Source: Acidimicrobiales bacterium (GTDB taxonomy: Bacteria > Actinomycetota > Acidimicrobiia > Acidimicrobiales > RAAP-2). From it: a stretch of 55,287 nucleotides of DNA. Location: positions 1-55,287 of the forward strand of contig JADGOE010000014.1 of the NCBI GenBank assembly GCA_017883135.1, read 5' to 3'. The translations under genes were made by a program, and so were the position numbers. Below, piece by piece: positions 1 to 55,287 of this stretch (position 1 is the first letter of the stretch; each line of letters opens with the position of its first letter). The notes under the pieces were generated by a model that worked only from the letters and a program-made list of their open reading frames with translations, ran no database searches and had not been told where the DNA came from.

Positions 1-209
1 GGGGCAAGATTGACGGTGACCCGCCGCAGGGGCCACTGCAGCCCGCTGGACAACAGGGCGGCGCGGACCCGGTCACGTGACTCGCGAACCGCTGCATCGG
101 GCAGCCCGACGGCGGTGAACCCGGGAAGCCCGTTGGAAACGTGGACCTCCACGGACACCTGCTTGCCGTCGACCCCGACGAGGACGGCGGATGGAATAGC
201 GGCGATCAC
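1..209 (-). CDS. comM: ComM/YifB-family Mg-chelatase-like AAA+ ATPase, N-terminal fragment
   Basis: Only the first 69 codons lie in the window; the rest runs off the left edge. The minus-strand translation from a GTG at 209-207 begins MIAAIPSAVLVGVDG and continues with VSNGLPGFTAVGLPDAAVRE and DRVRAALLSSG, which is the very conserved start of ComM proteins (N-terminal ChlI-like domain). The family consists of hexameric AAA+ ATPases; E. coli ComM promotes branch migration during integration of transforming DNA. A GGAGG lies 4 bases before the GTG; an in-frame GTG at 227-225 is an alternative start. Actinobacterial comM usually follows yraN; here an enoyl-CoA hydratase and a toxin-antitoxin pair lie between. 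The family call is firm; function in this organism is inferred. Confidence 0.88.
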   Translation of the reverse strand, partial: MIAAIPSAVLVGVDGKQVSVEVHVSNGLPGFTAVGLPDAAVRESRDRVRAALLSSGLQWPLRRVTVNLA

Positions 210-534
210 GGCGCCTCCGATCGGCACGGTCCGGCCGACGATCACCGAGCTCGGGCTCGTACCGCCACCGGACGCTGAGGACGGGAGGGCCGCCCATTAC
301 TGGTGCGTGCGGCCGCTCGATGGCACCGTGGTCACCCTATGCCAGGGGTGTCACAGGCAACGCTCATCCGATTCCGCGAATCGCGATGTCAGTGCCGCAC
401 CTCGATCGGCCGCCGGGCCGTTGGTGTCCATCCCCGAGTGCCACAGCGGAGGAGTCACCCGGCGTTGATGTGGGGGTTCCGCCATCAGGAGCGACGGTAT
501 TCGGACGGCGTCCTTGAGGAAGCGCGGTGAGTGA
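210..534. other. intergenic region between comM and the toxin-antitoxin operon
   Basis: About 325 bases separate the divergent comM start and the toxin-antitoxin operator. The short open frames here do not resemble any protein I know and overlap each other in several frames, so I regard it as non-coding. It should contain the comM promoter and part of the toxin-antitoxin promoter, but I cannot point to convincing -35/-10 boxes. Confidence 0.5.
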
Positions 535-561
535 ACTACGTTGTAGTGCCACACCACTACA
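535..561. promoter_or_regulatory. likely autoregulatory operator of the toxin-antitoxin operon (nested inverted repeats)
   Basis: Three copies of a GTAGT/ACTAC half-site occur within 27 bases just before the antitoxin gene. ACTAC at 535-539 pairs with GTAGT at 543-547 around a 3-base centre. TGTAGTG at 542-548 pairs perfectly with CACTACA at 555-561 around a 6-base spacer. The last repeat ends at the antitoxin's ribosome-binding site (AGGAG, 561-565). Ribbon-helix-helix antitoxins typically bind such short repeated half-sites to repress their own operon; binding here is inferred from position and symmetry. Confidence 0.6.
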
Positions 562-571
562 GGAGTTGGCC

Positions 572-994
572 ATGGCCCGACCGACATCATTCCGCCTTCC
601 AGAAGAGCTGCTCGCGCGCCTCGATGACGAGGCAACCTCCTCGGGAGGATCTGCAACCTCCCTGGTCGCCACCATCCTCGACGAGGGCCTGAAGACTCGA
701 CGCTTCCCAGGCATCACCTACCGAGACGGCCCCACGGGCAGGAGGGCATCAATTGTGGGCGGCCCCGACATCTGGGAGATCATCCGGGCGCTCAAGCAGT
801 CGCCGGGCAAGGACGAAAGGCGGGTGGTGGCATTGTCGGACGAGCTCGGCTTGTCACCTGTGCAGATCCGCCTCGCCATCGATTTCTACGGCGTCAATCC
901 AAGCGAAGTGGATGATCGCATCACGGCTGACGATGTGTTCGCCCAACAACTGCGTGAGCGAATCGATCGTCGAGAGCGCCTGCTGTCTTCGTGA
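572..994 (+). CDS. ribbon-helix-helix/DUF433-type antitoxin
   Basis: A 140-residue protein. Residues 1-42 look like a ribbon-helix-helix DNA-binding domain (TSFRLPEELLARLDDEA). Residues 45-112 contain the FPGITYRDGPTGRRASIVGG and PDIWEII signatures of DUF433-like antitoxins. The ATG at 572 is chosen because AGGAG lies 6 bases upstream and the RHH domain starts there; the open frame extends to 527 but that part crosses the operator. The stop overlaps the next gene's GTG by 4 bases (GTGA), so the two are translationally coupled. The likely role is to neutralise the downstream DUF5615 toxin and to repress the operon. That this exact pair is active is not shown. Confidence 0.8.
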   Translation: MARPTSFRLPEELLARLDDEATSSGGSATSLVATILDEGLKTRRFPGITYRDGPTGRRASIVGGPDIWEIIRALKQSPGKDERRVVALSDELGLSPVQIRLAIDFYGVNPSEVDDRITADDVFAQQLRERIDRRERLLSS

Positions 995-1338
995 GGTGCC
1001 TGCTTGATGAGATGCTCCCTCGCGCCCTCGCAGTCCAACTCACCGAGCTGGGCCATGATGCCGTGTCCGTCCACGAAGTGGGCCTTGCCGGCGCTGGCGA
1101 TGACGAAGTGTTCGAACTCGCCGTTACCCAAGGGCGGCTCATAGTGACAGAGAACTTCGCCGACTTCGCACTGCTCCTCGAGGGCCGCCTCAGCAGCGAC
1201 TCGCCCTGTGTGCCGGTCGTCTTCGTGCGCAAGTCCAACTTTCCGCGAGGCGGTGGAATCGTCGCCCATCTGGCCACACATCTCGACCGGTGGGCTCGCG
1301 ATCATCGAGAGCCCTATATCGGCGCGCATTGGCCGTGA
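991..1338 (+). CDS. DUF5615-family PIN-like toxin
   Basis: A 115-residue protein starting with GTG. It has the DUF5615 (Mut7-C/PIN-like) pattern: a short strand and acidic pair near the start (LLDEMLPRAL, D6/E7), GHDAVSVHEVGL, a DDE cluster at 37-39, and IVTENFADF near 51-59. These match the acidic positions expected in a PIN-like nuclease centre. DUF5615 proteins are usually encoded directly after DUF433 antitoxins, as here, and are predicted RNases. The C-terminus follows the DUF5615 pattern. It is convergent with the enoyl-CoA hydratase gene. The family is confident; the RNA target is unknown. Confidence 0.8.
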   Translation: MRCLLDEMLPRALAVQLTELGHDAVSVHEVGLAGAGDDEVFELAVTQGRLIVTENFADFALLLEGRLSSDSPCVPVVFVRKSNFPRGGGIVAHLATHLDRWARDHREPYIGAHWP

Positions 1339-1384
1339 TCGGTGCGGAGGAGACACCCCACGGGCCAGTCGATACCGTCAAAGT

Positions 1385-1404
1385 GGGTGGCGGCACGGCC
1401 ACCC
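1385..1404. terminator. possible hairpin between convergent genes
   Basis: GGGTGGC at 1385-1391 and GCCACCC at 1398-1404 form a perfect 7-bp stem with a 6-base loop. It lies between the toxin stop and the enoyl-CoA hydratase stop. There is no T-tract, as is common for hairpins in GC-rich actinobacteria, so terminator function is only suggested by position. Confidence 0.4.
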
Positions 1405-1424
1405 CGACAGCGGAGCGTACGGCG

Positions 1425-2219
1425 TCAGCGCCCTTCGAAGTGTGGCTCGCGCTTCTGGACGAATGCCGAAATAGCCTCGGCTGTATCGGCGGTGTTGAAG
1501 TTCATCGCCTGTGATCGCGACTCCTCCTCGAGGGCCTGGTCCATCGAGATGTTGTAGGAGTTGTTGAGCATGGTCTTGGTCATGGACAGGGCCAGCGTGG
1601 GTCCCTCTGCCAGGCGCCTCGCCCACCCGTCGACGAACCCGTCCAGCTCATCGGCCGGCACAACACGGTTGACCAGGCCGAACTCGGCTGCCTCCCGAGC
1701 GTCGATGATGTCGGCGAAGAAGGCGAGCTCCTTGGCGCGGTGCATGCCGATGAACCGTGGCAGGAGCCACGATGCCCCGAAGTCCACCGACAACCCCCGC
1801 TTGGAGAAGATCTGGGAGAACCGCGCCGTGTCGGAGGCAACCACCAGGTCGCACCCGAGGGCCATGCTCATGCCGGCCCCTGCTGCCACTCCGCCTACCT
1901 TGGCGATGGTCGGCTTGGGGATCCGGTGCAGGCGGAGCGCCAGGTCCGCCAGCGACCGCATCTGCACCAGGTAGGGATCCCCGGGCCGGCCGGCCACATC
2001 AGACGGATCGCCCAGGTCGGCGCCCGAGCAGAACGCATCTCCTGCTCCGGTCAGGACCATCACCCGATCGTTGCGATCGGCGGCCACCTCTTCGAACGTC
2101 GTCATCAGCTCGCGCCACATGGTGCCGTTGGCGGCGTTCTTGCGGGCCGGGCGATTCATGGTGACCGTGACAACCCCGTCACTGCGTTCCACGATCAGGG
2201 TCTCGAGCTGGTTGGACAT
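1425..2219 (-). CDS. enoyl-CoA hydratase/isomerase family protein
   Basis: A 264-residue crotonase-fold protein. The oxyanion-hole segments are visible: DAFCSGADLG around 61-70 and GGVAAGAGMSMALGCDL around 109-125. The segment GLSVDFGASWLLPR (142-155) resembles the PaaG branch, where an Asp (here D146) rather than paired Glu residues is the expected acid/base; this points to an isomerase or other non-classical activity more than a plain beta-oxidation hydratase. Several other acyl-CoA genes occur in the window, but this one sits alone after yraN. The substrate cannot be read from sequence. It is not normally part of the yraN-comM neighbourhood. Confidence 0.88.
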   Translation of the reverse strand: MSNQLETLIVERSDGVVTVTMNRPARKNAANGTMWRELMTTFEEVAADRNDRVMVLTGAGDAFCSGADLGDPSDVAGRPGDPYLVQMRSLADLALRLHRIPKPTIAKVGGVAAGAGMSMALGCDLVVASDTARFSQIFSKRGLSVDFGASWLLPRFIGMHRAKELAFFADIIDAREAAEFGLVNRVVPADELDGFVDGWARRLAEGPTLALSMTKTMLNNSYNISMDQALEEESRSQAMNFNTADTAEAISAFVQKREPHFEGR

Positions 2220-2260
2220 CCCCCGAGCCTAGGAGATCGACGCTCAGGGGTGGCCGCCGG

Positions 2261-2662
2261 TCAGAACGCGTCTTCGATGACCTCGACGTCTCCGGCGGTG
2301 ATCGAGACCACGTCGAACCGGACCTCGACCCGGGCCCTGCCCGATGCCGGGGTGAGCTCGGACAGCCAGCGGGAGGCCAGCCGGCGGATCCGACGCTGCT
2401 TGGCTTCGAGCACCGACTCCGCACCTGTTCCGAACCGGTCGCTCGACCGGGTCTTCACCTCGCAGAACGCCACGGTCTTGCCAAGACGCACGATCAGGTC
2501 GACCTCGCCCTCGCGGCGGCGCCAGTTGCGCTCGAGGACCTCATAGCCCTGGTCCTCGTACCACCGCGCTGCCAAGGCCTCACCCTCGGCCCCGAGCACC
2601 TGGCGTCGGTCCGGACCGCCCTCCCCATCGTTGGAGGGGCGCCCGGGTGCGCCCCCGCTCAA
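2261..2662 (-). CDS. YraN/UPF0102 family nuclease-like protein
   Basis: The conserved core reads LGAEGEALAARWYEDQGY, ERNWRRREGEVDLIV and FCEVKTRSSDRFG, ending in RFDVVSI and AF. This is the UPF0102 (YraN) restriction-endonuclease-like fold, with candidate metal residues in EGEVD and EVK. I start it at TTG 2662-2660, which overlaps the stop of the upstream DUF2469 gene (TTGA) and follows AAGGA; this gives 133 residues. A GTG at 2599-2597, right before the conserved LGAEGE, would give 113 residues and is a real alternative. It lies in the rplS-DUF2469-yraN-comM order typical of actinobacteria. The molecular role of the family is not established. Confidence 0.85.
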   Translation of the reverse strand: MSGGAPGRPSNDGEGGPDRRQVLGAEGEALAARWYEDQGYEVLERNWRRREGEVDLIVRLGKTVAFCEVKTRSSDRFGTGAESVLEAKQRRIRRLASRWLSELTPASGRARVEVRFDVVSITAGDVEVIEDAF

Positions 2663-2952
2663 CGGTCCTTCTCGGGGAGCCGCTCGATGTTCACGTCGCG
2701 GAACGTCAGGATCCGCACCGAAGGCACGAAGCGGGCCGGGCGGTACATGTCCCAGACCCATGCGTCTAGGAGATTGACCTCGACACATGCCGGCGAGGTG
2801 TCCGAGCGCACCGTCACCTCGACGCTGTTGGCCAGATAGAACCGTCGCTCGGTCTCGACCACGTAGGCGAACAGGGGAACGACCGCCCGGTACTCGTGCA
2901 CCAGGGCCAGCTCGATCTCCGACTCGTACCGCTCGAGGTCTTCCTCGCTCAT
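2659..2952 (-). CDS. DUF2469 family protein
   Basis: A 97-residue protein matching the actinobacterial DUF2469 family almost end to end: SEEDLERYESEIELAL, VVETERRFYLANSVEV and DAWVWDMYRPARFV are its hallmarks. The function is unknown. In mycobacteria the homologue lies between rnhB and yraN (Rv2901c region). Here yraN follows with an overlapping start, but the preceding gene is rplS, with no rnhB or lepB between. The ATG is supported by the conserved MSEEDLE start. Confidence 0.9.
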   Translation of the reverse strand: MSEEDLERYESEIELALVHEYRAVVPLFAYVVETERRFYLANSVEVTVRSDTSPACVEVNLLDAWVWDMYRPARFVPSVRILTFRDVNIERLPEKDR

Positions 2953-3072
2953 GAGCCGGTGCGCCGCAGGTGCCCACCCGGAAGTGGGACCGCTGAGCGC
3001 CGTGTCATGGTGCCGTGCCCGTCAGAGGCGGCACCCATCACCACACCGACGGCCGTAGTTCGACCGCCCCCG

Positions 3073-3426
3073 TCAGGCGCGGGCAGTCCGCCGCTCCTTG
3101 ATCTTCGCCGCCTTACCGTGGCGGTCACGCAGGTAGTAGAGCTTGGCCCGGCGGACATCGCCCAGCGAGACCACCTCGGTCAAGGCGATGACCGGGGAGT
3201 GTACGGGGAAGGTGCGCTCCACGCCCACCCCGAAGCTCATCTTGCGAACCGTGAAGGTCTCGCGCACGCCGGTACCCTGCCGGCGCAGCACGGCACCCTG
3301 AAAGACCTGCACCCGCTCGCGGGTGCCCTCGACCACGCGGACGTGGACCTTGACCGTGTCGCCCGGTCGGAAATCGGGGATGTCGTCACGCAGGCTGTCG
3401 CGGTCGATGATGTCGGTCGGGTTCAT
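3073..3426 (-). CDS. rplS: 50S ribosomal protein L19
   Basis: A 117-residue protein of normal L19 length. Diagnostic stretches are [46 protein letters not shown] and [20 protein letters not shown]19 sits at the 30S-50S interface. It is the last ribosomal gene of the rpsP-khpA-rimM-trmD-rplS group and is separated from trmD by about 128 bases that contain a hairpin. Confidence 0.97.
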
Positions 3427-3531
3427 GGGACGCGTCTCTCCACAGTTTGTTCGAACTCTGCCGTGCCAGGGACCCGCCCACCGGTCCCCACCAGGGAGTC
3501 CTGTGCATCACGGGCCTTCGGTACGAACACC

Positions 3532-3546
3532 GGCACCACCGGTGCC
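3532..3546 (-). promoter_or_regulatory. hairpin in the trmD-rplS spacer (possible leader, terminator or attenuator)
   Basis: GGCACC (3532-3537) and GGTGCC (3541-3546) form a perfect 6-bp stem with a 3-base loop, just after the trmD stop and about 105 bases before the rplS start. An overlapping alternative pairs CACCGG at 3528-3533 with CCGGTG at 3539-3544, so two mutually exclusive stems are possible. It may tune rplS expression relative to trmD. No T-tract is present. Confidence 0.35.
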
Positions 3547-3554
3547 AACGAGGC

Positions 3555-4328
3555 TCACCAATCGTAGCCGTGATCGCGCAGTACACGCACCTCGCCGTGC
3601 TCCGCCAGCAGTTCGACCTCCTCGTCGGTCAGCCCACCCCGGGCCGCCATCAGATCCGGGCGCCGCTCGAGGGTCCGGACCAGCGCCTGCACGTGCCGCC
3701 ACTGGCCCACCCGGCCGTGATCACCGGAGCGGAGCACCTCGGGCACCTCCCAGCCCCGGAATTCGGCCGGTCGGGTGTACTGGGGGTACTCGATCAGCCC
3801 CGAGGAGAAGCTCTCGTCCTCTGACGAACGGTCGTTCCCCAGCACACCGGGCACCAGGCGGGCCACGGCCTCGACGACCACCAGGGCGGCCAGCTCACCG
3901 CCGGCCAGCACGAAGTCGCCCACCGACAGCTCGTCGTCGACCAGGTGGTCGGCGACCCGCTGGTCCACCCCCTCGTAGCGCCCGCACAACAAGGAGAACC
4001 CGGCGGCCGGCGAACTCGCCAGCTCCCGGGCGACCTCCTGATCGAAACGGCGGCCCGACGGCGACAACAAGATCAGCGGGCGAGGCAGGCCCGCGGGCGA
4101 TGCGGCCACCGACTCCACCGACTCGAAGACCGGTCCGGGTGCCAACACCATGCCGGCCCCGCCCCCGAACGGTGCGTCGTCCACCGAGCGGTGCACGTCG
4201 TGGGCCGAATCCCGAACGTCATGGGTGCGCAGGTCCAACTGGCCCCGGGCACGGGCGCGACCGAGGATCGAGGCGTCACCGTAGCGATCGATGACCTCGG
4301 GGAAGAGCGTGAACACATCGATCCGCAT
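3555..4328 (-). CDS. trmD: tRNA (guanine-N1)-methyltransferase TrmD
   Basis: A 257-residue SPOUT methyltransferase that makes m1G37 in tRNAs. Starting from MRIDVFTLFPE it shows DDAPFGGGAGM (50-60), the trefoil-knot SAM site LLCGRYEGVDQR (114-124) and SVGDFVLAGGELA (135-147), the acidic loop SSEDESF with a candidate catalytic Asp at 171, and YPQYTRP (181-187). The ATG at 4328 is preferred because the family begins with MRIDVF; a GTG two codons upstream (4334) is possible. It follows rimM by a few bases. Confidence 0.96.
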   Translation of the reverse strand: MRIDVFTLFPEVIDRYGDASILGRARARGQLDLRTHDVRDSAHDVHRSVDDAPFGGGAGMVLAPGPVFESVESVAASPAGLPRPLILLSPSGRRFDQEVARELASSPAAGFSLLCGRYEGVDQRVADHLVDDELSVGDFVLAGGELAALVVVEAVARLVPGVLGNDRSSEDESFSSGLIEYPQYTRPAEFRGWEVPEVLRSGDHGRVGQWRHVQALVRTLERRPDLMAARGGLTDEEVELLAEHGEVRVLRDHGYDW

Positions 4329-4340
4329 GGGCACCCGGTC

Positions 4341-4805
4341 TCAACCGAGTTCGAGCAGTCCGTCGGGGATGTCCACTGTGACCCTGACCCCGGGATCGGT
4401 GCCCACCACGAAGCGGAGCGGGATCAACACCCCTCCGGTGAGCACCAGGAGGTCGCTGGCCGGGTTGGCCTCGACGCCCACGACCGTGCCCAGGGGGCGA
4501 CCGGCCGCGTCCTCCACTTCGGACCCGATCAACTCGTGGACCCAGAGCTGGTCGGGATCGTCCAGCGGCGGGGCGAACAACTCGGTGCCGCGCAGCCCGT
4601 CGGCCGCATCGATGCCCGCGACCGAGTCGAAGGTCACGATGAACCGACCCTGGTGCGCCGATGAGCGGACCACCCGGTACTCGCGGCCGGCACCGTCGCT
4701 GAGGATCGACCCGGGTGCCACCCGCTCGTCACGGTTGGTGGTCAGCGAGACGATCACGTCGCCCCGGAGGCCATGGGGCTTCACGATCCGCCCTACCTGG
4801 AGCAT
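4341..4805 (-). CDS. rimM: 16S rRNA processing protein RimM
   Basis: RimM assists 30S maturation and binds S19. The conserved N-terminal barrel begins MLQVGRIVKPHGLRGDV, and the C-terminal PRC-barrel contains QLWVHELIGSEVED and GTVVGVEANPASDLLVL. I start at ATG 4805, where homology begins (154 residues). The frame stays open upstream through a Pro/Gly/Ser/Glu-rich stretch to a TTG at 4928 or GTGs at 4973 and 4979, the last two overlapping khpA, so a longer N-terminal tail is possible. Its neighbours (khpA, trmD) are the standard ones. Confidence 0.9.
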   Translation of the reverse strand: MLQVGRIVKPHGLRGDVIVSLTTNRDERVAPGSILSDGAGREYRVVRSSAHQGRFIVTFDSVAGIDAADGLRGTELFAPPLDDPDQLWVHELIGSEVEDAAGRPLGTVVGVEANPASDLLVLTGGVLIPLRFVVGTDPGVRVTVDIPDGLLELG

Positions 4806-4938
4806 GCGAGGACCATCGCCGTTCGGTTCCGATCGCCCGGGCGACTCCTTCGGCCCGCGGGGCTCCCCCGGTGAGGGGGACTGGCCCTCGGCATCACCAC
4901 CGTCGGAACGGGCCGGGGTGGGTGCCAACGTACGGGGC

Positions 4939-5274
4939 TCAGTCGTCGACGATGTCGACGCTGGTCTGGACACCGTCACGGGACCCCGCGGCGGCGACCA
5001 CCGTGCGGATGGCCTGGGCCACCCTGCCCCGCCGACCGATGACGCGGCCCATGTCCTCGGGGGCGACGTGGATGCGGAAGCGCACCGAATCCCCCCGCTC
5101 CTCGGTGTTGATGACCACAGCCTCGGGCTCGGAGGTGATCGAGCTGACCAGGTAGGTCACCACAGCCAGCGGCGTCCCGCCCGATACCCGATTGCCGACA
5201 TCGTCATCGTGATCGGCGAAGTCGTCGATCGTGTTGACATCGTCCGCCGAGTCGACGGTCAGGTCGTCGGTCAC
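4939..5274 (-). CDS. khpA: KH-domain RNA-binding protein KhpA
   Basis: A 111-residue protein. The C-terminal part is a KH domain with a GRRG loop at 80-83 in [20 protein letters not shown]. The first 30 residues form an acidic, Asp-rich tail not seen in most KhpA proteins of about 75 residues. The start is the GTG at 5274-5272, which overlaps the rpsP stop (GTGA), a coupling typical of rpsP-khpA. KhpA binds RNA, usually with KhpB, and affects cell size and division in Gram-positive bacteria; that role is carried over from the family. Confidence 0.92.
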
Positions 5275-5558
5275 TTGCCTGCCTTGGCCGTCTCGAACTC
5301 CTCGAGGGCGCCGGACTGCTTCAGCAGCTTCTCGACCCGCACGGTCGGTTGGGCGCCTTGTGCCAGCCACTTGACCGCCTTGGCGTTGTCGATCTCGAAC
5401 ACCGCATCGGGTTCGGCCAACGACTTCCCACGCGGTGCGTAGGTGCCCACGATCTCGATGAACCGCCCGTTACGGGGCGAACGGCTGTCTGCCGCTACCA
5501 GCCGATAGGTCGGCTGCTTCTTCTTGCCGATCCGCACGAGGCGGAGCTTTACTGCCAC
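5271..5558 (-). CDS. rpsP: 30S ribosomal protein S16
   Basis: A 95-residue protein with the S16 signature [20 protein letters not shown], then [17 protein letters not shown], followed by the central [21 protein letters not shown] motif in shortened form ([12 protein letters not shown]). S16 is needed for 30S assembly. It is the first gene of the rpsP-khpA-rimM-trmD-rplS cluster; a spacer of about 140 bases separates it from ffh. Confidence 0.97.
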
Positions 5559-5648
5559 GGTGTACTCCTCTGCATTGTGTCGATAGCGCCCGATAGTCTC
5601 CCACCAATGCGGGGGTCGACGTGCAATCGGGCTCGTTCATGGAATTCA

Positions 5649-5677
5649 GGGAGGGCGAGGACGCCCCGATCCCTCCC
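5649..5677 (-). terminator. possible ffh downstream hairpin
   Basis: GGGAGGG (5649-5655) and CCCTCCC (5671-5677) give a 7-bp GC stem with a 15-base loop that can itself form a small GGCG/CGCC stem. It lies just past the ffh stop and before rpsP. There is no T-tract, so this could be a terminator, a processing site or chance in GC-rich DNA. Confidence 0.35.
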
Positions 5678-5700
5678 GCTGGTGGGGTCCTCGGCTCCGG

Positions 5701-7239
5701 TCACCTGGCCTTCGGGGTGACCCGGCCGCCTCCCTTTCCCCTCTTGCCGCCCTTGCCCTGGGCATCCGTCGGTCGGCCCTGACCGCTGGTCCTTCCCGGC
5801 GTGAAGGCGTCCCCACCGGAGCCGGCTCCCAGGCCGGCCAGGTCTCCCCCTCCCAGCTCGGCCATCTGGGCCAGTGCTCCCGGGGACGGCATGGCACCCT
5901 TGGGGCCTCGTCCGAACAGCCCGCCGAGGCCCCCCATCGCCCCGCCCTTGCCACCCTTGCCGAACCCCTTCATCATCTTCTGCATCTCCTTGAACTGCTT
6001 GAGGAGCGCGTTGACCTCTGCGGTCGCCGTGCCACTGCCGTTCGCGATCCGCACCCTTCGGGCACCGTCGATGATGGCCGGGTCCGCCCGCTCGCCCGGC
6101 GTCATCGACCGGATGATGGCCTCGATCTGGCCGATCTGACCGTCGTCGATGGCCGAAGACGCCTCCTTGAGGTCCTTGGGAACCCCCGGCAGCAGGGACA
6201 GCATGCCCGAGACCGACCCCATCTTCTTGACCTGTTGGAGCTGCTCCAGAAAGTCCTCGAGGGTGAACCTTCCCTCGATCATCGCTGCGGCACCCTTGGT
6301 GGTGACGTCCTTGTCCATGGTCCGCTCGGCCTGCTCGATCAGGCTGAGCACGTCTCCCATCCCGAGGATGCGGTTGGCCATCCGGTCCGGGTGGAATTGA
6401 TCGAAGTCGTCGAGCTTCTCGCCGGTCGAGGCGAAGGCGATGGGCTTGCCCACCACCTCTTTCACCGAAAGGGCCGCACCACCCCGAGCATCACCGTCCA
6501 GCTTGGTCAGGATGACACCGTCGAGGGACAGGGCTCGGTCGAAGGCCTGGGCGGTGGAGACCGCGTCCTGGCCGGTCATCGCGTCGATGACCAAGAAGGT
6601 GTAGTGGGGATCCACCGCGCCGGCGATGTGCCGGATCTCCTCCATCAGGTCCGCGTCGATGGAGAGGCGGCCTGCGGTATCGACGATGAGGACATCACGA
6701 CCCAGGCGCCTGGCCTCCTCGAGGCCCGCGGCGGCCACCGTCACCGGGTCGGTCTGCTCGCTGAAGACGGTGATGCCCGCCTGCCCGCCGAGCACCCGGA
6801 GCTGCTCGACGGCCGCCGGTCGCTGCAGGTCGGCACCGATCAGCAGTGGGTTGCGACCCTGCTGCTTGAACCAGCGGGCCAGCTTGGCCGCAGTAGTGGT
6901 CTTCCCCGATCCCTGCAGGCCCGCCAGCAGGATGACGGTCGGCGGTCGGCCTGCATAGGTGATCTTGAGGGTTTCACCCCCGAGGATCCCCACCAGCTCC
7001 TCGTTGACGATCTTGATGACCTGTTGACCCGGGCTCAGGTTCTGCGAGAGCTCCAGGCCGACACAACGGCTCCGCACGGCCCCGGTGAAGGTACGCACCA
7101 CGCCGATCTCCACGTCGGCTTCGAGCAGCGCGGTGCGGATCTCACCGAGCACTTCGTCGACGTCGGTATCGGTCAACCGCCCGCGGCCGCGGAGTCGGGT
7201 GAGGATGACCTCGAATCGGTCGGTCAGGCTCTCGAACAT
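5701..7239 (-). CDS. ffh: signal recognition particle protein Ffh (SRP54)
   Basis: A 512-residue SRP GTPase that binds SRP RNA and signal peptides and docks with FtsY for cotranslational membrane targeting. An N domain (1-95) precedes the G domain with P-loop GLQGSGKTTTAAKLA (107-121), DTAGR (187-191) and TKLDGDARGG (245-254). The methionine-rich M domain includes GSVSGMLSLLPG and EMQKMMKGFGKG. The last 90 residues or so are a Gly-rich low-complexity tail ending in basic residues, longer than in E. coli. The gene for its receptor, ftsY, lies immediately upstream. Confidence 0.97.
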   Translation of the reverse strand: MFESLTDRFEVILTRLRGRGRLTDTDVDEVLGEIRTALLEADVEIGVVRTFTGAVRSRCVGLELSQNLSPGQQVIKIVNEELVGILGGETLKITYAGRPPTVILLAGLQGSGKTTTAAKLARWFKQQGRNPLLIGADLQRPAAVEQLRVLGGQAGITVFSEQTDPVTVAAAGLEEARRLGRDVLIVDTAGRLSIDADLMEEIRHIAGAVDPHYTFLVIDAMTGQDAVSTAQAFDRALSLDGVILTKLDGDARGGAALSVKEVVGKPIAFASTGEKLDDFDQFHPDRMANRILGMGDVLSLIEQAERTMDKDVTTKGAAAMIEGRFTLEDFLEQLQQVKKMGSVSGMLSLLPGVPKDLKEASSAIDDGQIGQIEAIIRSMTPGERADPAIIDGARRVRIANGSGTATAEVNALLKQFKEMQKMMKGFGKGGKGGAMGGLGGLFGRGPKGAMPSPGALAQMAELGGGDLAGLGAGSGGDAFTPGRTSGQGRPTDAQGKGGKRGKGGGRVTPKAR

Positions 7240-7327
7240 GGGTTCCTCAGGCTACAGGACCGTCGCCGCGATCGTGCCCCGCCCCGGCGGACCACCGGTG
7301 CTGGCGGAGCGGCCCGACCCGGGCGCT

Positions 7328-8530
7328 TCAAAACAGCGCGTCGACGAATGCGGACGGGTCGAAATCGATCAGGTCGTCCACCCCCTCGCCCAGGCCCACC
7401 AGCTTGACCGGTAGTCCGAGCTCGCGATGGATGGCCACGACGATGCCCCCTTTGGCCGTGCCGTCGAGCTTGGTCAGCACGACCCCGGACACATCCACCG
7501 CATCGAGGAACACCTTGGCCTGGGCCAGACCGTTCTGGCCGGTGGTGGCGTCGAGCACCAGCAGGACCTCGACGACCCGGCCGGGCGGCCGGTCGGCGAC
7601 CCGCCGGATCTTCTTCAGCTCCTCGATGAGGTTCGCCTTGTTGTGCAAGCGCCCCGCGGTGTCCGCCAGCACGACGGCGTGCCCTTTGGATGCCGCCCGC
7701 TGCACCGCGTCGAAGACCACCGAGCTCGGATCCCCACCCTCAGATCCACGGACGATGTCGCAGTCGGCTCGCGACGCCCACATCGACAGCTGTTCGCCTG
7801 CGGCAGCCCGAAAGGTGTCTCCCGCGGCCAGAAGCACCTTGGTGCCCGAAGCCGAGAGCCGGTTGGCGACCTTGCCCACGGTGGTTGTCTTCCCCACCCC
7901 GTTGACACCGACGAAGAGCCAGACGTCCACCGAGGTATCGCCGGTGCCTGTGTCGTCGTGCGGCACCGACCCGGGCAGGGCGAGCGCTGCATCCGCAGTC
8001 GACAGCATGGCCACCAGGTCCGCCCTGAGCGCATCGACGAGCCCGTCGGGGCCCACGATCCCACCGCTCATCACCCGGGCCCGCAGATCGGTCAACAGGA
8101 CGCCGGTGGCACCCACCCCCACATCGGCGCGGATGAGGGCTTCTTCGAGGTCCTCCCAAGTCTCCGCATCGATCCGCCCCTTGGAACGCACCGCGCCCAG
8201 ATAGCCGGACAGGAGACCGCGCGCCTTGCCCAGACGGCTCCGGTAGGTCGGGGGCTCGGGCGTCGGGCCTGGCTCGGGCGTCGGGCCTGGCTCGGGCTCG
8301 CGGGACGGAGCCTCCCGCTCGGCGATCCGAGTGGTTTCGGCGCTGCGGGAAAGTTCGAGGTCGGTGGCGGCATCGCTGGCCACCTCGCCCGACGGCACCC
8401 GGCCCTTGCTCCCTCTCCCCCGCATCCGCATGCCCACGGCGATGCCGCCGGCCACCACCACGATCGGTACGCCGACAGCCAGCCCGATCACCACATCGGA
8501 GGCGGCCGCCGCCACCTGCACGTCGATCAC
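7328..8530 (-). CDS. ftsY: signal recognition particle receptor FtsY
   Basis: A 400-residue SRP receptor GTPase. Residues 12-33 form an N-terminal membrane segment, followed by a charged, Pro/Glu-rich linker with PGPTPE repeats (about 78-94). The NG domain has P-loop GVNGVGKTTTVGK (208-220), GDTFRAAAGEQL, DTAGRLHNK and TKLDGTAKGG, ending with GVDDLIDF as FtsY does. The GTG start overlaps the smc stop (GTGA), so it is coupled to smc. A transmembrane anchor on FtsY is common in actinobacteria. Confidence 0.97.
   Translation of the reverse strand: MIDVQVAAAASDVVIGLAVGVPIVVVAGGIAVGMRMRGRGSKGRVPSGEVASDAATDLELSRSAETTRIAEREAPSREPEPGPTPEPGPTPEPPTYRSRLGKARGLLSGYLGAVRSKGRIDAETWEDLEEALIRADVGVGATGVLLTDLRARVMSGGIVGPDGLVDALRADLVAMLSTADAALALPGSVPHDDTGTGDTSVDVWLFVGVNGVGKTTTVGKVANRLSASGTKVLLAAGDTFRAAAGEQLSMWASRADCDIVRGSEGGDPSSVVFDAVQRAASKGHAVVLADTAGRLHNKANLIEELKKIRRVADRPPGRVVEVLLVLDATTGQNGLAQAKVFLDAVDVSGVVLTKLDGTAKGGIVVAIHRELGLPVKLVGLGEGVDDLIDFDPSAFVDALF
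8253..8297. repeat. 18-bp tandem repeat inside ftsY linker
   Basis: An 18-base unit beginning GGCTCGGGCG occurs at 8253-8270 and 8271-8288 with a 9-base partial third copy to 8297. It encodes the Pro/Glu-rich PGPTPE repeats of the FtsY linker. Being a multiple of three, copy-number change would keep the reading frame. Confidence 0.85.
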
Positions 8531-11500
8531 GGCTCGGTGCCCCCCACCGGCTCCGGATCGGCCCGGCGGTCGGCAAACTCCGGCCCCGGGGTCCCCGTCG
8601 TCGTTTGGACGGCCGCCGACCCACTCGGCACACGACCCGCGGCGTCACCCACGGTTCCACCTCCGTCAGGGCCCTCGACACGGTTCCGTGGGACTTTCTG
8701 GCTGACCACCTTCGACGAGCCCCCCGGGGCCATGGTCACCCCGTAGAGCGCGTCGGCGGCCTCCATGGTGCGCTTCTGATGGCTCACGATGATCAGCTGC
8801 GCCTCCTCACGGAACTCGTGGACGAGCGAGAGGAACCGGAGGAGGTTGACGTCGTCGAGCGCCGCCTCCACCTCGTCCATCAGATAGAAGGGTGACGGCC
8901 GGCTCCGGAACACCGCGAACAGGTAGGCCATGGCCACCAGCGAGCGTTCGCCTCCCGACAGCAACGAAAGCCGCCGCACGTTGCGACCTGCCGGCCGGAC
9001 CTCGACCTCCACCCCGGTGTCCAGCAGGTTCTCCGGGTCGGTGAGCGAGAGGCGCCCGGTGCCGCCCGGGAAGAGTGTCGTGACGAGTGTGGAGAAGTGC
9101 TCGTTGACGTCGGTGAACGCCGCGTCGAACACGTGCATGATCTCCTCGTCGAGGGTCCGGATCACGTGATGCAGCTCGCGGCGTGCCTTGCGGACGTCCT
9201 CCACCTGTGATTCGAGGAACTGGTGGCGCTCCCCCAACTCGGAGAGTTCCTCGAGTGCCAGGGGATTGACCGGACCGAGTGCAGCGAGCTCGGCCTCGAG
9301 CTGGTCCGCCCGGGCGCCCGGGTCGACGCCCTCGGGAAGATCGGGCTGGGGGGCGGCGGCGGCCTCCGCGGGTCCGCACGCCAGCTCGCGGTGCAACGCC
9401 TCCACCACCGACTCGCGGCGGATGGTGGCCTCGACCAGGTCGAGCTCGGACTTTTGGAGCCGACTCCGTGCCGCGGCGAGCTCGTGTTCGGCGGCGGACC
9501 GGCGCCGGCGCAGATCCTCGAGCCGGGCGCCCCCCTCCCGCACGGCCTCGAGCTGGCGCCGGTGACGCTCGCGCAGCTCGGCCAGTGCCGAGTCCAAGGT
9601 GGCCTGGGCCGAGCCGACCACGATCAGCAGCCGCTCGACGGCAGTGGCGTCCGCCTCCAACCGCCTGCGGCGCTCCGCTGCCTGGCGGCGCTCGTCGGGG
9701 TGCCCGGTCAGCCGGCGCTCGACCTCGGCCAGGCGTTCGGCAAGGACCCGCCGGCGTTCGGCAAGTCCCCCCGACCGCACCTCCCATTCGCTCCGGTGTG
9801 CCGTCGCCTCCGCGATCCGCTCGTCGATGCGCCGGCGCTCGTCGCGCGCCACTGCCACCCGGTCCCCCGCCCGCGCCCGCGCCGCCTCGATGGCCGGCAG
9901 CTCGGTGAGCAGCTCGGACGAGCAGGTGTTGTCACGGGCGATCCGCTCCTCGAGCTCCGCGTGATTCCGACGGATCTCCTCGAGCTCCACGCCCAGCGGC
10001 GAGCGCTCATCGGCCACCCGCCTGCGGCCGGCGCGGGCGCTCTGGTGTGCGAGCTCGTTGCGGTCGTCGGCCCGCACGGCTTCGGCCGCAGCCTCTCGGG
10101 TCGCCTCCACACCGGACCGGGCTGTGGTCCGCTCCTCTGCTGCTTGGACTGCTGCCACCTTGGCCGCACCTGCCCGGCCGCGGGCCTCGTCCACCACGGC
10201 GGCGGTGACCACCCCGCCGGCGGCCCGCACCCTCCACCCGGTGGACGAGAAGCGGTCGCCGTCGCGTGTGACCACCACCAGGTCGGGTCTGGCCAGGGCC
10301 AGGTCGATGGCCTCCGACCAGCCGTGCTGGGCGCAGCACGATCCGGCCAACAAGGTGTCCAGCACCGAATCGAGCCCCGGGAAGTCGCGGCCGCCTGACC
10401 GAGGACGTACGTGGTGGCGGATCGACTCGGTGCCCGGAGGCGTATCGTCGGCCCCGCCCGCACCGAAACGCGCCGAGGACGATGCGCCGGTCAGCGCCAG
10501 CACCGCACCGGTGGCCCCCCCTTGACGGAGCCGGGACAGCGCCGCCCGGGCCGGCTCGCTGCCCGAGACGACCACGGCGGCGAGTGACCCACCGGCGGCG
10601 GCCTCGAACGCGTCCTCCCAGCCCCTGTCCACCTCCACCAGGTCGAGCAACGTGCCGACCACGCCGTCGACCCCGGCAAGCAGCTCTGCACCGGCCGCAC
10701 CGCGCGCGTCGTCGAGTGCCCGCTCCAAGGCGTCGGCCCGGGCGACGGAGCGGGCCTGCTCCTGCTCGGCCTGGCGGAGCGCCTCTTCGGCCACCTCCAG
10801 CTGAGCGGTGGCACGCCCGTGGGCGGCCTCGGTCTCGGCAACGGTGGCCTGCAACTGGTGGCGAGCCTGCTCGGTTTCGGCCAGGCGCTCGCCGAGCTCG
10901 TGGTCCTCGCCCTCGAGCAGGGCCGCCCGCCGCTCCATCGAGGCCAGTCGGGCGGTCAGCTGGTCGAGGGTCCGGCGGTCGCGGTCGAGGGCGTGCTCCA
11001 ACGAGGCCATCTGCCCCCGGGCCACCGTGGCCGCTTCATCCGCCTGCCGGAGCTCGGTGCCGTCACCCCAGGCCTCGAGATGAGCGTCGAGCTCCGCGGC
11101 CATCGCCGACTCGACGCTGACCAACGCCTGCAGCTCGGGAGCGAGCGCCGCGGTGTCCGCCTGTGCGGCCTCCAGCTCCTGACCAAGGTGTGCCCCCTCG
11201 GCCTCGAGCGTGGAGACCACGTCGGCATCGGCAGCCGCGTCGAGGGCCTGGGCCAGCGACCGCTGCCGCTCACGGAGCACGCCGGACAGGCCGCGTGCCC
11301 GCTCCACCATCCCCTCTGCCCGGCCGAGGGAGGCGGCCAGGTCCGACTCCCGCTCGGCGGAGAGCTCGCCCGCCGTCCGCTCGGAGTCGGCGTCGAGCTG
11401 GTCCAACGACCGGTGCAGCCTCTCCTCGGTGGCGGTCAGCTCCTGTTGGAGCTTCCGGCCCGCCGTATGGCGGTCGTCGAGCGCGGCCAGCTCCGAACCG

Positions 11501-12189
11501 GCGACGAAGAGACGGACCGCCCGCAGCTCGTCGGAGAGGCCGGTGAAGGAGCGGGCCGCTGCAGCCTGGCGCTCGAGGGGCCGGATCTGCCGTTTGACCT
11601 CCCGGACCAGGTCGAAGAGACGCTCGAGGTTCTCATCGGTGGATGCGAGGCGCCGCTCGGAGCGCTCGCGGCGCCGACGGAACTTGAGCACCCCGGCTGC
11701 CTCTTCGATCACGGCGCGCCGGTCCTCGGGCCGGGCCTCGAGGATGGCGTCGAGATGGCCCTGGCTGACGATGACGTGCTGCTGGCGCCCCACCCCGGTG
11801 TCCGACAGGAGCTCTTGGATGTCGAGGAGCCGGCACGGTGCGCCGTTCATCGAGTACTCGCTGTCACCCGAGCGGAACAGCGTCCGGGTGATGGTGATCT
11901 CGGCCAGGTCGGTGGCCAGCTTGCCGGCACTGTTGTCGATGGTCAGGGACACCTCGGCCCGCCCCAGCGCCGGCCGGTCGGCGGTGCCCATGAAGATGAC
12001 GTCCTCCATCTTCGACGAGCGCATCGTGCGCGGACCCTGGGCGCCCAGCACCCAGGCCACCGCGTCCACCACGTTGGACTTGCCGCTCCCGTTGGGACCG
12101 ACCACCACGGTGATGCCGGGCTCGAATTCGAGCACCGCGTGGTCGGCGAAGGACTTGAATCCTTTGAGGGAGAGTGACTTCAGGAACAC
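8527..12189 (-). CDS. smc: chromosome segregation ATPase SMC
   Basis: A 1220-residue full-length SMC protein that compacts and segregates chromosomes. The N-terminal head has Walker A GPNGSGKSNV (31-40). Two long coiled-coil arms, rich in Glu, Arg, Ala and Leu heptads, flank a hinge at about 510-660 that contains GVDGVVGTLLDLV. The C-terminal head has the ABC signature LLSGGERSL near 1078 and Walker B FYLMDEVEAALDD ending near 1113. A tail of about 55 low-complexity residues follows. It is coupled to ftsY through a 4-base overlap. The ScpA/ScpB partners are not in this window. Confidence 0.97.
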   Translation of the reverse strand: MFLKSLSLKGFKSFADHAVLEFEPGITVVVGPNGSGKSNVVDAVAWVLGAQGPRTMRSSKMEDVIFMGTADRPALGRAEVSLTIDNSAGKLATDLAEITITRTLFRSGDSEYSMNGAPCRLLDIQELLSDTGVGRQQHVIVSQGHLDAILEARPEDRRAVIEEAAGVLKFRRRRERSERRLASTDENLERLFDLVREVKRQIRPLERQAAAARSFTGLSDELRAVRLFVAGSELAALDDRHTAGRKLQQELTATEERLHRSLDQLDADSERTAGELSAERESDLAASLGRAEGMVERARGLSGVLRERQRSLAQALDAAADADVVSTLEAEGAHLGQELEAAQADTAALAPELQALVSVESAMAAELDAHLEAWGDGTELRQADEAATVARGQMASLEHALDRDRRTLDQLTARLASMERRAALLEGEDHELGERLAETEQARHQLQATVAETEAAHGRATAQLEVAEEALRQAEQEQARSVARADALERALDDARGAAGAELLAGVDGVVGTLLDLVEVDRGWEDAFEAAAGGSLAAVVVSGSEPARAALSRLRQGGATGAVLALTGASSSARFGAGGADDTPPGTESIRHHVRPRSGGRDFPGLDSVLDTLLAGSCCAQHGWSEAIDLALARPDLVVVTRDGDRFSSTGWRVRAAGGVVTAAVVDEARGRAGAAKVAAVQAAEERTTARSGVEATREAAAEAVRADDRNELAHQSARAGRRRVADERSPLGVELEEIRRNHAELEERIARDNTCSSELLTELPAIEAARARAGDRVAVARDERRRIDERIAEATAHRSEWEVRSGGLAERRRVLAERLAEVERRLTGHPDERRQAAERRRRLEADATAVERLLIVVGSAQATLDSALAELRERHRRQLEAVREGGARLEDLRRRRSAAEHELAAARSRLQKSELDLVEATIRRESVVEALHRELACGPAEAAAAPQPDLPEGVDPGARADQLEAELAALGPVNPLALEELSELGERHQFLESQVEDVRKARRELHHVIRTLDEEIMHVFDAAFTDVNEHFSTLVTTLFPGGTGRLSLTDPENLLDTGVEVEVRPAGRNVRRLSLLSGGERSLVAMAYLFAVFRSRPSPFYLMDEVEAALDDVNLLRFLSLVHEFREEAQLIIVSHQKRTMEAADALYGVTMAPGGSSKVVSQKVPRNRVEGPDGGGTVGDAAGRVPSGSAAVQTTTGTPGPEFADRRADPEPVGGTEP

Positions 12190-12237
12190 CGGGCGCTCAC
12201 CCTATCGGTACCCGCCGGACGGCGCGGAAGACCCAGC

Positions 12238-13080
12238 TCACACCTGGCAATGATCACAGAAGAAGGTCGACCGGCCGCCCGACTTCACCCGGACGATGGT
12301 GGCGCGACAGCGCCGGCACGCCTGGCCCTCGCGGTCGTAGGCCTGGTGCTGGTCCTGATAGTCCCCCACCTCGCCGAAGAGGTCCCGATACTGCTCGTCG
12401 GCCAGTGAGGAGCCGCGGCGCTTCACCGCCTCGGCGAGCGTCTCGACCATCGAACGGTAGAGGCGGCGGACCTCCTGGGAGGAGAGCGAGTTGGACAGGC
12501 GGTCGTAGCGCAGCCCGGCGGCAAAGAGGATCTCGTCGGCGTACATGTTCCCGATGCCGGCCACGAACTCCTGATCCATGAGGAGGGACTTCAGCCCGGC
12601 ATTGTGGGAGGACAGCAGGACCCAGAACTTCTCCCAGCTCATGACGTCCTCGAGCGGGTCGAATCCGAGATGTGCCAGTTCGGGGAGTGCGGGCTGACCC
12701 TCGACCGGTGCGGCGGAGACGAACAGCTCGCCGAAGGTGCGCGGATCGACGAATCGGAGCTGACCACCCTGGGTGAAGGTGATCACTGCGTGGGTGTGGG
12801 GCGCTTTGGGCTCCTTGATGCTCTTCACCCGCTGCAACTGGCCGCTCATCCCCAGGTGCACGACCAGGGTCTGACCGTCGTCCAGGCCCATCAGCAGGTA
12901 CTTGCCCGCCCGGTCGACCGACTTGATGGTGTGGCCCTCCAGCTGGGCGCGAAAGTGCTTGGCGCTCGGATGGCGCCGGACGGTGCGGCCGTTCCGTACT
13001 TCGACCGACTTGATCTTCCGGCCCACGACCTCGCCTTGGAGGTCGCGACGAATGGTTTCAACTTCGGGAAGTTCAGGCAT
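12238..13080 (-). CDS. mutM: formamidopyrimidine-DNA glycosylase (Fpg/MutM)
   Basis: A 280-residue base-excision glycosylase/AP lyase that removes 8-oxoguanine and formamidopyrimidines. It starts with the catalytic PELPEVETIRRDL (P2 nucleophile, E3), carries K60 in DRAGKYLL, and has the FVAGIGNMYADEILF helix-two-turn-helix. It ends in a zinc finger with cysteines at 255, 258, 275 and 278. The ATG at 13080 is fixed by the required MPELPE start and overlaps the rnc stop by 8 bases. rnc-mutM-smc is a usual actinobacterial order. Confidence 0.97.
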   Translation of the reverse strand: MPELPEVETIRRDLQGEVVGRKIKSVEVRNGRTVRRHPSAKHFRAQLEGHTIKSVDRAGKYLLMGLDDGQTLVVHLGMSGQLQRVKSIKEPKAPHTHAVITFTQGGQLRFVDPRTFGELFVSAAPVEGQPALPELAHLGFDPLEDVMSWEKFWVLLSSHNAGLKSLLMDQEFVAGIGNMYADEILFAAGLRYDRLSNSLSSQEVRRLYRSMVETLAEAVKRRGSSLADEQYRDLFGEVGDYQDQHQAYDREGQACRRCRATIVRVKSGGRSTFFCDHCQV

Positions 13081-13801
13081 CCCCTCCGCCTCTCTCAACC
13101 TCCAACGATCCGCAGGCGGCCTGGGCGGCCACCTGCTCGGCGTCCTTCTTGGATCGCCCCTCCCCTGTGCCGAGGCGCTGGCCAGCAACGTACACCGTGG
13201 CCAGGTACCTCCGGGCATGATCGGGGCCGAAGCCCTCCGCTTCGTAGCGGGGAACCCCCCGGCCCAGGCGCACCGACTCCTCCTGCAGGCGGCTCTTGTG
13301 GTCCGACTCGCCGGGCTCACCGACCGCGGCGGCGATCCGGTCCCTGAGCAGCGAGAGGACCAGCCGCTCGGCCTCGGCCAGACCGCCATCGAGGTACACC
13401 GCGCCGATGACCGCCTCGGTGGCGTCGGCCAGAATGGACTCCTTGGTCCGGCCCCCGGACTGGTCCTCCCCGCGGCCCAGGCGGAGCTGCTCGGCGATCC
13501 CAAGGCCCAGGGCCACTTCGGCGAGCACCCGGGTGTTGACCACCGACGCCCTCACCTTGGACATCAGGCCATCGGAAAGTTCCGGACGGGTCCGGTAGGC
13601 ATACTCGGCCACCACCAGGCCCAGCACGGCGTCGCCCAGGAATTCGAGGCGCTCGTTGGAGGCCAGCCCGCCCTGCTCGGCGCACCACGATCGGTGGGCC
13701 AGGGCCTGCTCCAGCAGCTGCGGATCGTCAAACCGGTAGTCGATCCGCCGGTGCAGCCGGTTGCCACCGGCCGGCGTTGGCGAGTCGGAGGAGAGCGCCA
13801 T
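13073..13801 (-). CDS. rnc: ribonuclease III
   Basis: A 242-residue double-strand-specific endoribonuclease used in rRNA and mRNA processing. The catalytic signature NERLEFLGDAVLGL lies at 49-62 (E53, D57), with D126 and E129 in ESILADATEAVIGAVYLDGG. A double-stranded RNA-binding domain covers about 168-235, ending in GRSKKDAEQVAAQAA. It follows acpP by 8 bases and overlaps mutM, so all three are probably co-transcribed. Confidence 0.97.
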   Translation of the reverse strand: MALSSDSPTPAGGNRLHRRIDYRFDDPQLLEQALAHRSWCAEQGGLASNERLEFLGDAVLGLVVAEYAYRTRPELSDGLMSKVRASVVNTRVLAEVALGLGIAEQLRLGRGEDQSGGRTKESILADATEAVIGAVYLDGGLAEAERLVLSLLRDRIAAAVGEPGESDHKSRLQEESVRLGRGVPRYEAEGFGPDHARRYLATVYVAGQRLGTGEGRSKKDAEQVAAQAACGSLEVERGGGDA

Positions 13802-13809
13802 CGGGCGCC

Positions 13810-14106
13810 TCAGGCCCCTCCGAGTTTGGCGTGGACATAGTCGACGGCGTCCCGCACGGTCCGGAGCTCCTCGAGGTCCTCGTCATCGATACGGAAGCCC
13901 ACCGAGCGTTCGCCGAGCTCCTCCTCGAGCCCCTCCACCAACTCGATGAGGGCCAGCGAGTCCGCGTCGAGGTCCTCGGCGAAGGACGAGGACTCGCTGA
14001 CGACCGACGGCTCGATCTCCAAGATGTCGGCCAGCAGGTCGCGGATGAGCTCGAGGACCTGCTGGCGGTCGAGCGGGCCCTCTTCCACATGGGTCTCTGC
14101 GGGCAC
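13810..14106 (-). CDS. acpP: acyl carrier protein
   Basis: A 98-residue carrier protein with the 4'-phosphopantetheine attachment site LDADSLALIELVE (S50) in a four-helix ACP. I use the GTG at 14106 because AGGAG lies 6 bases before it; the frame is open to an ATG at 14142, which has no such site. acpP next to rnc is a widespread arrangement, and plsX/rpmF, which often flank it, lie about 16 kb away in this window. It would serve fatty-acid synthesis. A role in another acyl pathway cannot be excluded. Confidence 0.92.
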   Translation of the reverse strand: MPAETHVEEGPLDRQQVLELIRDLLADILEIEPSVVSESSSFAEDLDADSLALIELVEGLEEELGERSVGFRIDDEDLEELRTVRDAVDYVHAKLGGA

Positions 14107-14248
14107 GGCATCTCCTGTGTCTAGCGGTCTGGGCGCACCCATCGGCCTGGGTCACCCGGTAGGCGAAGATGCTATCGGACGTGGACATTCACGGAGCCGA
14201 AACACGGTGGCAACCCACCTGACCCATCGCCGACGTATCACCTTGGGT

Positions 14249-15815
14249 GTGGAACGTTCCGACCCAGACGTCGCGCCCGAGCACGCGGCACAACCGTGCC
14301 TGGCGACGTGGCCGTCCTACGACCCGGGGCAGTTCTACGACGAGATGGTGGGCCCTCGCGGCGAACCACGGCCGGCGGTGGGGCCCCTGTGGCGCCACTT
14401 CGCCAAGCTCGGCCCCGAGGAGCTGGCAGAGCGGCAGCAGGCGGCCGATCGCGAGATGCGTGCCATCGGGGTGACCTTCACAGTCTGCGAGGGGAGCACC
14501 GGGGTCGATCGGCCGTGGCCGTTCGACATCATCCCCCGGGTGATACCGGCCGAGGAGTGGCGCCTGATCGAGTCCGGCCTGGTCCAGCGGCTCAGCGCAC
14601 TCAACCTGTTCATCGACGACGTCTACCACGACCAGCGCTCGGTCAGTTCGGGAGTGGTGCCCTCCGAGCTGGTGGCCGGCTCCCCCAACTTCCACCGGGA
14701 GTGCGTGGGCGTCGATCCCCCCGGCGGCATCTGGGCCCACATCTGCGGAAGCGACCTGATCCGCGACGCCGACGGGACGGTCTACGTCCTCGAGGACAAC
14801 CTGAGGGTGCCCTCGGGCGTCTCCTACCTGCTCGAGAACCGGATGGTGGCCAAGCACGTCTTCCCCGAGATGTTCCGGCACTACAGCATCGAGCCGGTCG
14901 ACCCGTACGTGGGCCGGCTGGCCAACCTGTTGTCCTCCGTCTCGCCCGCTCCGGGCGATCCGACAATTGTCGTGCTGACACCGGGCATCTACAACTCGGC
15001 CTACTTCGAGCACGCCTTCTTGGCCCAGCAGTTGGGCGTGGAGCTGGTCGAAGGGAGCGATCTGGTGGTGCTCGACGACGACGCTGTCTACGCGCGGACC
15101 ATCGACGACCTGCAACGGGTCGACGTCATCTACCGGCGCATCGACGACCTCTTCCTCGACCCGGAGGTCTTCCGGCCCGACTCGATGCTGGGCGTACCGG
15201 GTCTGATCAGGGCCTGGCGCGCCGGCCGGGTGGCACTGGTCAACGTCCCGGGCGCCGGCATCGCCGATGACAAGAAGGTCTACTCCTACGTGCCGGACAT
15301 CATCCGGTTCTTCCTCGATGAGGAGCCGATTCTGGCAACCGTGCCCACGCTGCGATGCAGCGAGGAGAAGTCGCTCCGGTTCGTCATGGAGAACATCGAG
15401 CGGCTGGTGGTGAAACCGGCCAACGAGTCCGGCGGGTACGGCGTCCTGGTCGGGAGCCAGGCCACTCCCGGCGAGCTGGCCCACGCGGTCCGCCAGATCG
15501 GGGACGACCCGAAGCGGTGGGTGGCCCAGCCGGTGGTTCCCCTGTCGACGGCACAGACGCTTTGCGGGGGCGAGATCGCACCGAGGCACGTCGACCTCCG
15601 CCCCTTCACGCTCCTCGGGCCCGAGGGCGCCTACGTCACCCGGGGCGGCCTGACCAGGGTGGCGCGCAACGAGGGCCTCACTGGTGGTCAACTCCTCCCA
15701 GGGCGGAGGGAGCAAGGACACCTGGGTGGTCGACGTCTCGCATCGCGCTCCGACCGGGCCCACGGGGACCCCTGCACCGTCGGGCGGCGAACCCGGGCAC
15801 CCGCCGGTCCCATGA
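14249..15815 (+). CDS. circularly permuted ATP-grasp protein (DUF404/DUF407), frameshifted near the 3' end
   Basis: This matches the CP-ATPgrasp family of predicted peptide ligases: YDPGQFYDEMVGPRG, WPFDIIPRVIP, VLEDNLRVPSGVSYLLENR, LTPGIYNSAYFEHAFLA and VVKPANESGGYGVLVG. The reading frame holds to GGLTRVARNEG at 15676, where one extra C (15676/15677) shifts it. Skipping that base restores SLVVNSSQGGGSKDTWVVDV, the family's usual C-terminus, and a stop at 15813-15815. Unshifted, the frame reads into the alpha-E gene and gives a false 971-residue fusion. The mutation may be real or a sequencing error. The start is uncertain: GTG at 14249 or 14207. The family normally co-occurs with alpha-E and transglutaminase proteins, as here. 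Confidence 0.85.
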
Positions 15816-15877
15816 ACCGCCAGGTCGCCCCGGCACCCCGGCTCGATCCACCCCACGACCTACCCAAGGAGCGAACC

Positions 15878-16861
15878 ATGCTGCTCGCACGAATGGCCGA
15901 GGCCGTGTACTGGGCCGGGCGCTACCTCGAACGAGCGGAGGGCACCGCCCGCATCGTGCAGGTCCACACCGACACCCACTTCGACCTGCCGGTCGGTGAG
16001 GACGTGGGTTGGGAGCCGCTGTTGGCCGTGGTGGGTGTGCACAGCGAGTTCGCCGAGCGCTACTCGGCCGCAGTGGAGACCGGCGACGCCTCGGTCGCCG
16101 AAGAGGACGTCATCGAGTTCCTCCTCCACGGCGAGGGAAACGGCTCCTCGATACTGGCCTCCGTCACCGCAGCGCGGGAGAGCTTCCGTAGGGCCCGTCC
16201 CGTGGTGCCCCGTGAGGCCTGGGAGGCCTGCAACAACCTGTGGCTGGCCTGCACCGACCATCTGGACGAGGCAGGAACGCGCCAGGGACGTGTCCAGTGG
16301 CTACGACGGGTCGTCGCCGGATGCCAGCGGATCAACGGTATCTTGCTCGGCACCATGAGCCGCGACGAGGCGATCAGCTTCCTTTCCATCGGCCAGAACC
16401 TCGAGCGGGCCGACCTGACCACCAGGGTGCTCGACGTCCGCTCCGAGAGCCTGCACCCCAAGCGGGGTGACGACCCCTACGACGTGGTCCACTGGATGGC
16501 CGTGCTCCGCTCGCTCGCCGCCTATCAGCCCTTTCGCCGTGCCATGCCCGCACGGCCTCAGGGCGGCTCCACCCTGCGCTTCCTCCTCCAGGACGTCCGG
16601 TTCCCCCGAGCGGTCAGCGCCTGTCTGACCGAGGTCCGCTCCCACCTCAAGGAGCTGGCCCGGTCCGAGGGCCCCCTGGACGCGTGTGCGAACGCCTCGA
16701 TGGTGGTGGCGTCGGCGGCGGTCCCCCGCCTCACCCTCGGTGGGCTCGACGAGTTTCTCGACGAGGTGCAGTCGGCCCTGGCCGAGATCGACCTCCGGCT
16801 CGACGAGACCTACTTCCGTCCATCGTTCGTCGGATGGCAGGTCGAATCCGTGCCGTCATGA
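15878..16861 (+). CDS. alpha-E domain protein (DUF403)
   Basis: A 327-residue, mostly helical protein beginning MLLARMAEAVYWAGRYLERAE, the standard alpha-E (DUF403) start; later NNLWLACTDHLDEAGTRQGR and LSIGQNLERADLTTRVLDVR also fit. AAGGAG lies 7 bases before the ATG, so it is a separate gene although it shares a frame with the frameshifted upstream ORF. Alpha-E proteins have been predicted by others to act with CP-ATPgrasp and transglutaminase partners in a peptide-forming or peptide-trimming system; no enzyme activity is established for the family. The stop overlaps a mini-ORF (ATGA). Confidence 0.9.
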   Translation: MLLARMAEAVYWAGRYLERAEGTARIVQVHTDTHFDLPVGEDVGWEPLLAVVGVHSEFAERYSAAVETGDASVAEEDVIEFLLHGEGNGSSILASVTAARESFRRARPVVPREAWEACNNLWLACTDHLDEAGTRQGRVQWLRRVVAGCQRINGILLGTMSRDEAISFLSIGQNLERADLTTRVLDVRSESLHPKRGDDPYDVVHWMAVLRSLAAYQPFRRAMPARPQGGSTLRFLLQDVRFPRAVSACLTEVRSHLKELARSEGPLDACANASMVVASAAVPRLTLGGLDEFLDEVQSALAEIDLRLDETYFRPSFVGWQVESVPS

Positions 16862-16992
16862 CCACGGCCACCTCCGCCGAGCCCCGTCGGGGCGGAGAGG
16901 GGATCACCTCCGATGGTCGCGGGACGGTCGGCACCGCCACCGGGACGGTCGGCACCGGGGCGGTCGCCACCGGCATCGGACGCGGCCGGTGA
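16858..16992 (+). CDS. possible 44-residue Gly/Thr-rich mini-ORF coupled to both neighbours
   Basis: This small frame starts at ATG 16858 overlapping the alpha-E stop (ATGA) and ends at TGA 16992 overlapping the transglutaminase GTG (GTGA). The product is low-complexity: MTTATSAEPRRGGEG, then a repetitive stretch of Gly, Thr, Val and Ala ending in IGRGR. It may simply carry ribosomes across the 127-base gap, or encode a small peptide, conceivably a substrate of the neighbouring enzymes. I do not recognise it, and it could be non-coding. Confidence 0.3.
   Translation: MTTATSAEPRRGGEGITSDGRGTVGTATGTVGTGAVATGIGRGR
16920..16972. repeat. 21-bp-period direct repeat in the alpha-E/transglutaminase gap
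   Basis: A 17-base unit starting CGGGACGGTCGGCACCG lies at 16920-16936 and is repeated exactly at 16941-16957; a degenerate third copy extends to about 16972. The 21-base period is a multiple of three, so the repeat also shows in the mini-ORF product. Confidence 0.8.
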
Positions 16993-17876
16993 TCTACCGC
17001 ATCGTCCATCGGACCAGCTATCGGTACAGCGCGCCGGTGACCCGGAGCCGGAACGAAGCCCATCTCCGCCCGCGAGACACTGAGCTCCAGCACTGCCTCT
17101 CGAGCGAGCTGGCCGTCGATCCCTCCCCCACCTGCGTAGCCGAGCGAACCGACTTCTTCGGCAATCCGGTGGCCTCGTTCGCTGTCGACGGGCCGTTCCG
17201 GGAGTTGACCGTCACCTCGACCAGTTCGGTGTCGGTGGAGGGCTGCCAGGCTCTTCCCGATGGCGGGCCGACATGGGATCAGGCCCGTGATCAACTGGCC
17301 GGCGACCTGGCTCCCGAGCTGCTGGCGGCGCGCGAGTTCTGCTTCGACTCGCCGCTGGTCACACCGTCATCGCCAGTCCGCGCCTACGCCGAACCGTCGT
17401 TCCCCCCGGACAGGCCGTTGGTCGACGCGGTGGCGGACCTCACCGAGCGGATCTTCCACGACTTCGTCTACGAGCCGGGCTCCACCACGATCACCACCCC
17501 CCTCGAGGAAGTCCTGGATCACCGGCGGGGCGTGTGCCAGGACTTCGCCTACTTGGCGGTGGGATGCTTCCATTCGATAGGGCTCGCAGCCCGGTACGTC
17601 AGCGGTTACCTCGAGACTTCGCCGCCGGCCGGGGGGGAACGACGGATCGGAGGCGATGCCTCCCATGCGTGGCCCTCGGTGTTCGTTCCGGGATCGGCCT
17701 GGCTGGATGTCGATCCGACCAACGACAAGTTCGTGGGACAGACCTATGTCACCACGGCGTGGGGACGCGACTACGCCGATGTCTCACCGCTGAAAGGCAT
17801 CGTGTTCGGTGGCGGGGACTCCCACACCCTCGAGGTCGCCGTCGACGTGACCAGAACGGTCGCGGTCGATCAGTAG
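16989..17876 (+). CDS. transglutaminase-like cysteine protease family protein
   Basis: A 295-residue protein. Residues 1-85 form the bacterial transglutaminase N-terminal beta domain (IYRIVHRTSYRYSAPVTRSR, HLRPRDTELQ). The core carries a complete catalytic triad: C183 in RRGVCQDFAYL, H227 in ASHAWPSVFVP and D242 in WLDVDPTND. Such proteins are usually amidases or peptidases rather than cross-linkers. The GTG at 16989 fits the conserved N-terminus and overlaps the mini-ORF stop. It completes the ATP-grasp/alpha-E/transglutaminase trio, so a joint role in making and processing a peptide is likely but unproven. Confidence 0.93.
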   Translation: MIYRIVHRTSYRYSAPVTRSRNEAHLRPRDTELQHCLSSELAVDPSPTCVAERTDFFGNPVASFAVDGPFRELTVTSTSSVSVEGCQALPDGGPTWDQARDQLAGDLAPELLAAREFCFDSPLVTPSSPVRAYAEPSFPPDRPLVDAVADLTERIFHDFVYEPGSTTITTPLEEVLDHRRGVCQDFAYLAVGCFHSIGLAARYVSGYLETSPPAGGERRIGGDASHAWPSVFVPGSAWLDVDPTNDKFVGQTYVTTAWGRDYADVSPLKGIVFGGGDSHTLEVAVDVTRTVAVDQ

Positions 17877-17909
17877 CAGCGGACGGGCGACGGGGACGGA
17901 TACGGTCGG

Positions 17910-18644
17910 CTACGAGGCAAGGGCGGCCACCATCTCGTCAAGACCTGCCACCAGGGCGTCGGCACCGGCATCGTCCAGCGCGGCGTAGGCGGAGTGCACG
18001 ATGCTGTCGGTGAGCCGCTCTGCGGCGTCGAGCGCCTTGCGCTCCGCCGGCCCGATCACCGGCGCATCATCAGCCGACCAACCGAACATCTCGATGTCGT
18101 CCGGCCGCTTGATGAAGTGTGCGGTCTTGGCGTCGAGCCCTTCGGCCCGCACCGCCAGCAGATGGGCGCTCCCCCGGAACTCGCGCAGGACCGACATCAG
18201 CTGCATGGCCCGGCCCGCCAGATCATCGACCAGCGGCTCTGCCCGGAACCCGGCGTACAGAGGGAGGCCGGTGGGGTCGGCAGCCTGGTTGACCACTCCG
18301 GCTGCGGCACAGAATCCTTCGAGTCCCTCGAGTCCGGCAAACCGGGTGCTGCCAAGTTGCGCTGCGCATTCGAAGTAGGCCCGGGCCGCGTCCCTCGGAT
18401 CCACCAACCGGCACGCCGAGTCCCACAGCGGCTGGATCGCCGACGGGCTGAAGTAGCCGAAGGCGCTGGCGACCACGCTGGATTCGACGTTGCCGAGCAC
18501 CCCACCACGACCGACGACGTAGAACTGGAACACATCGAGGCCGAGCTCCTTCCCTTTCGCCTCGGTCTCGGGCACGAAGTAGTAGGCCCATCCGTTGTCG
18601 CGGATCAACGGGCAGACCCGGTCCATCAGCTCATCGGTCGTCAT
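17910..18644 (-). CDS. SCO6745-family protein
   Basis: A 244-residue protein recognisable as the SCO6745 family (related to SalK) by FGYFSPSAIQPLW, AAGVVNQAADPTGLPLYAGFRA and the LREFRGSAHLLAV segment containing a conserved His. These proteins are common in actinobacteria, mostly helical, and their biochemical role is not established. The ATG at 18644 begins MTTDELMDRV. It is divergent from the SDR gene with a 73-base spacer that probably carries both promoters, and convergent with the transglutaminase gene. Confidence 0.8.
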   Translation of the reverse strand: MTTDELMDRVCPLIRDNGWAYYFVPETEAKGKELGLDVFQFYVVGRGGVLGNVESSVVASAFGYFSPSAIQPLWDSACRLVDPRDAARAYFECAAQLGSTRFAGLEGLEGFCAAAGVVNQAADPTGLPLYAGFRAEPLVDDLAGRAMQLMSVLREFRGSAHLLAVRAEGLDAKTAHFIKRPDDIEMFGWSADDAPVIGPAERKALDAAERLTDSIVHSAYAALDDAGADALVAGLDEMVAALAS

Positions 18645-18717
18645 GGTGGCAGCGTACCGCCGTCCTGGCACGACGGCCCGGGGCATCGCTGCGCCTGACC
18701 GGCCTACGCTTGCCGCC

Positions 18718-19506
18718 ATGCGCATCCTCGTAACCGGTGCGGCCCGGGCCATCGGAGCGGCCACGGCCGCCGAGCTCTCGCGGTCCGGCCACCAGGTCAT
18801 AGCGACCGCCCGCGACAGATCGCTGCTCGACCGGCTCGACGTGGCAGAGCGCCTCAACCTGGACGTGACCGACGACGAGTCGATCCGCGGGGCGCTCGAC
18901 CGGTCGGGACCGCTCGACGCCATCGTCAACAACGCGGCGATCTCGGGAAAGGGGCCCTTGGAGAGCTACCCACTCGACCGGCTCCGGGCCATGTTCGAGA
19001 CCAACACCATCGGGCCGCTGGCGCTGCTCCAGCACGTGCTCCCGGCCTGGAGAGTCCGCGGAAGCGGAGTGGTGGTGAACGTGAGCTCGATCCAGGGCCG
19101 GGTCGCCACGCCGCTGGAGGGTCCGTACTCTGCCACCAAGTTCGCCCTCGAGTCGTTGTCCGAGACGCTCCACCTCGAGCTCGGGCATTTCGGGATCCGG
19201 GTGGTGGTCATCGAGCCGGGCTATATCGGCGAGGGCATGAAGCCGGTGGACGACCTGCCCGGCGACGACGCCTATCGGCCCCTGTGGGAGGAGTGGTCCG
19301 GAGTCGACGGAACGCTGACCGGCCCGAGCGGTCGCCCCGGGCCCGAGCTTGTGGCCACGGCCATCAGGCGGGCCATCGAAGACCCTGCCACCCCGCTGCG
19401 GGTCCCAGTCGGCGACGACGCGGCCATGGTCCTCGCCGCACGCGCTCAGCTCGACGACGCTGCCTTCGAGGCGGCGATGCGCCAGGTGCTGGGTGCGGTC
19501 TGGTGA
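18718..19506 (+). CDS. short-chain dehydrogenase/reductase
   Basis: A 262-residue SDR. The cofactor loop TGAARAIG (6-13) deviates from the usual TGxxxGIG by Ala for the middle Gly. NNAA is at 71-74, with the catalytic serine in NVSSIQG (around 123-124), Y137 and K141 in YSATK. R32 after the second strand (TARDR) suggests NADP preference. The Y-x-x-x-K context and the ESLSETLHLEL helix match the classical SDRs close to 17-beta-hydroxysteroid or oxidoreductase groups; the substrate is unknown. The stop is 6 bases from the convergent haemoglobin gene. Confidence 0.9.
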   Translation: MRILVTGAARAIGAATAAELSRSGHQVIATARDRSLLDRLDVAERLNLDVTDDESIRGALDRSGPLDAIVNNAAISGKGPLESYPLDRLRAMFETNTIGPLALLQHVLPAWRVRGSGVVVNVSSIQGRVATPLEGPYSATKFALESLSETLHLELGHFGIRVVVIEPGYIGEGMKPVDDLPGDDAYRPLWEEWSGVDGTLTGPSGRPGPELVATAIRRAIEDPATPLRVPVGDDAAMVLAARAQLDDAAFEAAMRQVLGAVW

Positions 19507-19512
19507 TCACCC

Positions 19513-19905
19513 TCAGGAGGGGTCGTTGATGAGGCTGCGCGCCGCCATGGCCAGGTAGCCGAGCAGCTCCTCCTCATCGACCGGCGACAGACCGGCAGCG
19601 TGCACCGCATCGGTCATGTGGTGCAACCAGGCACCGGCCGCAGCTGAGCCGATGACAAAGGGAGCGTGGCGCACGCGCAGGCGCGGGTGCCCGCGTTGCT
19701 CGCTGTAGTGGCGAGGCCCTCCCCAGTACTGCTCCAGGAACAGCGCCAGGTGGGCCTTGGACTCGGTCAGGTCCTCGGGATACATCGGCCGCAAGATCGG
19801 ATCGGTGATCACGCCGGTGTAGAACCGCTCCACCAGGGCAACGAAGAAGGGCGCCCCTCCCCATCGCTCGTAGGCGGTCTGCTCGGGCACCCGCTTGAAT
19901 CGCAC
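19513..19905 (-). CDS. glbO: group II truncated haemoglobin (HbO type)
   Basis: About 130 residues closely resembling mycobacterial HbO: RFYTGVITDPILRPMYPEDL, FLEQYWGGPRHYSEQRGHP, RLRVRHAPF with the proximal His at 80, and the group II Trp in AWLHHM. B10 Tyr is Y29. It would bind O2 or NO for respiration support or detoxification. The start is unresolved: GTG 19905 is used; a TTG at 19929 would add 8 residues, and neither has a clear ribosome-binding site. It is divergent from the acyl-CoA dehydrogenase gene. Confidence 0.92.
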   Translation of the reverse strand: MRFKRVPEQTAYERWGGAPFFVALVERFYTGVITDPILRPMYPEDLTESKAHLALFLEQYWGGPRHYSEQRGHPRLRVRHAPFVIGSAAAGAWLHHMTDAVHAAGLSPVDEEELLGYLAMAARSLINDPS

Positions 19906-19984
19906 CTCTCGACTGTAGGCCGAGGTCAACTAGCCTCGGCCCAACCGATCGCCCGCAGCCGACGGGGCGCACAGGAGGTCCGCC

Positions 19985-21223
19985 GTGTTCGAATGGTCCG
20001 AGGAGCAACTGATGGTCCGGGACGCCATCCGGCGTTTCATCGAAGCGGAGGTGGTCCCCAACATCGACGCGCTGGAACATGGCGACCTGCCGCCTTACGA
20101 CCTCATCCGCAAGCTCTACGCCACCTTCGGAATGGACCAGGTGGCCCGCGACCGCTTCAAGAAGCAGGTCGAGCGGAAGGCAGCTGGGGGCGGGACGGAA
20201 GCCCCAGCGGACCGGACCGGGCAACAGGGCGACGGTGGCGCGGCGGCGATGACACTGATCCCGATCATCGAGCTGTGCCACTACTGCCCGGGCATCGTCA
20301 CGGCCATGGGTGTCAGTGTGGGCCTGGCCGGTGGGACCATCATGAAGCAGGGAACCCCGGCCCAGATGGAGCGGTGGGGCCTCGACCTGCTGACCTGCGA
20401 GAAGGTCGGTGCATGGGCCATCACCGAGCCCGACTCGGGCTCCGACGCCCTCGGTGGGATGAAGTCGACCGCCCGCCGCGACGGCGACGAGTACATCCTC
20501 AACGGCAACAAGACGTTCATCACCAACGGTCCCTACGCCGACACCATCGTCTTCTACGCCAAGCTCGATGACGGATCGGACACACCGGTGCGCGACCGTC
20601 AGGTCCTCACCTTCGTGCTGGAGAAGGGGATGCCCGGTCTCGACCAGTCGAAGCCGTTCCGCAAGATGGGGCTCCACTCCTCCCCCACCGGCGAGCTGTT
20701 CCTGTCGGACGTCCGAGTGGGCAAGGAGCACCTCCTCGGGGAGACCGAGGACGAGCGAGGCGGAAGCGGCCGCGACTCGGCCAAGGGGAACTTCGTGACC
20801 GAGCGGGCCGGACTTGCGGCCATGTCACTGGGCCTGATCGAGGAGTGCCTCAAGCTGTCGGTGCAGTACGCCAAGGATCGCATCCTGTGGGGCAAGCCGA
20901 TCGGCGACCGCCAGCTGATCCAGCTCAAGCTGGCCAAAATGGAGGTCGCCCGCCTCAATGTCCAGAACCTGGTCTTCCGCCATATCGAGCTCTCTGCGGC
21001 AGGCAAGAGCCTGACGCTGGCAGAGGCCTCGGCGATGAAGCTCTACTCCGCCCAAGCCGCGTCAGAGGTCGCCATGGAGGCGGTGCAGCTGTTCGGCGGC
21101 AACGGCTACATGGCAGAGTTCCGGGTGGAGCAGCTCGCCCGCGACGCAAAGGTCTTCCAGATCTACGCCGGCACCGACGAGATCCAGATCACCCACATCG
21201 CCAAGGACCTGCTCAACCGCTAG
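19985..21223 (+). CDS. acyl-CoA dehydrogenase family protein
   Basis: A 412-residue flavoprotein with ITEPDSGSD (146-154), the FAD-binding KTFITNG region, AVQLFGGNGY-type C-terminal helix and QIYAGTDEIQ. The classical MCAD catalytic Glu position is Ala here (A395 in YAGT). A Glu in VTERAGLAA (E273) aligns by motif with the isovaleryl/long-chain type catalytic base, so a branched or bulky substrate is plausible. Residues about 60-90 are a Gly/Ala-rich insertion. AGGAGG lies 6 bases before the GTG start. The gene stands apart from a beta-oxidation operon. Confidence 0.93.
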   Translation: MFEWSEEQLMVRDAIRRFIEAEVVPNIDALEHGDLPPYDLIRKLYATFGMDQVARDRFKKQVERKAAGGGTEAPADRTGQQGDGGAAAMTLIPIIELCHYCPGIVTAMGVSVGLAGGTIMKQGTPAQMERWGLDLLTCEKVGAWAITEPDSGSDALGGMKSTARRDGDEYILNGNKTFITNGPYADTIVFYAKLDDGSDTPVRDRQVLTFVLEKGMPGLDQSKPFRKMGLHSSPTGELFLSDVRVGKEHLLGETEDERGGSGRDSAKGNFVTERAGLAAMSLGLIEECLKLSVQYAKDRILWGKPIGDRQLIQLKLAKMEVARLNVQNLVFRHIELSAAGKSLTLAEASAMKLYSAQAASEVAMEAVQLFGGNGYMAEFRVEQLARDAKVFQIYAGTDEIQITHIAKDLLNR

Positions 21224-21295
21224 ACGCTCGGCTCCGGTAGCGAGGCGCCTCGGCAGAGTGGGGCGCCTCGGTGGGCCGTCAAAAGGAGGACCGCC

Positions 21296-21802
21296 ATGGG
21301 AAGCGCCGATCTGCTCGCCGATGCATTCGGTCGCATCCGTGACAGCGTCCACGGTGTGGTCGAAGGGCTGACGCCCGAGGAGCTGGGCTTTCGGCCCGAG
21401 GGCACCGCCAATTCGATCGCGTGGCTGGTGTGGCACCTGACCCGGGTGCAGGACGACCACATCGCGGCGGCGGCCGGAACCGAGCAGGCATGGACGTCAT
21501 CGGGGTGGGCGGACCGGTTCGGGTTGCCGTTGGACATCTCGGACACCGGCTACGGCCATGGCTCCGACCAGGTGGCAGCGCTCACCGGCAACGCCGCACT
21601 GCTTCGTGGCTATCACGACGCGGTCCTCGAGGCGACACTGGGATTCGTCCGGTCGATTTCCGATCCCGACCTCGATCGGATCGTGGAGGAACGATGGGAT
21701 CCGCCGGTGACCCTGGGCGTGCGACTGGTCAGTGTGATCGCCGACGACCTCGAGCACGCCGGCCAGGCCGCCTACGTGCGGGGAATGCTGCAGCGCACAT
21801 GA
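21296..21802 (+). CDS. DinB/DUF664-family protein (putative metal-dependent thiol transferase fold)
   Basis: A 168-residue four-helix protein of the DinB-like superfamily. IAWLVWHLTRVQDDH carries candidate metal ligands H47 and H55, and VIADDLEHAGQAAYVRG carries H154, the three-His arrangement of the family. Actinobacterial members include mycothiol-dependent S-transferases, which is a reasonable but unproven guess. AAAAGGAGG lies 6 bases upstream of the ATG, a strong ribosome-binding site. It follows the acyl-CoA dehydrogenase gene by 72 bases on the same strand. Confidence 0.85.
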   Translation: MGSADLLADAFGRIRDSVHGVVEGLTPEELGFRPEGTANSIAWLVWHLTRVQDDHIAAAAGTEQAWTSSGWADRFGLPLDISDTGYGHGSDQVAALTGNAALLRGYHDAVLEATLGFVRSISDPDLDRIVEERWDPPVTLGVRLVSVIADDLEHAGQAAYVRGMLQRT

Positions 21803-21964
21803 CCCGGGCCCACGTGGGGACGCCCGCCACGGGTCCCTTCGGACGCCAGCGGGCCGCAGGCGCTCCCGTATGTGCGTCCGTGTGACCAGGAATGCCGAGG
21901 GTCGGTTCCGCGAGAGGCACACTTCCACCAGCGCGATAGGAGCGAGTAGTGGCAGAATTCCGCC

Positions 21965-22336
21965 ATGCTCGATCACCTGTCCATCCAGTGTGCTGACGTT
22001 GCCGCCAGTGCTTCCTTCTATGACACCGTGCTCGCACCTCTCGGTGGAGAGCGGGTGATGGATTTCGGCGAGGTCATCGGATTCGGCATTCCACCTATGC
22101 CGACGTTCTGGATCGGCCCGCAAACCAGCGGCAATGGCTTCCGCGAGTCCCACATCGCCTTCGTCGCCTCGGATCGGAGTGCCGTCCAGGCGTTCCATGA
22201 CGCGGCCGTCCGGAGCGGTGAGGTGGTGCTGCACGAATCCCGGCTGTGGCCCGAGTACCACCCGAACTACTTCGGAGCTTTCGTCCGCGACCCTGACGGC
22301 AACAACGTGGAAGCCGTGTGCCACACGCCTGAGTAG
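21965..22336 (+). CDS. VOC-superfamily (glyoxalase/bleomycin resistance-like) protein
   Basis: A 123-residue single VOC module pair: MLDHLSIQCADVAASASFYD, SHIAFVASDRSAVQAFHDAA and FVRDPDGNNVEAVCH. H4, H63 and E116 are at the usual metal-ligand positions. Members of this subgroup are often annotated as lactoylglutathione-lyase-like, but substrates vary widely and none is indicated here. Convergent with a small membrane-protein gene. Confidence 0.88.
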   Translation: MLDHLSIQCADVAASASFYDTVLAPLGGERVMDFGEVIGFGIPPMPTFWIGPQTSGNGFRESHIAFVASDRSAVQAFHDAAVRSGEVVLHESRLWPEYHPNYFGAFVRDPDGNNVEAVCHTPE

Positions 22337-22376
22337 GTCCACCGGTCGAATCGCACCATCGTCCGGGGGGAGAGGT

Positions 22377-22829
22377 TCAGAAGCTTGAGTCGGAAACCTC
22401 AGCGGTGATGATCTCTGCGGACCCGTCCACCTCCTCGACACCGCGAGAAGCCATCCAGAACCCGATCGAAACGACACCCAGTCCCAGCGCACAGACGATC
22501 ACGCTTGCACGTTGCAGCGAGCCGTAGGCCGCCCGAACTTCCACCAGACGACCGACTGCGAGGACTCCGTTCGCCAGGGCGAAGATCCGAAGCGCCAGAC
22601 GAAGCTGTGTGTGCGCGGACTTGGTGGTCGACAGGACGGGCATGCACAGCCACCAGCCCCATCCAAAGAGGATTGAGCCGATCAGGAGCGAAAGGTCATA
22701 GGCCGTCACGGTCTTGGAGATGTAGCCGATGCCCGGCCGCGGCCACCACTGCATGACCGTGGACACGGCCGCCATCAAGTAGCCGATGACGATGAGCTGG
22801 CGGGGGAACCGGAGCGCTCTGGTGTCCAT
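22377..22829 (-). CDS. hypothetical membrane protein with about four transmembrane segments
   Basis: A 150-residue protein I do not recognise. Hydrophobic stretches at about 13-27 (LIVIGYLMAAVSTVM), 46-65 (LSLLIGSILFGWGWWLC), 80-95 (ALRIFALANGVLAVG) and 107-125 (SVIVCALGLGVVSIGFW) suggest four helices; the C-terminal tail is acidic and polar. Codon use looks slightly less GC-rich than neighbours. No domain or operon partner points to a function. Confidence 0.65.
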   Translation of the reverse strand: MDTRALRFPRQLIVIGYLMAAVSTVMQWWPRPGIGYISKTVTAYDLSLLIGSILFGWGWWLCMPVLSTTKSAHTQLRLALRIFALANGVLAVGRLVEVRAAYGSLQRASVIVCALGLGVVSIGFWMASRGVEEVDGSAEIITAEVSDSSF

Positions 22830-22944
22830 TGGTGACGAAGCCTACCGCTGTCCTCTCGTGACTCCGTTGCTAACGTGCCCCTGCCCCGCCTTTCAGTTCG
22901 GGCACCCACGATGGTCGACACGCTCTCCACCGGGGTGGGGCTCC

Positions 22945-23589
22945 TCAATCGAGCAGCAACCGCCGCCAGGTGTCGGCCAACCAGCGTTCATAGCGGTGGG
23001 GTGACCAACCCCGCTCGCCGGTGAGCATCACATACACCTCTGAGCTGTTGGTGACCCAGACGATGTCGGCGGCCTCGTCGATCGACAAGCCCTCGCGCAA
23101 CCCCCCAGCATCACGCAGGTCGCGTACCAGCTTCCTCATGTTCGCGGCCCGCCGGTCGCTGATCTCCTGCCACACCTGGTGCGCTTCGGGCTCGGTGGAC
23201 GCGGCGTCGCGAAGTGCCAGAAACAGCGGAGCGATGCGGGCCTGGGTCTCTCGTATGGCACGTGCGTAGATGGCCAGCTTCTCGACAGGGCGCGGCTCGG
23301 CCCGCATGGCAATGACGTGAGCACGTTCCTCGCCGACGACGGCGTGGTCGGACCCGGAGATCGCCTGCTCGATGGCTTCACGCAGGACGACTGGTTTGCG
23401 GCCGACCAACTCGTAGACGGTATCGACGCTGACGTCCGCTCGGGCGGCGACTGCGGCAATCGTCGTCGCCCGATAGCCCTGCTCCACCATGAGCTCCCGT
23501 GCCGCCTCGACGATCCGCTGTCTGGTGCCAGCAGAACGGGCCCTCCGCAGCGCGGCATCGTATGAGCGTCTCTTGACAACGTGGGCCAT
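22945..23589 (-). CDS. TetR-family transcriptional regulator
   Basis: A 214-residue regulator. The N-terminal HTH covers about 20-65: TRQRIVEAARELMVEQGYRA, then TIAAVAARADVSVDTVYELVG, the TetR signature with V-Y in place of the usual F-Y. The C-terminal ligand-binding domain is divergent, ending RYERWLADTWRRLLLD, typical of actinobacterial TetR proteins. The ATG at 23589 leaves a 54-base divergent spacer to the next gene that holds a perfect 10-bp inverted repeat, so the regulator very likely controls itself and that gene. Confidence 0.9.
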   Translation of the reverse strand: MAHVVKRRSYDAALRRARSAGTRQRIVEAARELMVEQGYRATTIAAVAARADVSVDTVYELVGRKPVVLREAIEQAISGSDHAVVGEERAHVIAMRAEPRPVEKLAIYARAIRETQARIAPLFLALRDAASTEPEAHQVWQEISDRRAANMRKLVRDLRDAGGLREGLSIDEAADIVWVTNSSEVYVMLTGERGWSPHRYERWLADTWRRLLLD

Positions 23590-23600
23590 GTGGTCGATTA

Positions 23601-23625
23601 TTGATCCGAATCCACTTCGGATCAA
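23601..23625. promoter_or_regulatory. palindromic TetR operator between divergent genes
   Basis: TTGATCCGAA (23601-23610) and TTCGGATCAA (23616-23625) form a perfect 10-bp inverted repeat with a 5-base spacer. It is centred in the 54-base gap between the TetR start and the 98-residue protein's start and is AT-rich relative to its surroundings. The size and placement match TetR-family operators, and it could overlap both promoters. No binding data, but the perfect symmetry makes coincidence unlikely. Confidence 0.75.
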
Positions 23626-23643
23626 GTATCGGAGGCTCCCGCC

Positions 23644-23940
23644 ATGACCTTTGCATTCACCCAGGACGTGCCGATCGACGCAACCTTCTACGAGCGCATC
23701 GTGGCGGGCCTCGGCGATGAGCCGCCGAAAGGGCTCATCACCCATATCGCCGTCGAGCGGCCAGAGGGTGGCCTGCGGTACATCGACGTCTGGGAGTCAG
23801 AAGAGGAGTGCGACAGGTTCGCCGAGGAACGGCTTCACCCGGTCGTCCACGGCCTCCTCAGCGAGATCTTCGGCGACCAGCTACCTGCAGAACCCGAGCG
23901 CGTCCCGCTGCCCGTGATCCACGTCTGGGGATCCATCTAG
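23644..23940 (+). CDS. small ABM-like (antibiotic biosynthesis monooxygenase-like fold) protein, TetR target
   Basis: A 98-residue protein with the pattern of a dimeric alpha/beta barrel: THIAVERPEGGLRYIDVWESEEECDRFAEERLHPVVHG, split as GGLRYIDVWESEEECDRF and AEERLHPVVHGLL. This resembles small actinobacterial proteins of the ABM-like/DUF group, which often lie next to a TetR gene. GGAGG ends 7 bases before the ATG. A specific substrate or reaction cannot be assigned. Confidence 0.7.
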   Translation: MTFAFTQDVPIDATFYERIVAGLGDEPPKGLITHIAVERPEGGLRYIDVWESEEECDRFAEERLHPVVHGLLSEIFGDQLPAEPERVPLPVIHVWGSI

Positions 23941-24035
23941 CGCTACCGCTGGGTTGTGGCCGGCCGAACCTGAGGCCATGTCCGCCTCATTGCGGGTCCA
24001 CGACCCGATCTTCGGCGAAGCAACGGCGTACCCGG

Positions 24036-25652
24036 TCAGTTCGTCTGACAGGCAGGCTGGTAGATCGCAGCAGGGACCGAACCGGACTGGCAGTACGACC
24101 GAGAGACCGGCGTCCACGCCCCGCCTTGGGCCATGAGCAGGATGGTCACTTGGGCCACCGGAGAACCTTGCGCGTTGGTGACGGCGACGAAGGCATAGGC
24201 GAACCGACCGGAACAGCCGAAGCCGTCCATACTGTAGAAATTGGATGTCTTCGCCTTGACCGACGAGGTGATGGTACCGGCGCTGCAAGGTAGTACCGAA
24301 CTCGACGCCTGGGTTCCGGCAGGTGCCGTGGCCGCGGACGAGTTCCGGGCGCCGGTGAACGGGTAGGTGCAGGCCACCCCTTGACCCCCGCCTGCCGCGC
24401 CGCCTGGTATCCCCCCGTACAGGTAGCTGCCGGAGATGGCGTCGGGGGCCGTGACGGCTCCGGTGAACACGATCGAGAACGTCGATCCCTTGAGGACCGT
24501 ATCGGCTCGGAATCCGGTGCCGGTGCGGGTAACCGCACCTGCGAACTGCGCGCCGTTGCTCGAGGTCACGCTGGCCTGGGATCCGCTGATCGTCAGGACC
24601 TTGCCGTTCAGATCGCCCGCGTCGAGACCGCATCCGGTGGAGCTCGTCGAGAGCACGTAACTTCCGTCTGCAAGTTGCGAGGAAGCCGTCGAGGGAACTG
24701 GGTCCGTCGAGGGGGAAGGGGAGGTGGCGGAGGGGGAGGACCCTGTCGAGTTCGATGCCACCAGCGTCGGTGACGAAGCCATGCCGTTGGAGGAGGGTCC
24801 ACCGGTGGCCAGGACGGTGCCGGCTCCCGTCGCCGGGTCGATCGAGAGCAGGTCACCGCGATCGGTGGTGGCGAACATGGTCCCCTGGTTCACCACCAGG
24901 CCGTAGACATGCAACTGGCCGGTCGGGCCGATGAGTGTCCCTGCCGCAGTGGTCGTGTTCACCCCCACGAGCAGATCGGTGGGAGCGGGCCCGGTCATCG
25001 AGGCCGAGGCTGTCATGTAGAGCGTGCCGTCCGCACCGAAGGCGAGGTCGCCCGATGAAGGGAAACCCATCAGCCCGACCTCGGTTCCAACGCCCGTTGC
25101 CGGGTTGATGGTGACCAGGCCGTACCCGGATGCTCCGTAGACCGTCCCGGTGGGTCCGACCACCAGTCCGTTGACGCCGAAGCCGATCGGCCCCACCAAC
25201 CTTGCCGCACCGTTCGCCTGATCGATCACATACAGATTGCTGGTGAAATCCACACCGTAGAGCGTTCCCGAGGAGGTCAGAGCGATGTCGGTCAGCGACA
25301 CGTTCCCCGTCTTCGTCACGACGCGGCCGATGGCAAACGCCCGGCCCCGAAGGGGTCCGCGGATCAATTCGAGATCCAGCACCGAAGGCGTTGACGACGT
25401 GGCCACATAGGCCGCGCATCCTGTCGCCAGTGCCTGGCGAGCCAGCGCCGCGGAGCCCGATGTGCGAGCCCGTGCGGCCTCGAGTGCCGACCCGAGACCG
25501 GCGCAGGTCTCGGGTGTCGAAGCCGTCCTGGCTGCGGCCGTGCTCACCGGGCTCACCGTCGAAGACGGACTGGAAGAGCCGCAGGCCGACATCAGCGCGG
25601 CCCCGAGGAGAAGGACCCCCAACGACGCCGCCTTCACCGTTCGAATGTGCAC
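24036..25652 (-). CDS. secreted lipoprotein with beta-propeller-like repeats
   Basis: A 538-residue exported protein. The signal peptide ends in a lipobox LMSAC (C24), followed by a Ser/Thr-rich linker. Residues about 105-275 contain repeats of the type GTLYGVDFTSNLYVID and GTVYGASGYGLVTINPATG, resembling NHL/SMP-30-like propeller blades. A Ser/Pro linker then leads to a C-terminal region with paired cysteines. The GTG at 25652 is chosen because GGAGG lies 8 bases upstream and it starts the signal peptide directly. I do not recognise the family; a surface-binding or sensory role is a guess. Convergent with the 98-residue gene. Confidence 0.75.
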   Translation of the reverse strand: MHIRTVKAASLGVLLLGAALMSACGSSSPSSTVSPVSTAAARTASTPETCAGLGSALEAARARTSGSAALARQALATGCAAYVATSSTPSVLDLELIRGPLRGRAFAIGRVVTKTGNVSLTDIALTSSGTLYGVDFTSNLYVIDQANGAARLVGPIGFGVNGLVVGPTGTVYGASGYGLVTINPATGVGTEVGLMGFPSSGDLAFGADGTLYMTASASMTGPAPTDLLVGVNTTTAAGTLIGPTGQLHVYGLVVNQGTMFATTDRGDLLSIDPATGAGTVLATGGPSSNGMASSPTLVASNSTGSSPSATSPSPSTDPVPSTASSQLADGSYVLSTSSTGCGLDAGDLNGKVLTISGSQASVTSSNGAQFAGAVTRTGTGFRADTVLKGSTFSIVFTGAVTAPDAISGSYLYGGIPGGAAGGGQGVACTYPFTGARNSSAATAPAGTQASSSVLPCSAGTITSSVKAKTSNFYSMDGFGCSGRFAYAFVAVTNAQGSPVAQVTILLMAQGGAWTPVSRSYCQSGSVPAAIYQPACQTN

Positions 25653-25795
25653 TGAACCGCCCTCCCGCCGAATACCGAATCGCCCCGCCGTGTGACAGTA
25701 CACAATTGTCGGTGATCGGGGACGGATCGGTCCCCATCGTGCGCCATCGCTCCGCATAGCACTTCGGGTGCACAGCGGGTCCCGATGCGCTCCGC

Positions 25796-26980
25796 CTACT
25801 GGGAACGACCCCTCGCATCGATGTCCGCGGTCCCGACCACCACATCGCCGCGGACCAGCCACATCTGGTCATAGCGATCCACAGTCGGGTCGCAGTGGGG
25901 AGGAACCAGCTCGATCCGGTCGCCTCGCTCCAACCGTGCCGGGCCGGCCGTCGTGACGAGACCGTGCTCATCACCGAAGAAGTGGTACTCCACACCCTCC
26001 CCCTGGCCGACGACGAGCGGTTCGCCGGCGTCGGTCGCCATGGCCTTCAGTCCGGCATCAACGGTGACGAAGCCGGTTTGGTTGGCGGAGACGACAGTCG
26101 CCGCAATGGTCAGGCTCTGGTGGAACTTCCCCTCGGGGTCATCACCGAGCGCGTCGCGGTACTCGCGATCCATGAAGACGTAACTTCCCGGTTGGAGCTC
26201 GTTGAGGACCCCGAGCCCGGCATCGAGCATCGAGGTTCCGGTACCGCCTCCGGTGCGGAGGGGGACCTCGTGGCCGGCTGCCTCCAGGGCATCGACCACG
26301 ACCGCGAGTCGATCGACGGCCCCCCGGGCCGCAGCGAGCCGCTCCTCCCGTCCCGACACATGCTGGACGTGGCCGGCGTAGCCCTGGACCCCACCGAAGC
26401 GAAGGTGCGAGGTGCCCCTGACCAGGCCGGCGATCGAACGTGCCTCGGTTGGCCCGAGCACACCCGTGCGTCCGAGACCCACGTCGACGTCACAGAGCAC
26501 GGAGATCTCCACCCCTGCGCGCCGGGCAGCCTCCGCCAGCTCCTCCACGCCGGCCGGATGGTCGACGACCACAGCCAAGTCGCACCGGTCGGCCAGCACC
26601 GAAGCCCTCGCTGCCACCGCGTTGCCGACGATCGGAGAGGTGAGCAGCACCGAGACCCGGCGTTGGTAGCCGTCCTCGATGAGCCGGTCGACGAGGACTT
26701 CGGCCTCCCCGAGCTTGGCGCACGACAGCCCGACCGCTCCGTGTTCGAGCTGGAGCCGGGCGACGAACGCCGACTTGTGCGACTTTGCGTGAGGACGGAG
26801 CGATACTCCGCTCGCGCTGGCGAAATCCGCCATGGCCACGACATTGGCCGACAGGAGATCGAGGTCGCACACCAGGGCCGGCGTGGGGATCAGCGCACGT
26901 GAGCCCGGCCGTCCGATCGTGTCCAGCGCGCCCGACGCGCCCGACGGCCCGCGCCGGCCGCGTGGGTGTCTGCTCGTCAA
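25796..26980 (-). CDS. D-threonine aldolase/D-serine dehydratase-like PLP enzyme
   Basis: A 394-residue fold-type III PLP enzyme. The alanine-racemase-like barrel begins LIPTPALVCDLDLL, and the cofactor lysine is in RPHAKSHKS (K66). The barrel later contains GGGTGTS, a phosphate-binding loop, and the C-terminal domain carries PPHCDPTVDRYD, the metal-binding His/Cys segment of the D-serine dehydratase/D-threonine aldolase group. Substrate choice between these cannot be read. The TTG start at 26980 is weak; a slightly shorter protein is possible. It follows the MBL-FAH operon on the same strand. Confidence 0.88.
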   Translation of the reverse strand: MTSRHPRGRRGPSGASGALDTIGRPGSRALIPTPALVCDLDLLSANVVAMADFASASGVSLRPHAKSHKSAFVARLQLEHGAVGLSCAKLGEAEVLVDRLIEDGYQRRVSVLLTSPIVGNAVAARASVLADRCDLAVVVDHPAGVEELAEAARRAGVEISVLCDVDVGLGRTGVLGPTEARSIAGLVRGTSHLRFGGVQGYAGHVQHVSGREERLAAARGAVDRLAVVVDALEAAGHEVPLRTGGGTGTSMLDAGLGVLNELQPGSYVFMDREYRDALGDDPEGKFHQSLTIAATVVSANQTGFVTVDAGLKAMATDAGEPLVVGQGEGVEYHFFGDEHGLVTTAGPARLERGDRIELVPPHCDPTVDRYDQMWLVRGDVVVGTADIDARGRSQ

Positions 26981-27067
26981 CGGGTCAATCCCTGCATCGG
27001 ACCGGAGCGCTCGGATCCGAACCGGGCAACCCCGAGGCCCTCGTGTCCCACGACGATGGTGGCGTGG

Positions 27068-28015
27068 TCAGCTCGTCGCTCGATTCCTCGCCGGAGGAAT
27101 CGGCCGGGGCGCGGTTCCCTCGGTGACGTGCAGCGTCATGGTGCCGATCTCTTGCACGGACACCGTGACCTCGTCGCCGGGCTGCAGTGAAGGGTAACCG
27201 TCGACGCCGTGGCGGCCCCACATCTCGACCAGGCAGCCCCCGCCGCAGGTGCCCGAACCGAGGATGTCACCTGGTCGCACCTCGGTGCCCCGCGAGGCGT
27301 AGGCCGCCAACTCGGCGAAGGACCAGGCCATGGAGTCCATGCGGTCCTCGCCGAGTGGCTTGCCATTGATGGTCGAGCTCATCGCCAGAGCGAACGACGT
27401 TCCAGATCGGTACGGTTCGAGCTCGTCGGGCGTGACGAATACCGGCCCCATGGTCGTCGCCGTGTCCTTCCCCTTGGCGGGTCCCAGCCCCACCTGCATC
27501 TCGTTGAATTGGAGATCCCGGGCAGACCAGTCGATGAGCATCGTGTACCCGGCGATGTGCATTTCGGCCTCGTCAGGTGAAAGGTCCCGACCGGCTCTCC
27601 CGATCACGGCCGCCACTTCGAGCTCGAGGTCGAACAGGGCGCTGCCCGGTGGGATCGGCACGGCATCGCCGGCACCGATGACTGCATAGGGGTTGGTGAA
27701 GTAGAAGGCCGGCACGTCGTACCACTGGCTCGGGATCGGGTTGTCGAGCCCACGTGCACCCGCGAAGTGCGACTCGAACGTCATGAAGTCCCTCACCGTG
27801 GGCGGGTCCGGGATCGGAGCCATCAGTCGCACATCGCCGAACGGCCGCACGTCGTCGCTCGCACCGAGTGCCCGCTCGCCGGCCTCACGCAACGTCGTTC
27901 CATCGTCGCCGAGCAGGTCGATGAGCGCAACACCTTCTGGAAGCGGGTGCACGTCGGAGTCGCGCAGGACTCCGACGTGCGCCGTCCCGTGGTCATCGAA
28001 GGTGAGAAGCCTCAT
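27068..28015 (-). CDS. fumarylacetoacetate hydrolase family protein
   Basis: A 315-residue FAH-fold protein. Metal-binding acidic residues are visible in FDLELEVAAVIG (E131, E133) and IDWSARDLQ (D162), and KGKDTATTMGP (181-191) is the substrate-side loop of the family. Members cleave C-C bonds in aromatic or acylpyruvate breakdown or act as hydratases/decarboxylases. The ATG at 28015 overlaps the MBL gene stop by 4 bases (ATGA), so the two are coupled. A role in one degradation pathway with the MBL hydrolase is likely, but the substrate is unknown. Confidence 0.93.
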   Translation of the reverse strand: MRLLTFDDHGTAHVGVLRDSDVHPLPEGVALIDLLGDDGTTLREAGERALGASDDVRPFGDVRLMAPIPDPPTVRDFMTFESHFAGARGLDNPIPSQWYDVPAFYFTNPYAVIGAGDAVPIPPGSALFDLELEVAAVIGRAGRDLSPDEAEMHIAGYTMLIDWSARDLQFNEMQVGLGPAKGKDTATTMGPVFVTPDELEPYRSGTSFALAMSSTINGKPLGEDRMDSMAWSFAELAAYASRGTEVRPGDILGSGTCGGGCLVEMWGRHGVDGYPSLQPGDEVTVSVQEIGTMTLHVTEGTAPRPIPPARNRATS

Positions 28016-28977
28016 GCGAGGCAGCACACGTGAGTGGTCAACGGACCGCCATTCAAATCGATCGCATCGTAGAAGGCCTGGAAGAGATCGAGCTCCTGAC
28101 CATCGGCGTCCGCGTAGGCACGGTGCAGATTGAGCACCAGGCGCTCTCCATCGGTCCAACCCGCGAACTCGCCGAGGTCGGCCCGTCGGGCTGCCTCCAG
28201 AGGACCGAGCCCGTCACGGCGACCATCTTCGGCGACCGCGAGCACGAACCGGTAGTAGCGCTCGTGCTCCGCAAGTACCGTCGGCAGGTCCGAGGAGTAC
28301 ACGATCGGGCCATGCCCGGGTACCAGCACATCGGGTTCGAAACTTGCGAGCCAGTCAAGAACGAGTAGTGCCCCATCGACGGAACCCGCGCTCACGAGTG
28401 GCGTCAGCCCGTTGAAGATCAGGTCTCCTGAGAAGAGCACCCTCTCCTCGGGGAGCCACCCGATGAGGTCTCCCGTGGTGTGGGCGCTGTACCCCGGGTG
28501 GATGAGGTCGACCCGGCGTGAACCGGTGAAGACGGTGAGGTCGGAGCGGGTGACGATGTTCGGAACCCGGCGGGTCACCTTGCCCCATTCGGGCAGCGGG
28601 TCCCATGCGGGCGGGCAGGCGTCGATGACCGGGTCGACCAGGAATGCGGCGCGCATGTTCTCGTGGCCGATGAGCGAAGCCTTCGGCGGCAACAGGGAGT
28701 TGCCATGGGTGTGGTCACCGTGCTCGTGGGTGTTGGCCGCAAATCGCACCGGCGAGCCGGCCGTGGCGACATCGACCGCATCGAGGAACCGGCGGGTCCG
28801 CTCCTCGGTCGCACAGGTGTCGATGATGACAGTACCGTCCCCGCCCTTGATCGCTCCGGCGTTGTTGAGCCACCACGAGCCGTCCGCTTGGACCCACGCA
28901 TGAACGCCCTCGACGATCTCCACGAGCTGTCCCGATGACACGGTCGGGTCAGGATCGTGGTTGTGCCGGCCTCCCAT
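28012..28977 (-). CDS. MBL-fold metallo-hydrolase
   Basis: A 321-residue metallo-beta-lactamase-fold protein with the zinc motif HEHGDH at 84-89, preceded by IIDTCATEERT (D53) and followed by HTTGD, LFSGDLIFNG and VPGHGPI, so a dinuclear site should form. GAGGAAG lies 5 bases before the ATG at 28977. It heads the MBL-FAH operon with a 4-base overlap. Possible tasks include lactone or thioester hydrolysis; the closest architecture resembles SoxH/cyclase-like MBL proteins, which does not fix the substrate. Confidence 0.92.
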   Translation of the reverse strand: MGGRHNHDPDPTVSSGQLVEIVEGVHAWVQADGSWWLNNAGAIKGGDGTVIIDTCATEERTRRFLDAVDVATAGSPVRFAANTHEHGDHTHGNSLLPPKASLIGHENMRAAFLVDPVIDACPPAWDPLPEWGKVTRRVPNIVTRSDLTVFTGSRRVDLIHPGYSAHTTGDLIGWLPEERVLFSGDLIFNGLTPLVSAGSVDGALLVLDWLASFEPDVLVPGHGPIVYSSDLPTVLAEHERYYRFVLAVAEDGRRDGLGPLEAARRADLGEFAGWTDGERLVLNLHRAYADADGQELDLFQAFYDAIDLNGGPLTTHVCCLA

Positions 28978-29312
28978 CCGATCTTCCTCAGTCCGTGACC
29001 CGCACGAGGTGGAGACCGAAGTCGGCGACCGCCCTGCAGATCCACGAGGTACCACCATACTGTCCTGCGATGCGCAGCCACCGACGCGATGAGCCTGCGA
29101 TCTTCGACGAGTGGTCGGCCTTCTCCGCTCGGAGTGGTCGGGCTAGGGACACCAGTGCAACATACTCCGCCCTCACGGTCCGATCGCGGTCCGATCCGAT
29201 CGCCCCGACAGGCCGGTGAGGGTTGCACGTGGGATGGAGAGGTGAAAAGCTTTTCGCGTTCGTTTCCCGAGTGCACAGGTCGTCGGATCAGGCGAGTGAA
29301 ACCGGAGGTTGC
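28978..29312. promoter_or_regulatory. 335-base divergent intergenic region with direct repeats and a 12-bp palindrome
   Basis: No gene is visible. It separates the MBL-FAH operon from a lipoprotein gene and should hold both promoters. A 10-base direct repeat CGGTCCGATC occurs at 29176-29185 and 29187-29196 (11-base period, one helical turn). A perfect palindrome GAAAAGCTTTTC occurs at 29244-29255, unusually AT-rich for this DNA, about 60 bases before the lipoprotein start. Both are candidate regulator sites. Confidence 0.4.
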
Positions 29313-30101
29313 ATGATGGCACCCGTTACGAGACATCGCCCGCGTCGTCGCGGTCTGCTCGCCGTCACACCGATCCTGCTCATGGTGGCGGCCACCCTCG
29401 GTTCCTGCGGCGGTTCCTCGACGTCTTCCGGCCAGAGCGGCGCTACGACGACGCCGACGACGACGGGTGCCAGCAGATCCGGCGGCGCCTCCGCGTCAGA
29501 GCTGAAGCGGCTGGGCAGCAACGTCAAGGCGGCCCAGAACGCCACGTTCAAGGCGGTCTATTCGTCGACGTCGGGCGGCAGCACCCAGACGATCACACTG
29601 GCACAGGCGCCGCCGAAGCAGTTCTTCTCCACCTCGGGCGGATCCGAAAGTGGGACAATGCTGGTGAACACGGGGACGATGACGTACACGTGCTCCACCG
29701 ATTCGACCGGCGCCAGCACCTGCACCCCTGTGGGGAGCGGCGCCGGAGCCGGTGCGCTGACCTCCATCATCGGTGTCTACAACGGCGCCGCGATGCTCAA
29801 CGCGATCAACTCGTGGCAGTCGCTCGTAGCCGCCCATGTCGCCGGTGCATCGTTGTCGTTCTCCAACAGCACGATCGCCGGCGAGCCGGTCAAGTGCGCC
29901 AAGTGGAGCTATCAGGGCCAGTCGTCCACCTACTGCGTCACTTCCAATGGGGTCTTGGCCAAGGTGGAGACATCCGGTGGTTCCGCCAGTGCATCCAATT
30001 TCGAGTTGACCAGCTATTCGAACTCGGTGTCCGACAGTGACTTCGCTCTACCCGCAGGAGCAACCGTCATCACGCTGCCGGCAGGAGTCTCGGGACCGTA
30101 G
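29313..30101 (+). CDS. secreted lipoprotein of unknown function
   Basis: A 262-residue protein with an Arg-rich N-region (RHRPRRRG), a hydrophobic core and a lipobox TLGSC (C32), then a Ser/Thr-rich linker. The mature part is a Ser/Thr/Gly-rich domain of the type seen in actinobacterial LppX/LprG-like or LolA-like lipoproteins (NATFKAVYSSTSGG, TMTYTCSTDSTGA, KWSYQGQSSTYCVT), with paired cysteines; this similarity is weak. Two adjacent ATGs (29313, 29316) follow GGAGG, so the start is uncertain by one codon. The product should be anchored on the outer face of the cell membrane. Confidence 0.8.
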   Translation: MMAPVTRHRPRRRGLLAVTPILLMVAATLGSCGGSSTSSGQSGATTTPTTTGASRSGGASASELKRLGSNVKAAQNATFKAVYSSTSGGSTQTITLAQAPPKQFFSTSGGSESGTMLVNTGTMTYTCSTDSTGASTCTPVGSGAGAGALTSIIGVYNGAAMLNAINSWQSLVAAHVAGASLSFSNSTIAGEPVKCAKWSYQGQSSTYCVTSNGVLAKVETSGGSASASNFELTSYSNSVSDSDFALPAGATVITLPAGVSGP

Positions 30102-30143
30102 CGATCGAACGTCACAGCTCGCCCACGGTCACTCTGGCGGCGG

Positions 30144-31178
30144 TCACTCAGCGGGACCCTGCCTCACCGAGGCAGCGACATCTGCCACCAGACCGGCCAC
30201 CGCCAGGTCGTGGGCCACGGTGATGGCGTTGACGATGGCCACCGACGAGGACGAGCCGTGGCTGATCACGCAGACGCCGTTCACCCCGAGCAGCATCGCG
30301 CCTCCAGTGCTCTCGGGGTCGAGGGCGGTAGCGAGCGGCAACAGGTGCGGGGACAGCGCGTCGGCGATCTCTCGGACCTCGGGGCGGGCGAAGATCTCGG
30401 TGAGCGCACCGATCAGGAACCTCAGGGAGCCTTCCAAGGTCTTGAGCGCCACGTTGCCGGTGAACCCGTCGGTGACGATGACATCGGCCAGGCCTTCGAA
30501 GAAATCGCGGCCCTCGACGTTTCCCACGAATTCGAGGCCCGGACCGCCCGCACCGCTGGCCAGCATGGCGTGGGTCTCCTTCACCAACGGGGTCCCTTTG
30601 GACTTCTCCTCCCCGATGGAGAGCAGTGCCACCCTCGGCCGCTCCACGCCATAGCGGTTGCGGGTGAAGGCCGCACCCATCTCCGCGAACTGCAACAGCA
30701 TCTGCGGGGTGCACTCGGCGTTGGCGCCCGCATCGAGCATCACCGTGGGCCAGGCCCTGTTCAGATCGGGGATCGGCGTGGCGATGGCCGGGCGGATGAC
30801 CCCGGGCAGACGGCCCATCCTCAACAGGGCTGACGCCATGGTCGCCCCGGTGTTGCCCGCCGACACCATGGCCAGGGCCTTCCCGTCCCGCACCGCCTCG
30901 GCGGCACGAACCAGGGAGGAGTCCTTCTTCCGCCGAACCCCCTGCCCGGGGTCGTCGCCCATGCCGATGACCTCGCCGGCCTCGATCACCGGAAGTCCGC
31001 CGGTGTCGCCCATCTCGCCAGGGCGGCCCACCAGCACCACTGCGATGTTGCCCTGCTCCGCCGCCTGACGGGCTCCGGCCACGATCTCACCGGGGGCCCG
31101 GTCTCCGCCCATCGCATCGACCGCTACGGGAAGTGCGGCAAACGCCTCACCCGTCGGCCGTGCGCCGCCTCTTGCCAC
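30144..31178 (-). CDS. plsX: phosphate acyltransferase PlsX
   Basis: A 344-residue enzyme that makes acyl-phosphate from acyl-ACP in phospholipid synthesis. Diagnostic parts: VAVDAMGGDRAPGEIVAGA, SAGNTGATMASAL, DAGANAECTPQMLLQFA and VTDGFTGNVALKTLEG. The GTG at 31178 overlaps the rpmF stop by one base (TAGTG) and gives about 20 extra residues before the core; no other start lies upstream of VAVDAMGG without running into rpmF. rpmF-plsX is a conserved pair; acpP, the usual next gene, is about 16 kb away. Confidence 0.95.
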   Translation of the reverse strand: MARGGARPTGEAFAALPVAVDAMGGDRAPGEIVAGARQAAEQGNIAVVLVGRPGEMGDTGGLPVIEAGEVIGMGDDPGQGVRRKKDSSLVRAAEAVRDGKALAMVSAGNTGATMASALLRMGRLPGVIRPAIATPIPDLNRAWPTVMLDAGANAECTPQMLLQFAEMGAAFTRNRYGVERPRVALLSIGEEKSKGTPLVKETHAMLASGAGGPGLEFVGNVEGRDFFEGLADVIVTDGFTGNVALKTLEGSLRFLIGALTEIFARPEVREIADALSPHLLPLATALDPESTGGAMLLGVNGVCVISHGSSSSVAIVNAITVAHDLAVAGLVADVAASVRQGPAE

Positions 31179-31357
31179 TAGTCGACTTCGATCGCCTGCC
31201 GGCCTTTGTACCACCCGCAGTTGGGGCACACGATGTGCGGGAGCTTGGCGGTCGTGCACTGGGGGCAGACCGAGCGTGCCGGCGCCTTCAGCACCCAGTT
31301 GGATGCCCGGCGGCTGCGGCTCTTCGACTTGGAGGTCTTCTTCTTCGGGACGGCCAT
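31178..31357 (-). CDS. rpmF: 50S ribosomal protein L32
   Basis: A 59-residue ribosomal protein with MAVPKKKTSKSKSRSRR at the start and a zinc ribbon with CPQC and CPNC pairs (C31, C34, C44, C47). The zinc-binding (C+) form is therefore present. It is short, so easily overlooked; it lies between DUF177 and plsX, as in most bacteria, and its TAG touches the plsX GTG. Confidence 0.96.
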   Translation of the reverse strand: MAVPKKKTSKSKSRSRRASNWVLKAPARSVCPQCTTAKLPHIVCPNCGWYKGRQAIEVD

Positions 31358-31387
31358 AGGGGTGACATCCTAGGGCAAGACGCGCAG

Positions 31388-31966
31388 CTACGGTTCTCGC
31401 AGGGCGTCGAGCGCCGACCAACGGGGGTCACCGCCCGGAACGCAGTCGCAGGCGGCCACATTCCGATTGATCCCACACTGGGGGCAGAGCCCCCGGCAGC
31501 CGTCCGAGCACAGCGGGGCCAGCGGGAGTTCGAGGAGCACCGCGTCCCTGGCCAACGGCTCGAGATCCACCTCGTCGCTGGCGAGCGGGTAGGCGTCCTC
31601 ATCGCCGTCGGCTCCACCGGACGGGGCGAAGCGCTCCCGCACCGTGGCGGCCACCTGACCGGCCACCGGGCCGCCACAACGGCGGCACTCGCCGTGCCAG
31701 GGCGCACTGACCGTTCCGGCAACCGTGATCCCGCCCGGATAGGACGCCAGAGCCAGGTCGGCCACCACGACGGCCCCGGCCGGCACCGTCACCGACACCG
31801 CGGCCATCCCGTCGATCACCCCCTGGCGCAATTCGTGACGGGTGGTGCCCGGCGCCTTGCGGAGGGCGGCCACCTGGACGATGAACGGACGCTTCACCCG
31901 CGACGAACCCCCGGGGCCCGGGCCTGGGATGCCGCCCCGTTCGCCGGTACTGGATTCGGCCGTCAC
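31388..31966 (-). CDS. DUF177 (YceD-like) protein
   Basis: About 192 residues. The core contains PFIVQVAALRKAPGTTRHE, WHGECRRCGGPVAGQV and a C-terminal Cys-rich end LCSDGCRGLCPQCGINRN, typical of DUF177. These proteins are tied to 23S rRNA accumulation and to plsX/rpmF in several bacteria. The GTG at 31966 leaves 13 bases after the SepIVA-like stop; a GTG at 31897, right before KRPFIV, gives a 169-residue alternative. The neighbour order SepIVA-like, DUF177, rpmF is actinobacterial. Confidence 0.9.
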   Translation of the reverse strand: MTAESSTGERGGIPGPGPGGSSRVKRPFIVQVAALRKAPGTTRHELRQGVIDGMAAVSVTVPAGAVVVADLALASYPGGITVAGTVSAPWHGECRRCGGPVAGQVAATVRERFAPSGGADGDEDAYPLASDEVDLEPLARDAVLLELPLAPLCSDGCRGLCPQCGINRNVAACDCVPGGDPRWSALDALREP

Positions 31967-31979
31967 CAGGTCCGCCCGC

Positions 31980-32594
31980 TCAGTCGAGGTCTTGGTCGAA
32001 GAAGCCTTCCGGCTCGTCGACGGCAGAGCCGCCCCCGAGCACGGAGTCGGCGGATGCCAGCGTGGTGTCCCCCTGGTCACCGATCTCCACCGCCGGTAGC
32101 GGGGTCACCTGGAGCTTCTCCCTGCCGGCCTGCACGGTCTTCATCGTGCGGTCCAGCACGATCTCGAAACTGGCCAGCTTCTGGTCGGCATAGTCCTCGG
32201 CCTCGTGGCGGAGGCGACGTGCCTCTTCGTTGGCATCGTCGAGAACGCGCTGGGCGACATGGTTGGCCTGCCGCACGATCTCCGTGCGCTGGACCATGCG
32301 CTCCGCCTGGACCCGCACCTCCTCCAGCAACGCGTCGGCCTCCCTCGCCTTTTCGGCCAGGAACTCGTCGCGCTCCTTCAGCAGCCAGCGGGCCTGGCGA
32401 AGTTCGTCTGGCATGCGATCGAGGGCCCCCTGCAACAGGTCGGCCAGCTCCTCACGGGAGACGAGCACCGAGGCGGACAAGGGCATGGCCTTGGCCGTCT
32501 GCACCAGATCGAGCGCACTCCGGATGAAGGCCTCCGCGTCATGTTGCTCTCCGGCAGCCCGCTGCTGCTCGAGATCTTCGAACACATCACTCAT
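31980..32594 (-). CDS. DivIVA-like coiled-coil protein similar to SepIVA
   Basis: A 204-residue, mostly helical protein with long Glu/Arg/Ala heptads between about 60 and 160 (ADALLEEVRVQAERMVQR, DEEARRLRHEAEDYADQ-like segments) and an acidic C-terminus. Its position between coaD and DUF177 matches mycobacterial Rv2927c/SepIVA, a DivIVA-domain division factor. The family link rests on synteny and coiled-coil pattern more than on a strong motif, so the division role is inferred. Its stop lies 13 bases before the DUF177 start chosen here; the start overlaps the coaD stop. Confidence 0.75.
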   Translation of the reverse strand: MSDVFEDLEQQRAAGEQHDAEAFIRSALDLVQTAKAMPLSASVLVSREELADLLQGALDRMPDELRQARWLLKERDEFLAEKAREADALLEEVRVQAERMVQRTEIVRQANHVAQRVLDDANEEARRLRHEAEDYADQKLASFEIVLDRTMKTVQAGREKLQVTPLPAVEIGDQGDTTLASADSVLGGGSAVDEPEGFFDQDLD

Positions 32595-33069
32595 CGGCGA
32601 ACTTCTCCTGGAGCCGGAGGGCGACCACCTTGGGCACGAAGGACGTCACGTCACCTCCGAATCGGGCCACCTCCCTCAGTAGCCGCGAGGCGATGAACGA
32701 ATGTGCCGAACTGGTGGGGATGAAGAGGGTCTCGACCCCCGAGAGCTGCTTGTTCATCTGGGCCATCTGCAGTTCGTTCTCGAAGTCCGACACCGCGCGC
32801 AGTCCCTTGACGATGGCGCTTGCCCCGACATCGTGGGCCACGTTGACCACCAGCGTGGACACGGACACGATGCGAACGTTGGCGAGGTGGGTCACCGACT
32901 CCTCGAGCATCTCCTTACGCTCGTCGAGATCGAACAGCACTTCGCTCTTCTGCGGGTTGCGCAGCGCGGCGACCACCACCTCGTCGAACAGGCGGGCCGC
33001 ACGCTCGATCACTTCGAGGTGTCCGTTGTGAACCGGGTCGAAGGACCCGGGTATGAGCGCAATCCTCAC
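32587..33069 (-). CDS. coaD: phosphopantetheine adenylyltransferase
   Basis: A 160-residue enzyme that adenylates 4'-phosphopantetheine in CoA synthesis. It starts MRIALIPGSFDPVHNGHLEV with the HxGH nucleotidyl-transfer motif (H14, H17), and has AIVKGLRAVSDFENELQMAQMN and PTSSAHSFIASRLLRE. The start is GTG 33069, overlapping the rsmD stop (GTGA) and preceded by AAAGGTG. Length and motifs are standard. Confidence 0.97.
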   Translation of the reverse strand: MRIALIPGSFDPVHNGHLEVIERAARLFDEVVVAALRNPQKSEVLFDLDERKEMLEESVTHLANVRIVSVSTLVVNVAHDVGASAIVKGLRAVSDFENELQMAQMNKQLSGVETLFIPTSSAHSFIASRLLREVARFGGDVTSFVPKVVALRLQEKFADE

Positions 33070-33623
33070 GAGACACCTTTCTGGGAGACCCGTTCCGGAC
33101 GGGCGACCGTCACGATCGTACTCCCATAACGCTTGGATTTGAGCATCCCCCATCCTTCCGGAAGTGCGAGCTCACCACCTGATTCGAGGATGGCCAGATC
33201 GGCGGGCAGGCCTGCGATCAGCGCTTCCCAGCCCTGGTAGTCATACGGGGGATCGCAGAGGACCAGGTCGTAGCGTGATGCGGTGGTCAACACCCAGGTG
33301 TCGACGTCGGCGCGCACCACGATGGCGTCCCCGCTCGATTCCGCGTCGCCCAGGCCCACCGAGGCGAGATTGGCGCGCACGACTCCGAGGGCGACCGGAT
33401 CGCGCTCGACGAAAGCGACCGAGGCCGCTCCACGCGAGAGCGCCTCGATCCCCAGCGCACCCGTACCGGCGAACAGGTCGGCGACGTGCAACCCCTCCAC
33501 TCCTCCCAGGCTGTAGAGGATGTCGAACACCGCCTCACGCACCCGGTCCGTGGTCGGCCGCACGGTCGACCCCGACGGCGCGGCCAACCGCCTACCGCGG
33601 AACTCGCCTCCGATCACACGCAC
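33066..33623 (-). CDS. rsmD: 16S rRNA (guanine-N2)-methyltransferase RsmD
   Basis: A 185-residue SAM-dependent methyltransferase that modifies G966 (E. coli numbering). It begins MRVIGGEFRGRRLAAP, the family's standard start, and carries VADLFAGTGALGIEALSRGA (SAM loop), FVERD and the catalytic DPPY in LVLCDPPYDYQG. The GTG at 33623 is followed by a second GTG two codons later, so the start may shift slightly. rsmD-coaD is a very common pair. Confidence 0.95.
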   Translation of the reverse strand: MRVIGGEFRGRRLAAPSGSTVRPTTDRVREAVFDILYSLGGVEGLHVADLFAGTGALGIEALSRGAASVAFVERDPVALGVVRANLASVGLGDAESSGDAIVVRADVDTWVLTTASRYDLVLCDPPYDYQGWEALIAGLPADLAILESGGELALPEGWGMLKSKRYGSTIVTVARPERVSQKGVS

Positions 33624-33676
33624 GCTCCAAGCCTACCGGGGAGCATTCGTCCCGTTCGGGCAAGCCATCCACGCGA

Positions 33677-35914
33677 TCAGCTCTTGAACAGAAACTCCGC
33701 TTCGTTCTCATCGATGAAGATGCGGAGTTCGTCGACCAACGACCCGTGGCCGGCCAGGCCCGGGTCCTCGGCGACCAGGTCCACGGCGACGGCGCGGGCC
33801 TTGACCACCAGGTCCTGATCCGACAGGAGCTTGGCGGCTTTGAGGTCGCTGCTGCCTTTCTGCCGTGCCCCGAGGATGGTTCCCTCGCCTCGCAGCTCGA
33901 GGTCGACGTCGGCCAGCTCGAACCCGTCACCGGTCCGCTCCATTGCCGACAGGCGGGCCGCGGCCTCGGGGGCATCGTTCTCCGAGAGCAGGAAGCACCA
34001 CGCCGGATCGCCGGCCCGTCCCACCCGGCCGCGCAGCTGATGGAGCTGGGCGATGCCGAAGCGATCCGCGTCCTCGATGACCATGACCGTGGCCTCGGGG
34101 ACGTCCACCCCCACTTCGATCACAGTGGTGGCCACCAGCACGTCGAGCCGGCCGGAGCGGAAGTCGGCCATGGCCGCCTCCTTGTCCGCCGCGCGCATCT
34201 GGCCGTGGAGCAGCCCCACCGCGAGTCCGGACAGCTCGGCCTCCGCCAGCCGCTCCGCCTCGGCGATCGCCGACGAGGCCTGCACCCGGTCGGAGCCTTC
34301 GACCAGCGGGCACACCACGAAGGCCCGGTGACCTGCTGCGACCTCGAGGCGCACCCTCGACCAGGCCTCTTCGACTTCGAGGGGGCTTCGGAGCCACGAG
34401 GTGGTGATCGGCAGCCGGCCGGGCGGCATCTCGTCGATGACGGTCATGTCGAGGTCGCCGAAGACGACCATGGCGGCCGTCCGGGGTATGGGCGTGGCCG
34501 TCATCACCAACAGGTCGGGATCCCTTCCCGCCCCGTCCTCTCCCCGACCCTTGGCCCTGAGGGCGGCGCGCTGCTCGACACCGAAGCGGTGCTGTTCATC
34601 GATGACCACCGCACCGAGGGATCGGAACCCCACCTGGTCGGTGAGGAGTGCGTGGGTGCCGATGAGGATGTCCACCGTCCCGTCGGCGAGACCCGAGTAG
34701 ATGATCGCCCGCTCGGCCGCAGCGGTCTTCGAGGTGAGCAGGGCGACCCGCAGCGGGCGCCGGCCCTCCAAGGTGCCATGGTCGGGCACGGACAGCCCTT
34801 CGAGCAGGGAGCGCACTTCGGTGGCGTGCTGCTCGGCGAGGACCTCGGTCGGGGCCATCAGCGCGCCCTGGTGCCCTCCCTCGACCGCCACCAGCATGGC
34901 GGCCACCGCCACGACCGTCTTGCCGGATCCGACGTCGCCCTGCAGCAGCCGGTGCATGGGCAGGGCACCGCCCAGGTCCTCGGAGATGGAGGCGATGGCG
35001 GCCAGCTGCGCACCGGTGAGGGTGAAGGGCAGCCGCCCGACGAACAGATCCACCAGGGTCGGCTCCCCGTCGGCCCGGGTGACCACGTGGCGGATCCCCT
35101 GGGCGTCCTCGGCCAACCGGTGCTGGCGCAGCACCAGGGCAAGCTGCAACCGGAACAGCTCGTCGAAGGCCAGCCGGCGCCGAGCCGGCTCGCGCTGGCC
35201 CATGGAGGTCGGCCGGTGGATATGGTCGAACGCGGTGGTGCGATCGACCAGGGCGAGGCGCTGGCGCCACGAGGACGGGAGTGGATCGTCGAGCTCGCCC
35301 GCCCGGTCGAGGGCTTCTCGCGCGAATCGGCTGATCCGGGCCGAGGTGAGGTTGGCCCGGTCGCTCAAGGGGTAGACCGGGAACACCCTGCCCGAGCGGG
35401 CGCCGTCGGCGGGTTCGGCCTCGTCGTCGGAGCCGCGCAGCACCTCCACGGTGGGGCTGCCCATCTGGAGCGCGCCTCGATAGGAGCCGATGGGCCCGTA
35501 GAAGAGCGCCAGGGTCCCGACCGGCAGCTGCTTCGCACGCCACGCCTGATTGAAGAACACCACCTTCAGCCGGCCGGTGCCGTCGTCGATCTCCACCTCG
35601 ACCCGCGAGGGGGTCCGGCGCCGTCCCCTGCCGTAACCGGCCGGCGGCCGGCTGACCCGGACCACGTCCGCCAGCACCGTCGCCTTCTCCCCCTCGGCCA
35701 GCTCGGCGATCGGTACCAACCGGGTGCCGTCGATGTAGCGACGGGGATAGTGGGTCAACAGATCGAGCACGGTGTCGATGCCCAGCTCGGCGAGATCACG
35801 CTCGGCCGCCGACCCCACGCCGTTGAGCACCGACACCGGCAGCTCGGCCAGCTGGCGGAGCCGGCGCCCGCTCCCCCCGGTCGGCCCGCGATCGCTGGGG
35901 GGTGTGGCGCTCAC
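33677..35914 (-). CDS. recG: ATP-dependent DNA helicase RecG
   Basis: A 745-residue superfamily 2 helicase that remodels stalled forks and Holliday junctions. The N-terminal wedge/OB region contains GVGSAAERDLAELGI and LLTHYPRRYID. Helicase motifs include GDVGSGKTVVA (Walker A), MAPTEVLAEQH, DEQHRFG, MTATPIPRT, VDVPEATVMVIEDADRFG and HQLRGRVGR. The GTG at 35914 overlaps the DAK gene stop (GTGA). Length is normal for actinobacterial RecG. Confidence 0.97.
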   Translation of the reverse strand: MSATPPSDRGPTGGSGRRLRQLAELPVSVLNGVGSAAERDLAELGIDTVLDLLTHYPRRYIDGTRLVPIAELAEGEKATVLADVVRVSRPPAGYGRGRRRTPSRVEVEIDDGTGRLKVVFFNQAWRAKQLPVGTLALFYGPIGSYRGALQMGSPTVEVLRGSDDEAEPADGARSGRVFPVYPLSDRANLTSARISRFAREALDRAGELDDPLPSSWRQRLALVDRTTAFDHIHRPTSMGQREPARRRLAFDELFRLQLALVLRQHRLAEDAQGIRHVVTRADGEPTLVDLFVGRLPFTLTGAQLAAIASISEDLGGALPMHRLLQGDVGSGKTVVAVAAMLVAVEGGHQGALMAPTEVLAEQHATEVRSLLEGLSVPDHGTLEGRRPLRVALLTSKTAAAERAIIYSGLADGTVDILIGTHALLTDQVGFRSLGAVVIDEQHRFGVEQRAALRAKGRGEDGAGRDPDLLVMTATPIPRTAAMVVFGDLDMTVIDEMPPGRLPITTSWLRSPLEVEEAWSRVRLEVAAGHRAFVVCPLVEGSDRVQASSAIAEAERLAEAELSGLAVGLLHGQMRAADKEAAMADFRSGRLDVLVATTVIEVGVDVPEATVMVIEDADRFGIAQLHQLRGRVGRAGDPAWCFLLSENDAPEAAARLSAMERTGDGFELADVDLELRGEGTILGARQKGSSDLKAAKLLSDQDLVVKARAVAVDLVAEDPGLAGHGSLVDELRIFIDENEAEFLFKS

Positions 35915-37596
35915 TCGATGGAGAACAGGTACGGATACAGGGGCTGGCCGCCGTGGTGCACCTCGGTCTCCACGTCGGGCCGGTGGTCCCCGATCCACTC
36001 GGTGATCCTGCGGGTATCGCCGGGGCCCGAACCCTCCCCCTCGATGATGGTCACCAGGTCGTGGGCGTCGGTGACCAGTACGTCGAGCAGCGAGCACGAG
36101 ACGTCGGCAAGCGAGTCGCCCACCACTTCGATCCCGTTTCGGGACAGCCCCAGCCAGTCGCCGGTGGCGATCGGACCCGCCGCGCTGTCCGAGCCCCGCA
36201 CCGCGCGGGTGACCTCGCCGGCCACCACCTTGCGGGCCGAGGCCTCCATGGCCTGGGCATTGCTCTCGCCGTGTGCCTCGGGGTCATAGGCGAGCAGGGC
36301 GGCGAACCCTTCGGCGATGGTGTCGGTGGGGACCACCCACACCGTCTTGACACTGAGCTCGTTGACCCGGTCGGCCACCGGCCGGATATTGCTGTTGTTC
36401 GGGAGGACGATCACCTCGTCAGACCTGAGCGAATCCACCGCGGCGACAAGTTCGGCGATGGACGGGTTCATGGACTGCCCGCCGGCGATGAGCCCTTCGA
36501 CGCCGAGGGAGCGGAAGATGCGAGCGATCCCGTCGCCACTGGCCACGGCCACCACGCCGGTCATCGGCGCCGGCCCCGGTGGGATCTGCGCCGGACCGCT
36601 GTCGGCGGACCCGGCCCCTTCCCGCACCCAGCGCTCCTCCTCCACCTCCTCGAGCAGGTCGGTGACCCGGATGGAACGTGGCCGGCCGGCATCGAGCGAT
36701 GCCTCGATGGCCGCGCCGATCTCGTCGGTGTGGATGTGGCAGTTCCACAGGCCGTCACCGCCGACCACCACGATCGAATCGCCGAGTCCGGCCCACACCT
36801 CCTTGAACATCGGGATGGTCTCCTCGGGTGCCTCGAGGAGGTACATCACCTCGTAGCGCAGGCCGGCCAACGCTGCGTCGGCATCGTGGCCCGGCATCGT
36901 GGAGGCATCGAGCAGGGCCGTCCTCGACGGTATGAGCGGGCCGTCCGGCAGCGCGGGGGGTGTGGGCATGGCCCGGCCGTCGACGACCGAGAGCAGCGCG
37001 TCGAACAACAGCAGGTATCCGGTGCCTCCTGCATCGACCACGCCGGCCTGCTCCAGCACCGGGAGGAGGGTGGGCGTGAGGGCCAGGGCCTCCGCGGCAC
37101 CCGCCCGCGAGGCCTCAGCCACCGCCAGCAACGAGCCTCCGCCCTCTGCGGCAGCCCGTGCGCCCTCGGCTGCGGCCCGGGCGACGGTCAAGATGGTGCC
37201 CTCCACCGGCCGCATCACCGCCTCCCGCGCCATCTCGTCGGCGATGGTCAGCGCTCGGGAAAGGTCGCGGGCCCCGGGGGGTCCGTCCAAGGTGTTGAGT
37301 CCCTCCGAGAGGCCGCGGAGCAGCTGGGAGAGGATGACCCCCGAATTGCCGCGGGCTCCCATCAGCGACCCGTGGATGATCGCCTTGCAGGTCGCCTCCA
37401 TGCCCGCGGGCTCGAGGCTGGCGAGCTCGGCAGTGACCGATTCGAGAGTCAGGGCCATGTTGGTCCCCGTGTCGCCGTCCGGCACCGGGTAGACGTTGAG
37501 GCGGTTGATCAACTCCTGATGGGCCCGCAGCCCGTCGCGGAACGTGGTGATGACCTGGCAAAGCTCTGCCGCACCCAACCTGTCGAGGACCACCAT
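35911..37596 (-). CDS. DAK1/DegV-like (FakA-type) kinase domain protein
   Basis: A 561-residue protein of the YloV/FakA type. The N-terminal DhaL domain has PVPDGDTGTNMALT (37-50), whose Asp residues bind Mg-ATP, and MGARGNSGVILSQLLRG. A middle region (GGTGYLLLFDALL) and a C-terminal DegV-like part follow, ending EVHHGGQPLYPYLFSIE. In Firmicutes FakA phosphorylates fatty acids bound to FakB; no FakB gene is in this window, so the substrate remains inferred. It is divergent from rpmB and coupled to recG, the normal actinobacterial arrangement. Confidence 0.92.
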   Translation of the reverse strand: MVVLDRLGAAELCQVITTFRDGLRAHQELINRLNVYPVPDGDTGTNMALTLESVTAELASLEPAGMEATCKAIIHGSLMGARGNSGVILSQLLRGLSEGLNTLDGPPGARDLSRALTIADEMAREAVMRPVEGTILTVARAAAEGARAAAEGGGSLLAVAEASRAGAAEALALTPTLLPVLEQAGVVDAGGTGYLLLFDALLSVVDGRAMPTPPALPDGPLIPSRTALLDASTMPGHDADAALAGLRYEVMYLLEAPEETIPMFKEVWAGLGDSIVVVGGDGLWNCHIHTDEIGAAIEASLDAGRPRSIRVTDLLEEVEEERWVREGAGSADSGPAQIPPGPAPMTGVVAVASGDGIARIFRSLGVEGLIAGGQSMNPSIAELVAAVDSLRSDEVIVLPNNSNIRPVADRVNELSVKTVWVVPTDTIAEGFAALLAYDPEAHGESNAQAMEASARKVVAGEVTRAVRGSDSAAGPIATGDWLGLSRNGIEVVGDSLADVSCSLLDVLVTDAHDLVTIIEGEGSGPGDTRRITEWIGDHRPDVETEVHHGGQPLYPYLFSIE

Positions 37597-37655
37597 GGGC
37601 AGGATGCTAACCTTTGCGACTTACCCAGAGGATTCTCAGAGGAAGTCGGAGTGTC

Positions 37656-37865
37656 ATGGCAGCGGTGTGCGAGGTCTGCGGCAAGAAGCCGTCGTTCGGA
37701 ATGAACATCAGCCACTCCCACCGGAGGACCAAGCGACGCTGGGATCCCAACATCCAGAAGGTGCGAGCGCTGGTAGACGGTTCGCCCAAACGCCTCAACG
37801 TCTGCACCTCGTGCATCCGTTCCGGAAAGGTCGTCAAGCGACCGATCCGCAACATCCCCACCTGA
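37656..37865 (+). CDS. rpmB: 50S ribosomal protein L28
   Basis: A 69-residue protein reading MAAVCEVCGKKPSFGMNISH, then SHRRTKRRWDPNIQKV and LNVCTSCIRSGKV. Both CxxC pairs (C5, C8; C50, C53) are intact, so this is the zinc-binding L28 form. The ATG at 37656 follows GGAG by 4 bases and starts the conserved sequence. It is divergent from the DAK/recG operon with a 59-base spacer. Confidence 0.95.
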   Translation: MAAVCEVCGKKPSFGMNISHSHRRTKRRWDPNIQKVRALVDGSPKRLNVCTSCIRSGKVVKRPIRNIPT

Positions 37866-37976
37866 TCGCCGGCACCCGGCACCTCCTCGCCCACCGACAT
37901 CCGGGCGGCACCCGGCCCTTCGGCGGCATCTGACCCTTCGGCGCAGGCGGCAAGGGGGCGAGCCCCACGCCGGCCC

Positions 37977-39515
37977 CTACGGCGTCGACGCCGGCGGGCG
38001 GTGGTGACCCGTCGGAATGCGCACTTCGAACGTCGTTCCCGGGCCGGGGAGGACCGCCACGGTGCCGTGATGGGCCTCGACGATGGCCGCCACGATAGCG
38101 AGGCCCAGTCCGGCCCCACCGGTGGAGCGGGAGCGCGAGGGATCCGAACGGAAGAACGGCTGAAAGATCCGGTCGGCATCGGTCGGATCGATCCCAGGGC
38201 CCTCGTCGTGGACGGTGAGTACCGCCCACTCCCCCGCTGCGGCTGCCCGGACCTCGACGGCCACCCCGTCCGGAGTGTGCTGGAGCGCGTTGACGACAAG
38301 GTTGTCGACCACCTGGCGCAGCCGGTTCTGGTCCCCCTCGATGGGCAACGGGCCGTCGGCATCCACCACGACGGGGCGATCGGGTGACGACACCCCGATG
38401 CCAGCTATGGACCGGCGGACCACCGCCGCCAGGTCGACCGCCTCGAGCCGCAAGGGCCGTTCGTGATCGAGCTGGGCCAACAGGAACAGGTCGTCGACCA
38501 GCATGGCCATCCGCGAGGCCTCTTCCTTGATGTGGTGCATCGACCTCGACAGGTCCTCCGGCCGATCCTTCACGCCGAGGTCGAACAGCTCGGCATATCC
38601 CCGGATCGAGGTGAGCGGCGTCCGCAGCTCGTGCGAAGCGTCGGCCAAGAAGCGCCGCAGGCGGTCCTCGGAAGCCGTGCGCTGGGCAAAGGCCACCTCG
38701 ATCTCGTCGACCATGGTGTTGAACGCCAGCCCCAGCTTTCCGACCTCGGTCCCTTGGGCCACATGGGAGACCCGTCGGGTCAGGTCGCCGCGTGCGATGG
38801 CCCCCGCCGTCTCGGTGATCGCCTCCAGGGGCCTCAGGTCGCGGCGCACCATCGCCCACGACAGGATGCCGAGGCCGGCGAGCACAATGGCCGACACGAT
38901 GAGCTCGATCAGCAGCAACTGCCCGAGGGTGGTGTTGAGGTCGGTCAGCGGCACCGCCACGACGACCACCCCGGCCCCGCCGGCCAACGGCTTGGACACG
39001 GCCCGGTAGGCCACTCCGTCGGCACCCCCGCTCGACGTCGTGAAGTACAGGTCCGACCCCGGAGGCAGGCCCGATCCCGGCAGGAGGGCGGGGACCTGCG
39101 GGGCGGTGGGCGCCTTGCCCCCGTAGCTGAAGAAGAGGTGCGCCTCGGCCTTGCCGGCAGCACTCCGGAGCTCCCCGTAGGTCCCCGGGGGTACGAGCAC
39201 CACCCGCTCGGGGCTGCTCGACGACCGCGCCGGCCCGCCCCGATTGCGAAACACCTCCCGGTGTGTCGCAGGGAGGTTGCCCGAGGGTCGAGTGCCCCCG
39301 GGGACCACCAACGGCGGCGCCGCCGGCACCTGGGGCCCCAGGCCGGACGAGGAGATCAGAGCGCGGCCCACCGGATAGGCGGCCACCTGCAGCTGCTGGT
39401 CCACCCGGGCGATGAGGAACGACCGGAGGGCGTTGTAGGTGACCACGTCGGAGATGAGCAGGCCCGCGGCCACGATCCCCACCAACAGGAGCAACAGACG
39501 GAGGCGCAGGGTCAT
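37977..39515 (-). CDS. sensor histidine kinase
   Basis: A 512-residue membrane sensor. TM1 covers about 5-25 and TM2 about 202-222, flanking an extracytoplasmic domain with little recognisable similarity. A HAMP linker follows (223-275), then the HisKA box ADASHELRTPL with phospho-acceptor H295, N box NLVVNALQHT (N405, N409), G1 DEGPGI (437-442) and G2 as GAGLGL (467-472). The sensed signal is unknown. The start overlaps the response regulator stop (ATGA), so regulator and kinase are translated together. Confidence 0.95.
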   Translation of the reverse strand: MTLRLRLLLLLVGIVAAGLLISDVVTYNALRSFLIARVDQQLQVAAYPVGRALISSSGLGPQVPAAPPLVVPGGTRPSGNLPATHREVFRNRGGPARSSSSPERVVLVPPGTYGELRSAAGKAEAHLFFSYGGKAPTAPQVPALLPGSGLPPGSDLYFTTSSGGADGVAYRAVSKPLAGGAGVVVVAVPLTDLNTTLGQLLLIELIVSAIVLAGLGILSWAMVRRDLRPLEAITETAGAIARGDLTRRVSHVAQGTEVGKLGLAFNTMVDEIEVAFAQRTASEDRLRRFLADASHELRTPLTSIRGYAELFDLGVKDRPEDLSRSMHHIKEEASRMAMLVDDLFLLAQLDHERPLRLEAVDLAAVVRRSIAGIGVSSPDRPVVVDADGPLPIEGDQNRLRQVVDNLVVNALQHTPDGVAVEVRAAAAGEWAVLTVHDEGPGIDPTDADRIFQPFFRSDPSRSRSTGGAGLGLAIVAAIVEAHHGTVAVLPGPGTTFEVRIPTGHHRPPASTP

Positions 39516-40240
39516 CGCCCGGTTCCCGTGTCAGATGAGGTCGGTGTTCCGCCAGAGGCGCGCAGGCAGTACCCGACGCCACGGACCGTCCGGACCAGCG
39601 GTGGTCCGTGGGCATCGAGCTTCTTGCGGAGGTAGCTGATGTAGACCTCCACCATGTTGACGTTGCCATCGAAGCTGTAGTCCCACACCCGGTCGCGGAT
39701 CTGTGCCTTGGACACCACGTGTCCGGCATTCACCATCAGGTAGTGGAGGAGGCGGAACTCCGTCGGTGTGAGATGCACGGGTTCGGATCCCCGGCGTGCC
39801 TGGTGACTCTCCTCGTCCAGCTCGAGGTCTCCGACGACCAGCCGACGGCCCGGGTCGTCGATCCCCTCGCTCCGACGCAGGATGGCGGCGACACGCAACA
39901 GCATCTCCTCGACACTGAACGGCTTGGTCATGTAGTCGTCGCCACCGGACGCCAGACCGCGCAGCCGGTCGTCGAGGTCGCCGCGGGCGGTGAGGAACAG
40001 GACGGGAACCGGCGGAGACGGCCGTTCCGACAGCATCCGATCGAGCACCTCGAAGCCGTCCAGATCGGGCAACATCACGTCGAGGACGACCAGGTGGGGA
40101 CGGAAGACCCGCACGGCGCGCAGTGCATCCGCCCCGGTGTGAGCCACCTCGACGGCAGCACCCTGGAGATGGAGGGCCATGGCCACCAGGTCGGTGATGC
40201 CCTTTTCGTCGTCGACCACCAGTATCCGGTGCTGGTCCAT
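39512..40240 (-). CDS. OmpR-family response regulator
   Basis: A 242-residue regulator. The receiver domain has the acidic pocket D10/D11, phospho-acceptor D54 in VVLDVMLPDLDG, and K106 in YMTKPF. A winged-helix output domain lies at about 135-230 (HLTPTEFRLLHYLMVNAGHVVSKAQI, split motifs LTPTEFRLLHYL and VEVYISYLRKKL), the classical OmpR type. The ATG at 40240 precedes MDQHRILVVDDEKG. It is the first gene of a two-gene operon with the kinase. Target genes are not evident. Confidence 0.96.
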   Translation of the reverse strand: MDQHRILVVDDEKGITDLVAMALHLQGAAVEVAHTGADALRAVRVFRPHLVVLDVMLPDLDGFEVLDRMLSERPSPPVPVLFLTARGDLDDRLRGLASGGDDYMTKPFSVEEMLLRVAAILRRSEGIDDPGRRLVVGDLELDEESHQARRGSEPVHLTPTEFRLLHYLMVNAGHVVSKAQIRDRVWDYSFDGNVNMVEVYISYLRKKLDAHGPPLVRTVRGVGYCLRASGGTPTSSDTGTGR

Positions 40241-40437
40241 GGCGCCTGCTCCTCCGCGATTGCCGACGGTGCAACATGCAGTGTTCAACGTTCCGCCCGG
40301 GCCTGCTGGTCGACCCCGACCTTCCGGTGCCCATGCTGCCCGCACTTCCTGAGCATTACCTGTGAACCGGACCTCCTGGCGTACGGATCGGGCCCAGGCC
40401 CTGTGCCACCGGGTCCGGTAGGCGGTGCCGCACCGGG

Positions 40438-41442
40438 TCAGAAAGCGTGCCTCCAGCCCCCCGGGGCAAGCGGGCGGCCACCGAGGGTGCACTCGCCCGG
40501 TCGCTCGGTGCAGTGACCGAGGTCCACCAAGGGTCGCATCCCGGCGGCTTCGAAGGCCTCGACCAGCCGGTCTGGTTCGCCGGTGGCGATGATCAGCTCG
40601 TAGTCCTCGCCCCCGGCAAGGGCCTCTTCGGGGGTCGCGCCCGCCACCACCGGCACCCGGTCGAGGGCGACGCCGACGCCGGAGGCCTCGGCCAGATGCC
40701 TGACGTCGGCACCCAGTCCGTCGGAGATGTCGATGGCCGCAGTCGCCCCCGACGCCCGGGCCAGCTCGCCCTCGACGATGCGGGCCACCGGGCGGCGATA
40801 GCGGTGCGGCAACCCCAGGGGCGACGGGTCGTAGGGTCGCCCCTCGCGCAGCTGGCGCAGCCCTGCGGCGGATCCACCCAACGCCCCGGTCACGAACAGC
40901 CTGTCGCCCGGGCCGGCACCCGAGCGGAGCAGCGCCGTCCCACCCGGGCCGGCTCCGAGGCTCCCGAGGACGGTGGTGGACACCGCCAGCACCGGTGATC
41001 CCGAGAGGTCCCCCCCCACGACGACGCACCCCGCCTCCTCTGCCGCCTCGGCAACACCGGCGCCCAAGAGATCGAGGTCGGTGCCCACCGGGGCTGCGAT
41101 CGAGACCAGCCCGTACAGTGGCCGCGCTCCCATCGCGGCCAGGTCGGAGAGCGACACCATCAGCGCCTTGTACCCCACGTCGTCGAGCGCACACAGCCCG
41201 AGGTCGACGTGGACCCCTTCCACCACCAGGTCGGTCGCCAGCACTGCCGGACCCGAGGTCGCCAGCGTGACCACGGCGGCATCGTCCCCGATCCAGAGGT
41301 CGCCGGGCGGCGGTGACCCCCCCGCCGCTGATCCGGCCGCTGCCGCGGCCTCGAACCTGGCCCGAAGCCGTTCGATCACCGCGAACTCGTCGCCGCGGCG
41401 GCCCCCGCCAGCTACGGAATCTCCGGAATTGGGACTGTCCAC
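40438..41442 (-). CDS. thiL: thiamine-monophosphate kinase
   Basis: A 334-residue ATP-dependent kinase that makes thiamine diphosphate from thiamine monophosphate. GDEFAVIERL, DDAAVVTLATSGP (IGDDAAV), ATDLVVEGVHVDLGL and VSLSDLAAMGARP are the usual ThiL segments; GGDLSGSP and IDISDGLGADVRHLAE lie in the second half. The GTG start at 41442 sits directly against an AAGGGAGG, too close for a normal ribosome-binding site, so the true start may differ slightly. It is divergent from pckG. Confidence 0.93.
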   Translation of the reverse strand: MDSPNSGDSVAGGGRRGDEFAVIERLRARFEAAAAAGSAAGGSPPPGDLWIGDDAAVVTLATSGPAVLATDLVVEGVHVDLGLCALDDVGYKALMVSLSDLAAMGARPLYGLVSIAAPVGTDLDLLGAGVAEAAEEAGCVVVGGDLSGSPVLAVSTTVLGSLGAGPGGTALLRSGAGPGDRLFVTGALGGSAAGLRQLREGRPYDPSPLGLPHRYRRPVARIVEGELARASGATAAIDISDGLGADVRHLAEASGVGVALDRVPVVAGATPEEALAGGEDYELIIATGEPDRLVEAFEAAGMRPLVDLGHCTERPGECTLGGRPLAPGGWRHAF

Positions 41443-41568
41443 CTCCCTTGCCTACCATTGTGCCGAGCCGCCACCACTACAATCGGCCGGCGCCCCGAGC
41501 AACAGACGCGAGGATGACCGGCCTCCAGTGTGGACCGCGCCGGATACCCGAGGAGGAACCACCGACCC

Positions 41569-43359
41569 ATGCCCCCCACCGAGCACAAGCGACTGATTGC
41601 GTGGGTGGACGAGATCGCCACTCTGACCGAGCCGGATGCCGTCGAGTGGTGCGACGGGTCGGCCGAGGAGTACGACCGGCTGTGCCAGCTACTGGTGGAC
41701 AAGGGGACGTTCACCAAGCTGTCGGAGGCCAAACGACCGAACAGCTACTGGTCCCACTCCGACCCGGGCGACGTGGCTCGCGTCGAGGACCGGACCTACA
41801 TCTGCTCGACGAACGAATCGGACGCCGGTCCCACCAACAACTGGCGGGACCCCGAGGAGATGCGTGGCGTCCTCACCGACCTGTTCAAGGGATCGATGCG
41901 GGGCCGGACCATGTACGTGGTCCCGTTCTCGATGGGACCCCTCGGGTCCTCCATCGCCCACATCGGCGTGCAGATCACCGATTCGGCGTATGTGGCGGTG
42001 TCGATGCGGATCATGACCCGGATGGGACGTGGTGCGCTCGAGGTGCTGGCCTCCGACGGCGAATTCGTGCCCTGCCTGCACTCGGTGGGCGCCCCGCTGG
42101 CCGAAGGGGAGGCCGACTCCTCGTGGCCGTGTGACTCGGAGAACAAGTACATCGTCCACTTCCCCGAATCCCGAGAGATCTGGTCCTACGGCTCCGGCTA
42201 CGGCGGCAACGCGCTGCTCGGCAAGAAGTGTTTTGCACTCCGCATCGCCTCGGTGATGGCGCGGGACGACAACTGGCTGGCCGAACACATGCTCATCTTG
42301 AAGCTCACCTCGCCGTCGGGCGAGACCCGGTACGTCACCGGCGCCTTCCCTTCCGCCTGCGGAAAGACCAACCTGGCCATGCTCATCCCCACCCTGCCCG
42401 ACTGGAAGGTGGAGACGGTGGGCGACGACATCTGCTGGATGAAGTTCGGGCCAGACGGGCGCCTCTACGCGATCAATCCGGAGGCGGGCTTCTTCGGGGT
42501 GGCCCCGGGCACCAACGTCCACACCAACCCCAATGCCATGCTCACCATGGATGGCAACACCATCTTCACCAACACCGCCCTCACCGACGACGGCGACGTC
42601 TGGTGGGAGGGCATGTCCGAAGAGCCGCCTGCCCACCTCACCTCGTGGAAGGGCAAGGACTGGACCCCCGAGGCGGGCACGCCGGCCGCCCATCCCAACG
42701 CCCGCTTCACCGTCCCCGCCGCGCAGGACCCTGCCATCGCCTCGGAATGGGAGGACCCGGCGGGTGTTCCCATCGACGCCATCCTCTTCGGTGGCCGCCG
42801 GGCCTCGGTGATTCCACTGGTGTTCCAGTCGAGGGACTGGCAGCACGGCGTCTTCCTCGGGTCGATCATGGCCTCCGAGACGACGGCAGCGGCTGCCGGA
42901 GCGGTGGGCAACCTCCGCCGCGACCCGTTCGCCATGCTCCCCTTCTGCGGCTACAACATGGCCGACTACTTCGCCCACTGGCTGAGTATCGGAGCGGCCG
43001 CCGACCCGGAGAAGCTGCCCAAGATCTTCTACGTGAACTGGTTCCGCAAGGACGAGGACGGGCGCTGGCTGTGGCCGGGCTACGGCGAGAACTCCCGAGT
43101 GCTCGAATGGGTCTTCGAGCGTGTGGTCGGCGCCGGCGAGGCCACCGAGACGCCCATCGGGCTGATTCCGGCCCCCGGGGCCATCAATACCGACGGGCTC
43201 GACGTGTCGGCGGCCGACATGGACAAGCTGCTCACCGTGGACGCCCAGGACTGGCGGGACGAGGTGCCGCGCATCCGCGAGCACTTCGCCGTCTTCGGCG
43301 ACAAACTGCCGGTGCAGCTCCATGCAGAGGTGGACAAGCTCGAGCAGCTGCTCGGCTGA
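41569..43359 (+). CDS. pckG: phosphoenolpyruvate carboxykinase (GTP)
   Basis: A 596-residue gluconeogenic enzyme converting oxaloacetate and GTP to PEP, GDP and CO2. It shows [30 protein letters not shown], metal/substrate residues in [13 protein letters not shown] (K219, K220), the P-loop [13 protein letters not shown] with reactive C264, GDDICWM and [14 protein letters not shown] 41569 is chosen; a GTG at 41530 would add 13 residues. AGGAGG lies 12 bases upstream of the ATG, a long spacing. A hairpin follows the stop. Confidence 0.96.
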
Positions 43360-43365
43360 TGTCGC

Positions 43366-43381
43366 CCGGCCCGAAGGCCGG
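43366..43381. terminator. hairpin between pckG and the convergent MFS gene
   Basis: CCGGCC (43366-43371) and GGCCGG (43376-43381) pair perfectly around a CGAA loop, 6 bases after the pckG stop and 6 bases before the end of the convergent MFS gene. A CGAA tetraloop is a stable loop type. The symmetry would serve transcripts from either side; no T-tract is present. Confidence 0.5.
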
Positions 43382-43387
43382 TCCGAG

Positions 43388-44896
43388 TCACCCTGCCCGA
43401 CGGTCCGGTCCGGCCGCAGTCGAGTGCCCCTGCACCGCCCTGCGGGAGCTCATGTAGGAGACCGCACCCACCGCCGCGGCGACAGCCATCACCAGGTTGC
43501 CGGCCGCGATGGGCAGGGAGAGCACGACGGGCACCAAGGAGCCGAGCACCCACATCAACTGCAGCTGGGTCTCGAACCGGGCAAAGGCCCGGCCCTGGTC
43601 GGACTCGCGGACGTGGCGCTGGACAAGTGCGTCGAAGGAGGGCTTGGCAACCGCCCCGGCGGCTCCGACCGCCATGGCCACCACCGCCTCGAGCCACCGG
43701 ACGGGGAAGTACCCGCCGAGGGCGGTGACCGCGGCCACCAGCCACAACGCGCCGGTGAGCATCTGCTGCTCGCTCAGCACCCGGCGTATTCTCGCTACCA
43801 GCAGCACCCCGACGATGGCCCCGGCGGTCAGGGCCCCGAGCAGGATCCCGAACCACCAGGTGGCCGCCCCCTCCCGCCGGAGACCGAAGGCGAAGAGGAA
43901 GGTCAAGAAGCCGAGCAGGGCCTTCAACACCGACATCGGCATCAGGGCCAGCACCACCTCGGTGCCGGCTATCGGCCGGAAGGCGGCGAGGTCCTCTTGG
44001 TCGCCGGCCCAGCTCTCGCCGAGGTCGGGGGCGAACTGCACCTCAGTCGGGATCGCCGCCCTGGTCATGGCCGACCTCGGCGGTTGGTTCTTCTCGCGCC
44101 GGACCGGAAGTCGGGAACCCGCAACGACCGCGGCGGCGAACACCGCGGTGTCGACCCACAGCACGCGGGGCGCCCCACCCAGCTTGAGGATGGCCACTGC
44201 CGGGAGGGCGAAGGAGAACCCGGACAGCGAGGCCAGAAGCCCCAGGCGGGCGTTGAGGGTGGCCAGATCCGGCTCCACGGTGTCCGCCCCGGTCGCGGGG
44301 TCGTCCACGTGGACGACCGGCGTGCCGTAGGGAGGGGTGGTGATAGGCCCCCCCGCGTGTGGGGAGGCCGGATACGAGCCATCGGCGCCTGCCTCGAGCT
44401 CCACACCGGGTCCGCCCTCCTCGGCGTACCCGTCGTCGAGCATGCCGAGTGCTGCCATCTCGGGCACCAGCGCCCCTTTGGTGACCAGGTAGACCTTGGA
44501 GAGCACCAGCATGAGGAACGCCTCGGGGAACAGCAGGAGCGAATGGATGTCCCGGGCGATGAACGGGCACAACACCGCCCTGCCCAGCGCAGAGGTGACC
44601 ACCATGGCTCGGCGCGCGCCCCGGCTGCGATCGATCAGCGGACCCAGCGCCGGAGCGACCACGGCGAACGGGCCCATCGTCAAGAGGAGGTACAAGAGCA
44701 CCTTGTCCTTGGCCGCGGTCGGGGAGATGGAGAAGAACAGTGACCCGGCCAACGAGACCGCGAACATGGCGTCGCCCGCCATCATCAAGACGTGGGTCAG
44801 GGCCAGGCGCCCGAACGGTCGACGCTGGTCGAACAGGTCGGTGATCGCCGACCGGGCCAGACGCCGGAACTGGTCACCTCGCTCCCGAACGCCCAC
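43388..44896 (-). CDS. MFS-type membrane transporter
   Basis: About 502 residues with roughly 10-12 hydrophobic helices (examples: GDAMFAVSLAGSLFFSI, LLLTMGPFAVVAPALGPLID, GILLGALTAGAIVGVLLVA, AMAVGAAGAVAKPSFDALVQ). LIDRSRGARR resembles the MFS loop 2-3 motif. An extended, Gly/Asp-rich cytoplasmic loop lies between the halves near residues 175-220. The GTG at 44896 leaves a 76-base spacer to the divergent Lrp-like gene; the open frame extends further but into that gene. The transported compound is unknown. Confidence 0.85.
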   Translation of the reverse strand: MGVRERGDQFRRLARSAITDLFDQRRPFGRLALTHVLMMAGDAMFAVSLAGSLFFSISPTAAKDKVLLYLLLTMGPFAVVAPALGPLIDRSRGARRAMVVTSALGRAVLCPFIARDIHSLLLFPEAFLMLVLSKVYLVTKGALVPEMAALGMLDDGYAEEGGPGVELEAGADGSYPASPHAGGPITTPPYGTPVVHVDDPATGADTVEPDLATLNARLGLLASLSGFSFALPAVAILKLGGAPRVLWVDTAVFAAAVVAGSRLPVRREKNQPPRSAMTRAAIPTEVQFAPDLGESWAGDQEDLAAFRPIAGTEVVLALMPMSVLKALLGFLTFLFAFGLRREGAATWWFGILLGALTAGAIVGVLLVARIRRVLSEQQMLTGALWLVAAVTALGGYFPVRWLEAVVAMAVGAAGAVAKPSFDALVQRHVRESDQGRAFARFETQLQLMWVLGSLVPVVLSLPIAAGNLVMAVAAAVGAVSYMSSRRAVQGHSTAAGPDRRAG

Positions 44897-44972
44897 GACG
44901 GCATGGTAGGCGCCCAGAGCGGTGGGGATAGCATGCCGTGACGTCCGAATTCCAGTGATCCAGGAGATCCCC

Positions 44973-45209
44973 ATGCCGGTCAGCGCGTACGTGCTCATCC
45001 AGACCGAGGTCGGAAAGGCCGCCACGGTTGCCCGCGCCGTGGTCGCACTCGACGGGGTGGTGGCTGCCGAAGGGGTGACCGGCCCCTATGACGTGATCGT
45101 CCGGACCGAGGCCGCAACCGTCGACGAGCTGGGGCGGATGGTGGTCGGCCGCATCCAGCTGATCGAGGGGATCACCCGCACCGTCACCTGCCCGGTGGTC
45201 AACCTCTGA
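44973..45209 (+). CDS. Lrp/AsnC ligand-binding (RAM) domain protein without HTH
   Basis: A 78-residue protein with the RAM fold pattern: AYVLIQTEVGKAATVARAV, VVAAEGVTGPYDVIVRTEA and ITRTVTCPVV. There is no room for a DNA-binding domain, so it is a stand-alone ligand-binding module that may oligomerise with or sense effectors for another Lrp-type protein. AGGAG lies 7 bases before the ATG. Such short proteins are widespread in actinobacteria and their specific ligand is usually unknown. It is divergent from the MFS gene. Confidence 0.9.
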   Translation: MPVSAYVLIQTEVGKAATVARAVVALDGVVAAEGVTGPYDVIVRTEAATVDELGRMVVGRIQLIEGITRTVTCPVVNL

Positions 45210-45272
45210 GCATCCTCACCGGACCGACCGGCCAGGAGGCCGGTCCCCGATGCCGACAGCCGCTCCGCGCTC

Positions 45273-46418
45273 CTAACGGATGGCGCCCGACCCGCGGAGA
45301 TCGCCGATCTCCGCTTCGGTCATCCCCCAGTCGGCCAACGCCTCGTCGCCGTGCTGGCCCGGATTGGGCGGTGGCCGCCGGATCGAGCCCGGGGTGCCCC
45401 CGAAGCGGGGCGACGGCGACGGCTGGACCACACCCGCCACCTCGGTGAAGGTGCCCCGGAAGCGGTTGTGGGGATGGCTGGGCGCCTCGGCCAGCGACAG
45501 CACCGGTGCCGCACAGGCGTCGCTCCCTTCGAAGACGACCTCCCACTGGGCCCTGGTCTTCGAGGCGAACACCTGGGCGAACCGCTCTTTCATCCGCGGC
45601 CACGCGTCGCGATCCATCTGCCCGGGCAGCTCCTCACCCTCGAGTCCCATCAGCCGGATCAACTCGGCGTAGAACTGCGGTTCGATGGCCCCCACCCCGA
45701 TGAACCCACCGTCGGAGGTCTCGTACACCTCGTAGAAGTGGGCGCCGGTGTCCAACAGGTTGGTGCCCCGCCGGTCGTTCCAGATGCCCGCCGCTCGCAG
45801 GGTGTACGTCATGGTCATCAGGGAGGCCGCTCCGTCGACCATCGCCGCGTCGACCACCTGTCCGGTGCCGGTGCGTTGGGCACTGATGATGGCGGCCAGC
45901 ATCCCGTAGGCGAGCAGCATCCCCCCGCCACCGAAATCGCCGACCAGATTGAGCGGTGGGACCGGGCGCTCGCCGGCGCGACCGAGCGGCTCGAGGGCTC
46001 CGGCCAGCGCGATGTAGTCGATATCGTGCCCCGCTGCCTGGGCCATCGGCCCGTGCTGTCCCCACCCGGTCATCCGCCCGTAGACGAGTTTTGGATTCCG
46101 GGCCAGGCACACGTCGGGCCCCAACCCGAGACGCTCGGCGACACCGGGCCGGAACCCCTCCATCAGCCCGTCGGTCTGTTGGAGGAGCCGAAGCACCAGG
46201 TCCACGCCCTCGGTGTGCTTGAGGTCGACGGCCACCGAGCGCCGGCCGCGGTTCATCAGGTCGACGTGGGGCTCTTCGCGCGGTGGGTAGGTGGCCCGGT
46301 CGGAACGGTCGATGCGGATGATGTCGGCCCCGGCGTCGGCGAGCATCATTCCGGCAAACGGGGCCGGGCCCAGCCCTGCCAGCTCGACGATCCTGATCCC
46401 TTCCAGCGGCCCGCTCAT
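45273..46418 (-). CDS. alpha-methylacyl-CoA racemase / CoA-transferase family III protein
   Basis: A 381-residue protein beginning MSGPLEGIRIVELAGLGPAP. The AMACR catalytic pair fits: H131 in GHDIDYIALAGAL and D161 in GDFGGGGM, with LMEGFRPGVAERLGLG nearby. This favours racemisation of 2-methylacyl-CoA (branched fatty acid or sterol side-chain breakdown) over CoA transfer. It agrees with the other acyl-CoA genes in the window but is not in an operon with them. The last 70 or so residues are Pro/Gly-rich, as is usual for the family. Confidence 0.93.
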   Translation of the reverse strand: MSGPLEGIRIVELAGLGPAPFAGMMLADAGADIIRIDRSDRATYPPREEPHVDLMNRGRRSVAVDLKHTEGVDLVLRLLQQTDGLMEGFRPGVAERLGLGPDVCLARNPKLVYGRMTGWGQHGPMAQAAGHDIDYIALAGALEPLGRAGERPVPPLNLVGDFGGGGMLLAYGMLAAIISAQRTGTGQVVDAAMVDGAASLMTMTYTLRAAGIWNDRRGTNLLDTGAHFYEVYETSDGGFIGVGAIEPQFYAELIRLMGLEGEELPGQMDRDAWPRMKERFAQVFASKTRAQWEVVFEGSDACAAPVLSLAEAPSHPHNRFRGTFTEVAGVVQPSPSPRFGGTPGSIRRPPPNPGQHGDEALADWGMTEAEIGDLRGSGAIR

Positions 46419-46548
46419 CGGGCACCGCCCACGGCCGGGGCCGTGTCGGTCCGGACGAGCGGTGGCGGACCCTGGTCGTCGGAGATGATCATGGCGGGAT
46501 CGTGGCCCCTTGGCGACCCGGGGGTCAAATGCGGCCTGCGGCCACCCG

Positions 46549-47094
46549 TCATGCCCTGGCCGGGCCGGGCGGCCGCGGTGACGCCTGCGACGACGGGACG
46601 ACCTGGTGGATCGAGCCGGACTCGACGTCATAGCGCCAGCCCTCGACACCGAGGCCGGCCGGCAGCGACCTGCAAGCGCGCACGGCTTCGACATCGGCAC
46701 GCAGCGCCCGGTCCGGCTCGGGCATGGCCAGGAACTCCCAGGCATCGGGAGCCACCGCCCCCTCGCCCCTCAGACTGGACCGCACGTCATCGTCACTTCG
46801 GTGGGCAAGTGCGCAGTCGGTGTGCTGCATGACGGCGATCTCTCGCACCCCGAGGAAGTGGGTGGCCAGCACCAGCGACCGCAGTACGTCATCGGTCACC
46901 CTCCCACCGGCGTTGCGGAGGATCTTCGCGTCGCCGGGCCCGAGCCCCAACAGGGCCAGCGGCTCGATGCGGCTGTCCATGCAGGTCACCAGGGCGAACC
47001 CCTTGGCCGCCGTGGGCGCGATCCCCCTGAGGCTGAAGGTGGACGCGTAGTGGCGATTGGCCGCCAACAGGTCGTCGAACATCCCAGAGAGCAT
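46549..47094 (-). CDS. beta-class carbonic anhydrase
   Basis: A 181-residue protein. Zinc ligands and the dyad are visible: C38, D40 and R42 in VTCMDSRIEP, and H91 and C94 in MQHTDCALAH; KILRNAGGRVTDDVLRSL is also typical. It interconverts CO2 and bicarbonate, supplying carboxylases or pH balance. ATG 47094 is chosen over 47082 and the more distant 47118; none has a clear ribosome-binding site. Divergent from galK. Confidence 0.92.
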   Translation of the reverse strand: MLSGMFDDLLAANRHYASTFSLRGIAPTAAKGFALVTCMDSRIEPLALLGLGPGDAKILRNAGGRVTDDVLRSLVLATHFLGVREIAVMQHTDCALAHRSDDDVRSSLRGEGAVAPDAWEFLAMPEPDRALRADVEAVRACRSLPAGLGVEGWRYDVESGSIHQVVPSSQASPRPPGPARA

Positions 47095-47208
47095 GGCAGA
47101 ACCGAACGTGTGGCCCATCGGCCCGGGCCGGGCCGGCGGCCTGTCCCGTAGGTCGCGCGAAGGTAGCCTGAGCGGCCGACACCCGGATCGAACCCGGCAA
47201 GGAGCCAG

Positions 47209-48243
47209 ATGGTGCCACTCCCCCGACGGGCCACCGGGCCCGGACGGGTCAATCTGATCGGTGACCACACCGACTACAACCAGGGTCTGGCCCTGCCCAT
47301 GGCCATCGGCCTCGGGGTGAGCGTCGAGTTCACGCCCACCGGGGGATCGCAGATCCTGGTGTCGTCGACCGCCTTTGCGAACGAGGAGTTGGTCATCGAC
47401 CTCGCGCCCGATGCCGGCGAGGCGGCACGGCTCGAACCACCGTGGCTCCACCTGATCGCAGCCGTCGCCGCGCTCGCCCGTCCCGCCTGTGGTGGCAGGG
47501 TGCGCATCGACGCGACCCTCCCCATGGGTGCAGGGCTCTCGTCGAGCGCTGCCCTGTGCGTCGCCCTGGCAGAGGTCTTCGGGGCCGGCGGGTCTCCGGT
47601 GGACATCGCCCGGCTCTGCCAAGAGGCAGAGCATCGATCGGGCGTTCCGGTGGGCCTCATGGATCCCCTGGTCTGCGCCGGAGGCCGGAAGGGTCACGCC
47701 CTCCTCATCGACTTCTCGACCCTGGCCACCCGCCAGGTGCCGATACCTGCGGACGCCGAGGTGGTGGTGGTCGAGTCGGGCCACCGCCGCGCCCTGCGCG
47801 ACTCGGGGTACGCCAGACGGGTGGCCGAGTGCGAGGCGGCCGCGGCGGTGATCGGCCCGCTGGGCCTGGCCGACGATGCCGACCTGGCCCGGCTTTCGGA
47901 CCCGGTGCTCCGTCGACGGGCCCGGCACGTCGTCACCGAGTGCGAGCGGGTGCGCCGGTGCGCGACCGCCTTCACCGAGGGTGACCTCGCCGGAGCCGGT
48001 GCGCTGATGACCCGGAGCCATCAGAGCCTGGCCGGCGACTTTGCCGTCACCACGCCCGAGGTCGATGCGCTGGTCGCCCGTCTCGGGTCGCTGCCCGGTG
48101 TGTTCGGTGCCCGCATGACCGGGGCCGGGTTCGGGGGGTGTGTGGTGGCCCTGAGCCGGCCCGGTGCCGTCGACCTGGCCGACCTGGCCACCCGCGGATG
48201 GCGGGTGGAGCCCACCGACGGCACCGTCGCAACCCGCTCCTGA
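47209..48243 (+). CDS. galK: galactokinase (GHMP kinase family)
   Basis: A 344-residue GHMP kinase. The galactokinase signature is GRVNLIGDHTDYN (12-24), with Asp where most have Glu in GEHTDYN, followed by LPMGAGLSSSAAL (104-116) and MTGAGFGGC, the third GHMP motif. The protein begins only about 11 residues before the signature, shorter than E. coli GalK. AAGGAG lies 5 bases upstream of the ATG. No other Leloir genes are adjacent, so the true sugar may differ. Confidence 0.88.
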   Translation: MVPLPRRATGPGRVNLIGDHTDYNQGLALPMAIGLGVSVEFTPTGGSQILVSSTAFANEELVIDLAPDAGEAARLEPPWLHLIAAVAALARPACGGRVRIDATLPMGAGLSSSAALCVALAEVFGAGGSPVDIARLCQEAEHRSGVPVGLMDPLVCAGGRKGHALLIDFSTLATRQVPIPADAEVVVVESGHRRALRDSGYARRVAECEAAAAVIGPLGLADDADLARLSDPVLRRRARHVVTECERVRRCATAFTEGDLAGAGALMTRSHQSLAGDFAVTTPEVDALVARLGSLPGVFGARMTGAGFGGCVVALSRPGAVDLADLATRGWRVEPTDGTVATRS

Positions 48244-48254
48244 CCGCCGGGGAT

Positions 48255-48274
48255 CCGCCGGCCGGGCCCGGCGG
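48255..48274. terminator. hairpin between galK and the convergent PH-domain gene
   Basis: CCGCCGG (48255-48261) and CCGGCGG (48268-48274) form a perfect 7-bp stem with a 6-base loop, between the galK stop and the stop of the convergent gene at 48276. Likely a shared terminator-like structure; no T-tract. Confidence 0.5.
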
Positions 48275-48275
48275 T

Positions 48276-48776
48276 CTAGCCGGTGCCCGGGTCGGGGTCG
48301 GTGGGTGGACCCAACCTGCGATTGATGACCCGTTGCAGGATCATCGGTTTGCGCACGTCCTCGAGCCACGGCATCTGTTCCTCCCCCCACAGCGCCAGCT
48401 CGAGGCGGCCGGTCCCGATCATCCGTCGGAGCTGCGACTGGACCACGTTGGTGTACTCGATCTGCGACAGCGGGATCTCGCGCTGACGGCGGGAGATCGC
48501 ACCCCAGTACTCGATGATCCGGAACGAGGTGAGCACCAGGCCGGACGTCCTCCACCGCACGACACGGACGGCCAGCCATGCGCACGGGACGGCCACCGCG
48601 GCTCCCTCCACCCAGTGCAGCGCGACCGACGTGTGGGGGATGCCGACATCGAGGGCGATGCCGATGGCCACCGCTGCCATCGACAGCACCAGGGGCCCGG
48701 ACAGGAAGGACCAGTGTGGCCGGATGTCGACCAAGACCTCCTCGGCGGGGAGGAGTTGCAACCGGGGGACGGCCAA
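48276..48776 (-). CDS. PH domain-containing membrane protein
   Basis: A 166-residue protein with two hydrophobic helices (about 25-45 and 56-73: PLVLSMAAVAIGIAL, GAAVAVPCAWLAVRVV) followed by a bacterial PH-like domain (LTSFRIIEYWGAISRRQREIPLSQIEYTNVVQS split here as LTSFRIIEYWGAI and IPLSQIEYTNV). Such DUF304/bPH2 proteins are membrane-associated with unknown partners. The start is a TTG at 48776, 5 bases past the D-Ala-D-Ala ligase stop. It may be part of the MurF-Ddl operon. Confidence 0.82.
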   Translation of the reverse strand: MAVPRLQLLPAEEVLVDIRPHWSFLSGPLVLSMAAVAIGIALDVGIPHTSVALHWVEGAAVAVPCAWLAVRVVRWRTSGLVLTSFRIIEYWGAISRRQREIPLSQIEYTNVVQSQLRRMIGTGRLELALWGEEQMPWLEDVRKPMILQRVINRRLGPPTDPDPGTG

Positions 48777-48781
48777 ACGCC

Positions 48782-49903
48782 TCAGCCCAGCTTGCCGGCG
48801 ATGGACCCGGCCGAACGGAGCACCGTGCCGTCGGCCCCCGCCGCAGAGTAGGCGTGGGTCGGTCGCTGCCGGGCCTCGTCCAAGAGGTCGGCGAGCAGGG
48901 TGACGAAGGGCACGGCAGGGGCGACCCAGAGGTACCGGGCCAGCGAGCCGGGCACCGTGTTGATCTCGTTGACCACGAACTGGTCGCCGTCGGAGAGGTA
49001 GTCGATGCGGGCCACGCCCCTCACCCCGGCCAACTCGGCGATCCGCTCCGCCGCGTGGCGGAGGCCCTCCTCGAGGGCGGGCGGGATACGGGCCGGGAGC
49101 TCGCGGTTGGCTCCGGCCATGCCCTCGCCGGCCACGTACTTGTCGCGGTAGTCGAGGATGTCGGTGGATCCCGCGGACCGGATCGGCCGCTCCACGGCCG
49201 AGAGCTGCAGGCTCGGCCAGGTGCGGACGCCGACCTGCAGGTCGGACAGGTCCGGGCGGTAGGGCTCGAGCACGGCGCCGAACCGGAGGTGGGGGTTGGC
49301 CGACAGGCGGGCCTGCGCGGTGGCGAAGTCCTCGACCACGTCGATCCCGATCGACGAGCCGCCGAACCGGGGCTTGACGATGTAGGGACCCTCGAAGTCA
49401 GGCGGCGCGGTGTGGGGCGACAGGAGGAGCCGGGGCAGCGTAGGAAGACCGGCGGCGGCGGCGACCGACCCGAACGCCAGCTTGTCCATGCCCAACGCCG
49501 CCCCCGAGACGGTCGGGCCGGAGTAGCGGATACCGGCCAGGTCGAGGGCGGCCTGCAGGGTGCCGTCCTCACCGGGTCCCCCGTGGCAGCACACCAGCGC
49601 GGCGTCGAGGTCGAGGGCGCGGGCCCGTCCGATCCGTCCTCCGGGTTCGGAGAACCCGCCTCCGGGGGCCGTGTTCAGCTGGAGCCTGGTGGCCCCCTTG
49701 GGCACTCCCTCGAGGAAGGCCTCGGCCTCGAGGGCCGGGTCGACTTCGAACCACTCCCCCGTCTTGGTCCAGAAGAGCGCTCGCAGATTGGCACCGGAGC
49801 CACCAGGGCCATCGGCCAGCCCCCGGGCCGCCTGCAGCCCGGTCAGCACGCTCACATCGTGCTCGGGAGACGGACCTCCGAAGATGACGGCGACTTCGGG
49901 CAC
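48782..49903 (-). CDS. ddl: D-alanine-D-alanine ligase-like ATP-grasp protein
   Basis: A 373-residue ATP-grasp ligase. It opens MPEVAVIFGGPSPEHDVSV, the Ddl glycine-rich start, then IVKPRFGGSSIGIDVVED (substrate/ATP loop) and RIDYLSDGDQFVVNEINTVPG, the metal-binding end. Residues after PG diverge from the usual PGFT/PGMT and read PGSLARYLW. The GTG start at 49903 follows GGAGGAG at a longish distance. Adjacent to a MurF-like ligase, it fits D-Ala-D-Ala supply for peptidoglycan, but this is inferred. Not in a dcw cluster. Confidence 0.86.
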   Translation of the reverse strand: MPEVAVIFGGPSPEHDVSVLTGLQAARGLADGPGGSGANLRALFWTKTGEWFEVDPALEAEAFLEGVPKGATRLQLNTAPGGGFSEPGGRIGRARALDLDAALVCCHGGPGEDGTLQAALDLAGIRYSGPTVSGAALGMDKLAFGSVAAAAGLPTLPRLLLSPHTAPPDFEGPYIVKPRFGGSSIGIDVVEDFATAQARLSANPHLRFGAVLEPYRPDLSDLQVGVRTWPSLQLSAVERPIRSAGSTDILDYRDKYVAGEGMAGANRELPARIPPALEEGLRHAAERIAELAGVRGVARIDYLSDGDQFVVNEINTVPGSLARYLWVAPAVPFVTLLADLLDEARQRPTHAYSAAGADGTVLRSAGSIAGKLG

Positions 49904-49978
49904 GGTGGGTCGACTCCTCCGATCGGCGGGTGCGGACTGGAGCCACCGGCGACGAGGCAGGGCCGGCGGCTCAACTTT

Positions 49979-51607
49979 TCAAGGGTAGTGGTCCGGCAGA
50001 TCGTTCTCGTACAGCACGGTGTCCCCGTCCTTGACGTGCTCCTTCACCCACTCCACCGCCCGGTGGCGGTCACCGAGGAGCTGGACCGAGGTCGCCGAGT
50101 CGGCCACCGACGCCACGCCGGCGGCGAGGGCCCGGCGGTTGGTTCGCCCCACGATGAGCAGGTCGGTCGCCACCGCGGCTACGGCCGCGCCGAAGCGCCG
50201 GTTCTCCTCGAACTGGCGCCGCCCGAGCTCGACCATGCCCGGCGTCACCACTACCAGTCGCTGTGGCCCGGCGGGCTCGCCCTGGTCCCCCTGCCCGCGT
50301 GCCCCGGCCAGTACCGCCAGCGCCGCCGATGCTCCGGCGGGATTGGAGTTGTAGGTGTCGTCCAAGATGGTGGCACCCGATGCGGCGCGCCCGGCCTGCA
50401 GCCGATGGTCGACTCCGGGGAGGTCGCGCAACCGGGAGGCGATCGCACCAGGCTCCACCTTCAGCCCCAGTGCCACGCCGATGGCGCAGGCCAGGTTGGA
50501 GGGTTGGAGACCGGTGGGTACCTCGACATCCTCGGCCAGTGCCTGGCCGGCGACGTAGGCCGACACCCGAGCGCCACCGTCGCAGCGCACCACGCAGACG
50601 TCGGCCGACCGGTCCGATCCCGAGCACCGGACCACCCGCTTGCCACCGGCGGCGTGACGGTCGGCCAGGGCCGCCAGAGCGGGGTCGTCCACCTGCAGCA
50701 CCACGTCGCCCGCCGGGTCGATGATCTCCGACTTGGCCTCCACGATGCGGTCGACCGACCCGAAGCGCTCCAGGTGCACCGGACCGATCGCGGTGATCAC
50801 CGCCAGGTCCGGCGGGCACCAACGGCACAGATCGGCGATCTCGCCGGGCCCGTAGGTCCCCATCTCCGCGACGAACACCTCGGTGCCGTCGCTCAGCTGC
50901 TCGTTGACGGCCCGAGCCAGGCCGGCTCTGTTGTTGAAGCTGGCCGGAGTGGCCACCACCGTGCGTGTCGGTCGGACCAGATGGGTGATGTAGCCCTTGG
51001 TCGACGTCTTGCCGTAGGAACCGGTCACGGCCACCACCGTCGGGGCAACCCGGGCCAGCCGTGCGGCGGCGGCGTCCACGAAACGACCCGACCGCCGGCG
51101 CTCCACCGGCGAGGTGATCCAACAGGCCAGGTCGACCAGCACGGGGGCGGCGAGGACGGCCGCCACGGCCACTGCCGACGCCGGCCCGAGCAGTAGCCCG
51201 GCCACCAACACCACCACTACCAGCCCCGCCCATACGCCGGCCAGGGTGCGCAGCCGCCGGGTCCAGGCCAGGGGTGAGGTCCGGCCCCGGACGGTGAGCC
51301 CCAGCGGACCCGCTGCCACCACGGCCGCGGTCGCCACCCCGGCGAGCGGCCACCACCAGGACGCCACGGCGGCGGCGAGGGCCACCAGTGCCAGCGCAAC
51401 GGCGGGCGCGGACGTCGTCCACCACCGGCCGCCGAACCGCACTGCCGAACCGGCCAGGTAGTGCTCCCGTTGGGCCACCCGCAGCCACCGGAGGCCGGCC
51501 GGGAGACATGCCAGCGCACAGGCGGCGACCGTGACCCAGGCCGTGCCGGCGTGGAGGCGCTGTGGGCCCAGCGCGCCCAGAGCCCGCCAGTAGAGCGGGC
51601 CGCTCAC
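49979..51607 (-). CDS. MurF-like Mur ligase with N-terminal membrane domain
   Basis: A 542-residue protein. Residues 1-165 are strongly hydrophobic with about 4-6 membrane helices, then a Mur ligase: P-loop TGSYGKTSTK (195-204), EMGTYGPGEIADLC, ITAIGPVHLERFGS and DDTYNSNPAG, matching MurF-type central and C-terminal domains. The P-loop reads GKTSTK rather than the MurF GKTTTK. The GTG start overlaps the hydrolase stop (GTGA). With Ddl downstream, adding D-Ala-D-Ala to a muropeptide is likely; a related, non-canonical ligase is an alternative. Confidence 0.85.
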   Translation of the reverse strand: MSGPLYWRALGALGPQRLHAGTAWVTVAACALACLPAGLRWLRVAQREHYLAGSAVRFGGRWWTTSAPAVALALVALAAAVASWWWPLAGVATAAVVAAGPLGLTVRGRTSPLAWTRRLRTLAGVWAGLVVVVLVAGLLLGPASAVAVAAVLAAPVLVDLACWITSPVERRRSGRFVDAAAARLARVAPTVVAVTGSYGKTSTKGYITHLVRPTRTVVATPASFNNRAGLARAVNEQLSDGTEVFVAEMGTYGPGEIADLCRWCPPDLAVITAIGPVHLERFGSVDRIVEAKSEIIDPAGDVVLQVDDPALAALADRHAAGGKRVVRCSGSDRSADVCVVRCDGGARVSAYVAGQALAEDVEVPTGLQPSNLACAIGVALGLKVEPGAIASRLRDLPGVDHRLQAGRAASGATILDDTYNSNPAGASAALAVLAGARGQGDQGEPAGPQRLVVVTPGMVELGRRQFEENRRFGAAVAAVATDLLIVGRTNRRALAAGVASVADSATSVQLLGDRHRAVEWVKEHVKDGDTVLYENDLPDHYP

Positions 51608-52425
51608 TTCGTGGCGCCGGCCGGTGGCATCCCGATTGGCCCGTTCCCCGGCTCGGATGCCGGGCCGGTATGGCCGGCGATGATCTCCGCCAGCGCGGCG
51701 GGGGCCTCGGTGGGCACCAGGTGGCCGACACCGGGCAGGGTGGTGAGCGTCGCCCCGGGGAACAGCGGTCGGGCCCGGACTGCCACCTCGACGGGTACCT
51801 CGCCGTCGTCCTCGCCCCACACCAGGTCGACCGGACAGCCGATGGACGCCAGCTCCTCCGCGTACTGCTCGGCGAGCACTCGCACGAACACGCCCCGCAT
51901 CACCCCCTCGGCCGCCCGGTAGTCGGCCGAGCCGTACCTGTTGCGCAGCGCCTCCATCCGCTCGTCGCCCACTATCCCCATCCGGTGCAGCCGTCGGGCC
52001 AGTCGGAAGGGGGCAGGGACGCGGCTCGTCCTGTCCAGCCGGTCGAGCAGGGGCACTCCGGTGAGCACCAGGCGCTCGATCCGGTCGGGCACCAGGGCGC
52101 AGAGCCGGATCGCCACCCGCCCTCCGAACGAGTGGCCCACCACCACGATGCGATCAGCCAGGGTGCCGGGCTCCTCGAAGAGAGGTACCAGGTGCCGGGC
52201 GTACTCGCCGGTGCCCCAGGCCTCGGGCGGAGGAGGTGTGGCCCCGAAACCGAACAGGTCGAGCCCGATGGCCGCCAGGTCGCCCGAAGCGCCGGGCCGA
52301 TCGAACACCTGCGAGAAGTCGTGGTGGGTGCGCTGCCATCCATGCAGGGCGAGCACCGTGGGCACTCCGGAACCCCAGGCTCCGCCGAACATCCGACCGC
52401 CGGCGAACGACTTCAGCACCGGCAC
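51604..52425 (-). CDS. alpha/beta hydrolase
   Basis: A 273-residue alpha/beta-hydrolase with nucleophile S99 in VVGHSFGGR, an acid in VWGEDDGEVP (D207) and H235 in GVGHLVP, plus the HGW oxyanion loop LALHGWQRTHHDF. The triad is complete. The GTG start at 52425 lies directly upstream of the MurF-like gene, which overlaps its stop, so hydrolase, MurF and Ddl probably form an operon. The substrate is unknown; cell-wall or ester hydrolysis are guesses. Confidence 0.9.
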   Translation of the reverse strand: MPVLKSFAGGRMFGGAWGSGVPTVLALHGWQRTHHDFSQVFDRPGASGDLAAIGLDLFGFGATPPPPEAWGTGEYARHLVPLFEEPGTLADRIVVVGHSFGGRVAIRLCALVPDRIERLVLTGVPLLDRLDRTSRVPAPFRLARRLHRMGIVGDERMEALRNRYGSADYRAAEGVMRGVFVRVLAEQYAEELASIGCPVDLVWGEDDGEVPVEVAVRARPLFPGATLTTLPGVGHLVPTEAPAALAEIIAGHTGPASEPGNGPIGMPPAGATK

Positions 52426-52542
52426 ACCCTACCGATCGCCTCGGCACCTGTGGGGCCACCGGGCCCGGCGGCCCCCGAGCCGAGCTCGCACCAGTGGCCG
52501 ACGGCCACGTGCCGGACCGGGTGACGTACCAGGCGCGTCACC

Positions 52543-53742
52543 TCACCGGTAGGCGTGGGCCAGCCTGGCCGCGAGGTCTCCCCGTAGTGGATCGTCGGGT
52601 CCGGTCAGGCTGTCGGCGCGCTCGATGACCTCGATGTCGAAGGGGTAGAGCTCCGCGAACCTGAGGAGCTGGTCGGGCTGCCCGTGCCCGAGGAGCGCCG
52701 TCCGGAGGCTGACGTCGAAATGGTTCCGGAGTTCGATGATGAACGGGCTCTCACTTCCGGGCAGGAGTTGGCCCCCACAGAGGCGCAGTGCGCCTTCTGC
52801 GTCACCACGCTTGAGGGCGGCCAACGCGTCGACGATGTCGGCATCGACCGTGAGGGCGAGCCGGTAGGGGCGTGATTCGATGGCGCCGCCGAGGAGCTGG
52901 CGGAGGTGGGAGATCTCCGCCTTGAGGGTGCCCCCGCTCACCGGGCGCTCGCCGTAGAGATGGTCGTGCAGCTCCTCGAGGCTTGCCTCCCCCCGCACGG
53001 CGAGGATGGTCAGGATCTCCAGCTGCCGCTGGGAGATCCGCACCGGCCGGCCACCCAGCTCCACGCGGGGGTGTCCGAGCACGTTGAGGCGCAGGTCCGG
53101 CCGCTCCCACGGGCCGGCGAGGAGCCGTTGCTCGACGAGTCGGCTCATGGCCACCACGGTTGCGAGTGCCAGGGGCGAGGCCCGCCGCCACGGGGCGCTC
53201 AGGTCCACCACTCCGAGCACCCGCCCCGTCCGGGCCCGGACCGGGGCCGCGTAACACACCCAGTCCTGCATACCATCGCACCAGTGCTCGGCCGCGAAGA
53301 CCGCCGCCGGGCGACCCGTGAGGAGTGCCAGACCGGGGGCGTTGGTGCCGGCAGCGGCCTCGTTCCAGTCGGCACCACGCACGAAGTTGGCCCGCTCGGC
53401 CAAGCGAGACATCGAACGGCCTGCGGCACTCCAGGCGATTCGGCCCGAGCCATCGGTCACCGCTGCGACGTAGTCCTCGCTGGTGGCGAGCAGGGCCAGA
53501 TCGTCGACGACGTCCTGTGCCGCCATCCTGATCGGCGACGCGGACCAGCGGGAGTCAGCGTCCTCGAGGTCCAACGGGGCGGGACGACCGACCGACACCA
53601 GGTTGGCGCAGCGGCGCCACGATTCGCCGACCTCCGCCGAAAGGTCGCCCGGTGCCGCAGCGCTCCCATCGAAGTTGCAGCGAGCGGCATCCACCTTCCG
53701 GCGACGTTCCACCAGGTCATCGGTCCGGGAGCTCTCGGCCAA
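52543..53742 (-). CDS. GAF-domain transcriptional regulator with C-terminal winged-helix
   Basis: About 399 residues. The middle part resembles a GAF sensor domain ([55 protein letters not shown]). The C-terminal part reads [20 protein letters not shown] and [17 protein letters not shown], a winged-helix/SARP-like output instead of the Fis-type helix seen in AcoR. TTG 53742 is the likely start; a downstream GTG is possible. It is divergent from the aldehyde dehydrogenase gene with an 80-base spacer and probably controls it, as in similar actinobacterial pairs. Confidence 0.83.
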
Positions 53743-53822
53743 CCTATTACCAACCCTTCGAGCGCAGGATACCCCCAAGAGCAGCACCAAAGGGGCTGCG
53801 CGCAGAACACAAGGGGGATCCC

Positions 53823-55241
53823 ATGACCTATCCAACCCCGGGCACGCCCGAGAGCCCGGTGCAGTTCAAGGACCGCTACGACAACTTCATCGGCGGCAAG
53901 TGGGTACCACCGCTCGAGGGACGGTACTTCGAGAACATCTCGCCGATCACCGGCCACCGCTACTGCGAGGTCGCCCGATCGGACGCCGACGACATCGAGC
54001 TGGCGCTCGACGCCGCCCACGCAGCGCGGGAGGCGTGGGGCAGGACGAGCGCGGGCGAGCGGTCGAACGTACTGCTGCGCATCGCCGACCGGATCGAGGA
54101 GAACCTCGAGTACCTGGCCGTGGTGGAGTGTTGGGAGAACGGAAAGCCGGTACGCGAGACACTGGCCGCCGACATGCCCTTGGTGGTCGACCACTTCCGC
54201 TACTTCGCCGGCGTGCTCCGCGGCCAAGAGGGCTCGATCTCCCAGATCGACGAGGACACCGTCGCCTACCACTTCCACGAGCCGCTCGGCGTGGTCGGAC
54301 AGATCATCCCGTGGAACTTCCCGATCCTGATGGCGACCTGGAAGCTGGCACCGGCACTGGCCGGCGGGAACTGCGTGATCCTCAAGCCGGCCGAACAGAC
54401 CCCGGTGTCGATCCTGATCGTCGCGGAGCTCATCGCCGACTTGCTTCCCGACGGGGTGCTGAACATCGTCAACGGCTTCGGAACCGAGGCGGGCAAGCCC
54501 CTGGCATCAAGCCCCCGTGTGGCAAAGATCGCCTTCACCGGCGAGACGACCACCGGCAGGTTGATCATGCAGTACGCGTCGGAGAACATCACACCGGTCA
54601 CACTCGAGCTGGGCGGGAAGAGCCCCAACATCTTCCTCGCCGACGTGATGGACGCCGACGACGACTTTCTCGACAAGGCCGTCGAGGGCTTCGTGATGTT
54701 CGCCCTGAATCAGGGCGAGGTGTGCACCTGCCCGTCGCGGGCGCTGATCGACGAGTCGATCTACGAACCCTTCATCGAGCGGTGCCTGGCCCGGGTCGAG
54801 GCCATCACCGGTGGCAACCCGCTCGACACCGGCACCATGCTCGGCGCACAGGCGTCGAACGATCAACTCGACAAGGTCCTGTCCTACATCGAGATCGGCA
54901 AAGACGAGGGGGCCACGCTGCTCGCCGGCGGCAATCGCCGCACCGTCGAGGGGTTGGAGGACGGTTACTACGTGGAACCGACCGTGTTCCTCGGCGACAA
55001 CAGCATGCGCATCTTCCAAGAGGAGATCTTCGGCCCGGTGGTGGCGGTGACCACGTTCAAGCACGAGGCGGAGGCGATCCGTATCGCCAACGACACCCTC
55101 TACGGGCTGGGCGCCGGGCTGTGGACCCGCAACGGCAACTCCGCCTACCGGATCGGACGGGCCATCGAGGCCGGTCGAGTGTGGACCATGGGCTTGATCC
55201 GGTTCGACGGACAGGTTGCTTGTGTTGATCATGCCGCCTGA
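53823..55241 (+). pseudogene. aldehyde dehydrogenase, 3' end replaced by an IS element
   Basis: The first 455 codons encode a normal NAD(P)-dependent aldehyde dehydrogenase: PWNFP (N165), K188 in LKPAEQTP, E262 in LELGGKSPN and a Cys pair in [10 protein letters not shown] (C301/C303). After GRVWT (ending at 55187) the family's conserved C-terminal segment is absent; 17 unrelated residues lead to a stop at 55241. The gene is thus about 50 residues short of the usual 500-510. The start ATG follows AAGGGGG. It is divergent from a GAF regulator. Activity is probably lost because the C-terminus contributes to the dimer and active site. Confidence 0.88.
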
Positions 55242-55287
55242 CGGTCGGCGTTGCGGTGGACAGCTTCCCATTCGGCGGGACTGCAGT
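55189..55287. mobile_element. end of an IS3-like insertion sequence (right part outside the window)
   Basis: Aldehyde dehydrogenase similarity stops at 55187/55188 and the following sequence begins TGGGCTTGATCC, containing TTCGACGGACAGG, which resembles terminal repeats of actinobacterial IS3-type elements starting with TG. The transposase tail lies on the opposite strand directly inside. The element's other end, target duplication and exact inverted repeats cannot be seen. The window ending inside it fits an assembly break at a repeated element. Confidence 0.6.
55229..55287 (-). CDS. IS3-family transposase (OrfB), C-terminal fragment
   Basis: The minus-strand frame ending at TGA 55231-55229 reads [18 protein letters not shown], preceded by a codon ending in AC (compatible with Tyr). 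The pattern Y-x-SPAEWE matches the end of IS3-family OrfB integrases, where GYxSPxEYE/F follows the DDE core. Only 18 residues are visible, so the family call rests on this short signature plus the disrupted aldehyde dehydrogenase beside it. Confidence 0.55.

Follow-up and report, generated by a model that had tools for sequence, protein, structure and literature searches.

Evidence for an IS3-family insertion in the exaC gene of a draft Acidimicrobiales genome

Results

An interrupted dehydrogenase gene at a contig end

We analysed a stretch of 55,287 bases (hereafter the window), which is contig C3 in full, from a draft genome of 2,959,467 bases in 126 contigs. The window closes on an aldehyde dehydrogenase gene that is cut short. 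We hold with high confidence that an IS3-family insertion sequence broke this gene, exaC, duplicating CCA at its target, and that the two halves of the gene now lie on C3 and on another contig, C72. Both junctions between gene and element are present in the assembly, together with the target duplication, the inverted ends of the element and its homology to transposases. The stop of the window at 55287 is the end of the contig and no biological edge. The features of this region are collected in Table 1.

Table 1. Features around the interrupted dehydrogenase gene (positions in the window)
Feature	Position	Strand	Basis or remark
Divergent GAF-domain frame, probable transcriptional regulator	52543..53835	-	Longest frame; Pfam GAF
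ExaC-type acetaldehyde dehydrogenase gene, 5' part (455 codons and one base)	53823..55188	+	Profile matches, homologues
Open frame of the interrupted gene	53823..55241	+	455 native residues and 17 from the element, then stop
CCA, one copy of the target duplication	55186..55188	+	Other copy after the element's far end on C72
IS3-family element, orfB end, 99 bases, stopped by the contig end	55189..55287	.	Repeats in the genome
Element orfB, last 18 codons and stop	55229..55287 (codons 55285-55229)	-	Reverse-strand translation

A first-pass annotation of this DNA had described the dehydrogenase frame as intact through GRVWT, and we observed indeed that it is open from 53823 to ...IEAGRVWT, which ends at 55187. 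The same annotation placed a switch to unrelated sequence at 55187/55188. The switch itself is there, at a slightly different position: base 55188 (A) is the first base of the dehydrogenase gene's next codon, and the unrelated sequence starts one base on, at 55189, where the element opens with TGGGCTTGATCC... This first base of the element is also the one from which the annotation expected a match to insertion sequences. Starting at the junction codon, 17 foreign residues are added before the stop at 55241, so that the broken gene would yield a product of 472 residues, with 455 of 505 native residues and without the last 50.

This product matched Pfam Aldedh with 478.7 bits (profile positions 1-422 of 461) and the NCBIfam ExaC model NF050026 with 831.2 bits (positions 2-455 of 503), which is below the equivalog cut-off of 900, whereas two intact homologues score above it (955.7 and 945.4 bits). 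The dehydrogenase is 79% and 78% identical to its homologues in G019 and G033, two genomes of the same family, and, among solved structures, 9fm9 and the ExaC entry 9koi are nearest to it in sequence. We infer that, before the break, the gene was of the ExaC acetaldehyde dehydrogenase type. Since the nine other dehydrogenase matches in its own genome are 30-39% identical, it is the only close exaC of the genome and not its only aldehyde dehydrogenase.

Conservation of the lost tail

For comparison, we used 89 homologous exaC loci, consisting of 9 from relatives and the best 80 of at least 594 in genome_contigs. A tail of 50-51 residues containing FGGYK.SG.GRE was complete in 87 of these 89 loci. 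Since this conserved 50-residue segment is missing from it, the broken dehydrogenase is likely nonfunctional. It could be argued that the truncated enzyme still works and that the insertion was nearly neutral: the native sequence is retained as far as GRVWT, and with it an 11-residue stretch that we take to lie around the likely catalytic cysteine, and translation stops after the 17 foreign residues. The conservation of the lost tail speaks against such a working enzyme, which we therefore consider very unlikely.

The exceptions to the complete tail are L026 and L073, the latter being described at the end of this report. L026 (genome G036) was considered as another possible break, nearly at the same codon; this was rejected, the tail of L026 containing an assembly gap of 2 N. 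In addition, the closest exaC relative (L028:978-2256, genome G024) is 88-90% identical and lacks about 29 residues (176-204), with a frame change at that place; either the gene is broken or the assembly is wrong there. G024 holds a second exaC copy, L022.

The element end and its copies in the genome

The reverse-strand frame at the edge of the window had been taken for the end of an IS3 OrfB. This was confirmed, the codons from 55285 to 55229 giving the last 18 residues of OrfB and its stop, by which alone OrfB is represented in the window copy. We compared this 18-residue tail with the OrfB of a related full element on C6, which ends ...LSPAQYEARLHNANRQAA. The C6 element is 1,297 bases long and codes for an OrfA of 105 residues, which matches HTH_Tnp_1 of Pfam, and an OrfB of 295 residues, the two genes overlapping by ATGA. 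The C6 OrfB contains the Pfam domains rve, HTH_21, rve_3 and rve_2 (integrase core) and matches the NCBIfam IS3 transposase model NF033516 with 334.8 bits (cut-off 160). Through this related full copy, the sequence from 55189 onward is matched to an insertion sequence. At the start of C6, 68 of the window's 99 element bases are matched at 88%. A tyrosine-recombinase-like integrase frame, recognised by eye, is found on C6 close to the full element (L007:1909-3051).

The same element end was found at or near three contig ends of the genome (C3, C36 and C46). C36 carries the 99 element bases of the window with 98 of 99 identical, the match stopping 24 bases short of the contig end, and the start of C46 carries the element end with 97 of 97 bases identical. 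Each of these two copies has a different sequence on its outer side. Searching at an E-value of 0.001 or better, we detected the element end in 12 of 100 genomes, its own included. The 45-base exact end pattern had no match in genome_contigs and the 99 bases had none in the plasmids collection, two sources from which the own genome or near ones may be absent.

The 858-base middle of the interrupting copy, as reckoned against C6, was not found in the own assembly. A search of the own genome with the C6 OrfB gave nothing beyond C6 itself and, on C86, a match of 28%; the middle of the copy in the window thus appears to be unassembled. For the C36 and C46 copies, the opposite end was likewise searched for in the own genome and not found, and the target duplication reported below covers one copy of the element (C3/C72). 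The C46 copy (L006:89-628) cuts a Prim-Pol gene, the profile being matched to position 99 of 158, and the C36 copy (L005:1723-3593) sits where an AAA_25 frame ends, behind a Prim-Pol gene. These two copies suggest that mobile elements are further targets of the element.

The other half of the gene on C72

To find the missing tail, we took as a query the 50 residues of the relative L020 and searched them against the own genome. The tail was detected at C72:343-492, where its 50 residues are 90% identical to those of L020; the eight other matches, with E-values up to 1, lie elsewhere and are 36-52% identical. C72 opens with 340 bases from the far end of the element, coding for 95 OrfA residues that are 88% identical to the C6 OrfA. 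The element ends there with ...GGAAGCCCA, and is followed by CCAACTGCTACCACGCC. The two element ends on C3 and C72 are inverted repeats that share 22 of their first 25 positions, the terminal inverted repeat at the window's end being TGGGCTTGATCCGGTTCGACGGACA. Thus, the rest of the dehydrogenase gene, which the first-pass annotation had proposed to look for on another contig along with a target duplication of 3-4 bases, is found on C72 directly past the far end of the element.

The duplication was found as well. Before the element, the window reads ...TGGACCA and, after it, C72 reads CCAACTGC; the site without an insertion, as read in 8 loci of 7 related genomes, is TGGAC(C/G)AACTGC. L026 was left out of this comparison for its N gap, yet it has the same reading across the site. 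CCA being present on both flanks and the relatives having a single site, we conclude that there is a target duplication of three bases, with the frame in register. Indeed, when the flanks were joined once computationally, a single 505-residue frame was obtained.

We also compared the two halves of the gene with each other. Third-position GC is 0.91 in the head half and 0.90 in the tail half. Nucleotide identity to L028 is 86% for the head and tail sides alike; with three other relatives, the head side reaches 69-80% and the tail side 74-85%. In 4-mer make-up, the first 8,000 bases of C72 are at 0.118 from the window and six other stretches are farther, at 0.194-0.367, three of these coming from other genomes and three being short stretches with mobile genes. 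This closeness would weakly support the pairing of C3 and C72, which is made from sequence and by which both ends probably come from one insertion.

One insertion, a misjoin or a mixed population

The window is the contig end of a fragmented draft, and misjoins are commonest at contig ends in such drafts. The break could thus be that of a chimaeric assembly, the organism having an intact gene to which the element was misjoined at a repeat. However, the element has an end on each side of the break, the two ends are inverted, the three-base duplications match and the gene is in register, and a misjoin would not give inverted ends, a duplication and register together. Moreover, no uninterrupted copy is present in the assembly. 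We therefore reject the misjoin as extremely improbable.

The insertion could also be carried by a part of the population only, with carriers and non-carriers side by side. A mixed population is possible because the genome is a draft, with a completeness of 98.22% and a contamination of 2.57% as estimated by the tool used; it is fragmented and perhaps derived from a metagenome. The insertion looks recent, too, the two halves being without decay in their open frame and in the third-position GC given above. In contrast, the uninterrupted allele is absent from the assembly, and we consider a mixed population unlikely. The insertion may be fixed in the population. It is probably recent, since the ends of the element are nearly identical and the halves of the dehydrogenase gene show no decay.

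Altogether, we propose that an IS3-family insertion sequence entered exaC, the single close gene of this type in the genome, immediately behind codon 455 and duplicated three bases, CCA. The inserted element was probably about 1.3 kb long, as judged from the related C6 copy. Because the genome has several copies of the element, the assembly breaks inside it, and exaC would in this way have been split by the assembly, with its 5' part ending C3 and its 3' part beginning C72.

The neighbouring putative GAF regulator

The frame divergent from exaC matches Pfam GAF with 29.2 bits (cut-off 22.4). Its match to NCBIfam DhaR is partial and, with 56.9 bits, far under the cut-off of 551. In agreement with the first-pass annotation, which considered the adjacent GAF regulator intact, the frame is open over 52543-53835; in its longest form it overlaps the start of exaC. 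Among the 89 exaC loci (80 of them the best of at least 594), relatives of the GAF protein were found upstream of exaC in 32 at an E-value of 0.001 or better, 8 being divergent and 24 in the same direction. For 16 of these 32, the E-value was below 1e-20, and the weaker matches are in many cases restricted to a part of the protein. Two further loci have a relative downstream of exaC, and at 55 of the 89 none was found, 5 of the 55 holding less than 1,300 bases upstream.

The annotation had presumed exaC to be the target of this regulator, a target that would then have been knocked out. Because GAF relatives occur upstream of exaC, this target seems reasonable as judged from gene neighbourhood only. 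Titles and the openings of abstracts in the literature on exaC with a GAF regulator yielded nothing useful. Elsewhere in the window, at 49979-51820, a 613-residue frame resembles, by eye, a Mur ligase that carries a membrane part at its N-terminus.

Discussion

The disruption of exaC by an IS3-family element is a real but ordinary event, this type of element being common. As far as the assembly settles it, a dehydrogenase gene that ends at a contig edge was here a real disruption and not an assembly cut, and both halves of the gene as well as the target duplication could be recovered from a draft assembly. In models of the aldehyde metabolism of this organism, the interrupted exaC should not be counted as functional by default.

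The broken gene can be compared with ExaC, the NAD+-dependent acetaldehyde dehydrogenase (NF050026; structure 9koi). Its product is alike over profile positions 2-455 and differs in being broken after residue 455, with a score under 900. As for the element, members of the IS3 family carry OrfA and OrfB towards opposite ends, and likewise here, with C3 and C72 taken as a pair, part of OrfA is on C72 and the last 18 residues of OrfB are in the window. The family's ends, TG...CA in inverted repeat, are present at the C3/C72 ends, and its short target duplication is represented here by the 3 bases CCA. Insertion with a 3-base direct repeat has been described for the IS3-family element IS150 (PMC11708052). 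A difference is that the interrupting copy is known here from its two ends only, of 99 and 340 bases.

Counting the gene described here and, apparently, that of Cohnella thermotolerans, 2 of 90 exaC genes (80 of them the best of at least 594) were hit by a transposon. The 3' part of exaC might be a recurrent transposon site, perhaps since it is at times advantageous to lose the enzyme; because there are only these two cases among 90 genes, such a site is not established, and we find it highly improbable. In Cohnella thermotolerans DSM 17683 (L073:4447-6819), the exaC frame also departs near its 3' end into a two-gene element, 26 codons past the position interrupted here. We take this two-gene element to resemble IS21, with its IstA/IstB pair. 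With an apparently IS21-like element and a host of another phylum, the disruption in C. thermotolerans is an event independent of the IS3-family insertion described here.
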